Assembly (NCBI GenBank): GCA_025765615.1
Contig: JAIVFJ010000074.1
Span: 1-64,000, forward strand
Direction of reading: 5' to 3'
Source: Zopfochytrium polystomum
Taxonomy: Eukaryota; Chytridiomycota; Chytridiomycetes; Chytridiales; Chytridiaceae
DNA: 64,000 nt
Part shown: one piece after another, positions 1 to 64,000 of the stretch
How the letters are laid out: every line of letters starts with the position of its first letter
Numbering within the stretch: position 1 is the stretch's first letter
Program-made: the position numbers and the translations under genes
The notes under the pieces: model-generated
The model's database searches: none
Seen by the model: only the letters and a program-made list of their open reading frames with translations
Told to the model about the DNA's origin: nothing

Positions 1-59
1 GGGTATGTCTGCCATTATTTTGTCTTGAAGAGACTTTGAAGGAATTAGTTTATAAACTC

Positions 60-505
60 TCAGATATCCAACACACAAAAGAAAGCAAGGATAAAAAATT
101 ATTCCGCACGATGCTGGTCGGGGCTCCCCCAGTACCCTATGAGGCAAGGTGACCACTCCCCCATACACAGCTTGCCTTCAACGCTATCCCCTGCATCTCG
201 CCCAGGCACATCAGGAGAATACTGTCTCCTGGTTGGTACTCCTTGCAGAGTGGGCACCCTGACCTCCTCTGACACAGGTCCGGGCCACACCAGCCTACGA
301 GCTGGGACTTTGGTGTTTGTAGGCCTTCGGTTGATTTACATTGCTGGTCTGCCACATCGGTCCAGCTTTCCTCAGTCATGCCTATAGTGCTCCCAGTAAG
401 GCCCACTGGAGGTGACATTAATTGCAGTAGCAGAGAATCAAAACTGTTGTGCTGTCACCTCCAACACCAGAGCTGTACACTGTTATCCGATTGAATATAT
501 GACTG
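60..505 (-). repeat. Dispersed repeat R1, copy a
   Basis: A roughly 450-bp unit that recurs at 2800-3255, 24970-25410 (same strand) and at 19845-20330, 26985-27440 (opposite strand). Read on the minus strand it begins near the motif CGGATAAC, passes the shared CCAGTGGGCC core and ends near the shared GCACGATGC-complement tail. Here it is fused to a copia LTR, so it may be an insertion in, or a captured part of, that LTR. No coding potential is evident; the short ORFs in it are not conserved between copies. Confidence 0.7.
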
Positions 506-720
506 CTGCTGTTTGTGGATGGTGGTAAACTACTCTGGTGGACTACTCTCTTGTGATGGTGAAGCTGAGATGGGACACTGTTGTACAATGTATGCTGTTT
601 GACTTTATACAAAATTGTGACAAGGACCAGGTGACAAAAAATGCACCAAATCCTCCCATGCACCACAGTGTGAGGTGTTGCTCCTGCACACTGCTTACTG
701 CAAAAACCCAAAATCTAACA
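505..720 (-). repeat. 3' LTR (part) of Copia-2
   Basis: On the minus strand the sequence TGTTAGATTTTGGG starts right after a G-rich polypurine tract (complement of 721-731) that follows the copia pol. That is where a 3' LTR should begin. The same LTR start is found at 24734, and a relative (TGTTAGTTTTGGG) forms the LTRs of LTR-D at 16232 and 22320. The far end cannot be placed because the sequence runs into repeat R1. Confidence 0.7.
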
Positions 721-1005
721 CTCCCCCCCTAAGCTGTGGGCAGGAGCAAAAGGGCCAGCACGGAGGAAAACCTTACGCCATAGGCAACGTAAGGAAACCG
801 TACACTGGTTAAGGAAAAGCAATAAACAGGTATGACTGGCCACCAGGTGGCAGAACAATAAGAAAATAATGCCCATATGAAATTTGTAGATGGAGAGCAA
901 AGAAGCTTGAATGCAGGAATATAAGAAGCAATGCAGAAGAAGAAGAAGGGCAAGAAAGAGAAAGGAGAAAGAGGATGCAATACAAATAAAGAAAGGGGAC
1001 AGAAA
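721..1005 (-). other. Copia-2 3' untranslated region and polypurine tract
   Basis: Lies between the Copia-2 pol stop and its 3' LTR. The block next to the LTR, with the G-run polypurine tract, is closely matched at 22265-22319 in front of the 3' LTR of LTR-D, which shows that the two elements are related. No gene is seen. Confidence 0.6.
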
Positions 1006-2627
1006 CTAAGGCACACGACAAAGACCAATATGACTAAGATGGCAAGCACCTAAAGCAGCTGGTAATGATTTTGTAAGATAATCTGCTGGTTGCTTGCCAC
1101 CATGAATCCATTTCAGTCGAATCACTTGTCGATCAACCAGTTCCCGGATATAGTGATACTTAACCAGAATATGTTTTGACCTATTAGTGTAGAGATCGTT
1201 TGAGCTCAAATTGATAACGCCTTGGTTGTCAGTATAGTTTGGAATAGGAGTCGGGGACGGGAGCATAAGTGCTGTGTGCTGTTGTAAGATGGCCTCCAGT
1301 TCTCGTCCTAGTTCTGAGACTGCAACGTATTCTGCTTGCTGAGGTGACAGCAAAACTGTAAGACTGCGAGTTGATGCCCAGCTGATAGCGGTATTTCCAA
1401 ACAAAACAAAGTAGCCAAGTTGTGATTTCCCATCAGCATGAACTCCATGAGCAGCATCCGAGTAGCCGAAAATTCCAGACCCTGTGTTGGAATAAAGCAA
1501 ACCATACTCACATGTACCATTGATATATTGAAGGACTCGAATGAGGATCTGCAAGTGGTGTTTGCTTGGGTCCTTGCTGAAGGCGCCAAGATATGAGACT
1601 GCTGGTGCCAAGTCTGGTCGTGTGTGTGTTGCCAAATAGTTGATGCCACCAAGGATTGCTTGGTAGAGCTGTTGATTTGCTGTGGGTTCATCATTTTCTC
1701 GAGGTTGAAGAGTGAGAGGACTGGGGAGAGCAGTTACTGCTGTCTTCTTTCCATTGACTAGGTCTGCATGGCGTTGGAGTAACTCTTTGGTGTAAGCTCG
1801 TTGATGCAAGTAAATGCCAGTTGGTGTTCGATGAACTTCCATATTCAGTACAGTCTTGATATGACCTAGTTCGCAGAGCTTATAGAAGGATTTTAGCAAA
1901 TTGATGGCAGAGGTGATTTCCTCTGTGTGTCCAAAGAAACAAATATCATCGACATAGATAGCAATGAAAATAATACGTTCCTTTGTGCGCTTGAAGAGGA
2001 TGCACGGATCTGCTGCGCTTTGTTGGTAGTCGGCAGATTTGAGACGACCAATGAGTTCCTGGTACCAACAACGCCCTGCTTGCTTGATACCGTTGACAGC
2101 TTTGTGCAAAAGCGAGACCTTGCCATCCGAACGGTAGCCATCTGGTTGCTCCATGTAGATGGGGACATCAAGTTTGCTGTTGAGGTAGGCATTGCTAATA
2201 TCGACCATAGCTGTGTCCCAACCGTTTGAGGCTGTCATAGCAAGGAGCCATCGTAGACTATTGATGCGAACAACAGGAGAGTGAGTGTTCCAGAAATCAA
2301 CGCCACGACGCTGTGTAAAGCCCTTCGCCACTAGTCGTGCGCGAAAGCGCTCAATGCTGCCGTCCGGTCGAAGCTTGACCTTGTAAACCCATTTGTTCTG
2401 CACGACATTGACATTCTTGGGTCGATCAACGACTTCGAAGCTGCAAGCATTCTGAGAGCGTCAATCTCTGTTTGCTCTGCTGCTATCCACTCTTTGAACC
2501 ACTTTCCACTCATGGCCTCAGTGCGTGTTACTGGGTCTGGATATTTGACACTGGTTAAATATAGATGTCCAGATCGAGTATGTTTTGGAGGGGCTGCGCG
2601 TAGGGCTGCATGGTGATTTGCGCACAT
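1006..2627 (-). pseudogene. Copia-2 pol: reverse transcriptase and RNase H
   Basis: Ty1/copia-type pol read on the minus strand. The RT part has the copia signature AMSGKWFKEWIAAEQTEI, then after a frame break near 2400 KWVYKVKLRPDGSIERF, palm motif VDISNAYLN and the catalytic YVDD. RNase H follows with GYSDAAHG, SPQQAEYVAV and YTDNQG and ends near SKHILVKYHYI. The reading frame from 2403 down to 1006 is open for 465 codons. The element is not functional as it stands: RT is separated from integrase by repeat R1, and the integrase is cut by another LTR at 3892/3893. CpG is scarce, as in the other LTR elements here. Confidence 0.9.
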
Positions 2628-2799
2628 GTGTAGGTGGAGGCTCCGGTGGTGGTGGTTCTGGTGGTGGCCGCTTGAGGCGGTATGTCTCTAGTTGGTGTTT
2701 TTCAGCAATTGTTTTGTCATCGGGGGTATGCTTTGGTGGTGTTAGTAAAATGACAGAGAAGTTTGTGAGTATTAGGATGCAGAAAAAGGAAATAGAAAA

Positions 2800-3255
2800 A
2801 TCATTGGCAGGTGAGCCTTCTGCACGATGCGGCTCGGGACACCCCGTGCCAGAGAGCCTTCTCTTCCTCTCTCCACAGCCCGTCTTCTCCGCACTTTCCC
2901 CCATGCGTAACGTCAGGCGCCAAGGGACCTATCTCCCCTGGTGGTGTTCCTTACGGAATGGGCTCCCCAAACAGGCATCCATCCCTTCTGACTTGGGTCC
3001 ACGCCACACTAGCTCCCGCAGGTCGGTATGGCCCAGGGCCTTCGGTTGCGCCACCCACGTCACTCCCAGCCGAGAGTGCGCCTACAGTCACAGAGCCGGT
3101 CGCCGCCCTCACTCATCCGATTGGTCCCCCGGCTTTAGTGCTCGTAGGTAAGGCCCACTGGAGATGGCGTTTATTGCGGTAACACGGAGTCCAACCCGTT
3201 GTGCCGCCACCTCCAACACTTCGTGCTGTACATCATTATCCGATTCACTTTCGCT
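2800..3255 (-). repeat. Dispersed repeat R1, copy b (CpG-rich)
   Basis: A diverged R1 copy lying inside Copia-2 pol, between the RT and the linker/integrase part, so R1 itself appears to be mobile. It differs from the other copies in keeping many CpG sites. On the R1 sense (minus) strand it contains GGTTGGACTCC, one mismatch from a pol III B box, about 45 nt after a weak A-box-like segment. Confidence 0.65.
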
Positions 3256-3892
3256 GCCGTACCTGGACCACTTCACGTTCATTTGGTGCTAGTTCTGTGG
3301 AAGGTTGTCGTTCAGCTACCACTGCTGGTCCTGGTTCTGGGAATTGATCCACGCGAACATTGGCTTCACGAAGAAGGTTGGTGATGTTTTGTTCAGTTGA
3401 TGTAAGTTCATCTTTGCTGAGGATGGTGTTAGCTGATGAACGAGGTCCTGAGCAATATCCTCTGCTGCTGAGGTGCTGAGGCGAGGGAAACTGTCTTCTG
3501 CAACCACAAGGTCATCCAATCGATGAGTGAGTTACTCTACCCGTGCTGATGTCAATCAAACGAGCAATGGAGACGACCAATGTTTCCAATGTAAATTGCT
3601 GGTCAGGCGCGTTCTGCAAGCTTTTTAAACTGATGTGTTTGTCCACGTTCCTTTGCTGTGATATGATACAAACATCCTGAGCCAAAAACTCTGAATTGAC
3701 TGATGCATGGAGGGAATCCAAGAAGCGTTTCAACTGGAGATAGTAATCCACGGCTGAGGACAGGAAGTGTAGTGATGATATCAACTGCATGTCGAATCGC
3801 GTATCCCCACCATGACCATTGTGAACCAGCATGTCTTAGAAGAGATCGTGTGACATCCATGGCTGTTCGAACTGCTCGCTCTGCTTTCCCAT
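3256..3892 (-). pseudogene. Copia-2 integrase C-terminal fragment and linker
   Basis: The minus strand encodes NNGKAERAVRTAMDVTRSLL at about 3880-3820, the conserved copia integrase segment with the third catalytic residue (E of KAER). It continues through WWGYAIRHAVDIITTLP and FRVFGSGCLYH. An acidic linker (DDLVVAEDSFPRLST) follows at 3519-3316. The fragment stops abruptly at 3892, where the TGTTGAG start of an LTR begins. The zinc-binding part of the integrase, protease and gag are not found nearby. Confidence 0.8.
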
Positions 3893-4674
3893 TGTTGAGA
3901 TTCGACCCACGGGGTACACTACGCCCGTTACTGATGATCCCTTGAGATTTCCATCCAATCACATTGGATGGGGTGTTTGAAGGGCTCAGTAGATCAATCC
4001 GTGAATGGGGCGCTCCGAAGGGCTAATCTGTTCTCAATAAAAAAAGATAGGCAAAGGCGGCTGTTGTTCTAGCTTTGTTCATCCTACCGGTAGGAACAAT
4101 GCAATTAGACATGCACAAAAACACTCAAACTACGCACTCTGCACATGTAACACAGCACAGCAAGCATGCAGAAGCCGTGTACCACTGCCCCATACTCAAG
4201 AATTCCGCTCTCTGCAAAACCGGGAATTCCGCACTCTGCATCGGAATTCCGCTTCCTGATCTGGAATTCCGCTCTCTGCATCGGAATTCCGCTCCCTGAT
4301 CCGAATTCCAGCTTTCCTGCTGTGCTGTGGCAATCTGAGCAATGCAACGGGCAATTTAGGAATCAGGGATTGCATCAATCACTGCATTTCTAAAAGTGAG
4401 ATAAAAACTGAGCACCAGGAGATTGCACCCAATCATTGGATTTCTAAAAACAAGGAAAAAGCGGCTTGTTTCCCAAACAAGCTTCCAGATTTGGAAACAA
4501 CCAAACCAATTTACAAGCAACTGTTTCTCAAACAAGCTGTAAATTGGTTCCTGGTGGTACTCAGCCCAGACAAAGTGCTCAGCCCAAGGTGGTACTCAGC
4601 CCTGGCTGGTACTTAGCCCAGGGTGGTGCACAGCCCAGGCTGGTACTCAGCCCTGGGTGGTGCTCAGCCCAGGC
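3893..4674 (+). repeat. Partial Copia-1-type LTR
   Basis: Starts TGTTGAGATTCGACCCACGG, identical to the start of the two LTRs of Copia-1, and follows them through both internal minisatellites for about 780 bp. It ends abruptly where the complete LTR at 4675 begins. Its left border sits inside the Copia-2 integrase. The missing third of this LTR is not found to the right of Copia-1, so the locus has been rearranged since insertion. Confidence 0.85.
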
Positions 4675-5885
4675 TGTTGAGATTCGACCCACGGGGTACA
4701 CTACGCCCGTTACTGATGATCCCTTTGAGAACTCCATCCAATCACATTGGATGGGGTGTTTGAAGGGCTCAGTAGATTCAATACTTGAATGGGGCGCTCG
4801 GAAGGGCTAATCTGTTCTCAATAAAAAGAGATAGGCAAAGGCGGCTGTTGTTCTAGCTTTGTTCATCCTACCGGTAGGAACAATGCAATTAGAACATGAA
4901 CAAAATCGCTCAAACTACGCACTTCTGCACATGTAACACAGCACAGCAAGCATGCAGAAGCAGTGTACCACTGCCCAATGCTCCGGAATTCCGCTCTCTT
5001 GCATCGGAATTCCGCTTCCTGATCTGGAATTCCTCTCTCTGCACCGGAATTCCGCTTCCTGATCTGGAATTCCAGCTTTCCTGCTGTGCTGTGCAATCTG
5101 AGCAATGCAACAGGCATTTAGGAATCAGGGATTGCACCAATCACTGCATTTCTAAAAGTGAGATAAAAACTGAGCTCACCAGAGATTGCACCAATCATTG
5201 GATTTCTAAAAACAAGGAAAAAAGCGGCTTGTTTCCCAAACAAGCTTCCTGATTTGGAAACAACCAAACCAATTTACAAGCAACTGTTTCTCAAACAAGC
5301 TGTAAATTGGTTCCTGGTGGTACTCAGCCCAGACAAAGTGCTCAGCCCAAGGTGGTACTCAGCCCTGGCTGGTACTAAGCCCTGGGTGGTGCACAGCCCA
5401 GGCTGGTACTCAGCCCTGGGTGGTGCTCAGCCCAGGCTGGTACTTAGCCCTGGCTGGTACTCAGCCCTGAGTGATGCCCAGCCCTGGGTGGTACTCAGCC
5501 CTGAATGGGTACTTAGCCCAGGATGGGGGTTGGTGCTCAGCCTGTTTTATCTCATTTCTGTGGCCTGCTCTGTGCAGCCCACTGCTCCCTCTGTTTTCTG
5601 ATGGCTCCAACCTGCAGGAGTATAAAAGCAGCAACCTCTCACAGAGATCAAACAAGGAAAGGAATCCAACCCCCCTCCTTGCTGCTTTGACAGAATCCAG
5701 TGCAAAACAAGCCAATCTCTCTTCCTCCATTTGCTCTCTCTTCCATCTCTGCCCACTCACTCCTCTCTCCTCTCTCCATCCTCTCACTCCTCTCCCTTTT
5801 CCATCATCACTGCTCTCTCTCTCTCTCTCTCTCTCTTCATCCCCACACACACCAAGTCCCTCCAGTCCTGGGTGGGATTTCATCA
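4675..5885 (+). repeat. Copia-1 5' LTR
   Basis: TG...CA ends. Contains an EcoRI-site-rich minisatellite (about 4980-5085), a second minisatellite built on CAGCCCTGGGTGGTACT (about 5318-5550), a TATA-like ATAAAAA at 4821 and a TATAAAAG at 5621, and a CT-rich microsatellite near 5815. It is 1211 bp against 1159 bp for the right LTR; most of the difference comes from the minisatellites. Confidence 0.9.
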
Positions 5886-5893
5886 CAAAGCTA
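5886..5893 (+). other. Copia-1 putative self-priming site
   Basis: CAAAGCTA directly abuts the 5' LTR and is the exact complement of TAGCTTTG at 4854-4861 in the same LTR. That site lies 33 nt downstream of the TATA-like ATAAAAA, about where a transcript would start. Eight bases alone are weak evidence; it is listed because the two other LTR families here show the same arrangement. Confidence 0.4.
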
Positions 5894-6100
5894 CCTACAA
5901 TGCCGTCAGGCCACACTTGTACGCTCGAACAGGGCCCTGCTGCTCTTACAAGAAAAGGGTTTCTGACTCTAAACAAGACCAACCTGTCTGTGAGCACCGG
6001 CTCACCAGCTACTTTAAGGCAACAAAGGGCTCTTGGCTCTCTACAAGAAAAGGGCTACCGCTCTAAACAAGTCCACTGGTCCACCAAGCCGCTACCTAGC

Positions 6101-7207
6101 ATGTCTTCTTCGACCCCCAAGGCTGTCCGCTTCTCTTCTTACGGCTACCAGGCTTGGGAACTGCATGTGGAAGAAGTCATCAAGCCGGTCATGGCATACA
6201 ATCTTGTTGCCAGCTTCCTCAAGCCTGATTACTTCGGTACGTTCAACGAGCACTGCACCAAGGTCGGCATCGGCGCTGCTCCTCCCAGTATTGGTTCTCC
6301 CCCTGAATCCTCTGCAACGGCAGGAGGCCAAGGCTGCGTACAGTGAGATGTACCGTCTGCACCACGCTGCCCTTGACAAGTACCACACTGGTATACGCCA
6401 AGAACACAAGACCTACAGGGAGCTTGAGGCCCAACACGACAAGGCAGTTGCTACCCTCGACTCCTGCTCGCGCATTGAGGATGTGCGCTCCATGAATGCG
6501 GCAAACATCACCAACTGCGCTGACTCGGTACAAGTGGCTCAATGACAAGTACGCCCTGCAGGACCACACTGGTTCACAGCAGGACAAGTGGCTTGCGACT
6601 TACAGTCGTTTGGCAAAACCCAGAGACTCTGGTCCGGCAGTCCAGGAGTGGTACACCACTCTGACCACACTGGTCACGGATTGGCCAAAGCATTTCAAAT
6701 GTACTGCCACCACTTGCAGGGGTGTGACAAACATCCTGCGTTCTGCCATCATCCACAAAGCAAGGGAAACGCTGCCTGGACATGAAATCTTCTCTGGCGT
6801 TCGTCAAAATCTTCTCAAGGGGCTGTCAGGCTACGCCAACACCAGCGATCTTGTCAAGGAGTTGACAAACTGCCACACGCTGTACCAGCAAAGCAAAGAG
6901 AAGAACAGCAGACACTCTGCTCACCATGGCACTTCTGAGATTGGAAACAGCTGCTTCAGCAAAGACCTCAGTGGCAACCAAGAAGCGCAAGATCGGTGAG
7001 GCACTCAACGGCAAGCCTACTTGTGACCTTCATGGAATCTGGGTCTCACACTCTCGCGAGGAATGCCTCAAGTTCCCTCACGGGAAGTCAGAGCCGGCTC
7101 GCCCTGCAAAGAAGGCCAAGGGCAAGCAGCCTGCACACGCCAAAGAAGCCAAGGCCACACCAGCTGATTCCAAGAAAGCTACTGAGACTGCCAAGATTGC
7201 ACTGTGA
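6101..7207 (+). pseudogene. Copia-1 gag (frames broken)
   Basis: The start at 6101 opens a gag frame (MSSSTPKAVRFSSYGYQAWE) that must change frame near 6310 (to AAYSEMYRLHHAALDKYH) and again near 6520 (to RYKWLNDKYALQDHTG). The last part, 6926-7207, has a lysine-rich tail and a cysteine/histidine motif CDLHGIWVSHSREECLKFP, the C-x2-H-x5-H-x4-C pattern typical of fungal copia Gag in place of a standard CCHC knuckle. Gag would form the particle and bind the RNA. Frame breaks make this copy inactive unless they are sequence errors. Confidence 0.8.
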
Positions 7208-7405
7208 GGTGGCCGCTAAAGAACACCACCAAGCCTCTTGCGCAGCCTCTGAGGACTCTCCTCCCCACAAATGCTACAGGATGGATACTCCACCACCACC
7301 TCCTGAAGCAGAAGACGTCGAAATGTTGGAGTTCAGTACTGAGGGTGCTGCGCGCCTTGCAGGACACTTCAGCTCTGGACGACTTCCTTTCAGTAGAAAG
7401 GGCAC

Positions 7406-8121
7406 TTGCAGCACGGGAGTTTGAAATTGGAACATGCCAGGCCGTTGAGGTGGAGGAGGAAATTTGAAGTGGAACTCACAGTTACACTTCTTGACGGCAG
7501 AATGGATCCAGACTGGATCACTGACAACATTGTCTCAAACGTCAGCTACAAAGTGATGTACGAATCTGGACGTTTCCTCTACCGCAACGTCACCTACCGC
7601 CGCATCTATGAGACTGCGCTGATGGCAAGACTTGCTGGCGGCAACCCACACCAGGTCATCCTTGACTCTGGGGCTTCCAGGACAATGTCGCCTTGTGAAG
7701 AGCACTTCACAAACTTGCGGCCCACCTCCCAGCAGATCAAAACAGCTGACGGCTTTGCAACTGCCACTGGAGTGGGCGACTTACCCTGTTCGTTAACGGA
7801 AGAGCTCTCATCATGAGGAACTCACTCTATGTGCCAGAGTTCTCAGACACTCTACTCTCGGTTCAGCAAATCGTGCGGCAGACAGGTCACAACGTGACTT
7901 TCACAGCAGACACAGCCCTATCGCATCCTCGGGTACATGGTTCAGACTTTACCATTGCTCACAGGGACACAGGGAATGTCTATGTTGTGGACCCTTCTCT
8001 TCTGACGGACATACTGTCGACAGGGCAGAACTTGGAAGGGACGCGCCGACTCCTTCGGGGGACGCCCCAGGTGAGTCGCAACAGCAAACTGCTCCTTTGC
8101 AAACTGCAACCCCAACTTTAA
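7406..8121 (+). pseudogene. Copia-1 protease and pre-integrase region
   Basis: The frame 7406-7816 carries the retroviral-type aspartyl protease motif VILDSGASRTMSP (catalytic D of DSGA) near 7665. A frame change at about 7805 leads into 7813-8121 (MRNSLYVPEFSDTLLSVQQI), the usual copia segment between protease and integrase. A degenerate copy of this stretch recurs at 42870-43150. The protease would cleave the Gag-Pol polyprotein. Confidence 0.85.
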
Positions 8122-9518
8122 GTCAAACTGACCCAGACCCTTTACCAAACCCTCAGAACATTGAAGCAGTCCGAGCTCTTCACAAGAAATTTGGTCACCT
8201 GTCTTTATCTTCTTTGAAGCGTACTTGGTCAAATCTGAATAAAGTTGGTCATTCATTTTTCCTCATTCATGACATTCCCTGCGTGACATGTGATGTTGGG
8301 AAATTGAAAGCTTCGCCTATCCACTCCACTTCCAGACCAAACACCACACTGCTTGGTCGTTTACACACTGATGCTGTCCCACTGCCCGCACGTGGACACC
8401 ATGGTGAAAAACATTGGCAACTGGTTGTGGAAGAGTCAACCCGTTGGCTTGACATTGAGTTCCTCAACTCTTTGTCCGACGCGCCCACAAGATTCCGGTC
8501 TACGATCGAAAGGTTTGAACAACAACATGGCAAACATATCACATCTGTGCGCTGTGACAGGGGGGAAATCTTCAAAGATGGAGAATTCAAAACTTGGGCC
8601 AATACTCGGCATCCTCCTATTGTTTTAGAACCTAGTCCTGCATTCACCAAGGAATTCAATGGGCTGGTAGAACGTCAGGTCAACACTCTCAAAGACATGG
8701 CACACTGCATGCTCTTAGAGTCACGATTGCCCCACTCTTTCTTTGTGTATGCAGTCCGCTACGCAGCATACATCAAGAACAGGGTTTACCACTCTTACAC
8801 TAAGAAAACACCTTACGAAGCTTGGTACGGTGAAAAGCCAAATGTTGATCACATCCGCACCTTTGGCTGTTTGGTTATCCACCGTATCCCAAAGGAAAAG
8901 CGAACGCTTAAACATCCTGACAAAGGGGCGCCAGGCATATTCTTAGGGTATAAAGGAAACACTCTTCCAGTTGTCTACGACTTGAAAACCCAGAGAATAT
9001 CGGAACACTTCCATGTCTCCTTTCACGAAAATGTTTTTCCTGGCATTGTGCGGAACTGGAGACAGTTCCTTCATGACTCCCGCTTGAAGGAATGGGGACC
9101 AGTCCAACCCACAGCTCAGGATTTCCAATATCTTTCCTCCTCGTTGCATACCCCCGCTATGTCCACTGATCCAGATGTGGCACATCCTGACGCTCTATTT
9201 GACTCACAAGAAGACGATGTACCACCTGCAGAATCACAGGGGGGAGATCTACAGCCGGGTATGCTATACGACGCTTCTGATTCTGAACCAGAGTCAATAC
9301 CTGATGAGCAGGAAATCCCTCCTAGGGAGCGCTCAACTTCCCCTGACATTCTAGCATTGCCAGAGTCAACAGGGGAGGCAACAAATCCCCCAATCATACC
9401 ACGAGAGCCATCAGGTTTACGTGACTACCTGGCATTGAAGGCAAACCTTAACTACGAACAAAACCATCAATTGCCACAAGTCCTTCCACTTACAGTCGGA
9501 AAACACTCCACGCTTTAA
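8097..9518 (+). CDS. Copia-1 integrase
   Basis: An open frame of 473 codons. The N-terminal HHCC zinc-binding motif is present (HKKFGH ... CVTCDVGK), followed by the D,D-35-E catalytic core: D in LHTDAV, D in VRCDRGEIF and E in EFNGLVERQVN. The copia-type GKPNVDH/FGCLV and FLGY motifs follow, then an acidic, proline-rich linker toward RT. It would insert the cDNA. All catalytic residues are intact. A frame break after 9518 separates it from RT. Confidence 0.9.
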   Translation: MQTATPTLSQTDPDPLPNPQNIEAVRALHKKFGHLSLSSLKRTWSNLNKVGHSFFLIHDIPCVTCDVGKLKASPIHSTSRPNTTLLGRLHTDAVPLPARGHHGEKHWQLVVEESTRWLDIEFLNSLSDAPTRFRSTIERFEQQHGKHITSVRCDRGEIFKDGEFKTWANTRHPPIVLEPSPAFTKEFNGLVERQVNTLKDMAHCMLLESRLPHSFFVYAVRYAAYIKNRVYHSYTKKTPYEAWYGEKPNVDHIRTFGCLVIHRIPKEKRTLKHPDKGAPGIFLGYKGNTLPVVYDLKTQRISEHFHVSFHENVFPGIVRNWRQFLHDSRLKEWGPVQPTAQDFQYLSSSLHTPAMSTDPDVAHPDALFDSQEDDVPPAESQGGDLQPGMLYDASDSEPESIPDEQEIPPRERSTSPDILALPESTGEATNPPIIPREPSGLRDYLALKANLNYEQNHQLPQVLPLTVGKHSTL

Positions 9519-11361
9519 CTGCAAGAATTCGTAAACTACGAATAGCACGGGGACAATTTCGTGAACTCTACCAAACGCTCAAAGCGTACACTGTGCTTGA
9601 GCCGGAGGAAGTCACAGCATATCCAACAGTAAGGATCCACCAGCGGGACTTACCGCCACTCCCTGCTTCGCATAAAGAGGCCATGCGATTCTCCTTTTGC
9701 AAAGTATTGGAACGCAGCTCAACTCTCAGAGATCAATTCGATCACATCAAAGCACTGTCTGGGACCTAGTGGCTCGACCTAAAGGGCGTAAGATACTCAA
9801 GCCCAAACTGGGTTTTTGCCTACAAGTTTGACAGTGAAGGGTACCTTGAACGCTTCAAGGCCCGCCTTGTTAGTCGGGGTTACACTCAGATCTTTGGTCA
9901 GGACTACAATGAGACCTTCTCCCCTGTCGTCCGCAGCTCCTCCTGTAAGGGCAATCCTTGCTATCCTCGTTGCTGTTTGACCTCATCCTTGCAGGCCTTG
10001 ATGTCGAAACCGCATACTTGAACGCCAAACTGGACATTGAAAACTTCATGGAACAACCAGAAGGCTTTGAGATACGTGGTGCAGACGGGATACTTCTTGT
10101 CTGTTTACTCAGGAAGAGTCTGTATGGACTGCACCAGTCTGGTCGACAGTGGTACAAAACAATCCGCGACTTCCTCGTAGAAATTGGATTTACGCAATTG
10201 AAGACTGACCACTGTGTCTTTGTGCAAAGGCACCCTGATGGAAAGGTCAAGACCATCAGCACTCTATACGTAGATGACATCCTCATCTTCAGTCACACTG
10301 AAGAAGAAATTGCCAAAATTCTTTCTCTGATCAAATCAAAGTTCAAAATCCGCGAGGACCTCAACCCAAAAGTTGCTGTTGGCATCCAAGTTGAGAAAAT
10401 CAAGGATGGAATCTTTATTGGACAGAAAAACTACACACAGCATGTCTTGGAGGAAGCAAACTACTGGTGTGACGATGAAGGCTTACCTGTCAAAATCAAA
10501 GCAACTCCCATGTCCACGACATGGATACACAATGTGGACTTTGGAAAACTTCCACAACAAGAGTCGGAATACTTCCGAAGCACACTCATGCAACTTGCTT
10601 ACCTTGCAAATTTGACGCGCCCTGACATTGCGTATGCTGTGAATACACTTGCACAATACCAGTCCGCTCCAACCCATTCAGATTCCCTTGCGCTTGACAG
10701 ATTGCTGCAATATGTCCGCGCTACCTGGGATCATGGACTTTTCTACCAGAAGGGAGACTCCCAGAAGACATGCATCACCAATGCAACGCTCCCAGAGGTA
10801 GAGAAAGCTGCGGGTATTTCTTACCCAGAGTGGGATGAACCACATGGCTACGCTGATGCCAGCTATGCTGAAGAGGATGGACGCAAGTCGAGGTCAGGGC
10901 ATGTGTTCATGCTTTGCGGGGGTGCTATTACATGGTACAGCAAGAAACAATCAGTTGTCGCTTTGTCCTCAACTGAGGCGGAATACTTCTCCCTTACTGA
11001 GGCCATCAAAGAGGCAATCTGGCTACGAATGCTCTTCCAGGAGCTGGGTATGGATTCAAATAAGCCCACTACTGTTTATGAAGAGAATTGTTCAACCATA
11101 GCTATTGCTATGAATCCAATACACCATGGCCGGGTCAAACACTTTGACGTGAGGTTGCATTTCATACGGGACCACTTCGAGAAAAAGGAGGTTCAACTCA
11201 TTCATTGCCCAACGGACATGATGATTGCCGACCTTCTCACCAAAGCTCTTCCCGCAGCTCAACATGCAAAGCTTGCATCACTGATGGGAATTTGCAGTCT
11301 CGCCGACCTCCAAGGTGTAAGCGTGGTGCCCACGCTCAAATCAGCACAACGCTTAGTCTAA
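9519..11361 (+). CDS. Copia-1 reverse transcriptase and RNase H
   Basis: The first 440 bp need frame changes (motifs [31 protein letters not shown] and [11 protein letters not shown] are spread over frames). From 9958 the frame is open for 467 codons: palm [13 protein letters not shown], catalytic YVDD ([11 protein letters not shown]), RNase H with [19 protein letters not shown] and a third motif reading VYEENCST where most copias have xCDN, that is E in place of D. It ends with ADLLTKALP. This is the best preserved copia RT in the window. Confidence 0.92.
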
Positions 11362-11383
11362 AGGCTCTCTCTGGCTTCTCCAG

Positions 11384-11450
11384 CTACACTTGTGGGTTCA
11401 TGCAGGTTTTCACAAGTGTAGGGGGGTACATGGGTGGGTTCGAGTCCCAC
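11384..11450 (+). other. Hairpin plus tRNA T-arm-like motif in Copia-1 3' region
   Basis: An 11-bp perfect inverted repeat (CTACACTTGTG at 11384 and its complement at 11411) with a 16-nt loop is followed by GTGGGTTCGAGTCCCAC (11434-11450), a perfect 5-bp stem with a 7-nt TTCGAGT loop, as in the T arm and B box of a tRNA. No matching acceptor stem or anticodon arm can be drawn, so it is not a complete tRNA gene. Confidence 0.5.
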
Positions 11451-11525
11451 TACTTGGCTGGCATTGTTGGACAGCCATGTACTCCAGGAGAAACAGTTGC
11501 ACCCTCTCTTTCTATTGCGGGGGTG

Positions 11526-12684
11526 TGTTGAGATTCGACCCACGGGGTACACTACGCCCGTTACTGACGATCCCTTTGAGAACTCCATCCAATCACATTG
11601 GATGGGGTGTTTGAAGGGCTCAGTAGATTCAATACTTGAATGGGGCGCTCGGAAGGGCTAATCTGTTCTCAATAAAAAGAGATAGGCAAAGGCGGCTGTT
11701 GTTCTAGCTTTGTTCATCCTACCAGTAGGAACAATGCAATTAGAACATGCACAAAAACGCTCAAACTACGCACTCTGCACATGTAACACAGCACAGCAAG
11801 CATGCAGAAGCAGTGTACCACCTCCCCAGGCTCCGGAATTCCGCTCTCTGCACCGGAATTCCGCTTCCTGATCTGGAATTCCAGCTTTCCTGCTGTGCTG
11901 TGCAATCTGAGCAATGCAACAGGCATTTAGGAATCAGGGATTGCACCAATCACTGCATTTCTAAAAGTGAGATAAAAACTGAGCTCACCAGAGATTGCAC
12001 CTATCATTGGATTTCTAAAAACAAGGAAAAAAGCGGCTTGTTTCCCAAACAAGCTTCCTGATTTGGAAACAACCAAACCAATTTACAAGCAACTGTTTCT
12101 CAAACAAGCTGTAAATTGGTTCCTGGTGGTACTCAGCCCAGACAAAGTACTCAGCCCAAGGGGGTACTCAGCCCTGGCTGGTACTTAGCCCTGGGTGGTG
12201 CACAGCCCAGGCTGGTACTCAGCCCAGGGTGGTGCTCAGCCCAGGCTGGTACTTAGCCCTGGTTGGTACTCAGCCCTGAGTGATGCCCAGCCCTGGGTGG
12301 TACTCAGCCCTGAATGGGTACTTAGCCCAGGCTGGGGGTTGGTGCTCAGCCTGTTTAATCTCATTTCTGTGGCCTGCTCTGTGCAGCCCACTGCTCCCTC
12401 TGTTTTCTGATGGCTCCAACCTGCAGGAGTATAAAAGCAGCAAACTCTCACAGAGATCAAACAAGGAATCCAACCCCCTCCTTGCTGCTTTGACAGAATC
12501 CAGTGCAAAACAAGCCAATCTCTCTTCCTCCATTTGCTCTCTCTTCCATCTCTGCCCACTCACTCCTCTCTCCTCTCTCCATCCTCTCACTCCTCTCCCT
12601 TTTCCATCATCACTGCCCTCTCTCTCTCTCTCTCTTCATCCCCACACACACCAAGTCCCTCCAGTCCTGGGTGGGATTTCATCA
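11526..12684 (+). repeat. Copia-1 3' LTR
   Basis: Matches the 5' LTR end to end apart from shorter minisatellites and scattered substitutions; TATAAAAG recurs at 12430. Its CA end touches the 3' end of the reverse-strand LINE at 12685. Confidence 0.9.
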
Positions 12685-12706
12685 GGTAGTGACGACGGAG
12701 CTGTTG

Positions 12707-14616
12707 TCAAGTTGAATGGTGAGGGGGGTTGGAAGATGACAGGTAGAAATCAGAGCTCAGCAGTGGCAGAGGAGGAAGCGATGGGGGGAAGGGCAACGGC
12801 AAAGGAGAAGGGGGGTTCCAAGGAAACAACAGCAGCAGCCATGAAACCAGTGTCACGAAGGGACCCGTCGGTATCGAGCGTGAGGGAAATGGGGGGAATT
12901 TGAGGAGCAAAGGTCGGGATGGAGCTTGCGCAGGGAGAAGGAAGTATTGGAATTGGATAGAGGGGGTAATTGAAAGGGTTGGAAAGGCGACGGCGGGGGG
13001 GGATGTTGTAGAATTGACGTGAACGGAGGGTGGGGAGGGTCTCAAAGTGGGGGAGAAGAGAAGTGTAAATGTTACGGAGTCTGCGTTTGGCCCTGCTGCG
13101 GCCTGGGAATGCTTTGGGTCTGAACGAGGTGGTAAGGAGTTGTTCAAAAAAAAGATGTGAGAGCGCTGAAGGTCAGGAAGGAGTTGAAGACGCGTGGGCC
13201 AAGGTATATCTGAGATGGGGTGAGAGCGAACCCGAAAAAGGGGAGGATGAGAGGAAGTAATAGAGTAATTGTTAGCAAATAAGAGGGGGATAAGAGATGC
13301 GGTGAAGTGTTTAGGGGTGGAGGGGAGGGGAAAGGGATGTGTGAAGAGAGGAGTAGCCTGACAAAATGTCACTTGGAGGCGTTGGTAAAGAATACGGGTG
13401 ATGGAGCCAATGAAGGAAGGGTCGTTAAGACGGAGATGTAAATCAACAAACATATCGGAACAATATTCAGTGTATAGGTCGGGAACATCGTATAGGAGGT
13501 GATGATGTATAATGGAGGAGGGGAAGGAAGAACAAAGGCCAACCAGTTTTTTGAAGGCTCGACGGAGACGAGCAGTTTCAGTCAGAAGGAAAGTGCGAGG
13601 GAGGATAGCAGTTTTCCAAAGAAAGCGGATGCGAGGAAGTAAGATGTTACGAAGAATGTATGAAGCAAGTTTGTCCCCCATCACCTTCCCCTGGATGGTG
13701 GTGAGGATATCAGAAATGGCAGCAGAGATCTGTTTTCGAGCAGAACTCGAACGACCATCGGCAGAGAAGAAATTCCCGAGGTGGCGGAAGGAAACAGAGT
13801 CGGGCTGGATGGGAATTGGGGTCTGACCCCACATAATCTGTCGAGGGCTGTTGGGAGGAAGGTTGGCGGCAGAAATGAAGATTTTGCAGGTGTTCGACTC
13901 GATGCTGTTGTGGGACTGGTATTTGTGGAGGATGTCGGCCTGGTGTTGTAGATCAAGGTGAGAGCAAGAGCCCTGTGTTGGTGTTGTCGACCAGGGCAAA
14001 GCCAGAAACTGAGACTGGTCGAGTGGGTGAGAGGAGGGGGCCAGGCATGGATGGGGGGGGAATTAACAGAAAAAGTGATGCCGTGGGTGTGCTTGTCAAG
14101 CGCGCAAAGAACAGGGTCCCAAAAGATACGCCAGTCGAGAGGTCCTTCTAGCGAGCCTTGTTGTATCATAGTGCCAATAGGGAAGGTGGGGGAGGGACCG
14201 AAGGCCGTGATGACAAAGGAGCGGAAACGAGCTTGGGTGTTGACACGCATCCGGACGTAAGATTCGGGCAGTCGAATACGATACCAGGCTGAGAGCAGGC
14301 CGGCAACAGGGGCACTGTCGAAGGCTTTCTTGATATCGTTGAGGAGGAGGAAAAGCGGGGAGGAGTTTTCATGGCAGAAATCAAGGGCAGAGCGGACCAA
14401 GTGGAGAGGAGGATCGGGTGATGAGCCGGGAAGGGCGGAAAAGTTACAGCCGCAAAGGATCTCGGGGGAAGCGGTGAGGATATGTGAAAGGCGACGAAGG
14501 CGGATGCCTTGAACTACTTTTGCTGCGAGTTCACAGAGGCTTATGGGCCGGAGGTTCGTGACATCGCCCCCCATGCATCTATCTTTGGTATGGGGAAGAT
14601 GGCAGTGAGGGTCCAA
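12707..14616 (-). pseudogene. LINE ORF2: reverse transcriptase and C-terminal domain
   Basis: The minus-strand frame 14616-14010 carries RT motifs: NLRPISLCELAAKVV, FLLLNDIKKAFDSAPV (catalytic D) and IQQGSLEGPLDW. The next motif is in another frame and reads FALVDNTNTGL where an active RT has xDD, so the second catalytic aspartate is asparagine. From 13999 a frame of 430 codons runs to the stop at 12707 (HQADILHKYQSHNSIE, FRHLGNFFSADGRSS, FLWKTAILP). The C-terminal 200 residues are serine/proline-rich. With frame breaks and the D-to-N change, this copy cannot be active. I cannot assign a clade with certainty. Confidence 0.8.
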
Positions 14617-16231
14617 GAGGAGGGAACGTCGAGGACAAGAAAGGTTCGTTGGACGAGGGATAGGAAGAGGGAGATTGCATCAGGGCCTGATGAGAGAAGG
14701 AGTTCTCGAGAGAGTTGGGAGGGGCCAGGGGCTTTGTTAGGAGCAAGGGATTCAAGGACCGAACGGCATTCTTCAAGAGAAGGGGGAAGCATAATGTGGG
14801 AGAAAGTGTGCAGTGGAATGTAAGGCCGGGGGTTCATTTCGTCGTGGAGAGGGGAGGTGGGGGGGAAGGGATGAAGGTCCCAGGGGCGAAACCAATGTTC
14901 CACCTGCTCGCTGCAAAGACGTGGGACGTTGGCGGGGTCGTACTCAATTTCAGGACCCTCTGGGGTCTCCGCCAAGATGTGATCAATGCTGGAGTTAGAC
15001 CGTTTGCGGTTGAGGATATTGTTGAGGACGTTGCGGATCTTGCCGGTGGAGAACAAATCCTGGCGACGGTTGATGGCGGTAGCAATGTCAGCACGTTTAA
15101 GTGAGGCTGCTGCAGAAAGCTGTGCACGGTAGACTGCTTTGCGAAGTCGTTGCAGGAGAGGGAGGGCGTCGTTGGTGAAGGAAGTAGCCGATGTAATGGA
15201 GCTGGTGAAGCGAGCAAAGAGAAAGCACAAATCATCACGAACAGGGGAGGCATTCCACGAGGTGGGTAGGGAAGGAAGAGCGCCAAGAAAGGAGTGTAGA
15301 GGGAGGGTACCACGGTGTAGTTGTTTCCAAAGGTCCTCAAGTTTCTTCTGAGCCTCAATGTAAGGGGCGAGGCGTTGGTCAGTCTTTGCTGGAGTTGTGG
15401 ACGAGCCAGAGCAAGGGAGACAGCGTTGGGCGGCGCTGGCGACAAGCTCGTGGAGGGAGGAAGAAATGGTGTCCAGGGATTGGGTGTATAGGAAGGAGCG
15501 ACCAATGGAGGGATATTCGAAGGGAAGGGAGGGTTGGGTAAGGAAGGTTTGTTCAGCGGGGGTAAGCGTGGAATCCAAGGCGGCGAGGTCAGCTTGGAGA
15601 GGTGGGAGAGCGGCTGACACTGCGTTGATAAATTGGCGTTTCTGGTCCTCGGAGGCCTGTGAAGGGCAGGGAATGCGTCGCCGAATGGGGGTAAAGGGGA
15701 AAGTAGTGTATGGACAGAGGGCAAGGATGATGTAACAGGGAAGGTGGTCGGAGATGTCAGAGAGATGGGGGAAGTCAACGGGTGTAGCGATATGGGCAGA
15801 GGCAAGATGGTGGAGAAAAGTGTCAGATAGCCAGATGCCGTCGAGACGAGAGCAGTAAGGAGAGTTGGTGGAGGAGTGGGAGTACACAGAGAGGTTGGGA
15901 TGAACGGTGCGAAAGGTGTCAGAGAGCCCACAAGCAGAGAGAGTAGGTAGGAAACCACGGCGAGAGGGGGGGATAGGAGCTGCTGTGTTGTGGTCGAGAG
16001 GAGAAAGGAGTGCATTCCAGTCACCAAACCAATAAGCTGGGTGAGGTTGGGCGGAGTCGTGGTTGAGGAGGTTGGTGCACCACTCCTGAAGAGGAGCAGT
16101 GTCAGGGGACTGTCGCGAGGCAGGCCAGTAGACAGAGCGAAGGAAAAGGCGGCGGCGATGAAAAGAAAGGGTAATGGCAAGGCCCCTGCTGGAGTGACGA
16201 GTGGTGTTGATGACGTGTCGATGGAAGGAGG
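14541..16231 (-). pseudogene. LINE ORF2: endonuclease domain (distal part)
   Basis: The minus-strand frame from the insertion site to 14541. AP-endonuclease motifs are visible: LRSVYWPAS, WFGDWNALL (GDxN), DISDHLPCYI (SDH). A connector with cysteines (RCLPCSG) leads to the RT start. The preceding part of the domain lies at 22549-22902; joining the two through a single GGAGG restores one continuous frame. The protein would nick target DNA to prime reverse transcription. Confidence 0.82.
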
Positions 16232-16460
16232 TGTTAGTTTTGGGTCTTTTGGTGTAAGCAGTGTGCAGGAGCTTTGACCAGTTTCTGCTCTGCAAGGATG
16301 ACTTGCAGCATTTTGCAAGTGATGGTCCTTGTAACAGTTTTGTATAAAGACAAACACAAGACTGACAGAATCCAAGATCAACCTCCCACCACCACCACCT
16401 TCAGTAGTGTACACCACAGCAGCCCAACCCATCAATCAGCCACCATAGCAAATTCTTTCA
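16232..16460 (+). repeat. LTR-D 5' LTR
   Basis: 229 bp, TGTTAG...TTTCA. Contains GTAACAGTTTTGTA (16331-16344), complementary to the segment immediately after the LTR, and TATAAAG at 16343. Closely related at its start to the Copia-2 LTR. Confidence 0.95.
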
Positions 16461-16474
16461 TACAAAACTGTTAC
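16461..16474 (+). other. LTR-D self-complementary primer site
   Basis: TACAAAACTGTTAC begins at the first base after the 5' LTR and is the exact 14-base complement of 16331-16344 inside that LTR. In place of a tRNA-binding site this suggests priming by the transcript's own 5' end, as in the Tf1/sushi gypsy group. Confidence 0.65.
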
Positions 16475-16527
16475 CCATCCCAATCACTTCCCCCTTGGTT
16501 TCAACAAAATCCAATCAGTAGAAGGGG

Positions 16528-17630
16528 TTGTACGCTTTTCAGATCTGCCAACTTCGTGGAGCGATCACGGGCGCTACAGACATCGTACAGCAATTTCGTT
16601 ACTACCATCGGAAAGCTCTTGATCTCCTCTTTCCAACGAACCCACCTGATCTCGGATCGGACGCTCCTACGTCGTATCCACCGCCTCCAAAGTCGTCGCC
16701 CACTTTTCCAACTTCAACCTCAATTTGCTCGCCTTCCAGACCTCCCCCAGCCGATCCCAAGCTATCATTGGAAAGGCCTGCTTCGGGACTACACGACTGC
16801 CACCAACGGCACCCCAAAATCACTCTCCTTCGTGATAAGCGACGCCTTTTTCCATTCAGGGTCACCAGATTACCTCCAACCCTCACCATTAATTTTTGAT
16901 TTTTTGTCCCCAATTGGAGACAACGACCACCCCCCTACCTGACACACACCAAGCTAACAAACCAACTTTTCATCTGCTGCAACACCACCTTCACCACACA
17001 CCCAAAATCCAACGAAATCCCTTCAAACTTGGCACACATAATCGTCCTGAGAAAACAACATGACTACTGACTCAACCAATCACATCAACGCAGAGCAGAA
17101 CGATGCAGTTGATCCACTAGACCTCTGCGACACTGGAACCTGTCTCATCAGAGATGGACCATTCCAAGGACAGAGATTCCAACTGGTGCCTCCGTCTTGT
17201 GGACCAGAGAAAGTAACTTGGTTTCCTGGTGCACAGAACCAGAATGCACATTGCTGTCTAATCATTCCTCGCCACATCTATCGAGCCCTCACCCAAATCA
17301 CACCTGGTCGAACTTGCAAAGGAGATCATTGACGACTTTGAATGCATTAAAATGGAACCAACTGAAGCCTCAGATGCCTTCATTACCCGATTCACTGAAG
17401 CGTACCATCGAGTCGACAGCTTTGCAAAGTCAGCAGCTGGAGAACTTCTCCATCATATTCGCCCTTTCCAACAAGTTGTTCGAATCTTTGTTGGCTCACT
17501 GGGCCAAAGCCTGTTGGATATGGGAAAAGGAAAAGTTTTTCTTGTTGTCGGCAACCCAGCTCCTCAGATAACAAGTTTAGCCAAACTAATCTCACTCTTC
17601 AAAACCTGTTTGACAAAACAACTATGATAA
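16528..17630 (+). pseudogene. LTR-D gag-like region
   Basis: Several short frames. 17060-17332 begins MTTDSTNHINAEQNDAVDP and continues to GPFQGQRFQLVPPSCGPEK. 17352-17627 begins MEPTEASDAFITRFTEAYHR and resembles a capsid-type gag helix region, and can be joined upstream through LVELAKEIIDDFECIK. 16528-16899 is a proline-rich frame of unknown nature. No zinc knuckle is seen. I call it gag from position and character, not from a clear family match. Confidence 0.4.
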
Positions 17631-18259
17631 GCAACACATGAGCTGGCTGATCAAGCAACAATCACTCGGCTACTGCTGCACCAGAAATCACCACACCAAC
17701 TATTACTATCCTGGTTATCTGCCTTCATATTGATTGAACAACAAACAGCAGAGGTCCTCAAAAACCAACCAGCTCCATCAACTAATAATCAATCTGCTAA
17801 GTGTTTTGCTCTTCGCTTTTGATATGCATCAAAGTAACTGCCTTTATCCTCTCAACATTCAGCCATGCAGTCTCCTGGCATAACAAATTAGGAATTAATG
17901 ATATGGTGTTTTCCTTGTCTATCAACCCATGGAGTTGGCAGTTCAATTTCTGGATTCCCTGATAGAGTGTTTTCAACCACACTGAAACTCTCACCATCAA
18001 ACATATTAGTGATTGGGATGACCAATAGTTGTGCAAGTGCCAACTCTCACGACCACGGCAACCTTGTGCAATTTCCTCATAACTTTGGACTCTGTTACAT
18101 CAAGCTAAGCCTCTCCTTATCTTTTCTCAGATAACTTCAGCACTTCAGCCAAAGACAATTTGCAGTCCATTCATTGATAGAACAAGGACTGGTTGAGTAG
18201 TTTAACAATCCTCTAACCATTTTGTAAACAGTCTATTCTGAGTGGTTGCTAGGCAAGCG

Positions 18260-18389
18260 TGACCGGCACAGGGTCAAAACCTCTCATATATTATCTGCTT
18301 GAGCAGAGGAGGAGGAAAACTGTTGACACTGGGTTTCCATTCCACTTAATACTCAGAGTATTTGTCATCAGCACAAGCCAGCGCCCAGT
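18260..18389 (-). repeat. R3 LTR fragment
   Basis: Reverse-strand match to the last half of the 247-bp LTR found at 28959-29205 and 62900-63146 (shared ACTCAGAGTATTTGTC and the GTGCCxGTCA end). Truncated at its 5' side. The sequence beyond the LTR end (AGGCAAGC, then TAGACTGTTTAC complement) also resembles that after 63146. Confidence 0.65.
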
Positions 18390-19844
18390 ACAACATCAAA
18401 CATCATCTTCCACTTAAGGGGGAGGATTCTAGGGATAAGTGAAAGATGATCACCGGCACTGTATTGCCAATTAGATGGAGAATGCTTGGAATAAGTGAAC
18501 GATGATCATCAGCGCAGAGTTGCAAAGTGGTCTCAGCATGGATTGGCACCAACTTGGCATGGTCTTCTTGGTGCCAGGCTGCTGCCTAGGAAAACACTCT
18601 ATCTATTTTAGCCAAATGAATCTGGACTCAGGATTCGAACTATGGAATACACTATTATTGCTGGGCTTACTTGACCCTGGCTAGGGACCTCAACTCACAC
18701 ATATTGACTGCTTCAGCTTTTATACACAGACATACTAACACACTACTCCAGGTCCCACATCACAGGAAATTCGACAGCCATACCTGAGTCCTCACCTCAA
18801 TTGCATCACTCTGATGAATTATCCTAACCAACTTCTGTGACAAAACACAATGTTCCTTGAAATAACTTTTGCCTCATTCCGAGGAGTATCAACGTTTATC
18901 TTTATTGGACACTCAACACAAACACTTTTTCAGAGCAAACTGTAAACAAGCTCAACCTTGCAAGATTGCTGAAGTTCCATTCTCATCTGAGATTCTTCCT
19001 TAGCCGAACCAAATCTAACTGACTCTAGATTTCAAACTGCTCTTAATAGAGTCACTCCAGAACAGCTATGTTCTTTGAATGCCTCATGCATTCATCCAGC
19101 ATGCATTCATGCAGCATAACCAGGATCTGGAAGCTTCAGAGATTGCCCTCAACTTTTGTAATCTGACCAGAAACTTTGTGGTTTTGGCTTGGATGTTAGA
19201 CTTGACAAAAACATTCTGCTGATTCTTTAACGAGGCAGAGTAGAAGACATCAGGCGAAGTCTTTGTTCCCTTTGCTTGCACTAACACTCTTCTACCAGCA
19301 TAAATTCCACAACATCATATGGAGACTAACGGCAAATCATCATCAAGCAATCAACAAACATCTGGATATACTAACTCTCACTAATGCTTTCTACCACTAA
19401 CTTTGTCTCTATCTTTATTCTCCACTCTAGACCAACAAAAACAATAATCAACCACCTCACACACAGTTACAATTACCATATCATCAAAATATTCAAACCT
19501 CAGCAATCTCAGCCAAATTCAGGAAACCTTCAACTATTCATTCCTGCAGATCAGCTTCAGAAACAACACCAACATCACCACTTTGCTCCATTCAGTCACC
19601 AGTCACCTTGAACCATCTTTGAACTTGAATTTTGCCAGTTGAACAAGTTGAATTGGAGTTGCTTTCAGTTTTCTGCAGTCTCAACAAAGTCAGACAAAGC
19701 ATCAACCATTCCCCACAGCAGAGTCACTCCAGAAAACAACAACTTCCTCCATTCAGTCAGCATTCAGCTTCAGCAATCAGAATTGGAAGAAGTTAAACTG
19801 GAATTGGTAAAAAGTATCAACCACATGGTAATCCACAGTGAAAG
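18390..19844 (+). repeat. LTR-D interior, non-coding block duplicated at 25737-26985
   Basis: No protein-coding gene is recognisable. The block from about 18500 onward matches 25742 onward in the same orientation (shared GATGATCATCAGC, GGATTGGCACCAACTTGGCA, ACCAACAAAAACA and more). It is CpG-poor and A/T-rich. Read as an untranslated or decayed part of an LTR element family related to Copia-2. Confidence 0.6.
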
Positions 19845-20330
19845 TGAATCGGATAACGGTGTACAGCTCTGGTGTTGGAGGTGACGGCACGACGGGTTGG
19901 ATTCCGTGCTACTGCAATTAACATCACCTCCAGTGGGCCTTACTGGGAGCACTATAGGCATGACTGTGGAAGGCCGGACTGATGTGGCAGACCGGCAATG
20001 TAAAATCAACCGAAGGCCCACGAACACCGAAGTCCCAGCTTGTAGGCTAGTGTGGCCCAGACCTGTGTCAGAGGAGGTGGAGTCCTGAGCAGGGAGCCCA
20101 TTCCGCAAGGAGTACCAACCAGGAGACAGTTATTCTCCTGATGTGCCCAGGCGAGACGCAGGGGAAAGCGTTGAGGGCAAGCTGTGTATGGGGGAGTGGT
20201 CGCCTTGCCTCATACGGTACTGGGGGGAGCCCAGACCAGCATCGTGCGGAAGGCTCACCTGTGCAGAGTTTTCTCTTGTGCTTTCTTTTGTGTGTAGGGT
20301 ATCTTAGAAAATCTGAACTAATTTTCCCTA
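19845..20330 (+). repeat. Dispersed repeat R1, copy c
   Basis: R1 in forward orientation, starting GTGAATCGGATAACGG. Carries GGTTGGATTCC near 19905, one mismatch from the pol III B-box consensus, inside a small stem GCACG...CGTGC. Ends at the shared GAAGGCTCACCTG. Confidence 0.7.
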
Positions 20331-20403
20331 AAGTTTCTTAAAGTTAAAACCATCACAAGTAGATTCTATTTCTCTACAACCACAAAACAAACATAGCACT
20401 TTA

Positions 20404-22050
20404 AAGTTTGGAATCCACCACAAACTTCTTACCTTCAGTGTACACATTCAGGCCAACTGTGTTTGACAAGCACACCTTGCCCAGATCCATGTATATGTGC
20501 AGACAGCTTTTGAAGTTATTGAACAACCCACGAATGTCAACAAAACCTGGAACAAATGGGCCTACAAGGTCAAACTTTGTGAAGACAGCAGCATTGAGTG
20601 CTTCTATGCACAGCTCATGGCTAAGGGCCCCACTTAGTGTCATTGCATTTATATTCAGAATACTCACCCACCTCTTGTCCTAATCAATAGTCTTTGTTAA
20701 CTCACTGAAATGGCTGCCTGAATCAACTGGGACACTGGCACAGTGGATATCAGCAACACATACCTCAACAGCATATTTTATATAAGCCAAATCTGCATCG
20801 AGCAGTTCATTACCGCCGCACTTGTTATGAATCACCCTCTGGAAACCTCCAGAACCTTCTAGAACATTCCTTCATGGAACCTTGTGGAACCTTCTGGAAC
20901 CTTCTTTGCTGTCCTGACTTGTCGTGTTATCATTGGTATCATTGTATTACTAATTGCTCTTTCTGGAACTTCCTTTGAGTCTTGACAAGGAAGACTCTCA
21001 AAAGTTCCTTCTCTGCCTTGTCCTGTCCTGCCCTGTTCCTGACAGCACTGACTGCTGGAGTTGAACAGCCACCAAAATCAAACAGTTGTCAGGAAAGTCA
21101 TGCAATCTTCTGGGACTACTGCATCCTCCTTTGTCAGATTAACTCATCATCCACAACGCAAGCTAAGTTAACAATATTTGTTTTTGGTGATTCTGGCAAA
21201 AACTCCTTCTGCCATTGCCTTGCCTAATCTTTTTACATACTCTGCGAAATGGGAGCAATGAAAACCATCCTCAATATGCAGCTGGAACATCAACATGACA
21301 GAATCTTCTTACACAAGAAAGTCTGTAGCAAGGAGTTAATTCAGTGCCATGCAAACACTATCAACAACCACACTGCAGTAACTGGCCTTCCCAGTCGTCT
21401 CTCAATCTTCAGCCACGCAGGATCGACAAAGCAACTTCAGATCAGAGACTGTACCAGGCAATACATGACGGCATCAACTACCTTGCAACACACAGGCGAC
21501 CAGACCTTGCCCCAGCAGTTTCACATCTTGGTGCCTTCAGCAAGGATCCTAGCGAGCAACACATGAAGATCCTTATTCTGGCTCTCGAATATCTCAATGC
21601 CGGTTACTCCGACGCTGCCCATGGTGTCCACTCAGATGGGAAATCACAGCCTGGCTACTATGTTCTATTTGGAGGAACAGCTATTAGTTGGACATCTCTT
21701 CAGAGCAGTACTGTCATGCTGTCACCGCAGGAAGCTGAATATGTAGCTGTGTCTGAACTGGGACGAGAACCTCAGGCACTATCCCAACTCTACTCAGCAC
21801 TTCAACTTCTGTCTCCAACTCCACTTGTCATCTACACTGACAACAGCAGTGTGATCAACCTCAGTTCAAATGATCTTTACACCAATCGGTCAAAACATAT
21901 CATGGTAAAGTATCATTATATTCAAGAACTTGTGGAACAAAAGGTAGTACGGCTTGAATGGATTGCTGGAGAAGAACAGCCTGCATACTATATGACAAAA
22001 TCTCTCTCAGCTGCTCTCAGTGAATACCATCTGAGTCGCACTGGTCTGTT
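20404..22050 (+). pseudogene. LTR-D degenerate copia RT/RNase H
   Basis: Fragments of a copia pol related to Copia-2: NKWAYKVKLCEDSSIECF (about 20545), VDISNTYLNS in another frame (about 20750), then after a solo gypsy LTR and a frame change MGAMKTILNMQLEHQHD (21249) and RNase H 21344-22050 (GYSDAAHGVH, SPQEAEYVAVSELG, YTDNSSV, YMTKSLSAAL). The segment that should carry YVDD is unrecognisable. Integrase is absent. Non-functional. Confidence 0.82.
20823..21044 (+). repeat. Solo gypsy LTR (internally deleted) with GCACT duplication
   Basis: TGTTATGAATCACC...CCTGACA, the LTR of the chromovirus at 46399, lacking an internal block of about 85 bp that includes the TATA box. GCACT flanks it on both sides (20818-20822, 21045-21049). 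The duplicated copy of this region at 28010 lacks the LTR and shows the uninterrupted target. Confidence 0.88.
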
Positions 22051-22319
22051 TCCTCTGATTCATTTTTTCTTATCTGTGAAGCTGTTTTCTTCTTTGTTCT
22101 TTTTCATTACTTTGACTTATTTTCTTTTACCTCTGAAGTTCAATATGTGCCCCCATCCATTTTTGTTAGTGTGGTCTGTCCTTTCTGTTCTGCCATCTGA
22201 TGGCCAGTCATACCTGTTTGTGATTCTTCTTTCTCCGGTGTACGGTTTCCTTAAGTTGACTATGGCTTAAGGTTTTCCTCCGTGCCGGCCTTTGCTCCTG
22301 CCCACAGCTTAGGGGGGAG
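22051..22319 (+). other. LTR-D 3' untranslated region with polypurine tract
   Basis: T-rich stretch after the RNase H stop, ending in the polypurine tract AGGGGGGAG directly before the 3' LTR; similar to the Copia-2 counterpart at 721-800. Confidence 0.6.
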
Positions 22320-22548
22320 TGTTAGTTTTGGGTCTTTTGGTGTAAGCAGTGTGCAGGAGCTTTGACCAGTTTCTGCTCTGCAAGGATGACTTGCAGCATT
22401 TTGCAAGTGATGGTCCTTGTAACAGTTTTGTATAAAGACAAACACAAGACTGACAGAATCCAAGATCAACCTCCCACCACCACCACCTTCAGTAGTGTAC
22501 ACCACAGCAGCCCAACCCATCAATCAGCCACCATAGCAAATTCTTTCA
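22320..22548 (+). repeat. LTR-D 3' LTR
   Basis: Identical to 16232-16460 over all 229 bases as I read it; followed by the GGAGG target duplication and the LINE endonuclease frame. Confidence 0.95.
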
Positions 22549-22855
22549 GGAGGATGTCAAGATGAAGCCAACGCCAGAGTGTTTTGAGGTGGAGGCGTCG
22601 GTGAATATGCCAATGTAGTTATTTGCTGCGTGTTGGCGGACGGCGTGTGTGGCGTGAGCGGCAGTGCAACCGGTTTCTTGGAGCGCAAGAATGGAAGTGC
22701 CTGTAGATTTCATCCAGCTTAGGATGGAGGAGTATTTGGCGACAAAGTTACGGCCCACGTTCCAAGTGGCAAAGCAAGGGGGTGGAGGGGGAGGCGGGCC
22801 CAAGTTTGGAGAGGGAGGTGGCATTGGTAATGGATATGTCTTGTATAGATAAGTG

Positions 22856-22886
<31 letters not shown>

Positions 22887-22902
22887 AGAGGGATGTAGTC
22901 AA
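22549..22902 (-). pseudogene. LINE ORF2: start and first part of endonuclease
   Basis: The frame opens at 22902 with MTTSLFI and a lysine run encoded by a 26-base poly(A) tract (poly(T) on the plus strand, 22857-22882), then prolines, then FATWNVGRNFVAKYSSILSW and ILALQETG, the first two motifs of an AP-type endonuclease. The frame is cut by LTR-D at GFILTSS. Confidence 0.8.
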
Positions 22903-23525
22903 CGCCGGGCGCTGCTGGCAGTACGCGCAGCAGAGGTAGAAGCAGAGTGAGAGCTCAAGGAGCCAGTAACAGCGGACGAGTAAGTTGGCGAGGTGTGACT
23001 CATGGGGACATCACGGTTGGGGGAAGCAGATGGAGTAGTGTCACAAGAGGATTGAAGGGGGCTGTGGGCACGAGGAGCCCCATGCGAAAGGAGGGCCTGC
23101 TCGACAGATTGCTGCGCATAGGGTAGGAGTGCGTTTACCACCTCAGAACGAAAACGGGTATGGATTTCGGCGACAGCGTTGTCAATCTGAGTCTGGACAG
23201 CACTCAGAACGAAGCCGTCTCGGTGTTCAAGGGTGGTGAGGCGTTCGCTGATAGAGCTGATGCTGTCAGAATGGTTGGAAATATTTTGACGGACAGTCTC
23301 CAAGGCCGACGACATTTCACGCAGGGCTGTCTGCTGGTCATTGCGAATGGAGTTGGCAATATTCTGTTGCTCTGTGCGAAAGGCCACGAGTTCCGAGGTT
23401 TGTGTCTGCGCGACCTTCTGCTGGTGGGTCGCGTGCTGCGTAATCAGACTACGCATGTCGTTCATGAATTGAGCCATTTCCAAGAAAGTTGCCTGATGGG
23501 GGGGGGGAAGGAGGGGGAGGGGCAA
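22899..23525 (-). CDS. LINE ORF1 C-terminal coiled-coil part
   Basis: 208 codons. A long heptad-like helical region (NDMRSLITQHATHQQKVAQ ... LETVRQNISNHSDSIS) suggests the coiled coil that trimerises LINE ORF1 proteins, followed by a serine/threonine-rich tail. It overlaps the ORF2 start by four bases. It is probably a continuation of the ORF1 frame at 23686-24543, from which it is separated by a frame break and a short stop-containing stretch. Confidence 0.65.
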   Translation of the reverse strand: MPLPLLPPPHQATFLEMAQFMNDMRSLITQHATHQQKVAQTQTSELVAFRTEQQNIANSIRNDQQTALREMSSALETVRQNISNHSDSISSISERLTTLEHRDGFVLSAVQTQIDNAVAEIHTRFRSEVVNALLPYAQQSVEQALLSHGAPRAHSPLQSSCDTTPSASPNRDVPMSHTSPTYSSAVTGSLSSHSASTSAARTASSARR

Positions 23526-23567
23526 CGGTCGAATCAGCAGGAGGGGGTTGGGGTACAGTGCTAATAA

Positions 23568-24543
23568 TGGGGGGCAGGTCGAGGACGGGGGCGGAAGTTG
23601 GTGCGTGCTGCGAGCGTGCAGGTTGCAGTGAGGTGGTCAGTAGAACCGCAGCGTTGACAGCAACGAAAGGGGGTACAGTCATCGTTTAGGTAGGGTTGAA
23701 AAGGGGTGGGGCGACCATTAATGCGGATGGAGGTTCCGATGGAGAGAAGATCAGTGCGGTGGGGGGAAAATCAAAAAGGCTTTGTTGGAGCGGCCAGCGG
23801 AGTTGGTAGTGGGGGTTGTAATAGCCAGGGTTGCGAATCAAGGTACACCCAAGGTTGCTTGCTAGAGGGCCCAAATCAAAAGCAGTGAGTGATGATGGAA
23901 GGTTGAAGAGGACGCCAGTACGAAAGTTTTCGTCAGCGATGCGAGATTCTCGTTGGGCCTGGGTTTCGCGGAGGCGGATTGCGACACCAGCGCCTTCAAC
24001 AAAGGCAAACGGGGGAAAGTTACGGGGCAGGTTGACGAAAAGAACGAAGGCACAGGTGGTGGCGTTAGTCTGGTTGTGGGTATAGGCAATATCAAGGATG
24101 TCGCCACTTTTACGGAGGAGGGAGCGGAGGGCGCAAGTGATAGAGGTTCTGTGAGAAGGGAAAGTGCCAGAAAGGACGCCTGGGGCAAGGTGTGTAACAA
24201 GAAGTATGTTGTTGAAATCCCGATTCTCCAAGTAAGTGGTTGCGTTGAACGGAGGAAGCCCGCGAGGCAGCCGGTTATAGAACACAGTGTGCTCTGTGAA
24301 GACGGAGGATTCGATCTCGGTGATGCGTTCCGTAGTTGGCTCCTCAGTGAGACTCAGAGTAAGGAAAGGAGGGTCGCGTGAAATGGTGATGGGCGCAGCA
24401 AGGGGGATCGAGTTTGCGGCACAGGCTTGAGCGACCTCGTCGATAAGCGGTTGCCAGTTGTTGTTATTCGGGCTGGTCACGGAGATACGAAGGAGGTGAC
24501 CGTTGGAGGAAGTCGTGACTGAGGGCACGATGGGCACGTCCAT
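23568..24543 (-). pseudogene. LINE ORF1 N-terminal part with CCHC zinc knuckle
   Basis: A frame of 285 codons from 24543 (MDVPIVPSVTTSSNGHLL) with an RNA-binding-like region (ITCALRSLLRKSGDILD). Near 23690 the frame must shift by one base, after which CCQRCGSTDHLTATC appears: C-x2-C-x4-H-x4-C, a retroviral-type zinc knuckle. This order (RNA-binding region, knuckle, coiled coil) fits a LINE nucleic-acid-binding protein. Confidence 0.75.
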
Positions 24544-24733
24544 GTTTGCGGGGGCGCAGTGGGCAATCGCGGATGCAAGGGCGGAGGTGACAAGTCAGGC
24601 GGAGTTTTTTTTCTATGGTGATGTTACAGCTTTTGAGGTTGGTTTTTGTTTGCTCTCATTTTGCGGACTTTGTAACAAGAGTAGGCAAGCCAGTGGCAGA
24701 AGAAGTTTTGCCAAAATCTCCAAAGAGAAAAAA

Positions 24734-24884
24734 TGTTAGATTTTGGGGTTTTGCAGTAAGCAGTGTGCAGGAGCAACACTTGACACTGTGGTGCATGGGA
24801 GTACCAACTGTGATGAGGACCTGGTGAATTTTTTGTCACCTGATCTTTGTCACAATTTTGTATAAAGCCAAACAGCATACATTG
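24734..24884 (+). repeat. Truncated Copia-2-type LTR
   Basis: Starts TGTTAGATTTTGGGG and follows the Copia-2 LTR through TTTTGTATAAAG to GCATACATTG, then switches to the inverted-repeat arm. The 125 bases before it (24609-24733) are CpG-poor and unassigned. Confidence 0.7.
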
Positions 24885-24969
24885 TTTGTGATTGTAGAGA
24901 AATAGAATCTACTTGTGATAGTTTTAACTTTAAGACACTTTAGGGAAAATTTGTTCAGATTTTCTAAGA

Positions 24970-25410
24970 TACCCTGCACACAAAAGAAAGCATGAGAGAA
25001 AACTCTGCACAGGTGAGCCTTCCACACGATGCTGGCCTGGGCTCTCCAGTACCCAATGAGGCGAGGCAGCCACTCCCCCATACACAGCTTGCCCTCAACG
25101 CTACCCCCCTGTGTCTCGCCTGTGCACATCAGGAGAAAGACTGTCTCCTGGTTGGTGCTCCTCACAGAATGGGCACCCTGCTCAGGACTCCACCTCGACT
25201 GACACAGGTCGAGGCTACACTAGCCTACAAGCTGGGACTTTGGTTGATTTACATTGCCAGTTTGCCACCCCGATCCGGCCTTCCTCAGTCAAGCCTATAG
25301 TGCTCCCAGTAAGGCCAATTGGAGAAGACGTTAATTGCAGTAGCACAGGATCCAACCTGTTGTGCCGTCACCTCCAATACCAGAGCTGTACACCATTATC
25401 AAATTCACTT
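24970..25410 (-). repeat. Dispersed repeat R1, copy d
   Basis: R1 in the left arm of the inverted repeat; on its sense strand it reads ACAGGTTGGATCCTGT, again a B-box-like core in a short palindrome. Confidence 0.65.
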
Positions 25411-26984
25411 TTGCTGCGCATTACCTCTACATGATACCATCATTGTACTAATTCCGGTTTAACTTCTTCCAATTCTGATTGCTGAAGTTGAATGCTTAAT
25501 GAATGGAAGAAGTTGTTGTTTTCTGGAGTGACTCTGCTGTGGGGAATGGTTGATGCTTTGTCTGACTTTGTTGAGACTGCACAAAACTGAAAGCAATTCC
25601 AATTCAACTTGTTCAACTGGCAAAATTCAGGTTAAAAGATGGTTCAAGGTGACTGGGGACGGAATGGAGCAAAGTGGTGATGTTGGTGCTATTTCTGAAG
25701 CTGCCCTGCAGTAATGAACGGATGAAGGTTTTCCCTGAACGATGATCATCAGCACAGAGTTGCAAAGTGGACTCAGCATGGATTGGCACCAACTTGGCAT
25801 CGTCTTCGTGGTGCTGGGCTGCTGGCTTGGGAAACGCTCTATCCATTTTAGCCAAATGAATCTGGACTCAGGAGTCAAACTATGGCTAGGGACCTTAACT
25901 CACACATATTGCCTTCAGCTTTTATACACAGACATACTAACACAATGCACCAGGTCCCACATCAGAGGAAATTCCACAGCCATACCTGAGTCCTCACCTC
26001 AATTGCATCACTCTGATGAATTATCCTAACCAACTTCTATGACAAAACACAATGTTCCTTGAAATAACTTTTGGCTCATTCCGAGGAATGTCAACATTTA
26101 TCTTTATTGGACACTCAACAATAACACTTTTTCAGAGCAAACTATAAACAAGCTCAACCTTGCAAGATTACTGAAGTTCCATTCTCATCTAAGATTCTTC
26201 CTTTGAAGAACCAAACCTAACTGACAGCAATGTTCTTTGAATGCCTCATTCATTCATGCAGCATAACCAGAATTTGGATACTTTAGAGACTGCCGTCGAC
26301 TTTTGTAATCTGTCCAGATACTTTGTGGTTTTGGCTTGGATGTTAGACTTGACAAAAACATTCTGCTGATTTCTTTAACAAGGCAGAGTAGAAGACATCA
26401 GGCTAAGTCTTTGTTCCCTTGCTTGCATTAACACTCTTCCACCAGCATTATTTCACCACAACATCACTTGCATCTTCAAGCAATCAGGCTCTGTGGAAAC
26501 ATCTGGATATACTAACTCTCACTAATGCTTACTTCCACTAACTTTATCTCTATCTTTATTCTCAACTCTAAACCAACAAAAACAAAAATCAATCTCTCAC
26601 AGTCAAACAATAGCAATTACCACATCATCAAACTATTCATTCTGCGGCAGTCTCAGCAAAATCCAGGAAAACCTTCATCCGTTCATTACTGCAGATCAGC
26701 TTCAGAAACAACACCAACATCGCCACTTTGCTCCATTCAGTCACTAGTCATCTTGAACCATCTTTTAACCTGAATTTTGCCAGTTGAACAAGTTGAATTG
26801 GAATTGCTTTCAGTTTTGTGCAGTCTCAACAAAGTCAGACAAAGCATCAACCATTCCCCACAGCAGAGTCACTCCAGAAAACAACAACTTCTTCCATTCA
26901 TTAAGCATTCAACTTCAGCAATCAGAATTGGAAGAAGTTAAACTGGAATTGGTAAAAAGTATCAACCACATGGTAATCCACAGC

Positions 26985-27440
26985 GAAAGTGAATCGGATA
27001 ACGGTGTACAGCTCTGGTGTTGGAGGTTATGGCACGATGGGTCGGATTCCGTTAACGTCACCTCCAGTGGGCCTTACTGGGAGCACTATAGGCATGACTG
27101 AGGAAGGCCAGACTGATGTGGCAGACTGGCAATGTAAATCAACTGAAGGCCCACAAACACCAAAGTCCCAGCTTGTAGGCTAGTGTGGCCCAGACCTGTG
27201 TCAGAGGAGGTGGAGTCCTGAACAGGGAGCCCATTCCACAAGAAGTACCAACCAGGAGAGAGTTATTCTCTTGATGTGCCCAGGCGAGACACGGGGGAAA
27301 GCGTTGAGGGCAAGCTGTGTATGGGGGAGTGGTCGCCTATCCTCACAGGGTACTGGGGGGGGGAGCCCAGACCAGCATTGTGCAGAAGGCTCACCTGTGC
27401 AGAGTTTTCTCCTGTGCTTTCTTTTGTATGCAGGGTAACT
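26985..27440 (+). repeat. Dispersed repeat R1, copy e
   Basis: R1 in the right arm of the inverted repeat, starting GTGAATCGGATAACGG. Very similar to copy c at 19845. Confidence 0.65.
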
Positions 27441-27525
27441 TAGAAAATCTGAACAAATTTTCCCTAAACTTTCTTAAAGTTAAAACCATCACAAGTAGAT
27501 TCTATTTCTCTACAACCGCAAAACA

Positions 27526-28310
27526 AACAGAACACTTTAAAATTTGGAATCCACCACAAACTTCCCACCTTCAGGTGAAATTCCATCAGAACCACGTCAG
27601 CTGTCGCCACCATCTGACAACTCTGCAAAGTGTACAAATTCCGGCCAACTGTGTTTGACAAGCACACCCTGCCCAGACCCTCGTATATGTGCAGACAGCC
27701 TTTGAAGCTATTGAACAACCCACCAATGTCAACATAATCTGGAACAAATGGGTCTACAAGGTCAAACTTTGTGAAGACAGCAACATTGAGTGCTTCTACG
27801 CACCACTCATGGCGAAGGGCCCCACTTAGTATCATTGCATTCATATTCAGAATACTCACTCACTTATTGTCCAAATCAATAGTCTTTGTTAACTCACTGA
27901 AATGGCTGCCTGAATCAACTGGGACACTGGCACAGTGGATATCAGCAACACATACCTCAACAGCATATTTTGTGTGCTCAATCTGCATCGAGCAGTTCAT
28001 TACCACCACACCGACTGCTGGAGTTGAACAGCCACCAAAATCAAACAGTTGTCAGGAAAGTGCAATCTTCTGGGACCACTGCATCCACAATATTTGTTTT
28101 TTAGTGATTCTGGAAAAAACTTCTTCTGCCATTGCCTTGCCTAATCTTTTACAAACTCTGTGAAATGGGAGCAATTAAAACCATCCTCAACATGCAGCTG
28201 GAACATCAACATGACGGAATCTTCTTACACAAGAAAGTCTATAGCAAGGAGTTACTTCAGTGCCATGCAAACATTATCAACAACTGCACTGCAGTTGCCA
28301 ACAATTATGC
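27526..28310 (+). pseudogene. Second copy of the degenerate copia RT region
   Basis: Parallel to 20390-21400: NKWVYKVKLCEDSNIECFYA can be read near 27730-27800 and MGAIKTILNMQLEHQHDG near 28160. It lacks the solo gypsy LTR present in the first copy. Frames are broken throughout. Confidence 0.75.
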
Positions 28311-28958
28311 AATAAACTGCAACAGATTTGGCCAAAACAATCTCGGAGAAACAGCTCTTGAGCAAACTGTGGAGTGATTTCTGTCGGGACAACAACCCAA
28401 AGAAAAAGTCAGATGATCAGGAAGGGATCATAACCATGCTGCAGCAGACAATGACTAAAGGCTCTGGAATTATTGAGAAGCTCAAGGAATCCTCCAGCAG
28501 CCATGTAGTCATCCTGCGATACCAGAATGAAGACAAGAGATGGTTGTCGAGGTCATTGCAAAGCTTCGGTCGATTGGCAAACTAAAGCACCTCCCCCACC
28601 ACCCTGGAGTCGGACGATTTTTCGATCCTGAGGTCTTGGAAGCCTCTGGCATTATGAGCCTAGGTGATTTCTTTGGTCATCTGGAAATGCAATACCACCA
28701 GTGGCCGTTGAAACTACCAGCTTTGGCAGTCCAGTTTTGATGTTGTGACGATCAACAGAATATTGCGTGGGTGGAATACTCTAGTGGGCTTGTGGCTAAA
28801 AGAGGAAGAAATAATGATTCCACTCCGAACAAGCCACCAACAAATTCAGACCCAGCAAGGGACAGGTCATCAATCAGCAGACTGAATCGGCAAAGAAGCC
28901 TCTGAAGGAAAAAGGATCCTGGATAGGAAGAGACTGCCAAAGCAGTGCAGGAGGCTGC
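28311..28958 (+). other. Unassigned CpG-poor sequence with two short frames
   Basis: Frames at 28328-28585 (MAKTISEKQLLSKLWSDF) and 28540-28740 are open, lysine-rich and of the same base composition as the LTR elements. I recognise no domain. Probably decayed retroelement sequence. Confidence 0.3.
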
Positions 28959-29205
28959 TGTTAGGTGGAACTGACTGGTTAGCAGCAAGAGGTACAAGAC
29001 GGATCCGAACCTATTGTGACTGTCAGTTATCGTTCTCACAATGCCCATGGGAGAGCGAGCCACCGCCAATGCAGACCTGGGCGCTGGCCTGCGCTGATGA
29101 CAAATACTCCGAGTATTAAGTGGAACAGAAACCCAGTGTCAACAGTTTTCCTCCTCCTCTGCTCAAGCAGATAATATAGGAGAGGTTTTTAACCTGTGCC
29201 AGTCA
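28959..29205 (+). repeat. R3 solo LTR
   Basis: 247 bp, TGTTAGGTGGAACTGACTGG ... GTGCCAGTCA, the same length and borders as 62900-63146. Flanking five-base words (GCTGC and GTGGT) do not match, so no target duplication supports a simple solo LTR. Confidence 0.65.
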
Positions 29206-30235
29206 GTGGTTGATGCTGTCATGGATTGCCTGGTACAGTCTCTGATCTGCAGTTGCTTTGTCGAACCTATGTGGCTGAAGATTGAGACTACTTGGAAGGG
29301 CAGTTACAGGTCACTTTTTGCCAGAAAAATCTTTTGACTTAGTGGCCACTATGTAAAAATGTAAAAAGATTGTGGGAACCACCCCTTCATTTTTGCTCGC
29401 AAATCTTCTGAACAATTAGTGGAAGGACTTGTCAGGATCCAGCCTCCGAAGCCTTGGAAGCCGTGGGACAGAACATCAATACCGCAGCCTCGCGGCGACG
29501 ACGTCGTCAACGCCCACTGCTACGGAGCCGAACGCCAACCTTTCACGGTTGCGATCACGCAGACCTCCCACCCGCGTTTGCTGGTGCAGGATCCAGACTC
29601 TCAGGTTCACTAGGGAGGGGATAGACGGGTGGGGTGGGATTGGGACATCTGCGTATGTGCGTGTGCATGCATCACTCACCTATGATGAATGGGGAGAAAA
29701 GCGACTGTCTCAGTCGTTGTCTCCGTTCTGCCAACAGGCTACCGATCAACAACAACACACTTTGCAGTTTGACTTACACGTGCAGTAATTTTCATAATTG
29801 TGTGAAGAAATGAAAATTACTGTAATTATTTTGGTTGGCCTGTCTGCAGTCCACAAACCTCGAATTCCAACGTACCAACAACAGAAGCAAGTTGGAATTC
29901 ACTTCTGGTGTGGCGCGCGAAAGGATTTCTTGTTTCTTTGAATTTTTTTTTTTTTTTTCAGAACCCCACCTGAAAATGCGAACGACAAGCCACCGGCTTT
30001 GACATGTCTGACTCGGTGCACAGCCCCACCTTCTATGCAGCCTTGGGGAAAATTTTTCCAGCGCGGATACCATTTTCAGCTTCCCTTTTTTGCTTTTTTT
30101 AACGGCGTCGAGACAGACAACAGCTGGGTTCGTTTGTCTGCCTGTCTGTCTGTCTCTCTGTCGTCAAAACGACAAAAACCAGCCAGCCGGATTTTGTGTG
30201 AGACAAACAAACTTCCACACACACACACAGAGTGG
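29206..30235. other. Transition from repeats to host DNA; no gene seen
   Basis: CpG content rises after about 29450. A perfect 13-bp inverted repeat (CAGTAATTTTCAT at 29783 and its complement at 29810) and a poly(T) run (29942-29958) are the only clear structures. The last 150 bases (GTCTGCCTGTCTG microsatellite near 30137, CA run near 30217) are the likely promoter/5' UTR of the aspartic protease gene. Confidence 0.4.
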
Positions 30236-32171
30236 ATGACGTCTTGCACGCCAATCTCGACGGCGGCGGCGGCAGGGCCAGCAGCAGAACTGCGGCCGCA
30301 ACGGCCCCGGCGGCGATTGCGGACCCCGCCAATCACCACGACCACCACCACCATTACCGCTGCTGCGAAGGCGTATCCGACCGTAACGCGGGCGGCAGCG
30401 CCGAACTTGTCGCATTGGGCTGTGCGAGCGCTGCCGCCGCTCGCCCGTTCCGTCTACGCCGTTGCCACTACCGCCGCCGTGGTCGCTGCCGTCACGTTGT
30501 CGACTCTAGTGGCCAACCACGCGTCAGCGTTGACTACCTCGGCAACAGCTAGCAAGGACTTCGTCTCGTGAGAATCGCTTTAAAGAACAGGCCCACCGTT
30601 GCTCCATCGACAGTGTTTGCCGTTTGTGAGCAATCGTCTCATCTACCCACCATTCCCTGTCCCTCTTTCACAGGATCCCCCTCACTGCGGCGGTCACTAC
30701 TGAACCGGATACCACAGTTGCCGACGGTCGCAACCTGGCGTCTGCTGCATCCGTTGGCGGAGTCGAAACCCAGTCCGTTGTGAGTCTTTCGCGCTCAAAA
30801 ATGCTTGCGGCGCTTCGCAGTTTTGAGTCGACGCGCCTGGCCTCCGCCTCTTCCGGCTCTGTATCTTCGGCGCCGTTAAGCGCTTTTCCCTCTCAGACTG
30901 AGGTAAATTATCATGCGTTCTTTCCAACCAACCGGCTTTTCGTTCGGGCACCGGAGATTCTCACCAACGTCATCCCTCAGTTCCGGGGAACCATTAGCCT
31001 CGGCACCCCGTCTCAGGAGTTTCGCATCATCTTCGACACAGGATCGCATGACACTTGGATTGTGTCGAAGGACTGTAGCGACGAATTCTGCACCGCAACC
31101 AATACAAAATCTTTTGACCCTGCGGCGTCGTCCACGTACCAAAACCCGAACACTGCCGCCCCGCAAATTCAGTATGGCGATGGAACAACGGTCAACGGCA
31201 TTCTCGCGCTGGAAACAATCACTCTGATTTCTCCTTCGTTCGTTGCGAATAACTTCATCTTCACACAAGCGACAAGCGTTAAAACGTCCGTCAGTGTTGG
31301 GGAGTACGATGGTCTTGTCGGAATGTCTCTTCCCATTGGGACAAATGACCCCAGCCCACCACTCATGTCCGCCATTCTCCAGTCCGGGAGCGTGTCGACG
31401 ACAGGAGCCCTCTTTGGATACTATATCGCACAAGGGGAGCTGACTGGCACCGTGACGGTCGGGGGGATTGACAAGACACTGCAGGCAGACCCAGCTTCCT
31501 TCCCTGTTTGGTTCGATCTGGACAAATCGGCAAACATGGTCCAATCCGGTTCGTGGGCACTTCCGCTCTCGTCGCTGATCGTCGGGAACAAGCCCTTCGC
31601 CATCTCCTCGGGGGGCTCCGCTGCCTCGGTCTTCTTTGACACAGGCATGGCCCTCGGCACCCTCCCACAGGCCGTGTATGATAGCCTAGCGGCGGCGTTT
31701 CCCTCCTCGAAGAAGATGGCCACGGGGTCTGGCTCGGTCGACTACCTCTGGCAAGTGGACTGCGCTACCGCACAGAACGCATCCTCACCTGCCCTGGTGA
31801 TCGCTGTCACTGGTACAGGGTACCAGATTCCGCTTTACCCGGCAGAGTATGTGATTGACCTTGGCAGCTCCACGTGTGTCATTGGGTTCCAGGTCTCTGC
31901 CAGCAACCTCGTGTTTATGGGAAACACGTTCTTTAAGCGTTACTACACCGTCTTTGACTATGGACAGAGAAAGATTGGGTTCGTTCTTGCAAAGGGAAGG
32001 ACGGCAAATGGTTTACCCGCACCGGCTGCAGCGTCTACTTCGACTGCTGGCCAAGGAAATGGTGTATTGTATGGCGGTGCGTCTAGCCCTCGTTTGTCGC
32101 GTTCGACCCTTGCGGCTGCATGCGCAGCCATTCTGTTGATTGGGTTGTTTGAGGCGAAGCTCTATCGGTAG
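30236..32171 (+). CDS. Pepsin-family (A1) aspartic protease, membrane-anchored
   Basis: Two exons, 30236-30567 and 30674-32171, joined across a 106-bp GT-AG intron; the join keeps frame (FVS|IPLTAAVTT) and gives about 609 residues. Residues about 70-95 (SVYAVATTAAVVAAVTL) form a signal-anchor-like hydrophobic stretch, followed by a propeptide. The mature enzyme begins near YHAFFPTNR; RGTISLGTPSQEF precedes the first catalytic motif IIFDTGSHDTW (D about 231) and the flap reads QYGDGTTVNG. The second motif is VFFDTGMALGTLP (D about 432): both aspartates are present, but Met replaces the usual Ser/Thr after the second DTG. A C-terminal hydrophobic segment (LAAACAAILLIGLFEA) suggests a GPI or membrane anchor. 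Likely a cell-surface or vacuolar endopeptidase (inference). Its 3' end converges on the peroxidase-fusion gene; AATAAA lies near 32316. Confidence 0.92.
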
Positions 32172-32673
32172 ACTTTATTCGATTATTCGTTGCTCGGCTT
32201 CTTCTACATACAAACACAACACCTTACCCCCTCGTGAGACTCGCGCTCTATTCCCGTTTCCCATTTCCTTTTACTACATCTGGTCGGTCCACGGCGGTGA
32301 TCGTACTTCTTTTTAGAATAAAGCGAATCTCCCTTGGCGCCACGTGGATTTGCTCTAGTTACTTCGTTCTTTTCTCATCTCTACGAATGCTGTGACTGGT
32401 TGAAGACGAAAGTGCGCCATGCCAGAACCTTATGTGATTCCGATCGTCGTCTGGGCGGCTGCGGTGAAGCTTGCTGGATGTCGACGAGGCATTGAGTTGC
32501 TCTTGTTGTGATTGGGCCAATTCTTTTTACCCTTTTCTTTTTTAGAAGCAGTTTGATGGCAAATGGGGTGTCCCGTTCAATTGTCATTGACTCACAGCCA
32601 CGAATACAGCCAGAGCATTTAACATTGTTGTAGCCTTTGGGGTGCCTTCAGTCGGGCGGACATTTCTTCGTAT
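32172..32673. other. Convergent intergenic region
   Basis: 502 bp between the stops of the protease (+) and the peroxidase fusion (-). An AATAAA-type signal near 32316 serves the protease. No ORF with recognisable content. Confidence 0.5.
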
Positions 32674-35600
32674 TTATAAAGCAAAGACGGTCTCGTAGCC
32701 CATTCCTCGGAGCATGTCGCTGACGTTAACGTTAAAAATGGCCGGACTGCGACAGGGTTGGTTGCGGATTGGTGAGCGGCGGGGAAACGGGGATGACCAA
32801 AAAGGATGTTCAACGCAAGAGACCAAGAAGCTCACCCGCAGATGACAATAGCGACAGCATCCTGTGGCGCCGCGCTGCTGGCGGTGCTCGCTTGCACGGA
32901 CGACTGCGGCTGGAAACCTTCCGCCCAACCGCTAACCGACACCGCGCCTGACCCAATTTCGAACGATGGCACTCTGCTTGGTACACCGAGTCCGCCACCG
33001 CCACCGCCGCTGACGATGATGCTTCCAGGAACATCCTCCTGGACTGACGGCGGTACGCTCTCCGACATTGACGCCATCAGTATTCGCCCTCCACCTGGGG
33101 ATAGCCCTGCCCATCCGCCGTTGCCGCTCCCCGGGACGACCCCACCGGCAGTGCCGGTCGCTACTCCGGCCCCCGTCCCGCCTCCACCCCCGCCAGCATT
33201 CCGTGGCAGCGACCCACGTGAAAGCGTCCCTGCTCGCCGAGCAATTAGCTCGTCTCCACCAAAGATAGGTCGGAACCCGCTTGTCGACGAGCGATTCTCG
33301 CGCGCGGCCTGCACCGCCGCCGGACCGCTTGCGGCGGTTGCAGCGCGTTGAAGTGATTGCTCGATGGCATCTTGAATTTTTTTTTTTTTTTTTTTTTTTT
33401 TTTTGGTTTCGGGTTTCACAATGAAGGCATTTTTAGTGAGTAGAAGTGACTTACTCCGGCCAACCACAAATTAATCGAAGAGAACAAACATTCGGCCACG
33501 ATGCCGCTCCCCTGGGTGGACGCGGCCGTCGCTGCTCCTTGTGCAGCCATCCGGTTCCAAGTGCCGCTGTTCGCGCTGCCTGCCCCGCCCGCATTCCGCA
33601 GCCCTGATGTTACCACTGGCCTCGGCATGGTGGCCGCAACAACCTCCTCGTTGATCGTCCCCACAAGCGTGCTGAGTTCAGGCAGCGCCGAGAGACCCGC
33701 CGATGTTGGCCGCGAAAGTAGGTGAACAACGGACAAAGAACCGCACGCCGAAGCCTCCATTTTCGCCAGTTCGGCAAGTGCAAAAAGGTCCGTTTCGGTG
33801 CTATTCACCCAGAGCAGACTAATTTGGACGTTGGGACGGTTCGTGGCCGGATCTCGTTTTGCCTTCATCAGGTAGTAGTCGATTATTAGAAGCATGGGCG
33901 TTAACCCTGTGTTTGGTGATTTCAAATTGTGCAAAAGGCAAAGAATGTCTCTTTAGGACACGAATAGCAGGGAATATTGAACGGCACCTGTCCCTGCTGC
34001 GATCAAGCCGAGCTTTTTCCACAGTTTGTTTTCTGTGTGTGGGCTTGCAATATCGACGTTCATGACAGGACCCCGCATTCGTATCGTTTGGCACGTCATA
34101 AGGTGCGTCGTCATCTCACCGTTGTAATTTTTAACGATGAAATCTATGCTGCCAACATTGACAACGCGGACGGGCGTGTACGCTCGAGTCACAATCTTTT
34201 TGTTTTCGCCGACGAACTGAAAGTGAATAGACTCTCCCGGTCTGAAGCGTGCCTCGTCGTCTTCGTTTGGAAGCAGCACGTTGATTCGCCAAAGCTGCCG
34301 CTGCATACTGTCGGTCGCAACCATAGTTCGCGACCCCACTGCAAAGTGGCGAAACTTGCTCATCGACAGGGGCGGCCTCTTCTTAGGGCCACCAGGCGTG
34401 CCCGCGGCGGCAGTAGCGGCAGCTCCTCGCTCCATCGTATCTCCCGTCTGCACTGTCGACCCATCCACTGACTGCTTGCCGGAGGAGAGCCGCCGTCCAA
34501 TCGACAAGACACCATAGTTTCCCACGGTCCTTGCCAAGTCCAAGTACGATACCTCTGCCGCCTCCTCTTGCCTTACCCGGCCCACCACCATTTCGTTCAG
34601 TAAGTGCTGCGCGAATCTCGAGTGCGCGTGCGTATCTGCCACTGCTGCCTCCCGCCGTAAATCTGCAATGCCGCCTGCACCGCTGGCGCCCTTCGTTTTG
34701 GGTGGAGTCGGCTCCCGCGCACGCGCCATCGATCCCGACGCGCTGTCTGCCGTCTTGACGCGCCTCCCTCGACCTTGAGTGCGCCGCCGGGCCAAACTAG
34801 CTGCATCGTCAGTCCCACCGCCGCTTCCGCTGGCTGATACCACCGATGCCCTGTCGCCCCCGCGCATCATTGTCATTCGAAGCTGGGAGCGGTCCGCCCC
34901 AAAAAAGTAGCGAGTTGCGTCCAAACCAATCATGCGCACAATGGAATTCGAACCACCTGGGTGTGTGGGCAAGAACTTTTCCACGTCATCTGCACAAACG
35001 GTTGACCCCTCCATCTGTAAGTACATTTTAAACACCCGTATTTTAACAGAACTCACAAATAAAACCATCAATAACCAGCCACTGCGCTCCGACGGCCACA
35101 CGCCGGTTAATTTCTTCCCATGAGAACTCTGGGAGTTTGTCGGTCTCGCTCGTGGCATCATCTGTGGTCCGAAACCGGCCTTGGAGAAACTCTCCATAAA
35201 TAATGAGCGCCACAGGGCAGATCCAAACGGTTCCAAGATATGCGCGCGTAAGGAGTACGTTGTAAGAAGTTCCAGCAGAAATATCGTTGACTCCCAAATA
35301 GCCGTTGAAAAGACCAGAAAGGTACGCTGAGAAGCCTATGGTACGATGCAGCATCCGAAGAAGAGTGTGAAAGAAGGAATACTTTGGTGACACCAGGCGA
35401 ACAGTGAGGAGCCCTGCAAGGGAAGAAAGCAGCACGAGACCAACGGTAACAAGGCCCAGTTTGTAGTGCAGAAATGTTGAGTCTCCGTAATTTCCAATGA
35501 AAGCTGTCAGCGCTGCAACGAACACCTTGAAATAAATCGTTGTGGGAACTGTGCGATAGAAAGAGCATATCACTCACATTCGATGTGACCATTTTCATCA

Positions 35601-38600
35601 TGGTTTCGTGTATGACGAGCCACTTATTCACGTGGTAGTACCTTACAACGAAAACGCCGATTGGGAACACCAGCGCAAACGCGATGTACATCGTTACACC
35701 ATGCAGAAGCTTCAAGCTCATGCTGGCAGATGTCTTGACTGCGACAAAATCCGAACTAGACGTGGAGAAAAAGTTGACATAGCCGGCAACTCGATTGACG
35801 GGTCCGTGCCAGATCAGGTCCAGGCTGTCCGAGAATGCAAAAATTACAGGAGTCGAACCAGTCTTAATGACCGCGTCGAGTGGGTCGCCTGTGTCCAGTT
35901 TACGAGTGAATGTGACAACCCGCAGTGATCTGGTCTGAAGGTTCGTAACGTCGGCGACTTTGAAAATATCATTGGAGCTGCCTTGCGATACGTCGCTTGT
36001 CGGTGGTTGCGTCTGCGTGCTGTGCAAACGCGCAGCCAGTTTGAGCGTTGAAGTGTCACCCTGAAGGCGGATCATACCTCCAAGAATCGTAAACCGTAAA
36101 GCTTCCATTTCCCGAGTCGGTGCAAAAGTAAATATCCGTTCCCAACATATTTAGGCCGAAGCCGAAACCAAACCATCCTGATGCGTTACTCGCAAACTCA
36201 AAGGTCACGGTACCGTCGTCCATGCTTATGTTCCATCCCAGTCTTAGTCGACCCAGTACCTGAACGCTTCCGTCAAAGCCAGAAGAACCTGAGTTGGGTA
36301 CTGTGGCCGAACCGGACAAGAAATACAGCGACGATGCGTTAACGCCAACAAAAGGATCACTTGGATAATGAGGTATCCGGGAATTCGAAAGCACCATGCT
36401 TCCAAGTGTGTAATTGGAGAGGTCGGCGTGGTCTTCGGAAGTTAGGACCCCTACATTCTCGTACCAAAAGCGATCGCCGTCCCGGAGACGTCGAAATTGA
36501 TCCATCAGGGATACTCGCATGAGCGGGCCGATGAGGCTGTTTTTGTGAATATGATCCTCTGCAAACGCGCCTGATTATCGAGTATGGGAGGAGTTATTTT
36601 CATCATGTTGTCTTATATTTAGTCCTGGCAAGGCCTCTGGCTTTGACTCACCCACGTAGGCGTCGAAGTCGCTAATATTTGTGTACAACTGAGACAAAAT
36701 TCGCTGAACTTCTGTTTTGGAGGTAACGTCACTCCACGTTCTTGCCGGTGCCAAGTTGAATGCTTTTCGGCAAGTGTTGTAGTCGGGGATTCCAAGCTCT
36801 CGGGCACTTGATTTGGTTTAGGTCCCACAATCAAATAGACAACTTGTTGGGACCCCTACCGTTGCAGCCCGATCGCAGCAATGTCAAAATGCCCCCCAGG
36901 GTCTGCCAGTGGTAAGAAGCTCCGCATATCCTCCACAAACGTCGTGTCAATCACTTGATCGTTTTGCGTCGCAAAGCCTCTTAGTATGGACTCGATTCCG
37001 TAGGTCGTGACTTCGTCACATATGCTTTTATAGAATGCATCTCGAAAGATGAGATGTCCTTCGGGCACCTGGTTTCCGTAATCGTCTAGTCGTAAGACGA
37101 GCGGATTGATAGCACTGTGTCCGTAGCGGAAGGCTACATTTGCAAAAAATAGGTCAATCGTGGGGTCGACGGTCGGATCGTAGCCGGAGTAAGGGGGTAG
37201 TTGCTGGCCGGTGAGATCCGGAAAGTACTTCATGTCATGTTTTTGAGTGGATGGGGCGTGGGGAAAAGAGGAAGGGATAGCCAGATGCATTGTTAGCGAC
37301 AAAATGTGCTGGTTCTAGTTTCCAAGCCAGTGAGCGTACGAAGTAGGCGGTGGTTTTTTGGACAACAGCAATAACCCATCGGCGGGCTCGCTGAAAAAGC
37401 ATCTCGTCAGACCAATCTGGGTGCCTCGCTGCGAGTATCCTGGCCCGCCTGTTGTGCTCGCGAAAGAAAAGAGTGTACGTGACCGTCAGGTGCTGAGTAT
37501 TGACGGAGCAGCCATGTAAATTGGTACATCAGTGGGGGGCTGCGTGAAGAGAGCTCCAATGGATCCAAAAACAGCCAACTCGCTCACCGGCATCATGTTG
37601 ATGATGTCACTATTGTAAGTGAAGTGCCCGTCGAGAGGCCCTCCCACGAATCGCGGGGGGAACTCTCCGGTGGGAAGTATCTGGAACTTGAGGAGACCAC
37701 CCGAAAAGAGCCTCATGCTGGCCATCTCGTCCATTGAATTTCCGTACAGCCCGCTGCAGTCGATAAAGCTCGTGAAGGCATTGGTGACAACGCGAGAGTT
37801 GGTTGTGGCATTAACGGCCACGTACTGCGAGCGAAGAAAGTTGATGGTGTGGCCGCCCTGGCCGGTTGGGTCGAAGATCGGGTCGCCCGTCGGCACAGCG
37901 ATGGGAAAGGGTTCGGCTGTGCAGAGAGTGGCGTCGCGCGCGTGAGTCTTCTTCATTCACCGAGACAGAGAGCAGTGGACAGACAGACAGACCGACAGAC
38001 AGGCAAACGGGCAGACAGGCAGACAGGCAGGCAGAGACTCAGACACTCACATGCATTTCGCGGCAGGATCGTAATGTCCAGGTGCAGCATGACGCCCCAC
38101 GCAGGAAGAAAGTCAGTGACGCCTTCGGTGTTTTGCAGGTAGGGCTTGCGGCTGAAGAGCGCGTTGGAAATGACGCGTGCACCAGGGCGCGACGCTCCGC
38201 TTGGAGCTGAAGACCATGATGTGTTGCGGCAGAGGTCCCGTTTTCGTTACTTTGAGTAGCGTTGAAGAGGTTCCGTCACCCCCAAAGAGAAAAAAAAAGA
38301 AGTTTCCGCCTTCAAGCACTGACGCCAAGCTCGTTTGCCCTCATCGAAATGACTTACATTGACCAGGACCATACAGTGGCGGCACGCTCCGCTGGTAGGG
38401 ATTACCCACAGCCCCCCACATCGGGTTCGCAACGTTGTTTCCCTTGCCGTCCATTGACTGGACCTCGAAAGGAAGGCTCGCAGCAGCAGCACGACTATGG
38501 AGCAAAAGCTCTTCCCGATTTTCGCCCCGCGGCTGCTTCATTGATGGCCAAGCTCGACCATAGTTGCACGCGACGAGGAAAAGGATCAGTAAAGCTGAAG

Positions 38601-38610
38601 CTTGTGCCAT
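32674..38610 (-). CDS. Heme peroxidase-DOMON-cytochrome b561-cytochrome b5-FAD/NAD(P)H reductase fusion
   Basis: One multi-exon gene of about 1,690 residues. Exons I can join: 38610-38358, 38206-38051, about 37956-37340, 37227-36860, 36806-36652, 36570-36060, about 36060-35578, 35525-35057, 34989-33988, 33906-33455, about 33375-32836, 32746-32674. Order: signal peptide (MAQASALLILFLVACNYG); animal-type heme peroxidase (NPMWGAVGNPYQR, SGASRPGARVISNALF, TSFIDCSGLYGN, FFREHNRRA, proximal His in AFRYGHSAINPLVLR, ending DGDRFWYEN); DOMON (WFGFGFGLNMLGTDIYF); b561 core with five histidines in LLHGV, VIHETM, FLHYKLG, FFHTLLRMLHR; cytochrome b5 (VIDGFIYDVEKFLPTHPGG, second His in HSRFAQHLL); FAD site RAYTPV; NAD(P) site LIAAGTGLTPM; VAIVICG joined to PAIFNVN at the end. 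Exon joins at the b5 core, AAGTG|LTPM and ICG|PA restore family motifs exactly. Expected role: electrons from cytosolic NAD(P)H cross the membrane to the outer DOMON/peroxidase. The frame slips by one base near 37490 and 36063, and two joins (exon 2/3, exon 10/11) do not match in phase. Confidence 0.85.
37970..38045. repeat. CAGA-type microsatellite in an intron of the peroxidase fusion
   Basis: Imperfect CAGACAGACAGAC repeats between the second and third exons; a related GTCTGCCTGTCTG tract occurs in the 5' region of the protease gene near 30137. Confidence 0.7.
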
Positions 38611-38811
38611 CTCGGGGTGCTTGTGTAAAGGTGTTGGAGTCACCGCCGTCGTTTGTCAGTTGGCGGTTATTTTTGTCGTTCTGGTGGTCACGCCGGCTGC
38701 CACGAACGAGAATCTCGTGAGCACGATACCCGCTGGTACTCCCACTCCCGGCTCGTTCTTCTCGTCTTGGAGTTGTCACCCTTTAGTATATCCCCGACTA
38801 AAAGGAGAGAG

Positions 38812-38847
<36 letters not shown>

Positions 38848-38937
38848 CGGCCCAAACCATTCTCGAACCAGCCTGTTTGTCTCTCAATCTCCCTCGTCTC
38901 ACTCCACCCCAGGAAAAGATCCCTCGGCTTCTTCGAC
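38611..38937. promoter_or_regulatory. Shared divergent promoter region
   Basis: 327 bp between the start codons of the peroxidase fusion (-) and the transgelin gene (+), with a 30-base poly(A) tract (38813-38842) in the middle. No TATA box is evident. The poly(A) tract could act as a nucleosome-excluding element for both genes (inference). Confidence 0.45.
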
Positions 38938-40819
38938 ATGGCAGACGGCGACGACGGCCCCGTACGCGGTCTCGACAAGGACGTGAGTCTACCCCTCACA
39001 AGCACCGCAACCCCACCCACCCCTTCACCTCTCCTTCTCTGCCTCCCTAGCCTGCCAGTCTCCTTTCAGCTCGTTCTTGCCTTGCTTGTGTCAATCCCCC
39101 ACCAATTCATACCACCATCCGCCACTTTCAGTTATTGTTTCCTCCCTCTGCTCCTCCCCACCTGGCCTGCTGTGCTTCTTTGTGCTACATGTCTTTCTAT
39201 CTCTGGCGGAGGTGCCTCCCATCCCGACCGTCCATTCATCAGAACCTTGACAGTTGAAGTTAGGAGATTTGAATTTTCCAGCACACCCTTGATCCTCACA
39301 ATCATGCCTGTTGATCGTCCCAACGATCGTGAAGAATGGTGTCTCTATAAGGCCCTTGGCCACTCTCTGCACTCACCCTCCCTTTGCATATTCTTTTCCC
39401 TGGACGATAAATCTCTCCATCTCTCCGCCCTTCATGGCCTCTGCTGATCACTTTTGACCCACAGCTCGCTGAAAAGGCGAAGGCAAAGTATGATCCGAAG
39501 AGGGAGCAAGAAGGTTTGTGTTGTGAGAATTTTTTGATTGAATACAACCTCTCGCCGTATTGAACAGGTACACTCCCACCCTTTCAGCAAAGGAGTATAT
39601 CGAAGATATTTCTGGGGAAAAGTTTTCATCGTCAAGCTTCCACGAGTCCTTGAAAGATGGTGTGCTTCTCTGCAAAATGATGAACCGGATCATGCCCAAC
39701 CCCCCGATCAAGATTACCACTTCCAAGATGCCGTTCAAGCAGATGGAAAATATCGCCGCGTTCTTGGACCGAGTGGAAAAGCTGGGCGTTCCAGCGTACG
39801 ATCGGTTCCTGACAGTCGATCTTTATGAAGCGAAGAACATGGACCAGGTTATAAACTGCATCTTCTCGCTTTCTCGCTATGCTGCAGCTGCTGGCTTCGA
39901 TGGACCAGTGCTTGGACCTAAGCTCGCCTCTCGCAATGAGCGCACTTTTTCGGAAGAGCAACTGGCCCAATCCAAAAATATCGTTCCAAAATTGGCTTCT
40001 TTCACCAGCAAGGTTGGTTCCACACCTCTAACTGGAGGTCGACGAGAGATTGGTGGAATCTACCTCGACTCGTCGGCAAAATCGTCCCTCGAAGATGGCC
40101 TGGCCTCTGTTTCGATTGGGTCTGCGAAAACCGCTCCGGCATCGTCATCGGCGCCGCCTGCCTCGACCCCTGCCGTGCGCTCTCCGTCGCCTCCGCCGCC
40201 AGTGTCGACGGCCTCTGCTTCCGCCATCGGCTCCTACAAATCCGTTGGTGCTGCTCCGTCGATTGGATCGTACACGCCCACCGGATCCACCCCTTCCACT
40301 CCTACCCCTGCTCCCCTACCTACTTCGTACGCGTCCGCCCCAACGTCTGTTTACAGTAGCCCTCCGTCCGCAGTACCGACGGCGCCAATCTATTCCAGCA
40401 GTTCTGTACGTGCCGCACCTGTCGCTATAGTTGAAGAACCGACCCTTCGCCCCTCCGCGGTTGTCGAAACTCGTGCCGGAGGAACAGCCCACTCTTCCTC
40501 GTCCACACCCTCATATTCGTCCTACTCGGCTGGCGGCTCATCAGGAGGCACTTCCTCCCATGCGTCCTACTCCTCCTACTCCGCAAGCCAGCAACCGCCG
40601 CCGCGTGTTTCGTCAGCAGTGCCGTTTGGAACCTCTGGGCCCGGGACTACTTACGTGTCGTCTGCTGCGTCGCCACCCCCACCTGCTCCAGCGCCTGTCA
40701 CGCAGCCGAAGAAGCAGCCTTACCAGTACTACGATGATGATGACGAAGAAGTTGTCGTGATTGAGGAAGACGATGACTACAATGATAAAGACGACATTAT
40801 TGGGGCTTATGGACGGTGA
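38938..40819 (+). CDS. Transgelin/calponin-homology actin-binding protein
   Basis: Three exons (38938-38982, 39465-39513, 39588-40819) joined in frame at DKD|LAEKAKAKYDP and REQE|AKEYIED, giving 441 residues. A single calponin-homology domain spans about residues 25-135 (FHESLKDGVLLCKMMNRIMP, MENIAAFLDRVEKLGVP, DLYEAKNMDQVINCIFSLSR). The transgelin-type continuation LGPKLASRNERTFSEEQL follows, and a remnant calponin repeat GGRREIGGIY. Fungal homologues (yeast Scp1 family) cross-link actin filaments. Unlike the short yeast protein, this one has about 240 further residues rich in Ser, Pro and Ala and an acidic end (YYDDDDEEVVVIEEDDD). The first intron is about 480 bp. Stop is TGA. Confidence 0.92.
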
Positions 40820-42077
40820 ACTTGAAAATCTTCCTCGCTTCTGCTTGGGATGTTCCGGTACAAAAGTTGACCCCTTGTGGCGTTAACGCCACTCTTTTTC
40901 ATGACTTTCATTGTTCTCCTTCATTCCTCTTTTGTTAACGCGACTTCTGTGGTAGGAATGTTACCTTCGAAAGTATGGTCTGATGCAGTTTTTCAGTACC
41001 AAGGCCTTCCCCTTTCATGCCGCAATACTGTTCCTCCTTCCTGCGTTGAATTTTTTCGGGAGAAGGTCTCTTTTCTTCTTTCCTTTTTTTCACACGTTTC
41101 TTCGTCGTCGTTGTCTCGGCTGTCACCGTCCACCGTTCTGGGTGCACCGTCAAGAGGTCATTTCCCCTTCTTGTCCCCATCTTGATCGTCCGCATCGGCG
41201 AACATTTGGACTTCTTTGCTTCGCTTGTTTGCTGTTTCCTCTTGTTCTTTGCATACTACCCAGCCCCTCTGCCCCTCTTTTGACCCAGTCATCTGCCTGT
41301 TTCCTGCGACTGTAAGCCTTCCCGTTTCCTACTTGCGATTCCTCCCACCCCTGTACTGCCCTAATGGGACTGCACCTTTTGTCGTTCTACTTTTTTCGTG
41401 TTGTAGCTCCGAACGACTCAACGAATTCTCCAAATTTGGCTCACTAATAGTTTGCCGAATTAGTGGACGGAATAAACCAAAAACGAGCCTTTCACACGGG
41501 GCTTTGCAAAGTTCAACTCAATTCAGACAGACGGCAAATCACTTGTATTTTGGCCCGGCGACGAAATAGTTAAGGCTCCCTTGCCATGGGACAACCAAGC
41601 TGTCTGACTCTTTAATCGTCGTCGTGCGCCAACGGCACCGTAACCGCCTTTTTTGTGGTTTCAATAACTTAGCGGATCGTCGCGAAACTAAATGCGGCCA
41701 GAATTAGCTGAATCCTTTTGTTAGTGAGAGTCTAACATCTTGAAATTTCGAGGTTGGGATATTTCTTAGTAAAAAGACGCAAGGGTGGTTGGTTGCTTAT
41801 TATTATTTTCCTGTATTTACAATCTCTAACCCAAAGGGTGGCCCAAGGCCCTAGGCCCATAATGCCAGAGCCTACTTCGCATGTATTTAACGAGTTTTAT
41901 GAACTCAAGTTGGTACTTAGACCAACTCGCCATTTCTTTACATTTTAGTTCAAAAACTTGCTGCACATCAAGTTCAATACTAGAGCGTCTGGCTGCAGAA
42001 AACTGACTGCCCATGGAATATTTTTGTACTTTAAGACGAGCGACAACGACCCCAAAAAAACAGGCAGTTACAAAATT
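40820..42077. other. Intergenic; no gene supported
   Basis: T-rich 3' flank of the transgelin gene up to about 41560, then sequence without recognisable coding content. A minus-strand frame at 41826-42014 (ELKCKEMASWSKYQLEFIK) is short and not assigned; base composition there already resembles the repeat island. Confidence 0.45.
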
Positions 42078-42078
42078 T

Positions 42079-42640
42079 GTGAGACTATACTCACTCCTTT
42101 GACCTCGGATCTAGAGTGAGGAAAGCAATAATAGGCTAAACCAACTTTATTGGGCTGTTGTCTACAGGGTGTTTTAACCCTACTCCTTGCCTAGTCCACA
42201 AAGTATCCCTACACACCTGTCTAACAAGGGTCTCAACATAAATAATGAACATTCAGAGGGACACTCCTCGAAGGATCAATTCAGGCACCAATAAGGAAAC
42301 AGGCGGCAGTCCCAAGGGTGCAACACAACCACAGAATAAAAGAGAGAAGATTATCACGGAAGTAGCAATAGGACGGAGCAACTTAGCATCCCTTGTTGCT
42401 GGGGTGCTGAAGCCCTTGTTGTCGCCACTGACAAGGTAATTATAGAGGGGTCAGAAGGTTGCTGGTCAGAAACTCGCACACATGCACTGCACCTGTCCGC
42501 AACCACTCAAGCACTTGACCAAGGGGCTTTATCACATTGCACTTGTGCTCACACAACTCTCTCTCACAGTAAAAGGACTGAGCTCTCGGACTTAGGGACC
42601 CTGCGAGCGTCAAAGGCGTCGCCGACAAAGGCACTGGGGA
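42079..42640 (+). repeat. R2 repeat, copy a
   Basis: Begins GTGAGACTATACTCACTCC. The same block recurs inverted at 44640-45088 and direct at 45243-45960. Shared internal landmarks are CTTTATTGGGCTGTTGTC, GAACATTCAGAGGGACA and GGTGCAACACAACC. Possibly an LTR, since copia pol fragments follow it. Confidence 0.7.
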
Positions 42641-43585
42641 AAACATCATTGTGGGGGGTGGGTGTGATGTTGCAAGCTTTAAATTAAATGGAACAAAGCA
42701 AATGCAAATATCACTTCACACAAGATTCCTCACAGGAGAGTTGAAAGCTTTGCTCTCGACGGTATGTGCTGAAGCGGTAAACATTTATATTTTACTTTCT
42801 TGTTCTTCTTTCGCAGGCATAGGTGGTTCTCTGGAGACTGCTAGAACTGCTCAACTGAATAACTCTTGCGATGAGAAACTCGCTCTTTATGCCGGAGTTC
42901 TCAGATGCTCTACTTTCAGTACAGCAAATCGTGGGGCAGACTGGTCACAATGGGACCACAGCAGTTACGACCCTTTTACCTCCTTGGAAACACAGCAAAG
43001 ACTGCACACCAGGATAAAGGAAATGTGTATGTTGTGGACCCGTCTTCTGACAGGACGTACTGCTGTTGACAGGGCAGAGCTTGGAAGGGATCAGCCAGCT
43101 CCGCCTCAGGCGAGCTGCAACAGCAAACTGCTCCTTTGCAAACGGAACCACCAGCTTTAAGTCAAACCGACCCAGACCCTTACCAAGCCTCAGAACATTG
43201 AAGCGGTCTGAGCACTTTACAAGAAATTGGTCACCTGTCTTTATCTTCTTTGAAGCGCACTTGGTCAAATCTGAATAAGTTGGTCATTCATTTTTCCTCA
43301 TTCATGACATTCCCTGCAGTACATGTGATGTTGGTAAATTGAAAGCTTCACCAATAGACGCCACTTCCAGTTCAAACGCCACACTACTTGGTTGTTTACA
43401 GACTGATGCTGTCCCACTGTCTGCACATGGACACCATGGTGAAAAAAATTGGCAACTGGTTGTGGAAGAGTCAGCTTGTTGGCTTGATTTTGAGTTCCTC
43501 AACCTTTGTCTGACGCGTCCACAAGATTTCAATCTACCATCGATTGGTTTGAACATTGCTCTTATCGATTCGCTGCAGGCAACTG
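42641..43585 (+). pseudogene. Degenerate Copia-1-like protease/integrase fragment (forward)
   Basis: From about 42870 the DNA follows Copia-1 positions 7813-8530 in the same orientation, with the pre-integrase and integrase zinc-finger regions scattered over frames. The first 230 bases are unassigned. Confidence 0.75.
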
Positions 43586-44560
43586 GAGAGAAAGTCTCAT
43601 TGTAGTACTGACAAAAAACTGAGTGTATATCCCTGACCGACCAGGACGCCTTCAGAAGCGCTCAAGGTACCCTTCACTGTCAAATTTTGTAGGCAAACAA
43701 TCACTTGGGCTTTGTTGCAAAGCGATCAAAGATTCAGTCATCTTATTAACACACATGAGTGCTGTGCTCGCCATTCTCCTGTGCAGACGCTCGTGCTGGC
43801 ATCCGCCCGACACTCACCTGTTGCAGAGCGATCAAAGATTCAGTGATGAATCTCTGACACGGCAACAGGAAAGAAACAAAGAAAGAAAATAACAACTGGT
43901 TCACTCTCCCATCTGGTTCAGGTAAGCCAACAGGCTTGAGTATCTCACGCCCTTTTGGTCGAGCCACTTACTCCCTGACCTGCTTTGACGTAATCAAGCT
44001 GATCTCTGAGAGTTGACCTGCCTTCCAATACTTTGCAAAAGGAGAACAAATGGGCGGCATGGCCTCTTTATGTGAGTGAGGCAGGGAGTGGTAGCAAGTT
44101 CTGCTGGCGAACTATTTCTGTTGAATACACTGTGAATTCCTCTGGCTCAAGTGCAGTGTACACTTTGAGCACTTAGTAGAGCTCACGAAATTTTTCCTAG
44201 TTTGCAAAATTGTGACCCTAAAACTGTTCTCTGATTGTTAATGGAAGGACTTGCGGCAATTGAAGGTTGCTTTTGTAGTTTACAAAGATTTGCATTCAAT
44301 ACCAGGTAGTCACGAAGACTTGAGGGTTCTCATGATATATTTGGGGGGTTTGTTGCTTCCCTTGTTGGCTGTGGTAATGCTAGAATGTCTGGAGAAGTTG
44401 AACGCTCTTGTTGAGGAATTCCTGTTCCTCAGAAGAACCAGATGTATCAGAGAGCCCATTGAATTCGTGCTAGGCTCTAGAACAATAGGAGGCCTAGTCT
44501 TTGCCCAAGTTTTGAATTCTCCATCCTTGAAGATTTCCCCCTGTCACAGCTGACAGAAGA
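43586..44560 (-). pseudogene. Degenerate Copia-1-like integrase/RT fragment (inverted)
   Basis: Reverse-complement match to Copia-1 from about 9790 (at the left) back to about 8555 (at the right, where the integrase segment RCDRGEIFKDGEF is readable in pieces on the minus strand). It lies tail to tail with the forward fragment and covers the adjacent, not the same, part of pol. Confidence 0.72.
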
Positions 44561-44639
44561 ACGTGCTTTCCATGCTGTTCCCTTCTCTCCCCCCCCGCCC
44601 CCCTTTTCCTCATTACTGGTGATGACAAGGGTTCCCTTA

Positions 44640-45088
44640 GTTCCGCGCTGTGAGGGGTACTCAGTCCTACCCTGTCCATCCCACTGTGCTACTAGCCCTC
44701 CTGTTGTGTTTGAGATTCAGTTCAATGCAAGATAAAACCCCTGGTTGCCCTGTCCTCTCGTTTATTCTGAGGTTGTGTGTGCCCTCAGGAGTGCCCTTCT
44801 GTTTCCTCTCACACTGGCCAGTGGCCATGCGAGAAATCAGTGCTCCTGTACTGATCTTTCAGAGGATTGCCCCTCTGAATGTTCATTCTTTGTGTTGGAG
44901 ACCCCTGTTAGACAGATCAGTAGGGATACTTGGTGGACAAGGCAAGTAGGAAAGTACTAGGGTTGAAACACCCCCTAGACAACAGCCCAATAAAGTTAGT
45001 TTTAGCCTATTATTTGCTTTCCTTCACTCTAGGGCCCTGATCCCAGGGTCAAAGGAGTGAGTAGGAGTGAGAATAGTCTCACACTTCC
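44640..45088 (-). repeat. R2 repeat, copy b (inverted)
   Basis: Reverse complement of copy a, ending GGTCAAAGGAGTGAGTAGG...TAGTCTCACAC. With copy a it forms inverted flanks around the two copia fragments. Confidence 0.7.
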
Positions 45089-45242
45089 TTTTTTGAGAAG
45101 TTTTGTCTTTCAGCATATGCTTTAGGATTGGTTTTCTTCAGGATCTTCCAGTAATCAGCTGTGAATTCTGTTCGTTTTCCAAGACTTCAGCGCAAGGGGT
45201 TCGTTAAATAACAGCCGTCCATGCTTTATCTTCAACTTGAAG

Positions 45243-46140
45243 TGTGAGACTATACTCACTCCTTTGACCCTGGGATCAGGGCCGTTGAGGGAATGAAAGC
45301 AAATATAGGCTAAAACTAACTTTATTGGGCTGTTGTCCAGGGTGTTTCAACACTACTACTAGCCTAGTCCACAAAGTGTCCCTACTGATCTGTCTAACAG
45401 GGGTCTCAAACACAAAGAATGAACATTCAGAGGGACATTCCTCTGAAGGATTGGTGCGGAAGCACTGATTTACTCGCATGGCTGCAGGCCAGTGTGAGGT
45501 CAGAGGAGGGTAAACAGAAGGGCACTCCTGAGGGTGCAACACAACCGCAGAATAAAAGTGAGAAGAGGGCAACAGGGGGTTTATCTTGCAAAGAACCTAA
45601 TCTCAAACACAACAGGAGCAGTTAGTAGTGATGGGACAGACAGGACATGACCTAGTGCCCCTTGTTGTGGAAAGGTGCTGAGGAGCCGTTGTCGTCACCA
45701 GCAACAAGGGAGGGAGAGAGTGGAGTTGACTATGTAGGTGTCAGAAGGTCGCCAGCAGGAAACTTGCATGTGAAAACACCTGCAACTGAGCATGCGCTGC
45801 GCCTGGCTGCAACCTCTCAATCACTCGACCAACAGGCTTTATCACATCGCACTCGTACTCACAGGACTCTCTCACAGCAACAGGACCAAGGCAGGCACTT
45901 GTAGATCAAACTCTCAGGCGCTGAGGGCAGTGCGGAGTGCTGACTCCAGCACCCTTGCACGGGTGGGAGAAAGCGGGAGGCGATGAGTGGTGGCTGCTTG
46001 GCCACCACTATCGCCTCTGCCATCGTCGTTGTCACGGCGAGGTCCTCACTCTAACACAGAGCCAGCAGTGTCATGCCATCACAGGAGGGCCAGCGGCATT
46101 CCCCACCTGTGGCGCCTTATGAGGGGGGCCTCACTAAGTG
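45243..46140 (+). repeat. R2 repeat, copy c
   Basis: Forward R2 copy; similarity to copy a is clear to about 45870. The rest (to a CpG-richer stretch near 46000) is unassigned. 46141-46393 up to the gypsy element holds no gene. Confidence 0.65.
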
Positions 46141-46398
46141 ATGACATACTCACCTGGGTGTGTACCTTCTTCCTCTACCCACTTGACAAGGACCAGATGG
46201 ATTTGAAGGGACTCTGTATTGGTGCCAAAGGACAGAAATCAGATTGAAGGAAAAAGGAAGAGAGAAAATGGCCCAAAAGCAGAGAGAGAGAAATTGACAA
46301 GTCAACCCCCTGACTTGGATCACCCACCACAAATGCTCTAAGTCGCCCAACCTTTGCGTGTATGTACAAGTGCCAAAATAAATAATAAATTAGGCAGG

Positions 46399-46706
46399 TG
46401 TTATGAATCACCCTCTGGAAACCTCTGGAACCTTCTAGAACATTCCTTCATGGAACCTTGTGGAACCTTCTGGAACCTTCTTTGCTTTCCTGACTTGTCT
46501 TGTTGTCATTGGTATCATTGGTATCATTGTATTACTAATTGCTCTTTCTGGAACTTTCTTTGAGTCTTGACAAGGAACACTCTCAAGAGGTATAAAAGGG
46601 GGATGGGGGACCTGTCCCATCCCTCAAGTGAATTATTGTTTCCAATACAATCATCACTCCTCTCAGTTCCTTGTCTGCCTTGTCCTGTCCTGCCCTGTTC
46701 CTGACA
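46399..46706 (+). repeat. Gypsy 5' LTR
   Basis: 308 bp with short internal repeats of TGGAACCTT. TATAAAAG at 46591; GTGAATTAT at 46628, 37 nt downstream, is complementary to the segment just after the LTR and is probably at the transcript start. Confidence 0.95.
46591..46598 (+). promoter_or_regulatory. Gypsy LTR TATA box
   Basis: TATAAAAG in the 5' LTR; the same motif is at 51498 in the 3' LTR. Confidence 0.75.
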
Positions 46707-46708
46707 TC

Positions 46709-46717
46709 ATAATTCAC
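46709..46717 (+). other. Gypsy self-priming primer-binding site
   Basis: ATAATTCAC, two bases after the 5' LTR, is the exact complement of GTGAATTAT at 46628-46636, the predicted 5' end of the transcript. This is the arrangement of the self-primed Tf1/sushi chromoviruses. Confidence 0.7.
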
Positions 46718-46746
46718 ATCACCCTCTCCTACTACTCTCTGCCATC

Positions 46747-47670
46747 ATGTCTGACCCAAACAACACCTTCCCTGATGCAACTGCCTTCCAAGCCTTGATG
46801 GACCAATTACAAGCCCTTTCAAGACAGACACACCAACTTCAAGAACAAGTCCTTCACCAGCAGCACCAGCTTCAACAACAACTTCACCAACAAGAACATC
46901 AAGCTCTTCCCCTGCCCCAAGCCAACCAAGCAAGAGAGCCCAAGGTTCCCAGCCCTGACAAGTTCACTGGGCTGGCCAAAGACCTTAGGAACTTTATGGC
47001 CACTGTGGAGAATGTCATCCTTCTCCAACCTTCAAGATTTCCCAGTGAGCAAGTCAAGGTTCTTTTCACAAGCACCCTCCTGTCTGGTCAAGCTCAATCA
47101 TGGTACAGATCTCTCCCAAGCACACCCACCACCCTGCAAGAGCTCTGGGAGGGGCTGGAAGCTACCTTTGGTGACCCCTACGCATCTTGGACAGCAAGAT
47201 CCAAGCTCAAGCATATCAAGCAAGGAAAGCAATCTTGTGTGGCCTACACCAACCAATTCAAGCAACTAGCCAGAGACTCTGGATACAATGATGCAGCTCT
47301 GATGGAGCTGTACCATGATGGTCTCCATGAGTCCATCCAAGACATGTTCTCCAAGTCTCTGCACATCCCTGAGACCTTGGAAGAGTACATTCTCCTTGCC
47401 ATCAAGATTGACAACAGACTCTACTCCAAGAGGCTGAAGCAAAGACAAGTAGGAACTACATCAAGACCTACCCCAGCCCCTCAAGCTCTTACAGTTCCTG
47501 AACCCATGCAAGTGGATGCAGTTGAGATACTTCCTAAGGGTCCGCTGAGCCAAGAGGAGAAAACAAGGAGGGCCCAGCAGGGACTGTGTTTCTACTGTGG
47601 CTCCAAGGAGCATGCTGTCAAGGACTGCCCAAGGAAGAAGCACCCAAACTCCCAGGTCCAGGCTCACTGA
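46747..47670 (+). CDS. Gypsy Gag with CCHC zinc knuckle
   Basis: 307 residues. An N-terminal glutamine/histidine-rich coiled stretch ([17 protein letters not shown]), a capsid region ([50 protein letters not shown]) and a zinc knuckle [14 protein letters not shown] near the C-terminus. It forms the particle and packages RNA. The last 85 bases overlap the pol frame; a C CCA AAC heptamer lies 18 bases before its stop. Confidence 0.95.
47643..47649 (+). other. Putative -1 ribosomal frameshift heptamer
   Basis: CCCAAAC fits X XXY YYZ in the gag frame (codons CCA AAC), and pol is in the -1 frame. It sits in the gag/pol overlap, six codons before the gag stop. Confidence 0.6.
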
Positions 47671-50600
47671 GGGGCAATTCCCAGGACCCTCCTTCAAGCT
47701 GCCCCTGTTTCATCACCACCACCAGCACCACAAACACCTCAGATTCCAAGCCCCACCAACTCACCATGGATGTCAAGATTCAACTCTCACCCAAGCCAAC
47801 CATCACAACCAAGGCCCTTATCGACTCTGGATCATCCTGCAACATCATTGATGCCACCCTTGCCAAGTCTTGTGCCATTCCCACCATCAAGAAATCCACA
47901 CCCCTCAAGGTCCACTTTGCCAATCATGCTCTGTTCAAGGAAATCAGCCATGAAACCAAGCTAAACCTCCACATCCAAGACTTTCCACCATCCATGGTCA
48001 ACCTGGAAGTATTGGATCTTGGCTCACCCACATTCTCTGTCATCCTGGGATTACCATGGCTGCAAGCCCAGAACCCTGACATTGATTGGGTCACTGGTCA
48101 AGTCCAACCTCCACCAATTGGAACAGTCACCCAAAACTCAAGTCAAGCCCCCAAGTCTCATGCTCTCAAGCCCTTGATTCAAGATTCACAGCCAGCCAAG
48201 ACTCAAGTTCCACAGTTCACAGTTCACAGTCAAGATTCAAGTAGAGCTCATAGAGCTCACAGTCATGGCCAAGACTCTAGTTCACAGAACCCACAGTCAA
48301 AGATTCAAGTACCACAGTTCACAGTCCACATTCAAGATTCAAGTTCCACAGCTCACAGTCTTTGCCAAGAACAGAACTCTCAGTCAAAGATTCAAGAATC
48401 ACAGTTCCCAGTCAAGAATTCATGCCCCACTGCTGAAGAGCACAGGAACTTGGACCCATCAGATCTTTTGCTGGCATCCAAGCTACCAAAAGAATATCTC
48501 CCGTATGCTCATGTGTTTTCCAAAACCAAGGCAGACCCGTTACCAGCTCAGAGGCCTCATGACTGTGAAATCCCACTCAAGGATGAAACTTGCAGCCCAC
48601 CTTTCAAGCCACTGTACCACCTCTCTCCACCAGAAGCCAAGGCCCTCCAAGAATACATTGAAGAAATGCTGAACAAGGGATTCATCCAACCTTCCAAGTC
48701 ACCAGCTGGAGCTCCCATCTTTTTTGTCAAGAAGAAGGATGGGGGACTGAGACCCTGTGTGGACTACAGAGATCTCAATGAGATGACAGTCAAGAACCGC
48801 TATCCACTGCCTCTCATCTCTGAATTACTGGACAAACTGAGCCATGCAAGGATATTTTCCAAGATTGACCTCAGAGGTGCCTACAATTTGGTCAGAATTA
48901 AGCCCCAGGATCAATGGAAGACTGCCTTCAGGTGCAAATATGGTCACTTTGAGTACTTGGTCATGCCCTTTGGACTTACCAATGCTCCAGCTATTTTCCA
49001 AGGCATGATGAATGACATCTTCAGGGATATTCTGGACCTTTTTGTCATTGTCTACCTGGATGATATCCTGGTATTTTCGTCTGACACTGCAAGCCATATG
49101 GGACATGTCAAGACTGTCTTGGAGAGACTCTGACAGCATCACCTCTATGCAAAGCTGGAGAAGTGCGAATTCCACAAGACCTCCATTGAGTATTTGGGGT
49201 TCATTGTGTCTGACAAAGGGATCTCCATGGCACCAGACAAGATCCAAACTATTCTTGAATGGAAGGCTCCAAATTCCATCAAGGATGTTCAAAGCTTCCT
49301 TGGGTTTTGCAACTTCTACAGAACCTTCATTGCCAACTATTCTGCCATAGCCAAGCCTCTCACTGATCTCACCAAGAAGACCACCAAGTTTGAATGGACC
49401 CCAGCAGCAGAGCAAGCCTGGCTAGCTCTAAAGACAGCAACCACAAGTGCACCACTCCTTAAGCATGTGGATCCCTTGCTTCCCTTCACCTTGGAAACTG
49501 ATGCCTCAGACTATGCCCTCGGTGCTGTTCTGTCCCAGCCAAGCTCTCAGGACCCCTCTGCTCCTCTGCATCCAGTGGCATATTACTCCAGGAAGCTGAA
49601 CAGTGCTGAGTGTAACTACACAGTCCATGACAAGGAGTTGCTTGCAATTGTGGAAGCATTCAAATTCTGGAGACACTACTTGGCTGGTTCTAAAGGCATC
49701 TCTGTCTATTCTGATCACAAGAACCTCACCTTCTTCAGGGCAAGGAGGTTGCTCAAGCAGAGGCATGCCAGGTGGGCTGAACTGCTCTCTGAGTATGACT
49801 TTAAGCTGTGCTATTCTCCTGGCCACCTTAACATTGTGGCTGATGCCCTGTCAAGAAGAACAGACCTTGCACCTGAAGGGGGAGATGGTTTCACCCCACC
49901 ATCCAAGACACACCTTTCATTGCTTCCTGACAGTGTGTGAGCCAATGCTATTTCCAAGGACCCCAAGCCTCACAAGATTCAAATCAGCCAAGAAGAGGAA
50001 AAACTTGAGATACTCAAGACAAGGCATGATGCAGCAACAGCTGGACACCCAGGAGAGCACAAGACATATGAGCTTGTTTCCAGAGACTTCTACTGGCCAG
50101 GCATGAGGAAGTACATCAAGAACTATGTCAGCAGCTGTGAAACCTGTCAAAGAAACAAATCCAGCAGACACAAGCCCTATGGACTTCTGGAGCCCCTCCC
50201 AATTGCCATCAGCCCTTGGTCATCAATATCCATGGACTTCATTGTGAAACTGCCCCCATCCCATGGATTTGACTCTATCCTTGTTGTCATCTGCAGAAGG
50301 ACAAAGTTGGCCCATTTTATCCCCTGCACTGAGAATATAGATGCACAAGGAACAGCAGACCTGTTTTTGCAGCACATATTCAGGCTCCATGGGCTGCCTC
50401 AGTCAATCATCAGTGACAGAGGACCTCAGTTCAGATCTCAATTTTGGAAAGCACTCACAGCAGCCCTTGGAATCAAGTCTCAACTGTCAACTGCTTGTCA
50501 CCCTCAGACTGATGGACAAACAGAAAGAACAAACCAGACTCTGGAGCAGTATTTGAGGTGCTATGTCAGCTATCAACAGGATGATTGGCCCACCCTCCTT

Positions 50601-51305
50601 CCACTGGCAGAATTTGCTCTCAACAATTCTCTCCACTCAAGCACCCAGCTATCTCCTTTCTTTGCAACCTATGGCTTCAATCCAAGAGGAGATCTTCTGG
50701 GACAAGAGACCCTATCCAATGTCCAAGCTCCTGCTGCGGCTTCACACTTACATAAGCTCAAGATCATCAACTCCTTCCTGGACTCCACCCTGAAGCAAGC
50801 CCAAGAAGATGCCTCAAGATTTGCCAACACTCACAGAATGGACCATGACCTTGCTGTGGGTCAGCAAGTTTGGCTTCTGAGGAAGAACTTGCAGACCAAA
50901 AGACCAAGTCCCAAGCTAGACAACCTCAAGTTGGGACCTTTCAAGATCTTGGAGCAAATCAATCCAGTCACCTTCAAGCTGGATCTCCCTGCATCCATGA
51001 AGATCCACCCAGTTTTCCATGTCAGCCTTTTGGAGAAGTTTGTGGCCAATTCCATTCCAGGCAGAGTTGTTCCTCCTCCTCCTCCAGTTGAGGTAGAAGG
51101 TGAAGAGGAATTTGAGGTTGAACAAATCTTGGATGCCAAGTGGTTTGGAAGAACACTCAAGTTCCTTGTTAAGTGGAAAGGTTACTCAGATGCTGACAAC
51201 ACCTGGGAACCTGAGTCAAACCTCACTCACTGCCAAGACCTTCTGCTCAAGTTCAAGACCAGGTACCCCACCAAGTTGCAGAAGAGGCCTAAAAGGGGGA
51301 GATGA
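47650..51305 (+). CDS. Gypsy Pol: protease, RT, RNase H, integrase, chromodomain
   Basis: One frame of about 1,218 codons. Protease [13 protein letters not shown] and [37 protein letters not shown] and YLDDILVFS; RNase [13 protein letters not shown]; integrase with the HHCC region ([12 protein letters not shown] ... CETCQRN) and DDE residues in [18 protein letters not shown] and [14 protein letters not shown] chromodomain closes it ([28 protein letters not shown]), which would guide integration to chromatin. In-frame TGA codons at 49131 and 49938 sit where arginine (CGA) is expected in the first case; both could be single C-to-T changes. The final TGA touches the 3' LTR. Product is read from a -1 shift out of gag. 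Confidence 0.94.
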
Positions 51306-51614
51306 TGTTATGAATCACCCTCTGGAAACCTCTGGAACCTTCTAGAACATTCCTTCATGGAACCTTGTGGAACCTTCTGGAACCTTCTTTGCTTTCCTGA
51401 CTTGTCTTGTTGTCATTGGTATCATTGGTATCATTGTATTACTAATTGCTCTTTCTGGAACTTTCTTTGAGTCTTGACAAGGAAGACTCTCAAAGGGTAT
51501 AAAAGGGGGATGGGGGGACCTGTCCCATCCCTCAAGTGAATTATTGTTTCCAATACAATCATCACTCCTCTCAGTTCCTTGTCTGCCTTGTCCTGTCCTG
51601 CCCTGTTCCTGACA
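51306..51614 (+). repeat. Gypsy 3' LTR
   Basis: 309 bp, about 99% identical to the 5' LTR, preceded by the polypurine tract AAAAGGGGGAGA and followed by the GCAGG duplication. Confidence 0.95.
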
Positions 51615-51619
51615 GCAGG

Positions 51620-52009
51620 CGTGGGGTTCAGCCTGTCAGGCACCCCACCCCAAGGCAGTTGGGCAGTCTCCATTAGGTACCGAAAAAGAAAATATGTTGG
51701 GAAAACCCTGGCACACTGTAAAGACAAAAGTAATAAAAGCGGTCCCAATAATAAAGGCAGGTTAGCTGCAAATACACTTTGATAACGCCTTGGAAACTAA
51801 AGAACCAGGAATAATAATAGGGTCCCAATCCTTGCAGTTTTTATGACAGGTACACTTTTTTTTGCAAATAATTCCCTAGACTTTATCATTGAGACTTCAG
51901 TGTAGTCTCACAGGAGTAGGTGCGTCAGATTCTAGGTCTTTCAATTTCTGTTTCAATTTCTTTTGGTTTTCTTGCAGCATTCTGTTGTGCGATTAGGTGA
52001 GCTAGGGTG
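51620..52009. other. No gene seen
   Basis: CpG-poor, repeat-like DNA between the gypsy element and the integrase remnant; short frames only. Confidence 0.4.
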
Positions 52010-53110
52010 AGTCAATCAAAGGTTCATACAACATAATGTGCTGTATAATTTTTAGGTAATGCGTCAGCTTCATCTTCTTCATCAAGGTAAACCTCAGTTA
52101 ATTCATCAAGTTCGACATCCATGGGTTGGGAAAGGACTATGATCATGGGAGGGGAATTTCCATCCCACAGATTTTGACCATCAGGTGAGATGGAAATGTC
52201 AGGATTAATCAAACCTGACCGGTTGGGGCCAGTTATTCATGCCAGAACCGCAGGTTTCACACAGAATCAATAGTACAGTGTCCTTGGGGATGGTAGGGTT
52301 CAATGTCATCATCCTCGGGGTAGAGGGTATCTTCAAGGGCATAGACATATTGTAGCTCCCAAGAGAAGGGGTAGAATTGAGAAACACAGCAGTACAGAAT
52401 TCCTTAAGAAGTTGTTACTTTAAACAGAAGTTCCACCTTCGTCTTGGACTTGTCTGTGGTGTTTGGGTAAAAACAATGTACAAGATGTCGAGATTATGCA
52501 TTTCAACCAAGTCTCTCAGAGTGTTCTCAGCAGATGGCTCAGTGGGATAAGGATAAGGTCTTAACTTCTTTGGGATTTGAACAAGGAGGGTAAATCGCAA
52601 ATCGTGGGTGGTGAGATAAGCGATTCAAAGGTTTGAGGAGCCTGGGACTCCAGGTAAGGATTCTTCAAAGTTATCTTTGGCTTTCCTTTGGGTTCAACCT
52701 GAGTGATAAACGCAACAGTATCAGTGTCAGAGTCGTTATCAAGGTCACTAGGCTGCTGGATAGTGAAAACGTTAGAGACAGTCTTTGGATTAGGGAAAGT
52801 ATCGTTGTCACTTGCGGTGACTCCGAAGAAAAGGTCTGGGAGCAGTTGACATTCTCTTCCGTGCAATAGGAAAAACGGGGTATCCCCTGGGATGTGTTCT
52901 ATACGCAAACAATACGTCGATCTTAGGCTATCTTCGTGAGTGTACTCGTTAACTAGGCATAGATTACAGTTTTAAGTGTTTTACCTTTTGGCTGTACCGT
53001 TAGCTCTTGGCCGGTATGGCGAAGTAAAGGTCTGTTTCATTCCTAGAATGCATCTGATAGCGTCAAGAATGGTGGACTGGAGAGGTTGTCTGTTATCAGA
53101 GTGCATAAAT
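52010..53110 (-). pseudogene. Degraded gypsy-type integrase and C-terminal region
   Basis: On the minus strand, SDNRQPLQSTILDAIRCILG and FTSPYRPRANGTAKR (about 53100-52985) match the integrase core (SDNG...SPYxPQxNG), and IEHIPGDTPFFLLHGRE (about 52905) matches the segment after it. Stops lie between the pieces. Further frames to about 52010 are acidic and unassigned. A different, older element than the chromovirus at 46399. Confidence 0.75.
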
Positions 53111-53811
53111 TCCTTTGTCGGTGTGTGCAAAGGCTCCAAGGAGTTTTGCTCAACGAGTACATTGCGGGGAAAAGTCCTTCATCTCCGGCATCCGAAAGGG
53201 GGCACAGCAATCTCAAAATCACCCTCGAACACCTGTTTCGAAATCGCACCTGTTACCAGGTCTCGCGCAAATCCAGCACCGCCAGTGTGGTACATTGACG
53301 ATTCGGGCTGCCTGATCCAGTACCGAGGGGCAGGAAAGTTAATAATTTCTCGTACGACCTCCACAGGTTTCGGTCCTTTCCGGGCAACAACATCCGCAAT
53401 TGCGTCGGAAACTGCGCAGGTGAAGGTGGCGGAGGCGTACGAGGAGAGTGACGGTGTTATTGAAGAGCGTCGACAGCTTGGACTAGAAAGTGCCGTGGAG
53501 CAAGGTCTGAGAATTTTGGTCCGGCTTGCGTCGTCTTGACCGCGGCCTCTTGTTTCCCTCAGTCGCTTCTGAAGCTTTAATCGAACCTTTGACGTTCACG
53601 CCGAAACTGGGTCCAGCCGAGTAGAGGAGGTTGGAGATGAAGGCGATAAGAAGTGCAACCAGTTGCGCCTTCAGTCCGTTTGCGCAAGGACCTCACACAG
53701 ATTCAACAAGGACATTACCTTGTTTGTCGGGCAGTTGAGGCGGACGAACCCACCACTTTATTTTACATCAAGCAGTTTTACAGGGTCCGCTCCAACGCCG
53801 CCTCCAATCGC
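53111..53811 (-). other. CpG-rich border region with an unassigned frame
   Basis: Composition switches to the host type here. A minus-strand frame reads TFTCAVSDAIADVVARKG and EVVREIINFPAPRYWIRQPE from about 53430 to 53179 and looks protein-like, but I recognise no family and see no start. The rest is the 3' flank of the Zn2Cys6 gene. Confidence 0.35.
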
Positions 53812-56343
53812 TCACAACGTTTCCACCTCGCCGCCGCTCTCGCCCGCCGCCGGCGCCGCCAAAATCTGCGCGCGCAGACTCGCCAAAAGCAGCATGAGCG
53901 CGCCCGTTCCGGACCACACTTTTGCCATCCCCGCCATCGCTCTCAAAAACACGCTGCACGCCCTCGCCATTCGATCCGCGACCGGCGGCGCTGGCGGTGC
54001 CGGCGGCGACATCGCGGCAGGCGCAGCGGCACCTACGGCAGCGGCGGCGGCGGACCGCTCTAGGAGCGACGCAACCAGACCGGCGTGCAGCACGAACCAG
54101 CCGAGGATGCCGAGGGAACGTGATCTTGCGGTCGTAGAACGCGCCCCGCGTGTCCTGCGGCCGGATCGCGCCTTCCAGCGTGTCGAGGAGGAACGCAGCC
54201 ATCCGCTGCACGTGGTCCGCGCAGACGGCGGCGTGTGCCGAAGCGGCCCAGGCTCGGAGGAGCGGTGCGCCAAGCTCGCTGTCGAGCGAAATGGTGGCGG
54301 GGGATTCCCCTGCTGCTGCTGCTACTGCTGCGGCAGCGGCGGCGACAAGGCGGTCGATGACGCTGCGCGGAGAGAGTGGAGGAGGAGGCAGCTCGAGTGG
54401 TAAAAGAGCACAATAAAGTCGGCCGCTTCGTACGCGCCGCCGCATGCCACCGAACCGTCGCCCACCGCATGAAACGTGTCCTGGCTACGCTTCCAGAGAT
54501 CGAGCATCGCGCGCGACTTTAACAATAACGGGTGGTCGATGGGCGGGACAAGTGCGAGAAGAGAGTCTCCTTTCGCGACCTTGGGCTCCCAGGCTCGATT
54601 GGCGTTCTGATTTGATATGCGCAGGAGATAGAGTATCCCGATGGTGCGAGACCAGAAGGGAAGCAATACAAGAGGGAGGTTGGAAGTGTAAAGAACATCT
54701 GATTCGTCAAAGGCGCTGACTACTTCCCTCCATAGCGGCGCAGGATCTTCTGCGGTCGGCAAGTCTCGCTGCCAAGTCGTTTCACTGGCTGCAAGAGGAA
54801 GGTCCATACACTCTTCAATTTGGACGAATGGCGGAGAATTTGATGCGGTCGACATGAGGACATCAATTAGAAAGAGGAGCCACCTGCCGGTCGACTTTGT
54901 CGTAAATAAACCGACACGGAGCGGGGACTAAAATGCAAAACGAGGTAGGTTCACCATAGGCGTATCCGTGATTGCCGCGCAATCCAATTGTTAACGGGAA
55001 GGCCCTGGTTCAACTTAATTTGTCGTGCGCACGCGATGCCCATAGCAAGCCACCGTTGCCCCATGGCTTGCATAGCGGGCCCGACCGTCCAACAGACAGT
55101 AGAAGATCAGGTAAGCCAGGGCTTGGAGGGGTTGAAGCGCGTGCTCGTTGGCGGCAAAGTGTGGCGCGTCGAGCGCCAGCCCGCATTCGTGTGTTGGCAA
55201 ACCATCGATTCCGCTGATGACGGGGACCACCAACCGCTTTGCGCGTTCAAACAAGACGAAACCGTCCTGCGGCATGAACGAGAAGCGGCTGGCCACGGCC
55301 TCCAAGGCCAGCTTGACGAGCGGCGAGTACGACGCCAGCGAGGCGCGGTGGAGAATCGGGAGTGCCGTTTGCGGTTCCTGGAGCGAAGAGAGCAAGAGGA
55401 GGTGTTGCACGTCGGTGGAGGGCAGCGCTGGCATGTCGTCGAACGGTGGTGAACAGACGCGGCACGCGTACGGTTGGAGGCGCGGACGCTGAAGCCGGGG
55501 AGAGCGGCCACACGGAGAGGGAGGACGATGAGGAGGAAACAGCGGCCCCTGGTGATCTCGGGTCGAGGGCGAACACTCCCGTCTGTCCGATGGCGGAGGG
55601 CTTGCCCGCTGCGGGCGGGTACCGGCAGGCGCCCCTCGGTGAGAAAACGCAGCGTTGGGTGCGATCGGTGCAGTGGCCGCACGTCTCGCTGCCGGCGGGG
55701 ACCACGCACCGCAGCTTTCTTCGTATGCAAAAGTCACACGCTTTGGAGCCGCGGGTTCCGTTTCCTTTTTTCTCGGGGCTGCTCCTCGAAGTGGCCCAGT
55801 GGAGTCGAATATCGTCCGGTTGGTTGCGGAGTCAGCAGCCCGGTCGTTCCAGGGGGGCGTTGCGAGTTGCAGAAGAGGAGGCTGCGGAGTCCCGAAAAGT
55901 TGCATGTGGATGGACTCAGGTGTAATTGGTGGTGTTTGGGCGACGAGATGCCACAGACTGTGGAGGTCTGCTCCAACTGCGAGCGAAGCAGAGAGCGAGA
56001 ACGGAGACGGAGGCGGCAGAAGTGAATGGACATGACTATGGTGGGGAGGAGGAGGAAGAGGAGGATAAGGAGATGCGCTTTCGAAGCCGATTCCACCGCT
56101 GCGCGAGTCAGTGTCATCGTCGCCGCCGTCGTCGTCATCGTCGTTGTCGGCGTCTTTCTGGTGGAAGTCACCGCTGGCGGTGACGGTGGATCCGAGTAGG
56201 ATTGACAGGAGGTCTCCGTCAACCCTGCCCTCCGCCATCAAGTTGGTTAATTTTTCATTGAGTCCAGGACTCGGACCGAACCTCCGCGCGGCAACAGCCG
56301 AAAAGGATAAAGGTAATATAACGAGGCACAGCAGTTCACTCAC
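53812..56343 (-). CDS. Zn(II)2Cys6 fungal transcription factor
   Basis: The DNA-binding motif ACDFCIRRKLRCVV ... CGHCTDRTQRC (C-x2-C-x6-C-x8-C-x2-C-x6-C) is at about 55725-55640. The fungal middle homology region follows: PILHRASLASYSPLVKLALE, ASRFSFMPQDGFVLFERAKR, LQALAYLIFYCLLDG, then MQAMGQRWLAMGIACARQ, and after an intron near 54955-54905 LIDVLMSTASNSPPFVQ and FIVLFYHSSCLLLHSL; a C-terminal helical part (GILGWFVLHAGLVASLL) ends at 53812. These pieces lie in more than one frame: N-terminal part and middle region share a frame, the zinc cluster is in another, with further one-base slips near 55075 and 54400. An acidic stretch (DADNDDDDDGGDDDTD) precedes the cluster. It would regulate transcription; targets unknown. 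The start at 56343 is provisional. Confidence 0.75.
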
Positions 56344-56427
56344 ACACCATGTTGAAACACCATGTTGAAATGAAGTATACAGAAACTATGTAATAAGTAT
56401 AGAAGGTATTGTGCAGTCTGATTGGGT

Positions 56428-58313
56428 TTAGTCGCTTGAGTAGTCAACATCTGACTCGTCTTCCATGCTGCCGAATTCAATCTTGTGGTGAAGTCTTAAA
56501 AAAAAAAGCCAACAACCGGCTGAAGAACTTACTTTGTAGCGCAGCAGGCCGCCGATTCCACCGAAACCTTTTGCAAACTGAGAACCCTCCCGTGACCGAT
56601 CTGTCACCAGTTCTAGACTCGCACCGCAATCTTTTGAGTGTTCGGTAAGCTGCAAGTGCTTGTTAGCGTGTATTCGCACATTGCCTTCTTTTTGCTTTCG
56701 CCCCTGCCCCCCCACGCCATAACAAAGGTTCACCTACCCACTCCACAAGAGAGACCCTCTCAGCAACCTCCGCCTCTTCGCCCGTGCTTTCGAAAATGAG
56801 GTCCCGTTTTCTGACGTCGGCCGCGAAATATTTCACTTCTTCCACGCCATCGCTTCGGCGCCGGAAGACGTAGCGTTCCACGTCGAGTCCCTCCCAAACG
56901 ATCAAAGTCTCAACGCCGCCCAGTTGTAGAGCATGCATAGTGTCCTCAACGCCAAAGCAGTATTTTCCTGATTTTTTCGCAATGAGGCGGGAGGAGGAGG
57001 GAAAAATAGAACAACATTGGTCCAAAGCAGGCAAAGAAGGGGAAGAAAAGAAGGAAAGGATAAAAAAAAAAAAAAAAAACAAAAAAAAAACAAAAAAATT
57101 CACTCACCCGAGTCCTGCGCGACCTCGTCAAAGTACCGCGTAATCAGCTTCTTCTCCTGCACGAATTTCACGTTCTCGAGCACATCCTGACACAGCTCGA
57201 TGGCCTGGTTGAACCCGTTCTCACCGCCGTACGCCACGTCGACGAGCTTGATGACCTTTGCCCTCAGGCGCGGGTCGAGCAAGTCGGACTGGGCCAGCTC
57301 GGCCTTGAACGCGGCGTACCCGGCCAGCACCAGTCCGGACACAATGACCCTGTCGTTGGCGATAAAGTGGTGGGTGGCGAGCTCGGCGACCTTGCGGACG
57401 TAGTTGTGGCGCCTTTCGTCGCGCAGCCGCTCGAACCGCTGCGCGGACTGGCCGCCCCGCCGGTGCTTCTTGGGCAGGTCTACAGACAGCTTTTGCAGCA
57501 CCTTGCGCGAGTCGCCCGCGAGCGTGCCAAAGAGCGCGCCGTGGCCGTCCACGACGATGAAGCCGACCTCGGTGTCGGTCGTGAGGAGCGCCTTGAGCGC
57601 GTCCGTGTGGAAGCGGCTGTCGCAGAGATAGAGATAGTTTTTGAGTGGCTTGAACGGCTCGATGGAGATGGTCAGCTGCTTGGATTTGCCTTCGGCCAGT
57701 TCCACGGTCCCGCTGGTAGTGAACAGAGAGGAAATTTGTTTTAAAGATGAGGCTTTTTTTTTTCTTCTCATTTTCACCGGGCGTCATCCCGCACCTGAAG
57801 ATGGCCAGGCCGTTTGGCGGCAGCTTTGGGTACAACTTCAAGCGTTTGCTGCGTGCTTGTGAGTGCCGACAAGACCGACAGGCGGTTCACGCGGGACTTT
57901 ATGTTTGCAGCCTTCCCGTACTCTTCCACCAGCATGTGGTTCACCGCATCAATCCTGCCGTCGGCCTAAGAAGGAGAAGGAGAAAGGGGAGGGAGTCGGA
58001 GAAGGTTGTTGTGCGCGGGGCGGGGAGGGGGGCCGTTTGTCGGTGCCCGTGTGCATTAATACAATACACTAATACATTGATAACAGAATAAAACCAATAA
58101 TAATAGTAAAAAAAAGAAGGTACCGACAGGCAGCACGAGTGAAATCATGGAAGTTCCGCCTCCGCGTGCTTCGTCGAGCTGCGCAACGAGTCTCTTGACT
58201 TTCCACGCAGCCACCGCCACGGCGTCATCGTTGCTGTTGCTGTTGTTGCTGTTGTTGCTGCTGTTGGCGGCACCAGCCGCAGTGGTGGACGAGGCGGCGA
58301 AGGCGGACGCCAT
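56428..58313 (-). CDS. SUP45: Eukaryotic translation release factor eRF1
   Basis: Exons 58313-58128, 57965-57795, 57712-57108, 56967-56738 and 56649-56428 give about 470 residues (human 437). The catalytic GGQ is in [25 protein letters not shown] matches the stop-codon YxCxxxF motif. [12 protein letters not shown] is present, but the canonical TASNIKS reads KAANIKS. The splice [11 protein letters not shown] and [12 protein letters not shown] restore the family exactly. An N-terminal extension of about 35 residues is rich in Ser and Asn ([11 protein letters not shown]). eRF1 recognises all three stop codons in the ribosomal A site and triggers peptide release. A one-base insertion at about 57847 (CAAAC where CAAC is expected, [14 protein letters not shown]) breaks exon 2; since the gene is essential this is more likely a sequence error. 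First donor is the unusual GTCGGT. C-terminal end is acidic. Stop TAA. Confidence 0.95.
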
Positions 58314-58432
58314 GTTGATTGTCTAACGTATCGTGGCCCACCGTTGGGCCTGTCTTTGTATTTATCGAAGAAACGAAAAACACTGGAAACTGTTCCTCCG
58401 CATAGCTCAGTGACTGTGCCAGCATGCCACCC

Positions 58433-58467
<35 letters not shown>

Positions 58468-59015
58468 CCAGTCGATCCACCTTCGGCAACTTTGCGCGGC
58501 TCCCCCGGGCCACCTCCCCATTTGTAAGAAAACGAAAAATACGCGGCCAAGGCTTGGCCCACCCTCCGGAATCTTCACTATCAATGTGCCAGCTTGAGAC
58601 AGAGACACCCATATTTAGTCAAGGGGAGGAGGAAGGATCAACTGCACACAGCGGGCCGGGGGGAATGGGAAAAGAAGGGGTGGGCTGCGGTTGGGACACA
58701 CAAGACAGACGACCAAATGACGAGAGGAACAAAAAAGAAGAAGAAACGCACAAACACTTGCAAATAATTACAGAACTGGGGAGGGGGGGTCCGCGCGGAC
58801 GCGGAGGGAAGAAGTGAACTCAGCAAATGAACAGTCATGGAGTGGGCGTTGCGGATTGGGGAGAGGCGGAGACATGAATGACAGAACAAACAGATGCCAA
58901 CAAGGGAGATGGAGAACCTCAAGTAGATAAGAGGGGGGGGGGAAGGAAGCAGCGTGATTGAACAGATGTATTAACGCCGAGACATCGTAAATCCATAAAC
59001 ACCAGGGGTACTGAT
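58314..59015. other. Intergenic region with CA microsatellite
   Basis: eRF1 promoter side. A (CA)n tract at 58434-58466 is the main feature. No gene recognised. Confidence 0.5.
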
Positions 59016-61234
59016 TTACTGTCTCTTATAAAACCATATAAACATCTGCCGGAAGTCCAGCTCCGGGTGCTCAACCTTTGAATGATACTTCAGCCCGTTC
59101 AATTCTGATAGCGTTTGCCGCACTGGCGAACGCGACAAGCGTAAGGGCGATGCACAACTTTGAGGGGCTCGGCATCCCCGTCCTCAACCAACGTTGCCGT
59201 TGTATTAGGCACATGACCGCCGTTCGTCACGGTCGCACTGGTGACAAACCCGGCAGACGACGGCGTCGGCAAATCTTGCAAATGCTGCGACACGTGGTAG
59301 GGAGACGGTGTGGCAGGCGACACAGCTGAAGACGGCGAAAAATGCGTGGAGGGTGACCGATGATAGGACAAAAATGCAGTGGAAAGTGCAGGGGGCGGAG
59401 CAGGACGAAGCGATGCAGAAACACTGAAGCTTTCGGCAGCCGCTAGTTCATGTCGGTAGCTACCAGGAGAGGGCTCTCGGATGAGATCCGAGACTGCAAA
59501 TGACACCCGCGTCCTATTTGAGTGGGCAGTCGTACTTTCCAAGTGGTTCAATGAAGACCGGAGTTTGAACTGATGGCGCGAGAGACAGGGCGCTCTGGTC
59601 CGATTTCGCAAGCGCCTCGGTCCAAATGATACTTGAGACCATTTGCGTTCTTATATACCTATAACGCAACGAACGGTAAGAACTCGTATGTGCGAAAGAG
59701 AATGCCCCATACCTTTGTACAAAGTTTCCGAGGGCACTTGTAAATCTTGGCCATTCGGCCACCTTCTCCTTTCAGGTTTTCCTCGTCGTTCAAGCCAACA
59801 GCAGCATAAGCACTCATCCGTCGGCCTGCACCTATCACTCTTATGCGATTGCTGGGAGGTGAATCAATCGGATTGTGACGATGCCCAGGAGCAATGATGG
59901 ACGTAGAGCTCCTCCGCCTACTCATATTTGAGCTGGAATTACGAGATGCCGATGCTGAAATATAACCATCAATGTACTCGTGGTCAACGGCCGCCTGCAA
60001 CGGAGCTCCAGAGCGACTGAAATGATGAGGCTGAGAATGCTGGTGGTAAGGCTGCATGCCCATCGATGGAGGAGAAAGGAGGACTGGCGGGGTGGGCACC
60101 GAATGAAAATGGGAAACGGAGGATACAGAAGACTTCTGAAGAACCGAGGTTGTAAGTGGGCGCTAATCGCGCAGATTCAGCATACGAGCGGCTGCTCAAG
60201 GCACTGGGGCTGAGGAGGAAGAAAGGGATATTGGGGAGTGCTGCGATCCGAGTGGCCCGCAGACTGGACGAGCGGGGTGCGAAGGCCACCATGACCGCAG
60301 GAATGGACAGAGGCAGAATCGCCGAGGGGGGGCGGCTGCAGTACTGATACGTAAACGGGACGGTCTGGACCTTGCCCTGAAGCGTCGGAAACGGCCGCTT
60401 GTGGTTAAAGCATCGAACTCCTGCGAGAAACCGACGTAGGCGTCATGTAACCTTCTCGCCACGAGGCAGCGCCAGGAGACAGGATGTTTTCTTGCGAATA
60501 CCCGCCGAGGATCCGGTTCCAGAGAGTGGGCAACAACGAGGGAAGGCGGTTTGAACCAATGGTGAGTCAAATACAGACTTGTACTGGGTAGGAGGGCACT
60601 GCAATGGATCCAAGGAAGGCTTTGGCTTATCCGTCGACACCGGATAGTCTTGCACCGCAGAAGTCTCGCGTGTCTCCCTCACAACGCTCTGACGACGGGA
60701 TGCAGCCGAGCCTTCACCGAACTCGGGATAATCCGCTTTGTCTACCCAAGATCCATCACCGTTTTCTTCCACTCTTGATTGACTGGGCGATCCAGGAATA
60801 CCTGTGTCCGCTGCGAGGGTGGCCACTGTGGTTGACGATGAAGACGACGAACGCCTAATGGACTTGCCCGCATCCCCACCAGTCGAAGTGTTGTCCAAAT
60901 TCACCGAAGCTGCATCAACGACTGACGACAACGGATCGGTCGCGACCGACGGTGGTTGTCGACGGTTCAGCGGATTCCAAAGACACCTGTTCCGAGGCAG
61001 GCGAAGGTGATGACGATGGAGTGGCATCTGAGATGGTCGAATTACAGAAAACGGCAGCAGATGCAGGAGATGCAACACGTAACGAGACAGGCGATGAGGG
61101 CGAGGCGACAGCAGATGCGGAGTGCGGTTGGGGAGCCGGTCATCCTCGCGACAGCGATGTAAGACACGAAGTGACGAAATACGACCTAGAATTTGCACGA
61201 GGGGGGAGATAGCGTGATGTTGCGTTGCGCCCAC
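59016..61234 (-). CDS. Sfp1-like C2H2 zinc-finger transcription factor
   Basis: Two zinc fingers of the Sfp1 type. Finger 1 (KIYKCPRKLCTK|VYKNANGLKYH) is split by a 70-base intron near 59715-59647; finger 2 (RPYACRVRQCGKRYQN then LNGLKYHSKVEHP) is at about 59145-59060 and needs one added base at 59108, where a nucleotide seems missing. The C-terminus is DFRQMFIWFYKRQ, stop TAA at 59016. The NGLKYH signature is diagnostic of the family. Upstream are serine-, proline- and histidine-rich stretches spread over several frames (60099-59720 and up to 61234), so the N-terminus and introns are uncertain. Yeast Sfp1 drives ribosomal-protein and ribosome-biogenesis genes in response to nutrients; the same role here is inference. 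Confidence 0.68.
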
Positions 61235-61499
61235 CTACTGCCGAAGCAAGGAGATATGGAGGAGGGCCAAGGAAAGGGTAAACGGTCGAGTGGACAGCTC
61301 AGGTGGCCGAAAAGCGCCCCAGCCCGCGACGGCGAAAGGACAGGGGTGAAGCCGAGCAACGGCGTCACGTCCGTGACTCAGGCAGAGAGGGTAGTGTGGA
61401 TGGAGAGAGAGCTGAGGAGGTGAGGGTGGGGTTTGCAACCGTGTGAGAAAGAAGAAAGAACGGTGGGGGGAAATGAGGGATGAGGGGATGAATGACAAA

Positions 61500-61554
<55 letters not shown>

Positions 61555-62899
61555 AGAGAGAGTGGCCGGCGGGAAGGGCGAGAGAGGGCGAGACAGACCC
61601 TGCGCGAACAAAACGACAAACGGAGACAAGAGGACACGAAGTGGACAAAACCGATTCTTTGGCAAATTTTTTTTCCTGCGGTGAAAAGCGGAGGGCTGAA
61701 AAATGTTGGAGCCAAAATGGGAAAATGAAAAAAAAAAAAAAAATTAGACAGGGCATTCGAAGAAAAGGGGGAAATCAAGATTAAAAAAAAATACTGCACA
61801 AGGAAAAGTGTTCCCGCCCGTCGAAACAGCAAAATGGCAGCAAACAATTCCGAATTTTTCTTCATTCTCCTTTTTGCATTTTTTTTTTTTTTTCCTTTTC
61901 TCAGATTCCCGTTGTCCCCGAAAACCAAAGGGCCAAGAAGAAAGGTTTGCTTCCTCGCTCTGTCTCTCGGTCTCGCTCTCTCTCAGAGCTCCTTGTCGCT
62001 CTCTCGCTCAGTCTCTCTGTGCTTCTCGCTTTTGGAAATATTTCCTCTCGCGGATGGAAAACTTTTTTTGTTTTTTTTTTTCTTGACCCTGAAACAAAAT
62101 TAACAGTAAAATGCTCGTCGTCATCGGGAGCGAATCAATTCTCAGTCCGTGTCCAGCAGCCATAATTTTGCAACGAAGAACAAAGTACCAAGCGGTCTGT
62201 CTTGCCTTTCTTAAGAAAATTTTTCTTTCTTGCTGTGCGTGTTTTTTTTTTTTTCTCTCTTTTTTTTTCTGGGACAAAAAACGGGAGACGGGCGCGGCCG
62301 CTCCGGAAGTGGGCCCTACCTCATTGAACCAATCAGCTGTCGCGGCTGAATCAGCGGGAAAAGCCAAGGTCCCGCCGCGCTTGTGTGTGTGTGTGTGTGT
62401 GCCTTTTTCGCCATGAACCATATAATACAACACGCCATTTCCTTGGCCGTCGAAGTCAATTTGCCCGTTCTTCCCTTTGAAAGCCAAAATCCAATCTTTC
62501 GCTGCTCATAGTCAACGATCGTGCGCTGTGAAGCTTAAAGAACGTGTTTCCACAACGACGCCCTCTGGTCAAATTTACAAAACTTTAACAGGGGGAAACC
62601 AATTCAAAGAAACGAGGGAAGAGATGCCACACTGCAACGTTTGCAAGCGTCGTTCATGCCCAAGCCCCCTTAACCTTCCCCTCCCCTTCCCACCCACCTA
62701 CCCACCAACCCCTCTCCCTAACCCTCACTTATCTCTCTTGTGATCTGCCTGAAAAAATTGATTCAAAAGTCCGGTTTTCAAGCAATTGGGAGCGTTTGAC
62801 AACAACAGTAAAATTTGTACCTGCACGATCTGAGGGAATCAGATGTTACTCTGGCAAAGAGTCAGCTCGTTCTTTCTGCATCCAGTCTAATAAAGAGTC
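61235..62899. other. Intergenic region; GA microsatellite; no gene supported
   Basis: A perfect (GA)n run at 61503-61550 in a purine-rich stretch, poly(A) and poly(T) runs at 61728-61742, 61880-61892, 62068-62080 and 62247-62258, and a GT run near 62385. Frames here are products of low-complexity sequence. The border to repeats lies near 62820. Confidence 0.5.
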
Positions 62900-63146
62900 T
62901 GTTAGGTGGAACTGACTGGTCAGCAGCAAGAGGCACAAGACAGACCTGAACTTGTTGTGACTGTCAGTTATTGTTCTCACAGTGCCCATAGGAGAGCAAG
63001 CCACTGCCAATGCAGACCTGGGCGCTGGCTTGTGCTGTTGACAAATACTCTGAGTATTAAGTGGAATGGAAACCTGGTGTAAGCAGTTTTCTTCCTCCTC
63101 TGCTCAAACAGATAATATAGGAGAGGTTTTTACCCTGTGCCAGTCA
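62900..63146 (+). repeat. R3 LTR
   Basis: 247 bp, TGTTAGGTGGAACTGACTGG ... GTGCCAGTCA; same size as 28959-29205. Sequence after it (CACTTGCCCAGGCAAC, TAGACTGTTTAC) resembles that after the 18260 copy, so it may be a 5' LTR with internal sequence to the right. Confidence 0.7.
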
Positions 63147-63347
63147 CACTTGCCCAGGCAACTATTACAGCGTGCATATCATCATTATGTATCAATTATT
63201 CATAACAGAGTTTTTCTCTTTCTCTCCAAGTTGGGGAGAAGGACCACCCACAAACACACATCTCCACTTCATTCACTCCTTCCACTCACTCCCTCAGAGT
63301 AGACTGTTTACAGAGTCAGACCATAATCTGGACAGATAAAGAACTAC

Positions 63348-63674
63348 GTGGGAAAAGAGGGCAAAATACAATTTGAACTGGATGTTAAGTCTTCTCAAAG
63401 GACTGCAGTAAAGAGAATGGATGACAGTACTGGCAAGTATTCCACCTTCAGTGGAGAAGAAGACTTGAATTTTTTTTCCTTTTTTGTTGGTGGAAGCAAA
63501 CTTCAGATCCTGGTTGAAGAAAGCAAATTCTCAAAGGATTTCTCAATTCCTCACAAGCTTACACTTTCAGTGAAGGTTCACCAAATGCAACCCACAAAAA
63601 GATTTGCAAGGAAACCTGCGCTCTCCCAGTTCCAAAAAACCTCCACAGGGAAAGCCGCACTACCACCACCAATT
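63348..63674 (+). CDS. Unassigned ORF, possibly R3 gag, interrupted by a MITE
   Basis: Opens MGKEGKIQFELDVKSSQRT and runs to KAALPPPI, where the MITE begins. Skipping the MITE and one duplication copy, the frame continues AKNHMFCQQCKC to the window end, a cysteine cluster that could bind zinc. It is lysine-rich, CpG-poor and downstream of an R3 LTR, so a gag protein is a reasonable guess; no clear family match. Confidence 0.4.
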
Positions 63675-63954
63675 AAGGGTCGGCGGATTTTACCGGTATC
63701 TGAACCCAAACCGGGAAATTTCCGGTTAGGGTTAACGCCAATCTCACTAACCGGACTTCGGTTAGCATACAGTTAGGATGCGGTTTGACAATTTTAACAC
63801 AAAAAAAGTCCAGATTTCCGATTTAAAACCGGAAATCTGGACTTAACCTCGTTAATTAACCAAAATTTCCGGCTGCCGTTCGGTTTCGGTTAAGGGATTT
63901 AACCAGCGGATCCGTTAAGGTTAAGCGTTGGTTCTATCTGAACCGCCGACCCTT
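63675..63954. mobile_element. MITE with 10-bp target duplication
   Basis: 280 bp flanked by ACCACCAATT on both sides (63665-63674 and 63955-63964). Terminal inverted repeats AAGGGTCGGCGG / CCGCCGACCCTT. A perfect hairpin (AAGTCCAGATTTCCG and its complement) sits near the middle at 63808-63843, and CCGG-containing words recur in both halves. No coding capacity. The 9-10-bp duplication suggests a Mutator-type parent (inference). Confidence 0.8.
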
Positions 63955-64000
63955 ACCACCAATTGCCAAAAACCATATGTTCTGCCAGCAATGCAAATGT

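Follow-up and report, generated by a model that had tools for sequence, protein, structure and literature searches.

A predicted one-chain chytrid protein joining a peroxidase-like head and DOMON to a b561-like core and a cytochrome b5 reductase

The whole stretch of DNA analysed here (the window, 64,000 nucleotides) contains a gene of the chytrid Zopfochytrium polystomum (Chytridiales in the NCBI taxonomy) whose predicted product runs, in a single chain, from a peroxidase-fold head through DOMON and a b561-like membrane core to cytochrome b5 and an FAD/NAD(P)H reductase. The reading that we favour, with confidence falling a little short of even, is that the gene encodes one membrane protein exporting electrons through hemes to the head and from there most likely to O2.

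Results

Gene model and public annotation

The window sits on contig C74 (278457 bases) of a genome of 80.16 Mb. The gene occupies positions 38610-32674 of the minus strand, as do all features described below, and its 13 exons, separated by GT-AG introns 52-151 nt long, join into 1622 codons without internal stops, from an ATG at 38610 to a TAA at 32674. The exons lie at 38610-38358, 38206-38051, 37916-37588, 37492-37340 and 37227-36860 (exons 1-5), 36806-36652, 36570-36078, 36019-35578, 35525-35057 and 34989-33988 (exons 6-10), and 33906-33455, 33359-32836 and 32746-32674 (exons 11-13). The preliminary description of this region had placed the gene at 38.6-32.7 kb, with its domains on one strand and in one order; position and strand were exact, and the order is upheld by the single 1622-residue frame and by the Pfam matches, which run An_peroxidase, DOMON, Cyt-b5, FAD_binding_6 and NAD_binding_1, all above their curated cut-offs.

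The joins across the coding region (32674..38610) were compared with the one-chain orthologs described below, which agree, in an alignment judged by eye, with 11 of the 12. The uncertain join is that between exons 11 and 12, placed at 33491/33374 in the public model and at 33455/33359 in our analysis, both in frame. Aligned identity to the orthologs is 30-69% for exons 1-11 and 13 (exon 13 having 2 of 4 residues identical to P0003), and falls to 0-25% in exon 12, a low-complexity insert of which only the end is credible. An assembly of exons by chance is ruled out by this agreement of 11 joins and by the 45-51% identity of the one-chain orthologs to the window protein.

The public annotation presents the region as two genes, P0005 (784 aa) and P0038 (735 aa), deposited as models on the same contig and split inside b561. 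Residues 1-783 of P0005 are identical to our predicted protein and are followed by one further residue; its end at 784 may be the product of an acceptor 13 nt downstream of the modelled one, use of which would yield a truncated form. These models give substance to a scheme of two adjacent genes, one for a peroxidase-DOMON membrane protein and another for a separate b5-reductase, an arrangement that the preliminary description had set against its single chain. We nevertheless give this scheme very little credence. The split would sever b561 between its second and third helices and part the ligand positions. P0038 opens in the wrong frame in exon 9, retains intron 9 and is left without the first half of b5, and the exon 8/9 join is crossed and matched by all four one-chain orthologs. 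Because these run on across the join, we read the public two-gene annotation as a probable error.

Past its 3' end the gene is flanked by an aspartyl protease frame (window positions 30630-32168, plus strand), which ends about 500 bases away, and upstream by a calponin-homology frame (39542-40816, plus strand), neither with an obvious functional link to it. Retrotransposon pieces lie at 1009-2460 (minus strand), 7797-11358 and 47538-51302 (both plus strand), and comprise RVT_2 reverse transcriptase frames and an element with RVT_1, integrase and chromodomain.

Relatives in chytrids

A search with residues 560-1000 retrieved four proteins, all from chytrids and all in one chain: P0001 of Chytriomyces hyalinus, P0002 of Blyttiomyces sp., P0003 of Chytriomyces sp. 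MP71 and P0004 of Rhizoclosmatium globosum. All four carry An_peroxidase, DOMON, Cyt-b5 and FAD_binding_6, and NAD_binding_1 is matched only in P0002; the models of P0002 and P0004 are without parts of the b561 core. The search of other fungi for the same domain order, proposed in the preliminary description, has in this way yielded a nearly identical set in one chain in four other chytrids. Residues 784-1622 retrieved three proteins (P0038, P0002 and P0003), and the peroxidase part retrieved 33, namely nine named chytrid records, the window's own included (Zopfochytrium, Obelidium, Cladochytrium, Chytriomyces, two of Rhizoclosmatium, Powellomyces, Entophlyctis and Phlyctochytrium), the JGI protein P0012, which has DOMON, and 23 others; several of the chytrid records are partial. 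Rhizoclosmatium and Obelidium apart, the chytrid relatives belong to Chytridiales, Cladochytriales and Spizellomycetales, with Blyttiomyces incertae sedis. These searches reach only relatives sharing short exact words, with about 8000 candidates scored in each, and the layout may exist outside chytrids.

In a tree of 33 of the 38 rows (P0011, P0012, P0036, P0037 and a frame on contig C58 being left out), a branch with support 100/100 sets the 12 chytrid rows apart from the rest. P0008 and P0009 come from species in which a one-chain member is present as well; they group on a sub-branch of their own (100/98), have the distal motifs WGLNTHLD and WGVVMHLD, and are likely paralogs retaining the new His described below. 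In P0027 of Phlyctochytrium bullatum, a partial peroxidase, DOMON, the membrane core and b5 lead into a phosphatase domain of NT5C type, which stands in the place of the FAD/NAD reductase, absent from this model, be it a variant or a gene-model error.

The peroxidase-like head

The chain starts with a hydrophobic, signal-like stretch (residues 1-20; 38551..38610), in line with the signal peptide named in the preliminary description, and continues with an animal-type heme peroxidase domain (residues 51-540, exons 1-7; 36365..38460) matched by An_peroxidase with 386.6 bits. The peroxidase fold is intact in the predicted model (mean pLDDT 80.4), and in a fold comparison of this model the peroxidase domain accounts for all the matches among those listed.

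Animal-type heme peroxidases split peroxide with a distal Gln, His and Arg, and functional members also have a proximal His and Asn. Among the 14 chytrid rows of our residue count (13 named chytrids and P0012), the three distal residues are replaced in every row with letters at these positions (10/10 for Gln, 10/10 for His and 11/11 for Arg), the pocket motif changing from Q-x-x-D-H to V-x-x-H-L. On the proximal side, His334 is kept in 14/14 rows and Asn534 in the 12 with letters there, and the probable calcium-site residues are kept as well. The altered pocket has gained a new histidine, His126, invariant in the 10 chytrid rows with letters and lying on the predicted helix 117-129; its position corresponds to that of the heme-ester Asp of myeloperoxidase and not to that of the catalytic His. 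In contrast, the non-chytrid animal-type peroxidases (8s6c, peroxinectin A and unnamed proteins) keep the distal Gln, His and Arg in all 21 of the unnamed rows counted, retention figures that would be lowered by including the distant sequences left out of the count, P0036, P0037 and the C58 frame, which have in those columns Gln in 3/3, the distal His in 2/3, and Arg and the proximal Asn in 0/3. An intact peroxidase is rejected on these counts, so that the extracellular heme peroxidase of the preliminary description stands as to fold and proximal His and is not supported as to peroxidase function. The head is instead probably a heme-loaded, electron-fed domain.

The C58 frame is a second peroxidase-fold gene of the same genome (C58:34936-36402), a single frame of 758 residues on a contig in which DOMON found no match. 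Its motifs look Ppo/dioxygenase-like, and P0036 and P0037 look to be of the same type.

DOMON and the b561-like membrane core

The DOMON domain, anticipated in the preliminary description and matched by Pfam with 60.6 bits, covers residues 579-698 (exons 7-8; 35833..36250). Its probable heme ligands, Met613 and His707, the latter just past the domain, are present in all five fused proteins. Elsewhere in the genome, DOMON genes form tandem arrays on the minus strand at C37:187030-200948 and C216:40658-63167, several of them with two DOMON matches per long open frame; the scores of the two arrays are equal or near-equal, as if they represented two haplotypes or a duplicated block in the assembly.

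The membrane core (residues 735-895, exons 8-9; 35190..35724) is the weakest domain call of the chain. Neither the window protein nor P0002 nor P0027 is matched by the Pfam b561 model, and P0001 (16.5 bits) and P0003 (9.1 bits) stay under its cut-off of 23 bits. Nonetheless, hydropathy averaged over five aligned proteins gives five peaks, and the core holds six histidines, four of them at b561 ligand positions (His742, 773, 803 and 843); His742, His803 and His843 occur in 5/5 fused proteins, and His773 in all four that cover it. Using a profile built from the family core, we searched 12 frames drawn from four b561 loci elsewhere in this genome. Three frames, at C224 (where DOMON and b561 share a frame) and C179, were matched with E values of 8e-11 to 3e-8; those at C124 (E 0.02) and C14 (E no better than 0.44) were missed, and it is these two loci that score highest with the Pfam b561 model. 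The succession typical of CYBDOM proteins, DOMON and then a b561 with four His and five helices, is recovered here by ligands and hydropathy and not by domain model alone. Because of this ligand pattern and the profile matches at C224 and C179, we take the core to be a b561 of the DOMON-linked sort. The "five-histidine b561" of the preliminary description is borne out as a b561-like core with four ligand histidines, the number five being loose given six His and the lack of a Pfam match.

Cytochrome b5 and the reductase

Cytochrome b5 comes in two parts. Part one (residues 918-972, exons 9-10; 34892..35123) contains the HPGG motif with His949 and is matched by Pfam with 45.6 bits over residues 918-975, a match that stops at position 58 of 74. 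An insert of 83 aa (residues 973-1055; 34643..34891), variable among the orthologs, parts HPGG from the HSRFA stretch of part two (residues 1056-1080; 34568..34642), where the second axial ligand, His1062, is found. With the insert removed, the match rises from 45.6 to 58.4 bits and extends over positions 1-73 of 74, and an alignment of the insert-free join to the best solved cytochrome b5 spans residues 11-91 of 102. The notion that the second b5 His is missing is ruled out by the HSRFA stretch, and His949 and His1062 are both present in 5/5 fused proteins; the cytochrome b5 with HPGG noted earlier is therefore not only real but complete.

The reductase consists of an FAD-binding domain (residues 1171-1251; 34055..34297) with RAYT, an NAD(P)-binding domain (residues 1268-1341, exons 10-11; 33704..34006) with GTGLTPM, matched by FAD_binding_6 (34.9 bits) and NAD_binding_1 (33.4 bits), respectively, and, after a long low-complexity insert, a C-terminal end with ICGP (residues 1597-1622 and the stop, exons 12-13; 32674..32843). 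Flavoproteins of the cytochrome b5 reductase type are characterized by the motifs RxY[ST] for FAD, GxGxxP for NAD, and CGP, all of which have counterparts in the window protein (RAYT, GTGLTP, ICGP), and among PDB sequences its reductase is closest to NADH-cytochrome b5 reductases (best E values 5.2e-9 and 3.3e-8). The RAYTPV, GTGLTPM and ICG motifs of the preliminary description, as well as the reductase that they indicated, hold for the window protein. In three of the five fused proteins (P0001, P0003 and P0004), the Ser/Thr of the FAD motif is changed to Trp and the Pro of the NAD motif to Ala or Gly. The end that takes up electrons may thus be altered or losing its function in these three, and a supply of electrons from NAD(P)H is therefore best supported in Zopfochytrium and Blyttiomyces.

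Topology

Five hydrophobic segments, at residues 743-892, follow the signal-like N-terminus. With a signal peptide in front and an odd number of helices, the head and DOMON would lie outside and b5 and the reductase inside, a topology on which the loop charges bear as a weak signal: in hand-chosen loops, TM3-TM4 has four K/R and no D/E, TM1-TM2 one of each, TM2-TM3 and TM4-TM5 no K/R, and the segment after TM5 three K/R and five D/E. Residues 21-735, the part scanned, contain eight N-glycosylation sequons.

Discussion

Our sequence-based model suggests a path in which cytosolic NAD(P)H would reduce FAD, electrons would pass from FAD to cytochrome b5 and from there to the two b561 hemes, which would carry them through the membrane to the extracellular DOMON heme and then to the heme of the peroxidase-fold head. 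Working reductively, the head could then hand electrons to O2, forming superoxide or H2O2, in a manner comparable to that of dual oxidase on its NOX core. What the sequence shows is the single frame, the domain order, conserved probable ligands for each heme site, five hydrophobic segments and an altered distal site; topology, heme loading, the direction and order of flow and the terminal acceptor are inferences. Outward flow is our best guess, with O2 perhaps as the acceptor, and the head probably acts reductively because it has lost the peroxide-splitting residues while keeping the proximal heme ligand. The genome has eight other NAD_binding_6 matches of the ferric reductase/NOX type, the best with 114.9 bits at C16 and C156, so that this gene need not be the genome's electron exporter.

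Metal reduction is the strongest rival to O2 reduction. The protein would then resemble CYBDOM enzymes in reducing ferric or cupric ions outside the cell, with NAD(P)H as donor and with its head a scaffold or metal-handling domain without catalysis of its own, and we regard this as unlikely. It draws on Arabidopsis CRR, a DOMON-b561 protein described in PMC10784552 as reducing ferric iron, and on the loss of the distal catalysts from the head, which recalls the heme ligand lost in human DUOX1 according to a passage of PMC7794343. Against it speaks the proximal side, where His334, Asn534 and the probable calcium-site residues are retained, unlike what is expected of a heme-less head, together with the invariant new distal His. 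That same His126, which replaces a His one position later and sits on a predicted helix, would be central to a genuine peroxide-reducing enzyme, removing H2O2 or lipid hydroperoxides at the expense of NAD(P)H. We consider this improbable, given that Gln and Arg are lost too and that the residue takes the place of the heme-ester Asp rather than of the catalytic His. More doubtful still, and in our estimate distinctly improbable, is an oxygenase, somewhat Ppo-like, in which the reduced heme, supplied by the b5 reductase chain, would activate O2 for the oxidation of lipids or aromatic compounds; the C58 gene of the same genome looks closer to the Ppo type.

As for electron export to O2, the favoured reading, a close parallel is dual oxidase, with which the chytrid protein shares an N-terminal peroxidase-homology domain. 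Membership of the DUOX family is ruled out by the absence of the NOX core and EF-hands: neither a NOX/ferric-reductase core nor EF-hands were found with Pfam at E values up to 0.1, and NAD_binding_6 stays below its cut-off (19.4 versus 22.2 bits). The protein probably parallels dual oxidase, with b561 as its core in place of NOX. The dual-oxidase-like solution put forward in the preliminary description can be retained for its b561-like core, but not for the working peroxidase that this core was thought to feed. The heads also differ, human DUOX1 having lost the heme-ligand His, as stated in PMC7794343, whereas the chytrid head has kept the proximal His and lost the distal residues. According to PMC4409361, there are animals whose DUOX can use H2O2 through its peroxidase domain.

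The likeness to CYBDOM proteins lies in the Met/His ligands of an extracellular DOMON and in a five-helix b561 with four conserved His, traits given in a section of PMC10784552. The Arabidopsis CRR treated there is described as ascorbate-dependent and as consisting of DOMON and CYB561, to which the chytrid protein adds b5, an FAD/NAD reductase and a peroxidase-like head. Flavoproteins of the NADH-cytochrome b5 reductase or nitrate-reductase type likewise place FAD and NAD domains after b5, and differ from the chytrid chain, which is transmembrane, has long inserts and shows motif drift in three of the four orthologs. In fungal Ppo enzymes (linoleate diol synthase) a peroxidase-fold domain is also fused to a redox module, which in these is a P450 as described in part of PMC4420034; a C-terminal P450 was not found in the window protein with Pfam at E values up to 0.1. 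Fusions of DOMON with ferric reductase in Naegleria and oomycetes are covered in a passage of PMC3591440 that mentions no peroxidase head, and DOMON with FAD/NAD-binding oxidoreductases appears in a passage of PMC10784552, again with no peroxidase head alongside. Among the matches listed in the literature searched, mostly open-access papers, we found no description of a peroxidase-DOMON-b561-b5-reductase layout, in line with the earlier remark that no described protein was known to have it.

It is possible, though we would place it on the doubtful side, that chytrids evolved a one-chain oxidase running from NAD(P)H to the outside, besides NOX/DUOX and FRE, in which the reductase, b5, b561 and DOMON act in series and a terminal peroxidase with a rebuilt pocket has been repurposed for reductive heme chemistry. 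If true, such an oxidase would be convergent with the vertebrate dual oxidase, whose head has also lost key residues. A fungal head that keeps its heme ligand and has lost a different set of catalytic residues allows the purpose of such heads to be tested independently. The public split of this gene suggests that one-chain proteins of this kind can hide in databases, as gene models divide them. Our findings further suggest that b561 can form the core of an export chain fed by NAD(P)H, as against the ascorbate supply described for CYBDOMs such as Arabidopsis CRR.
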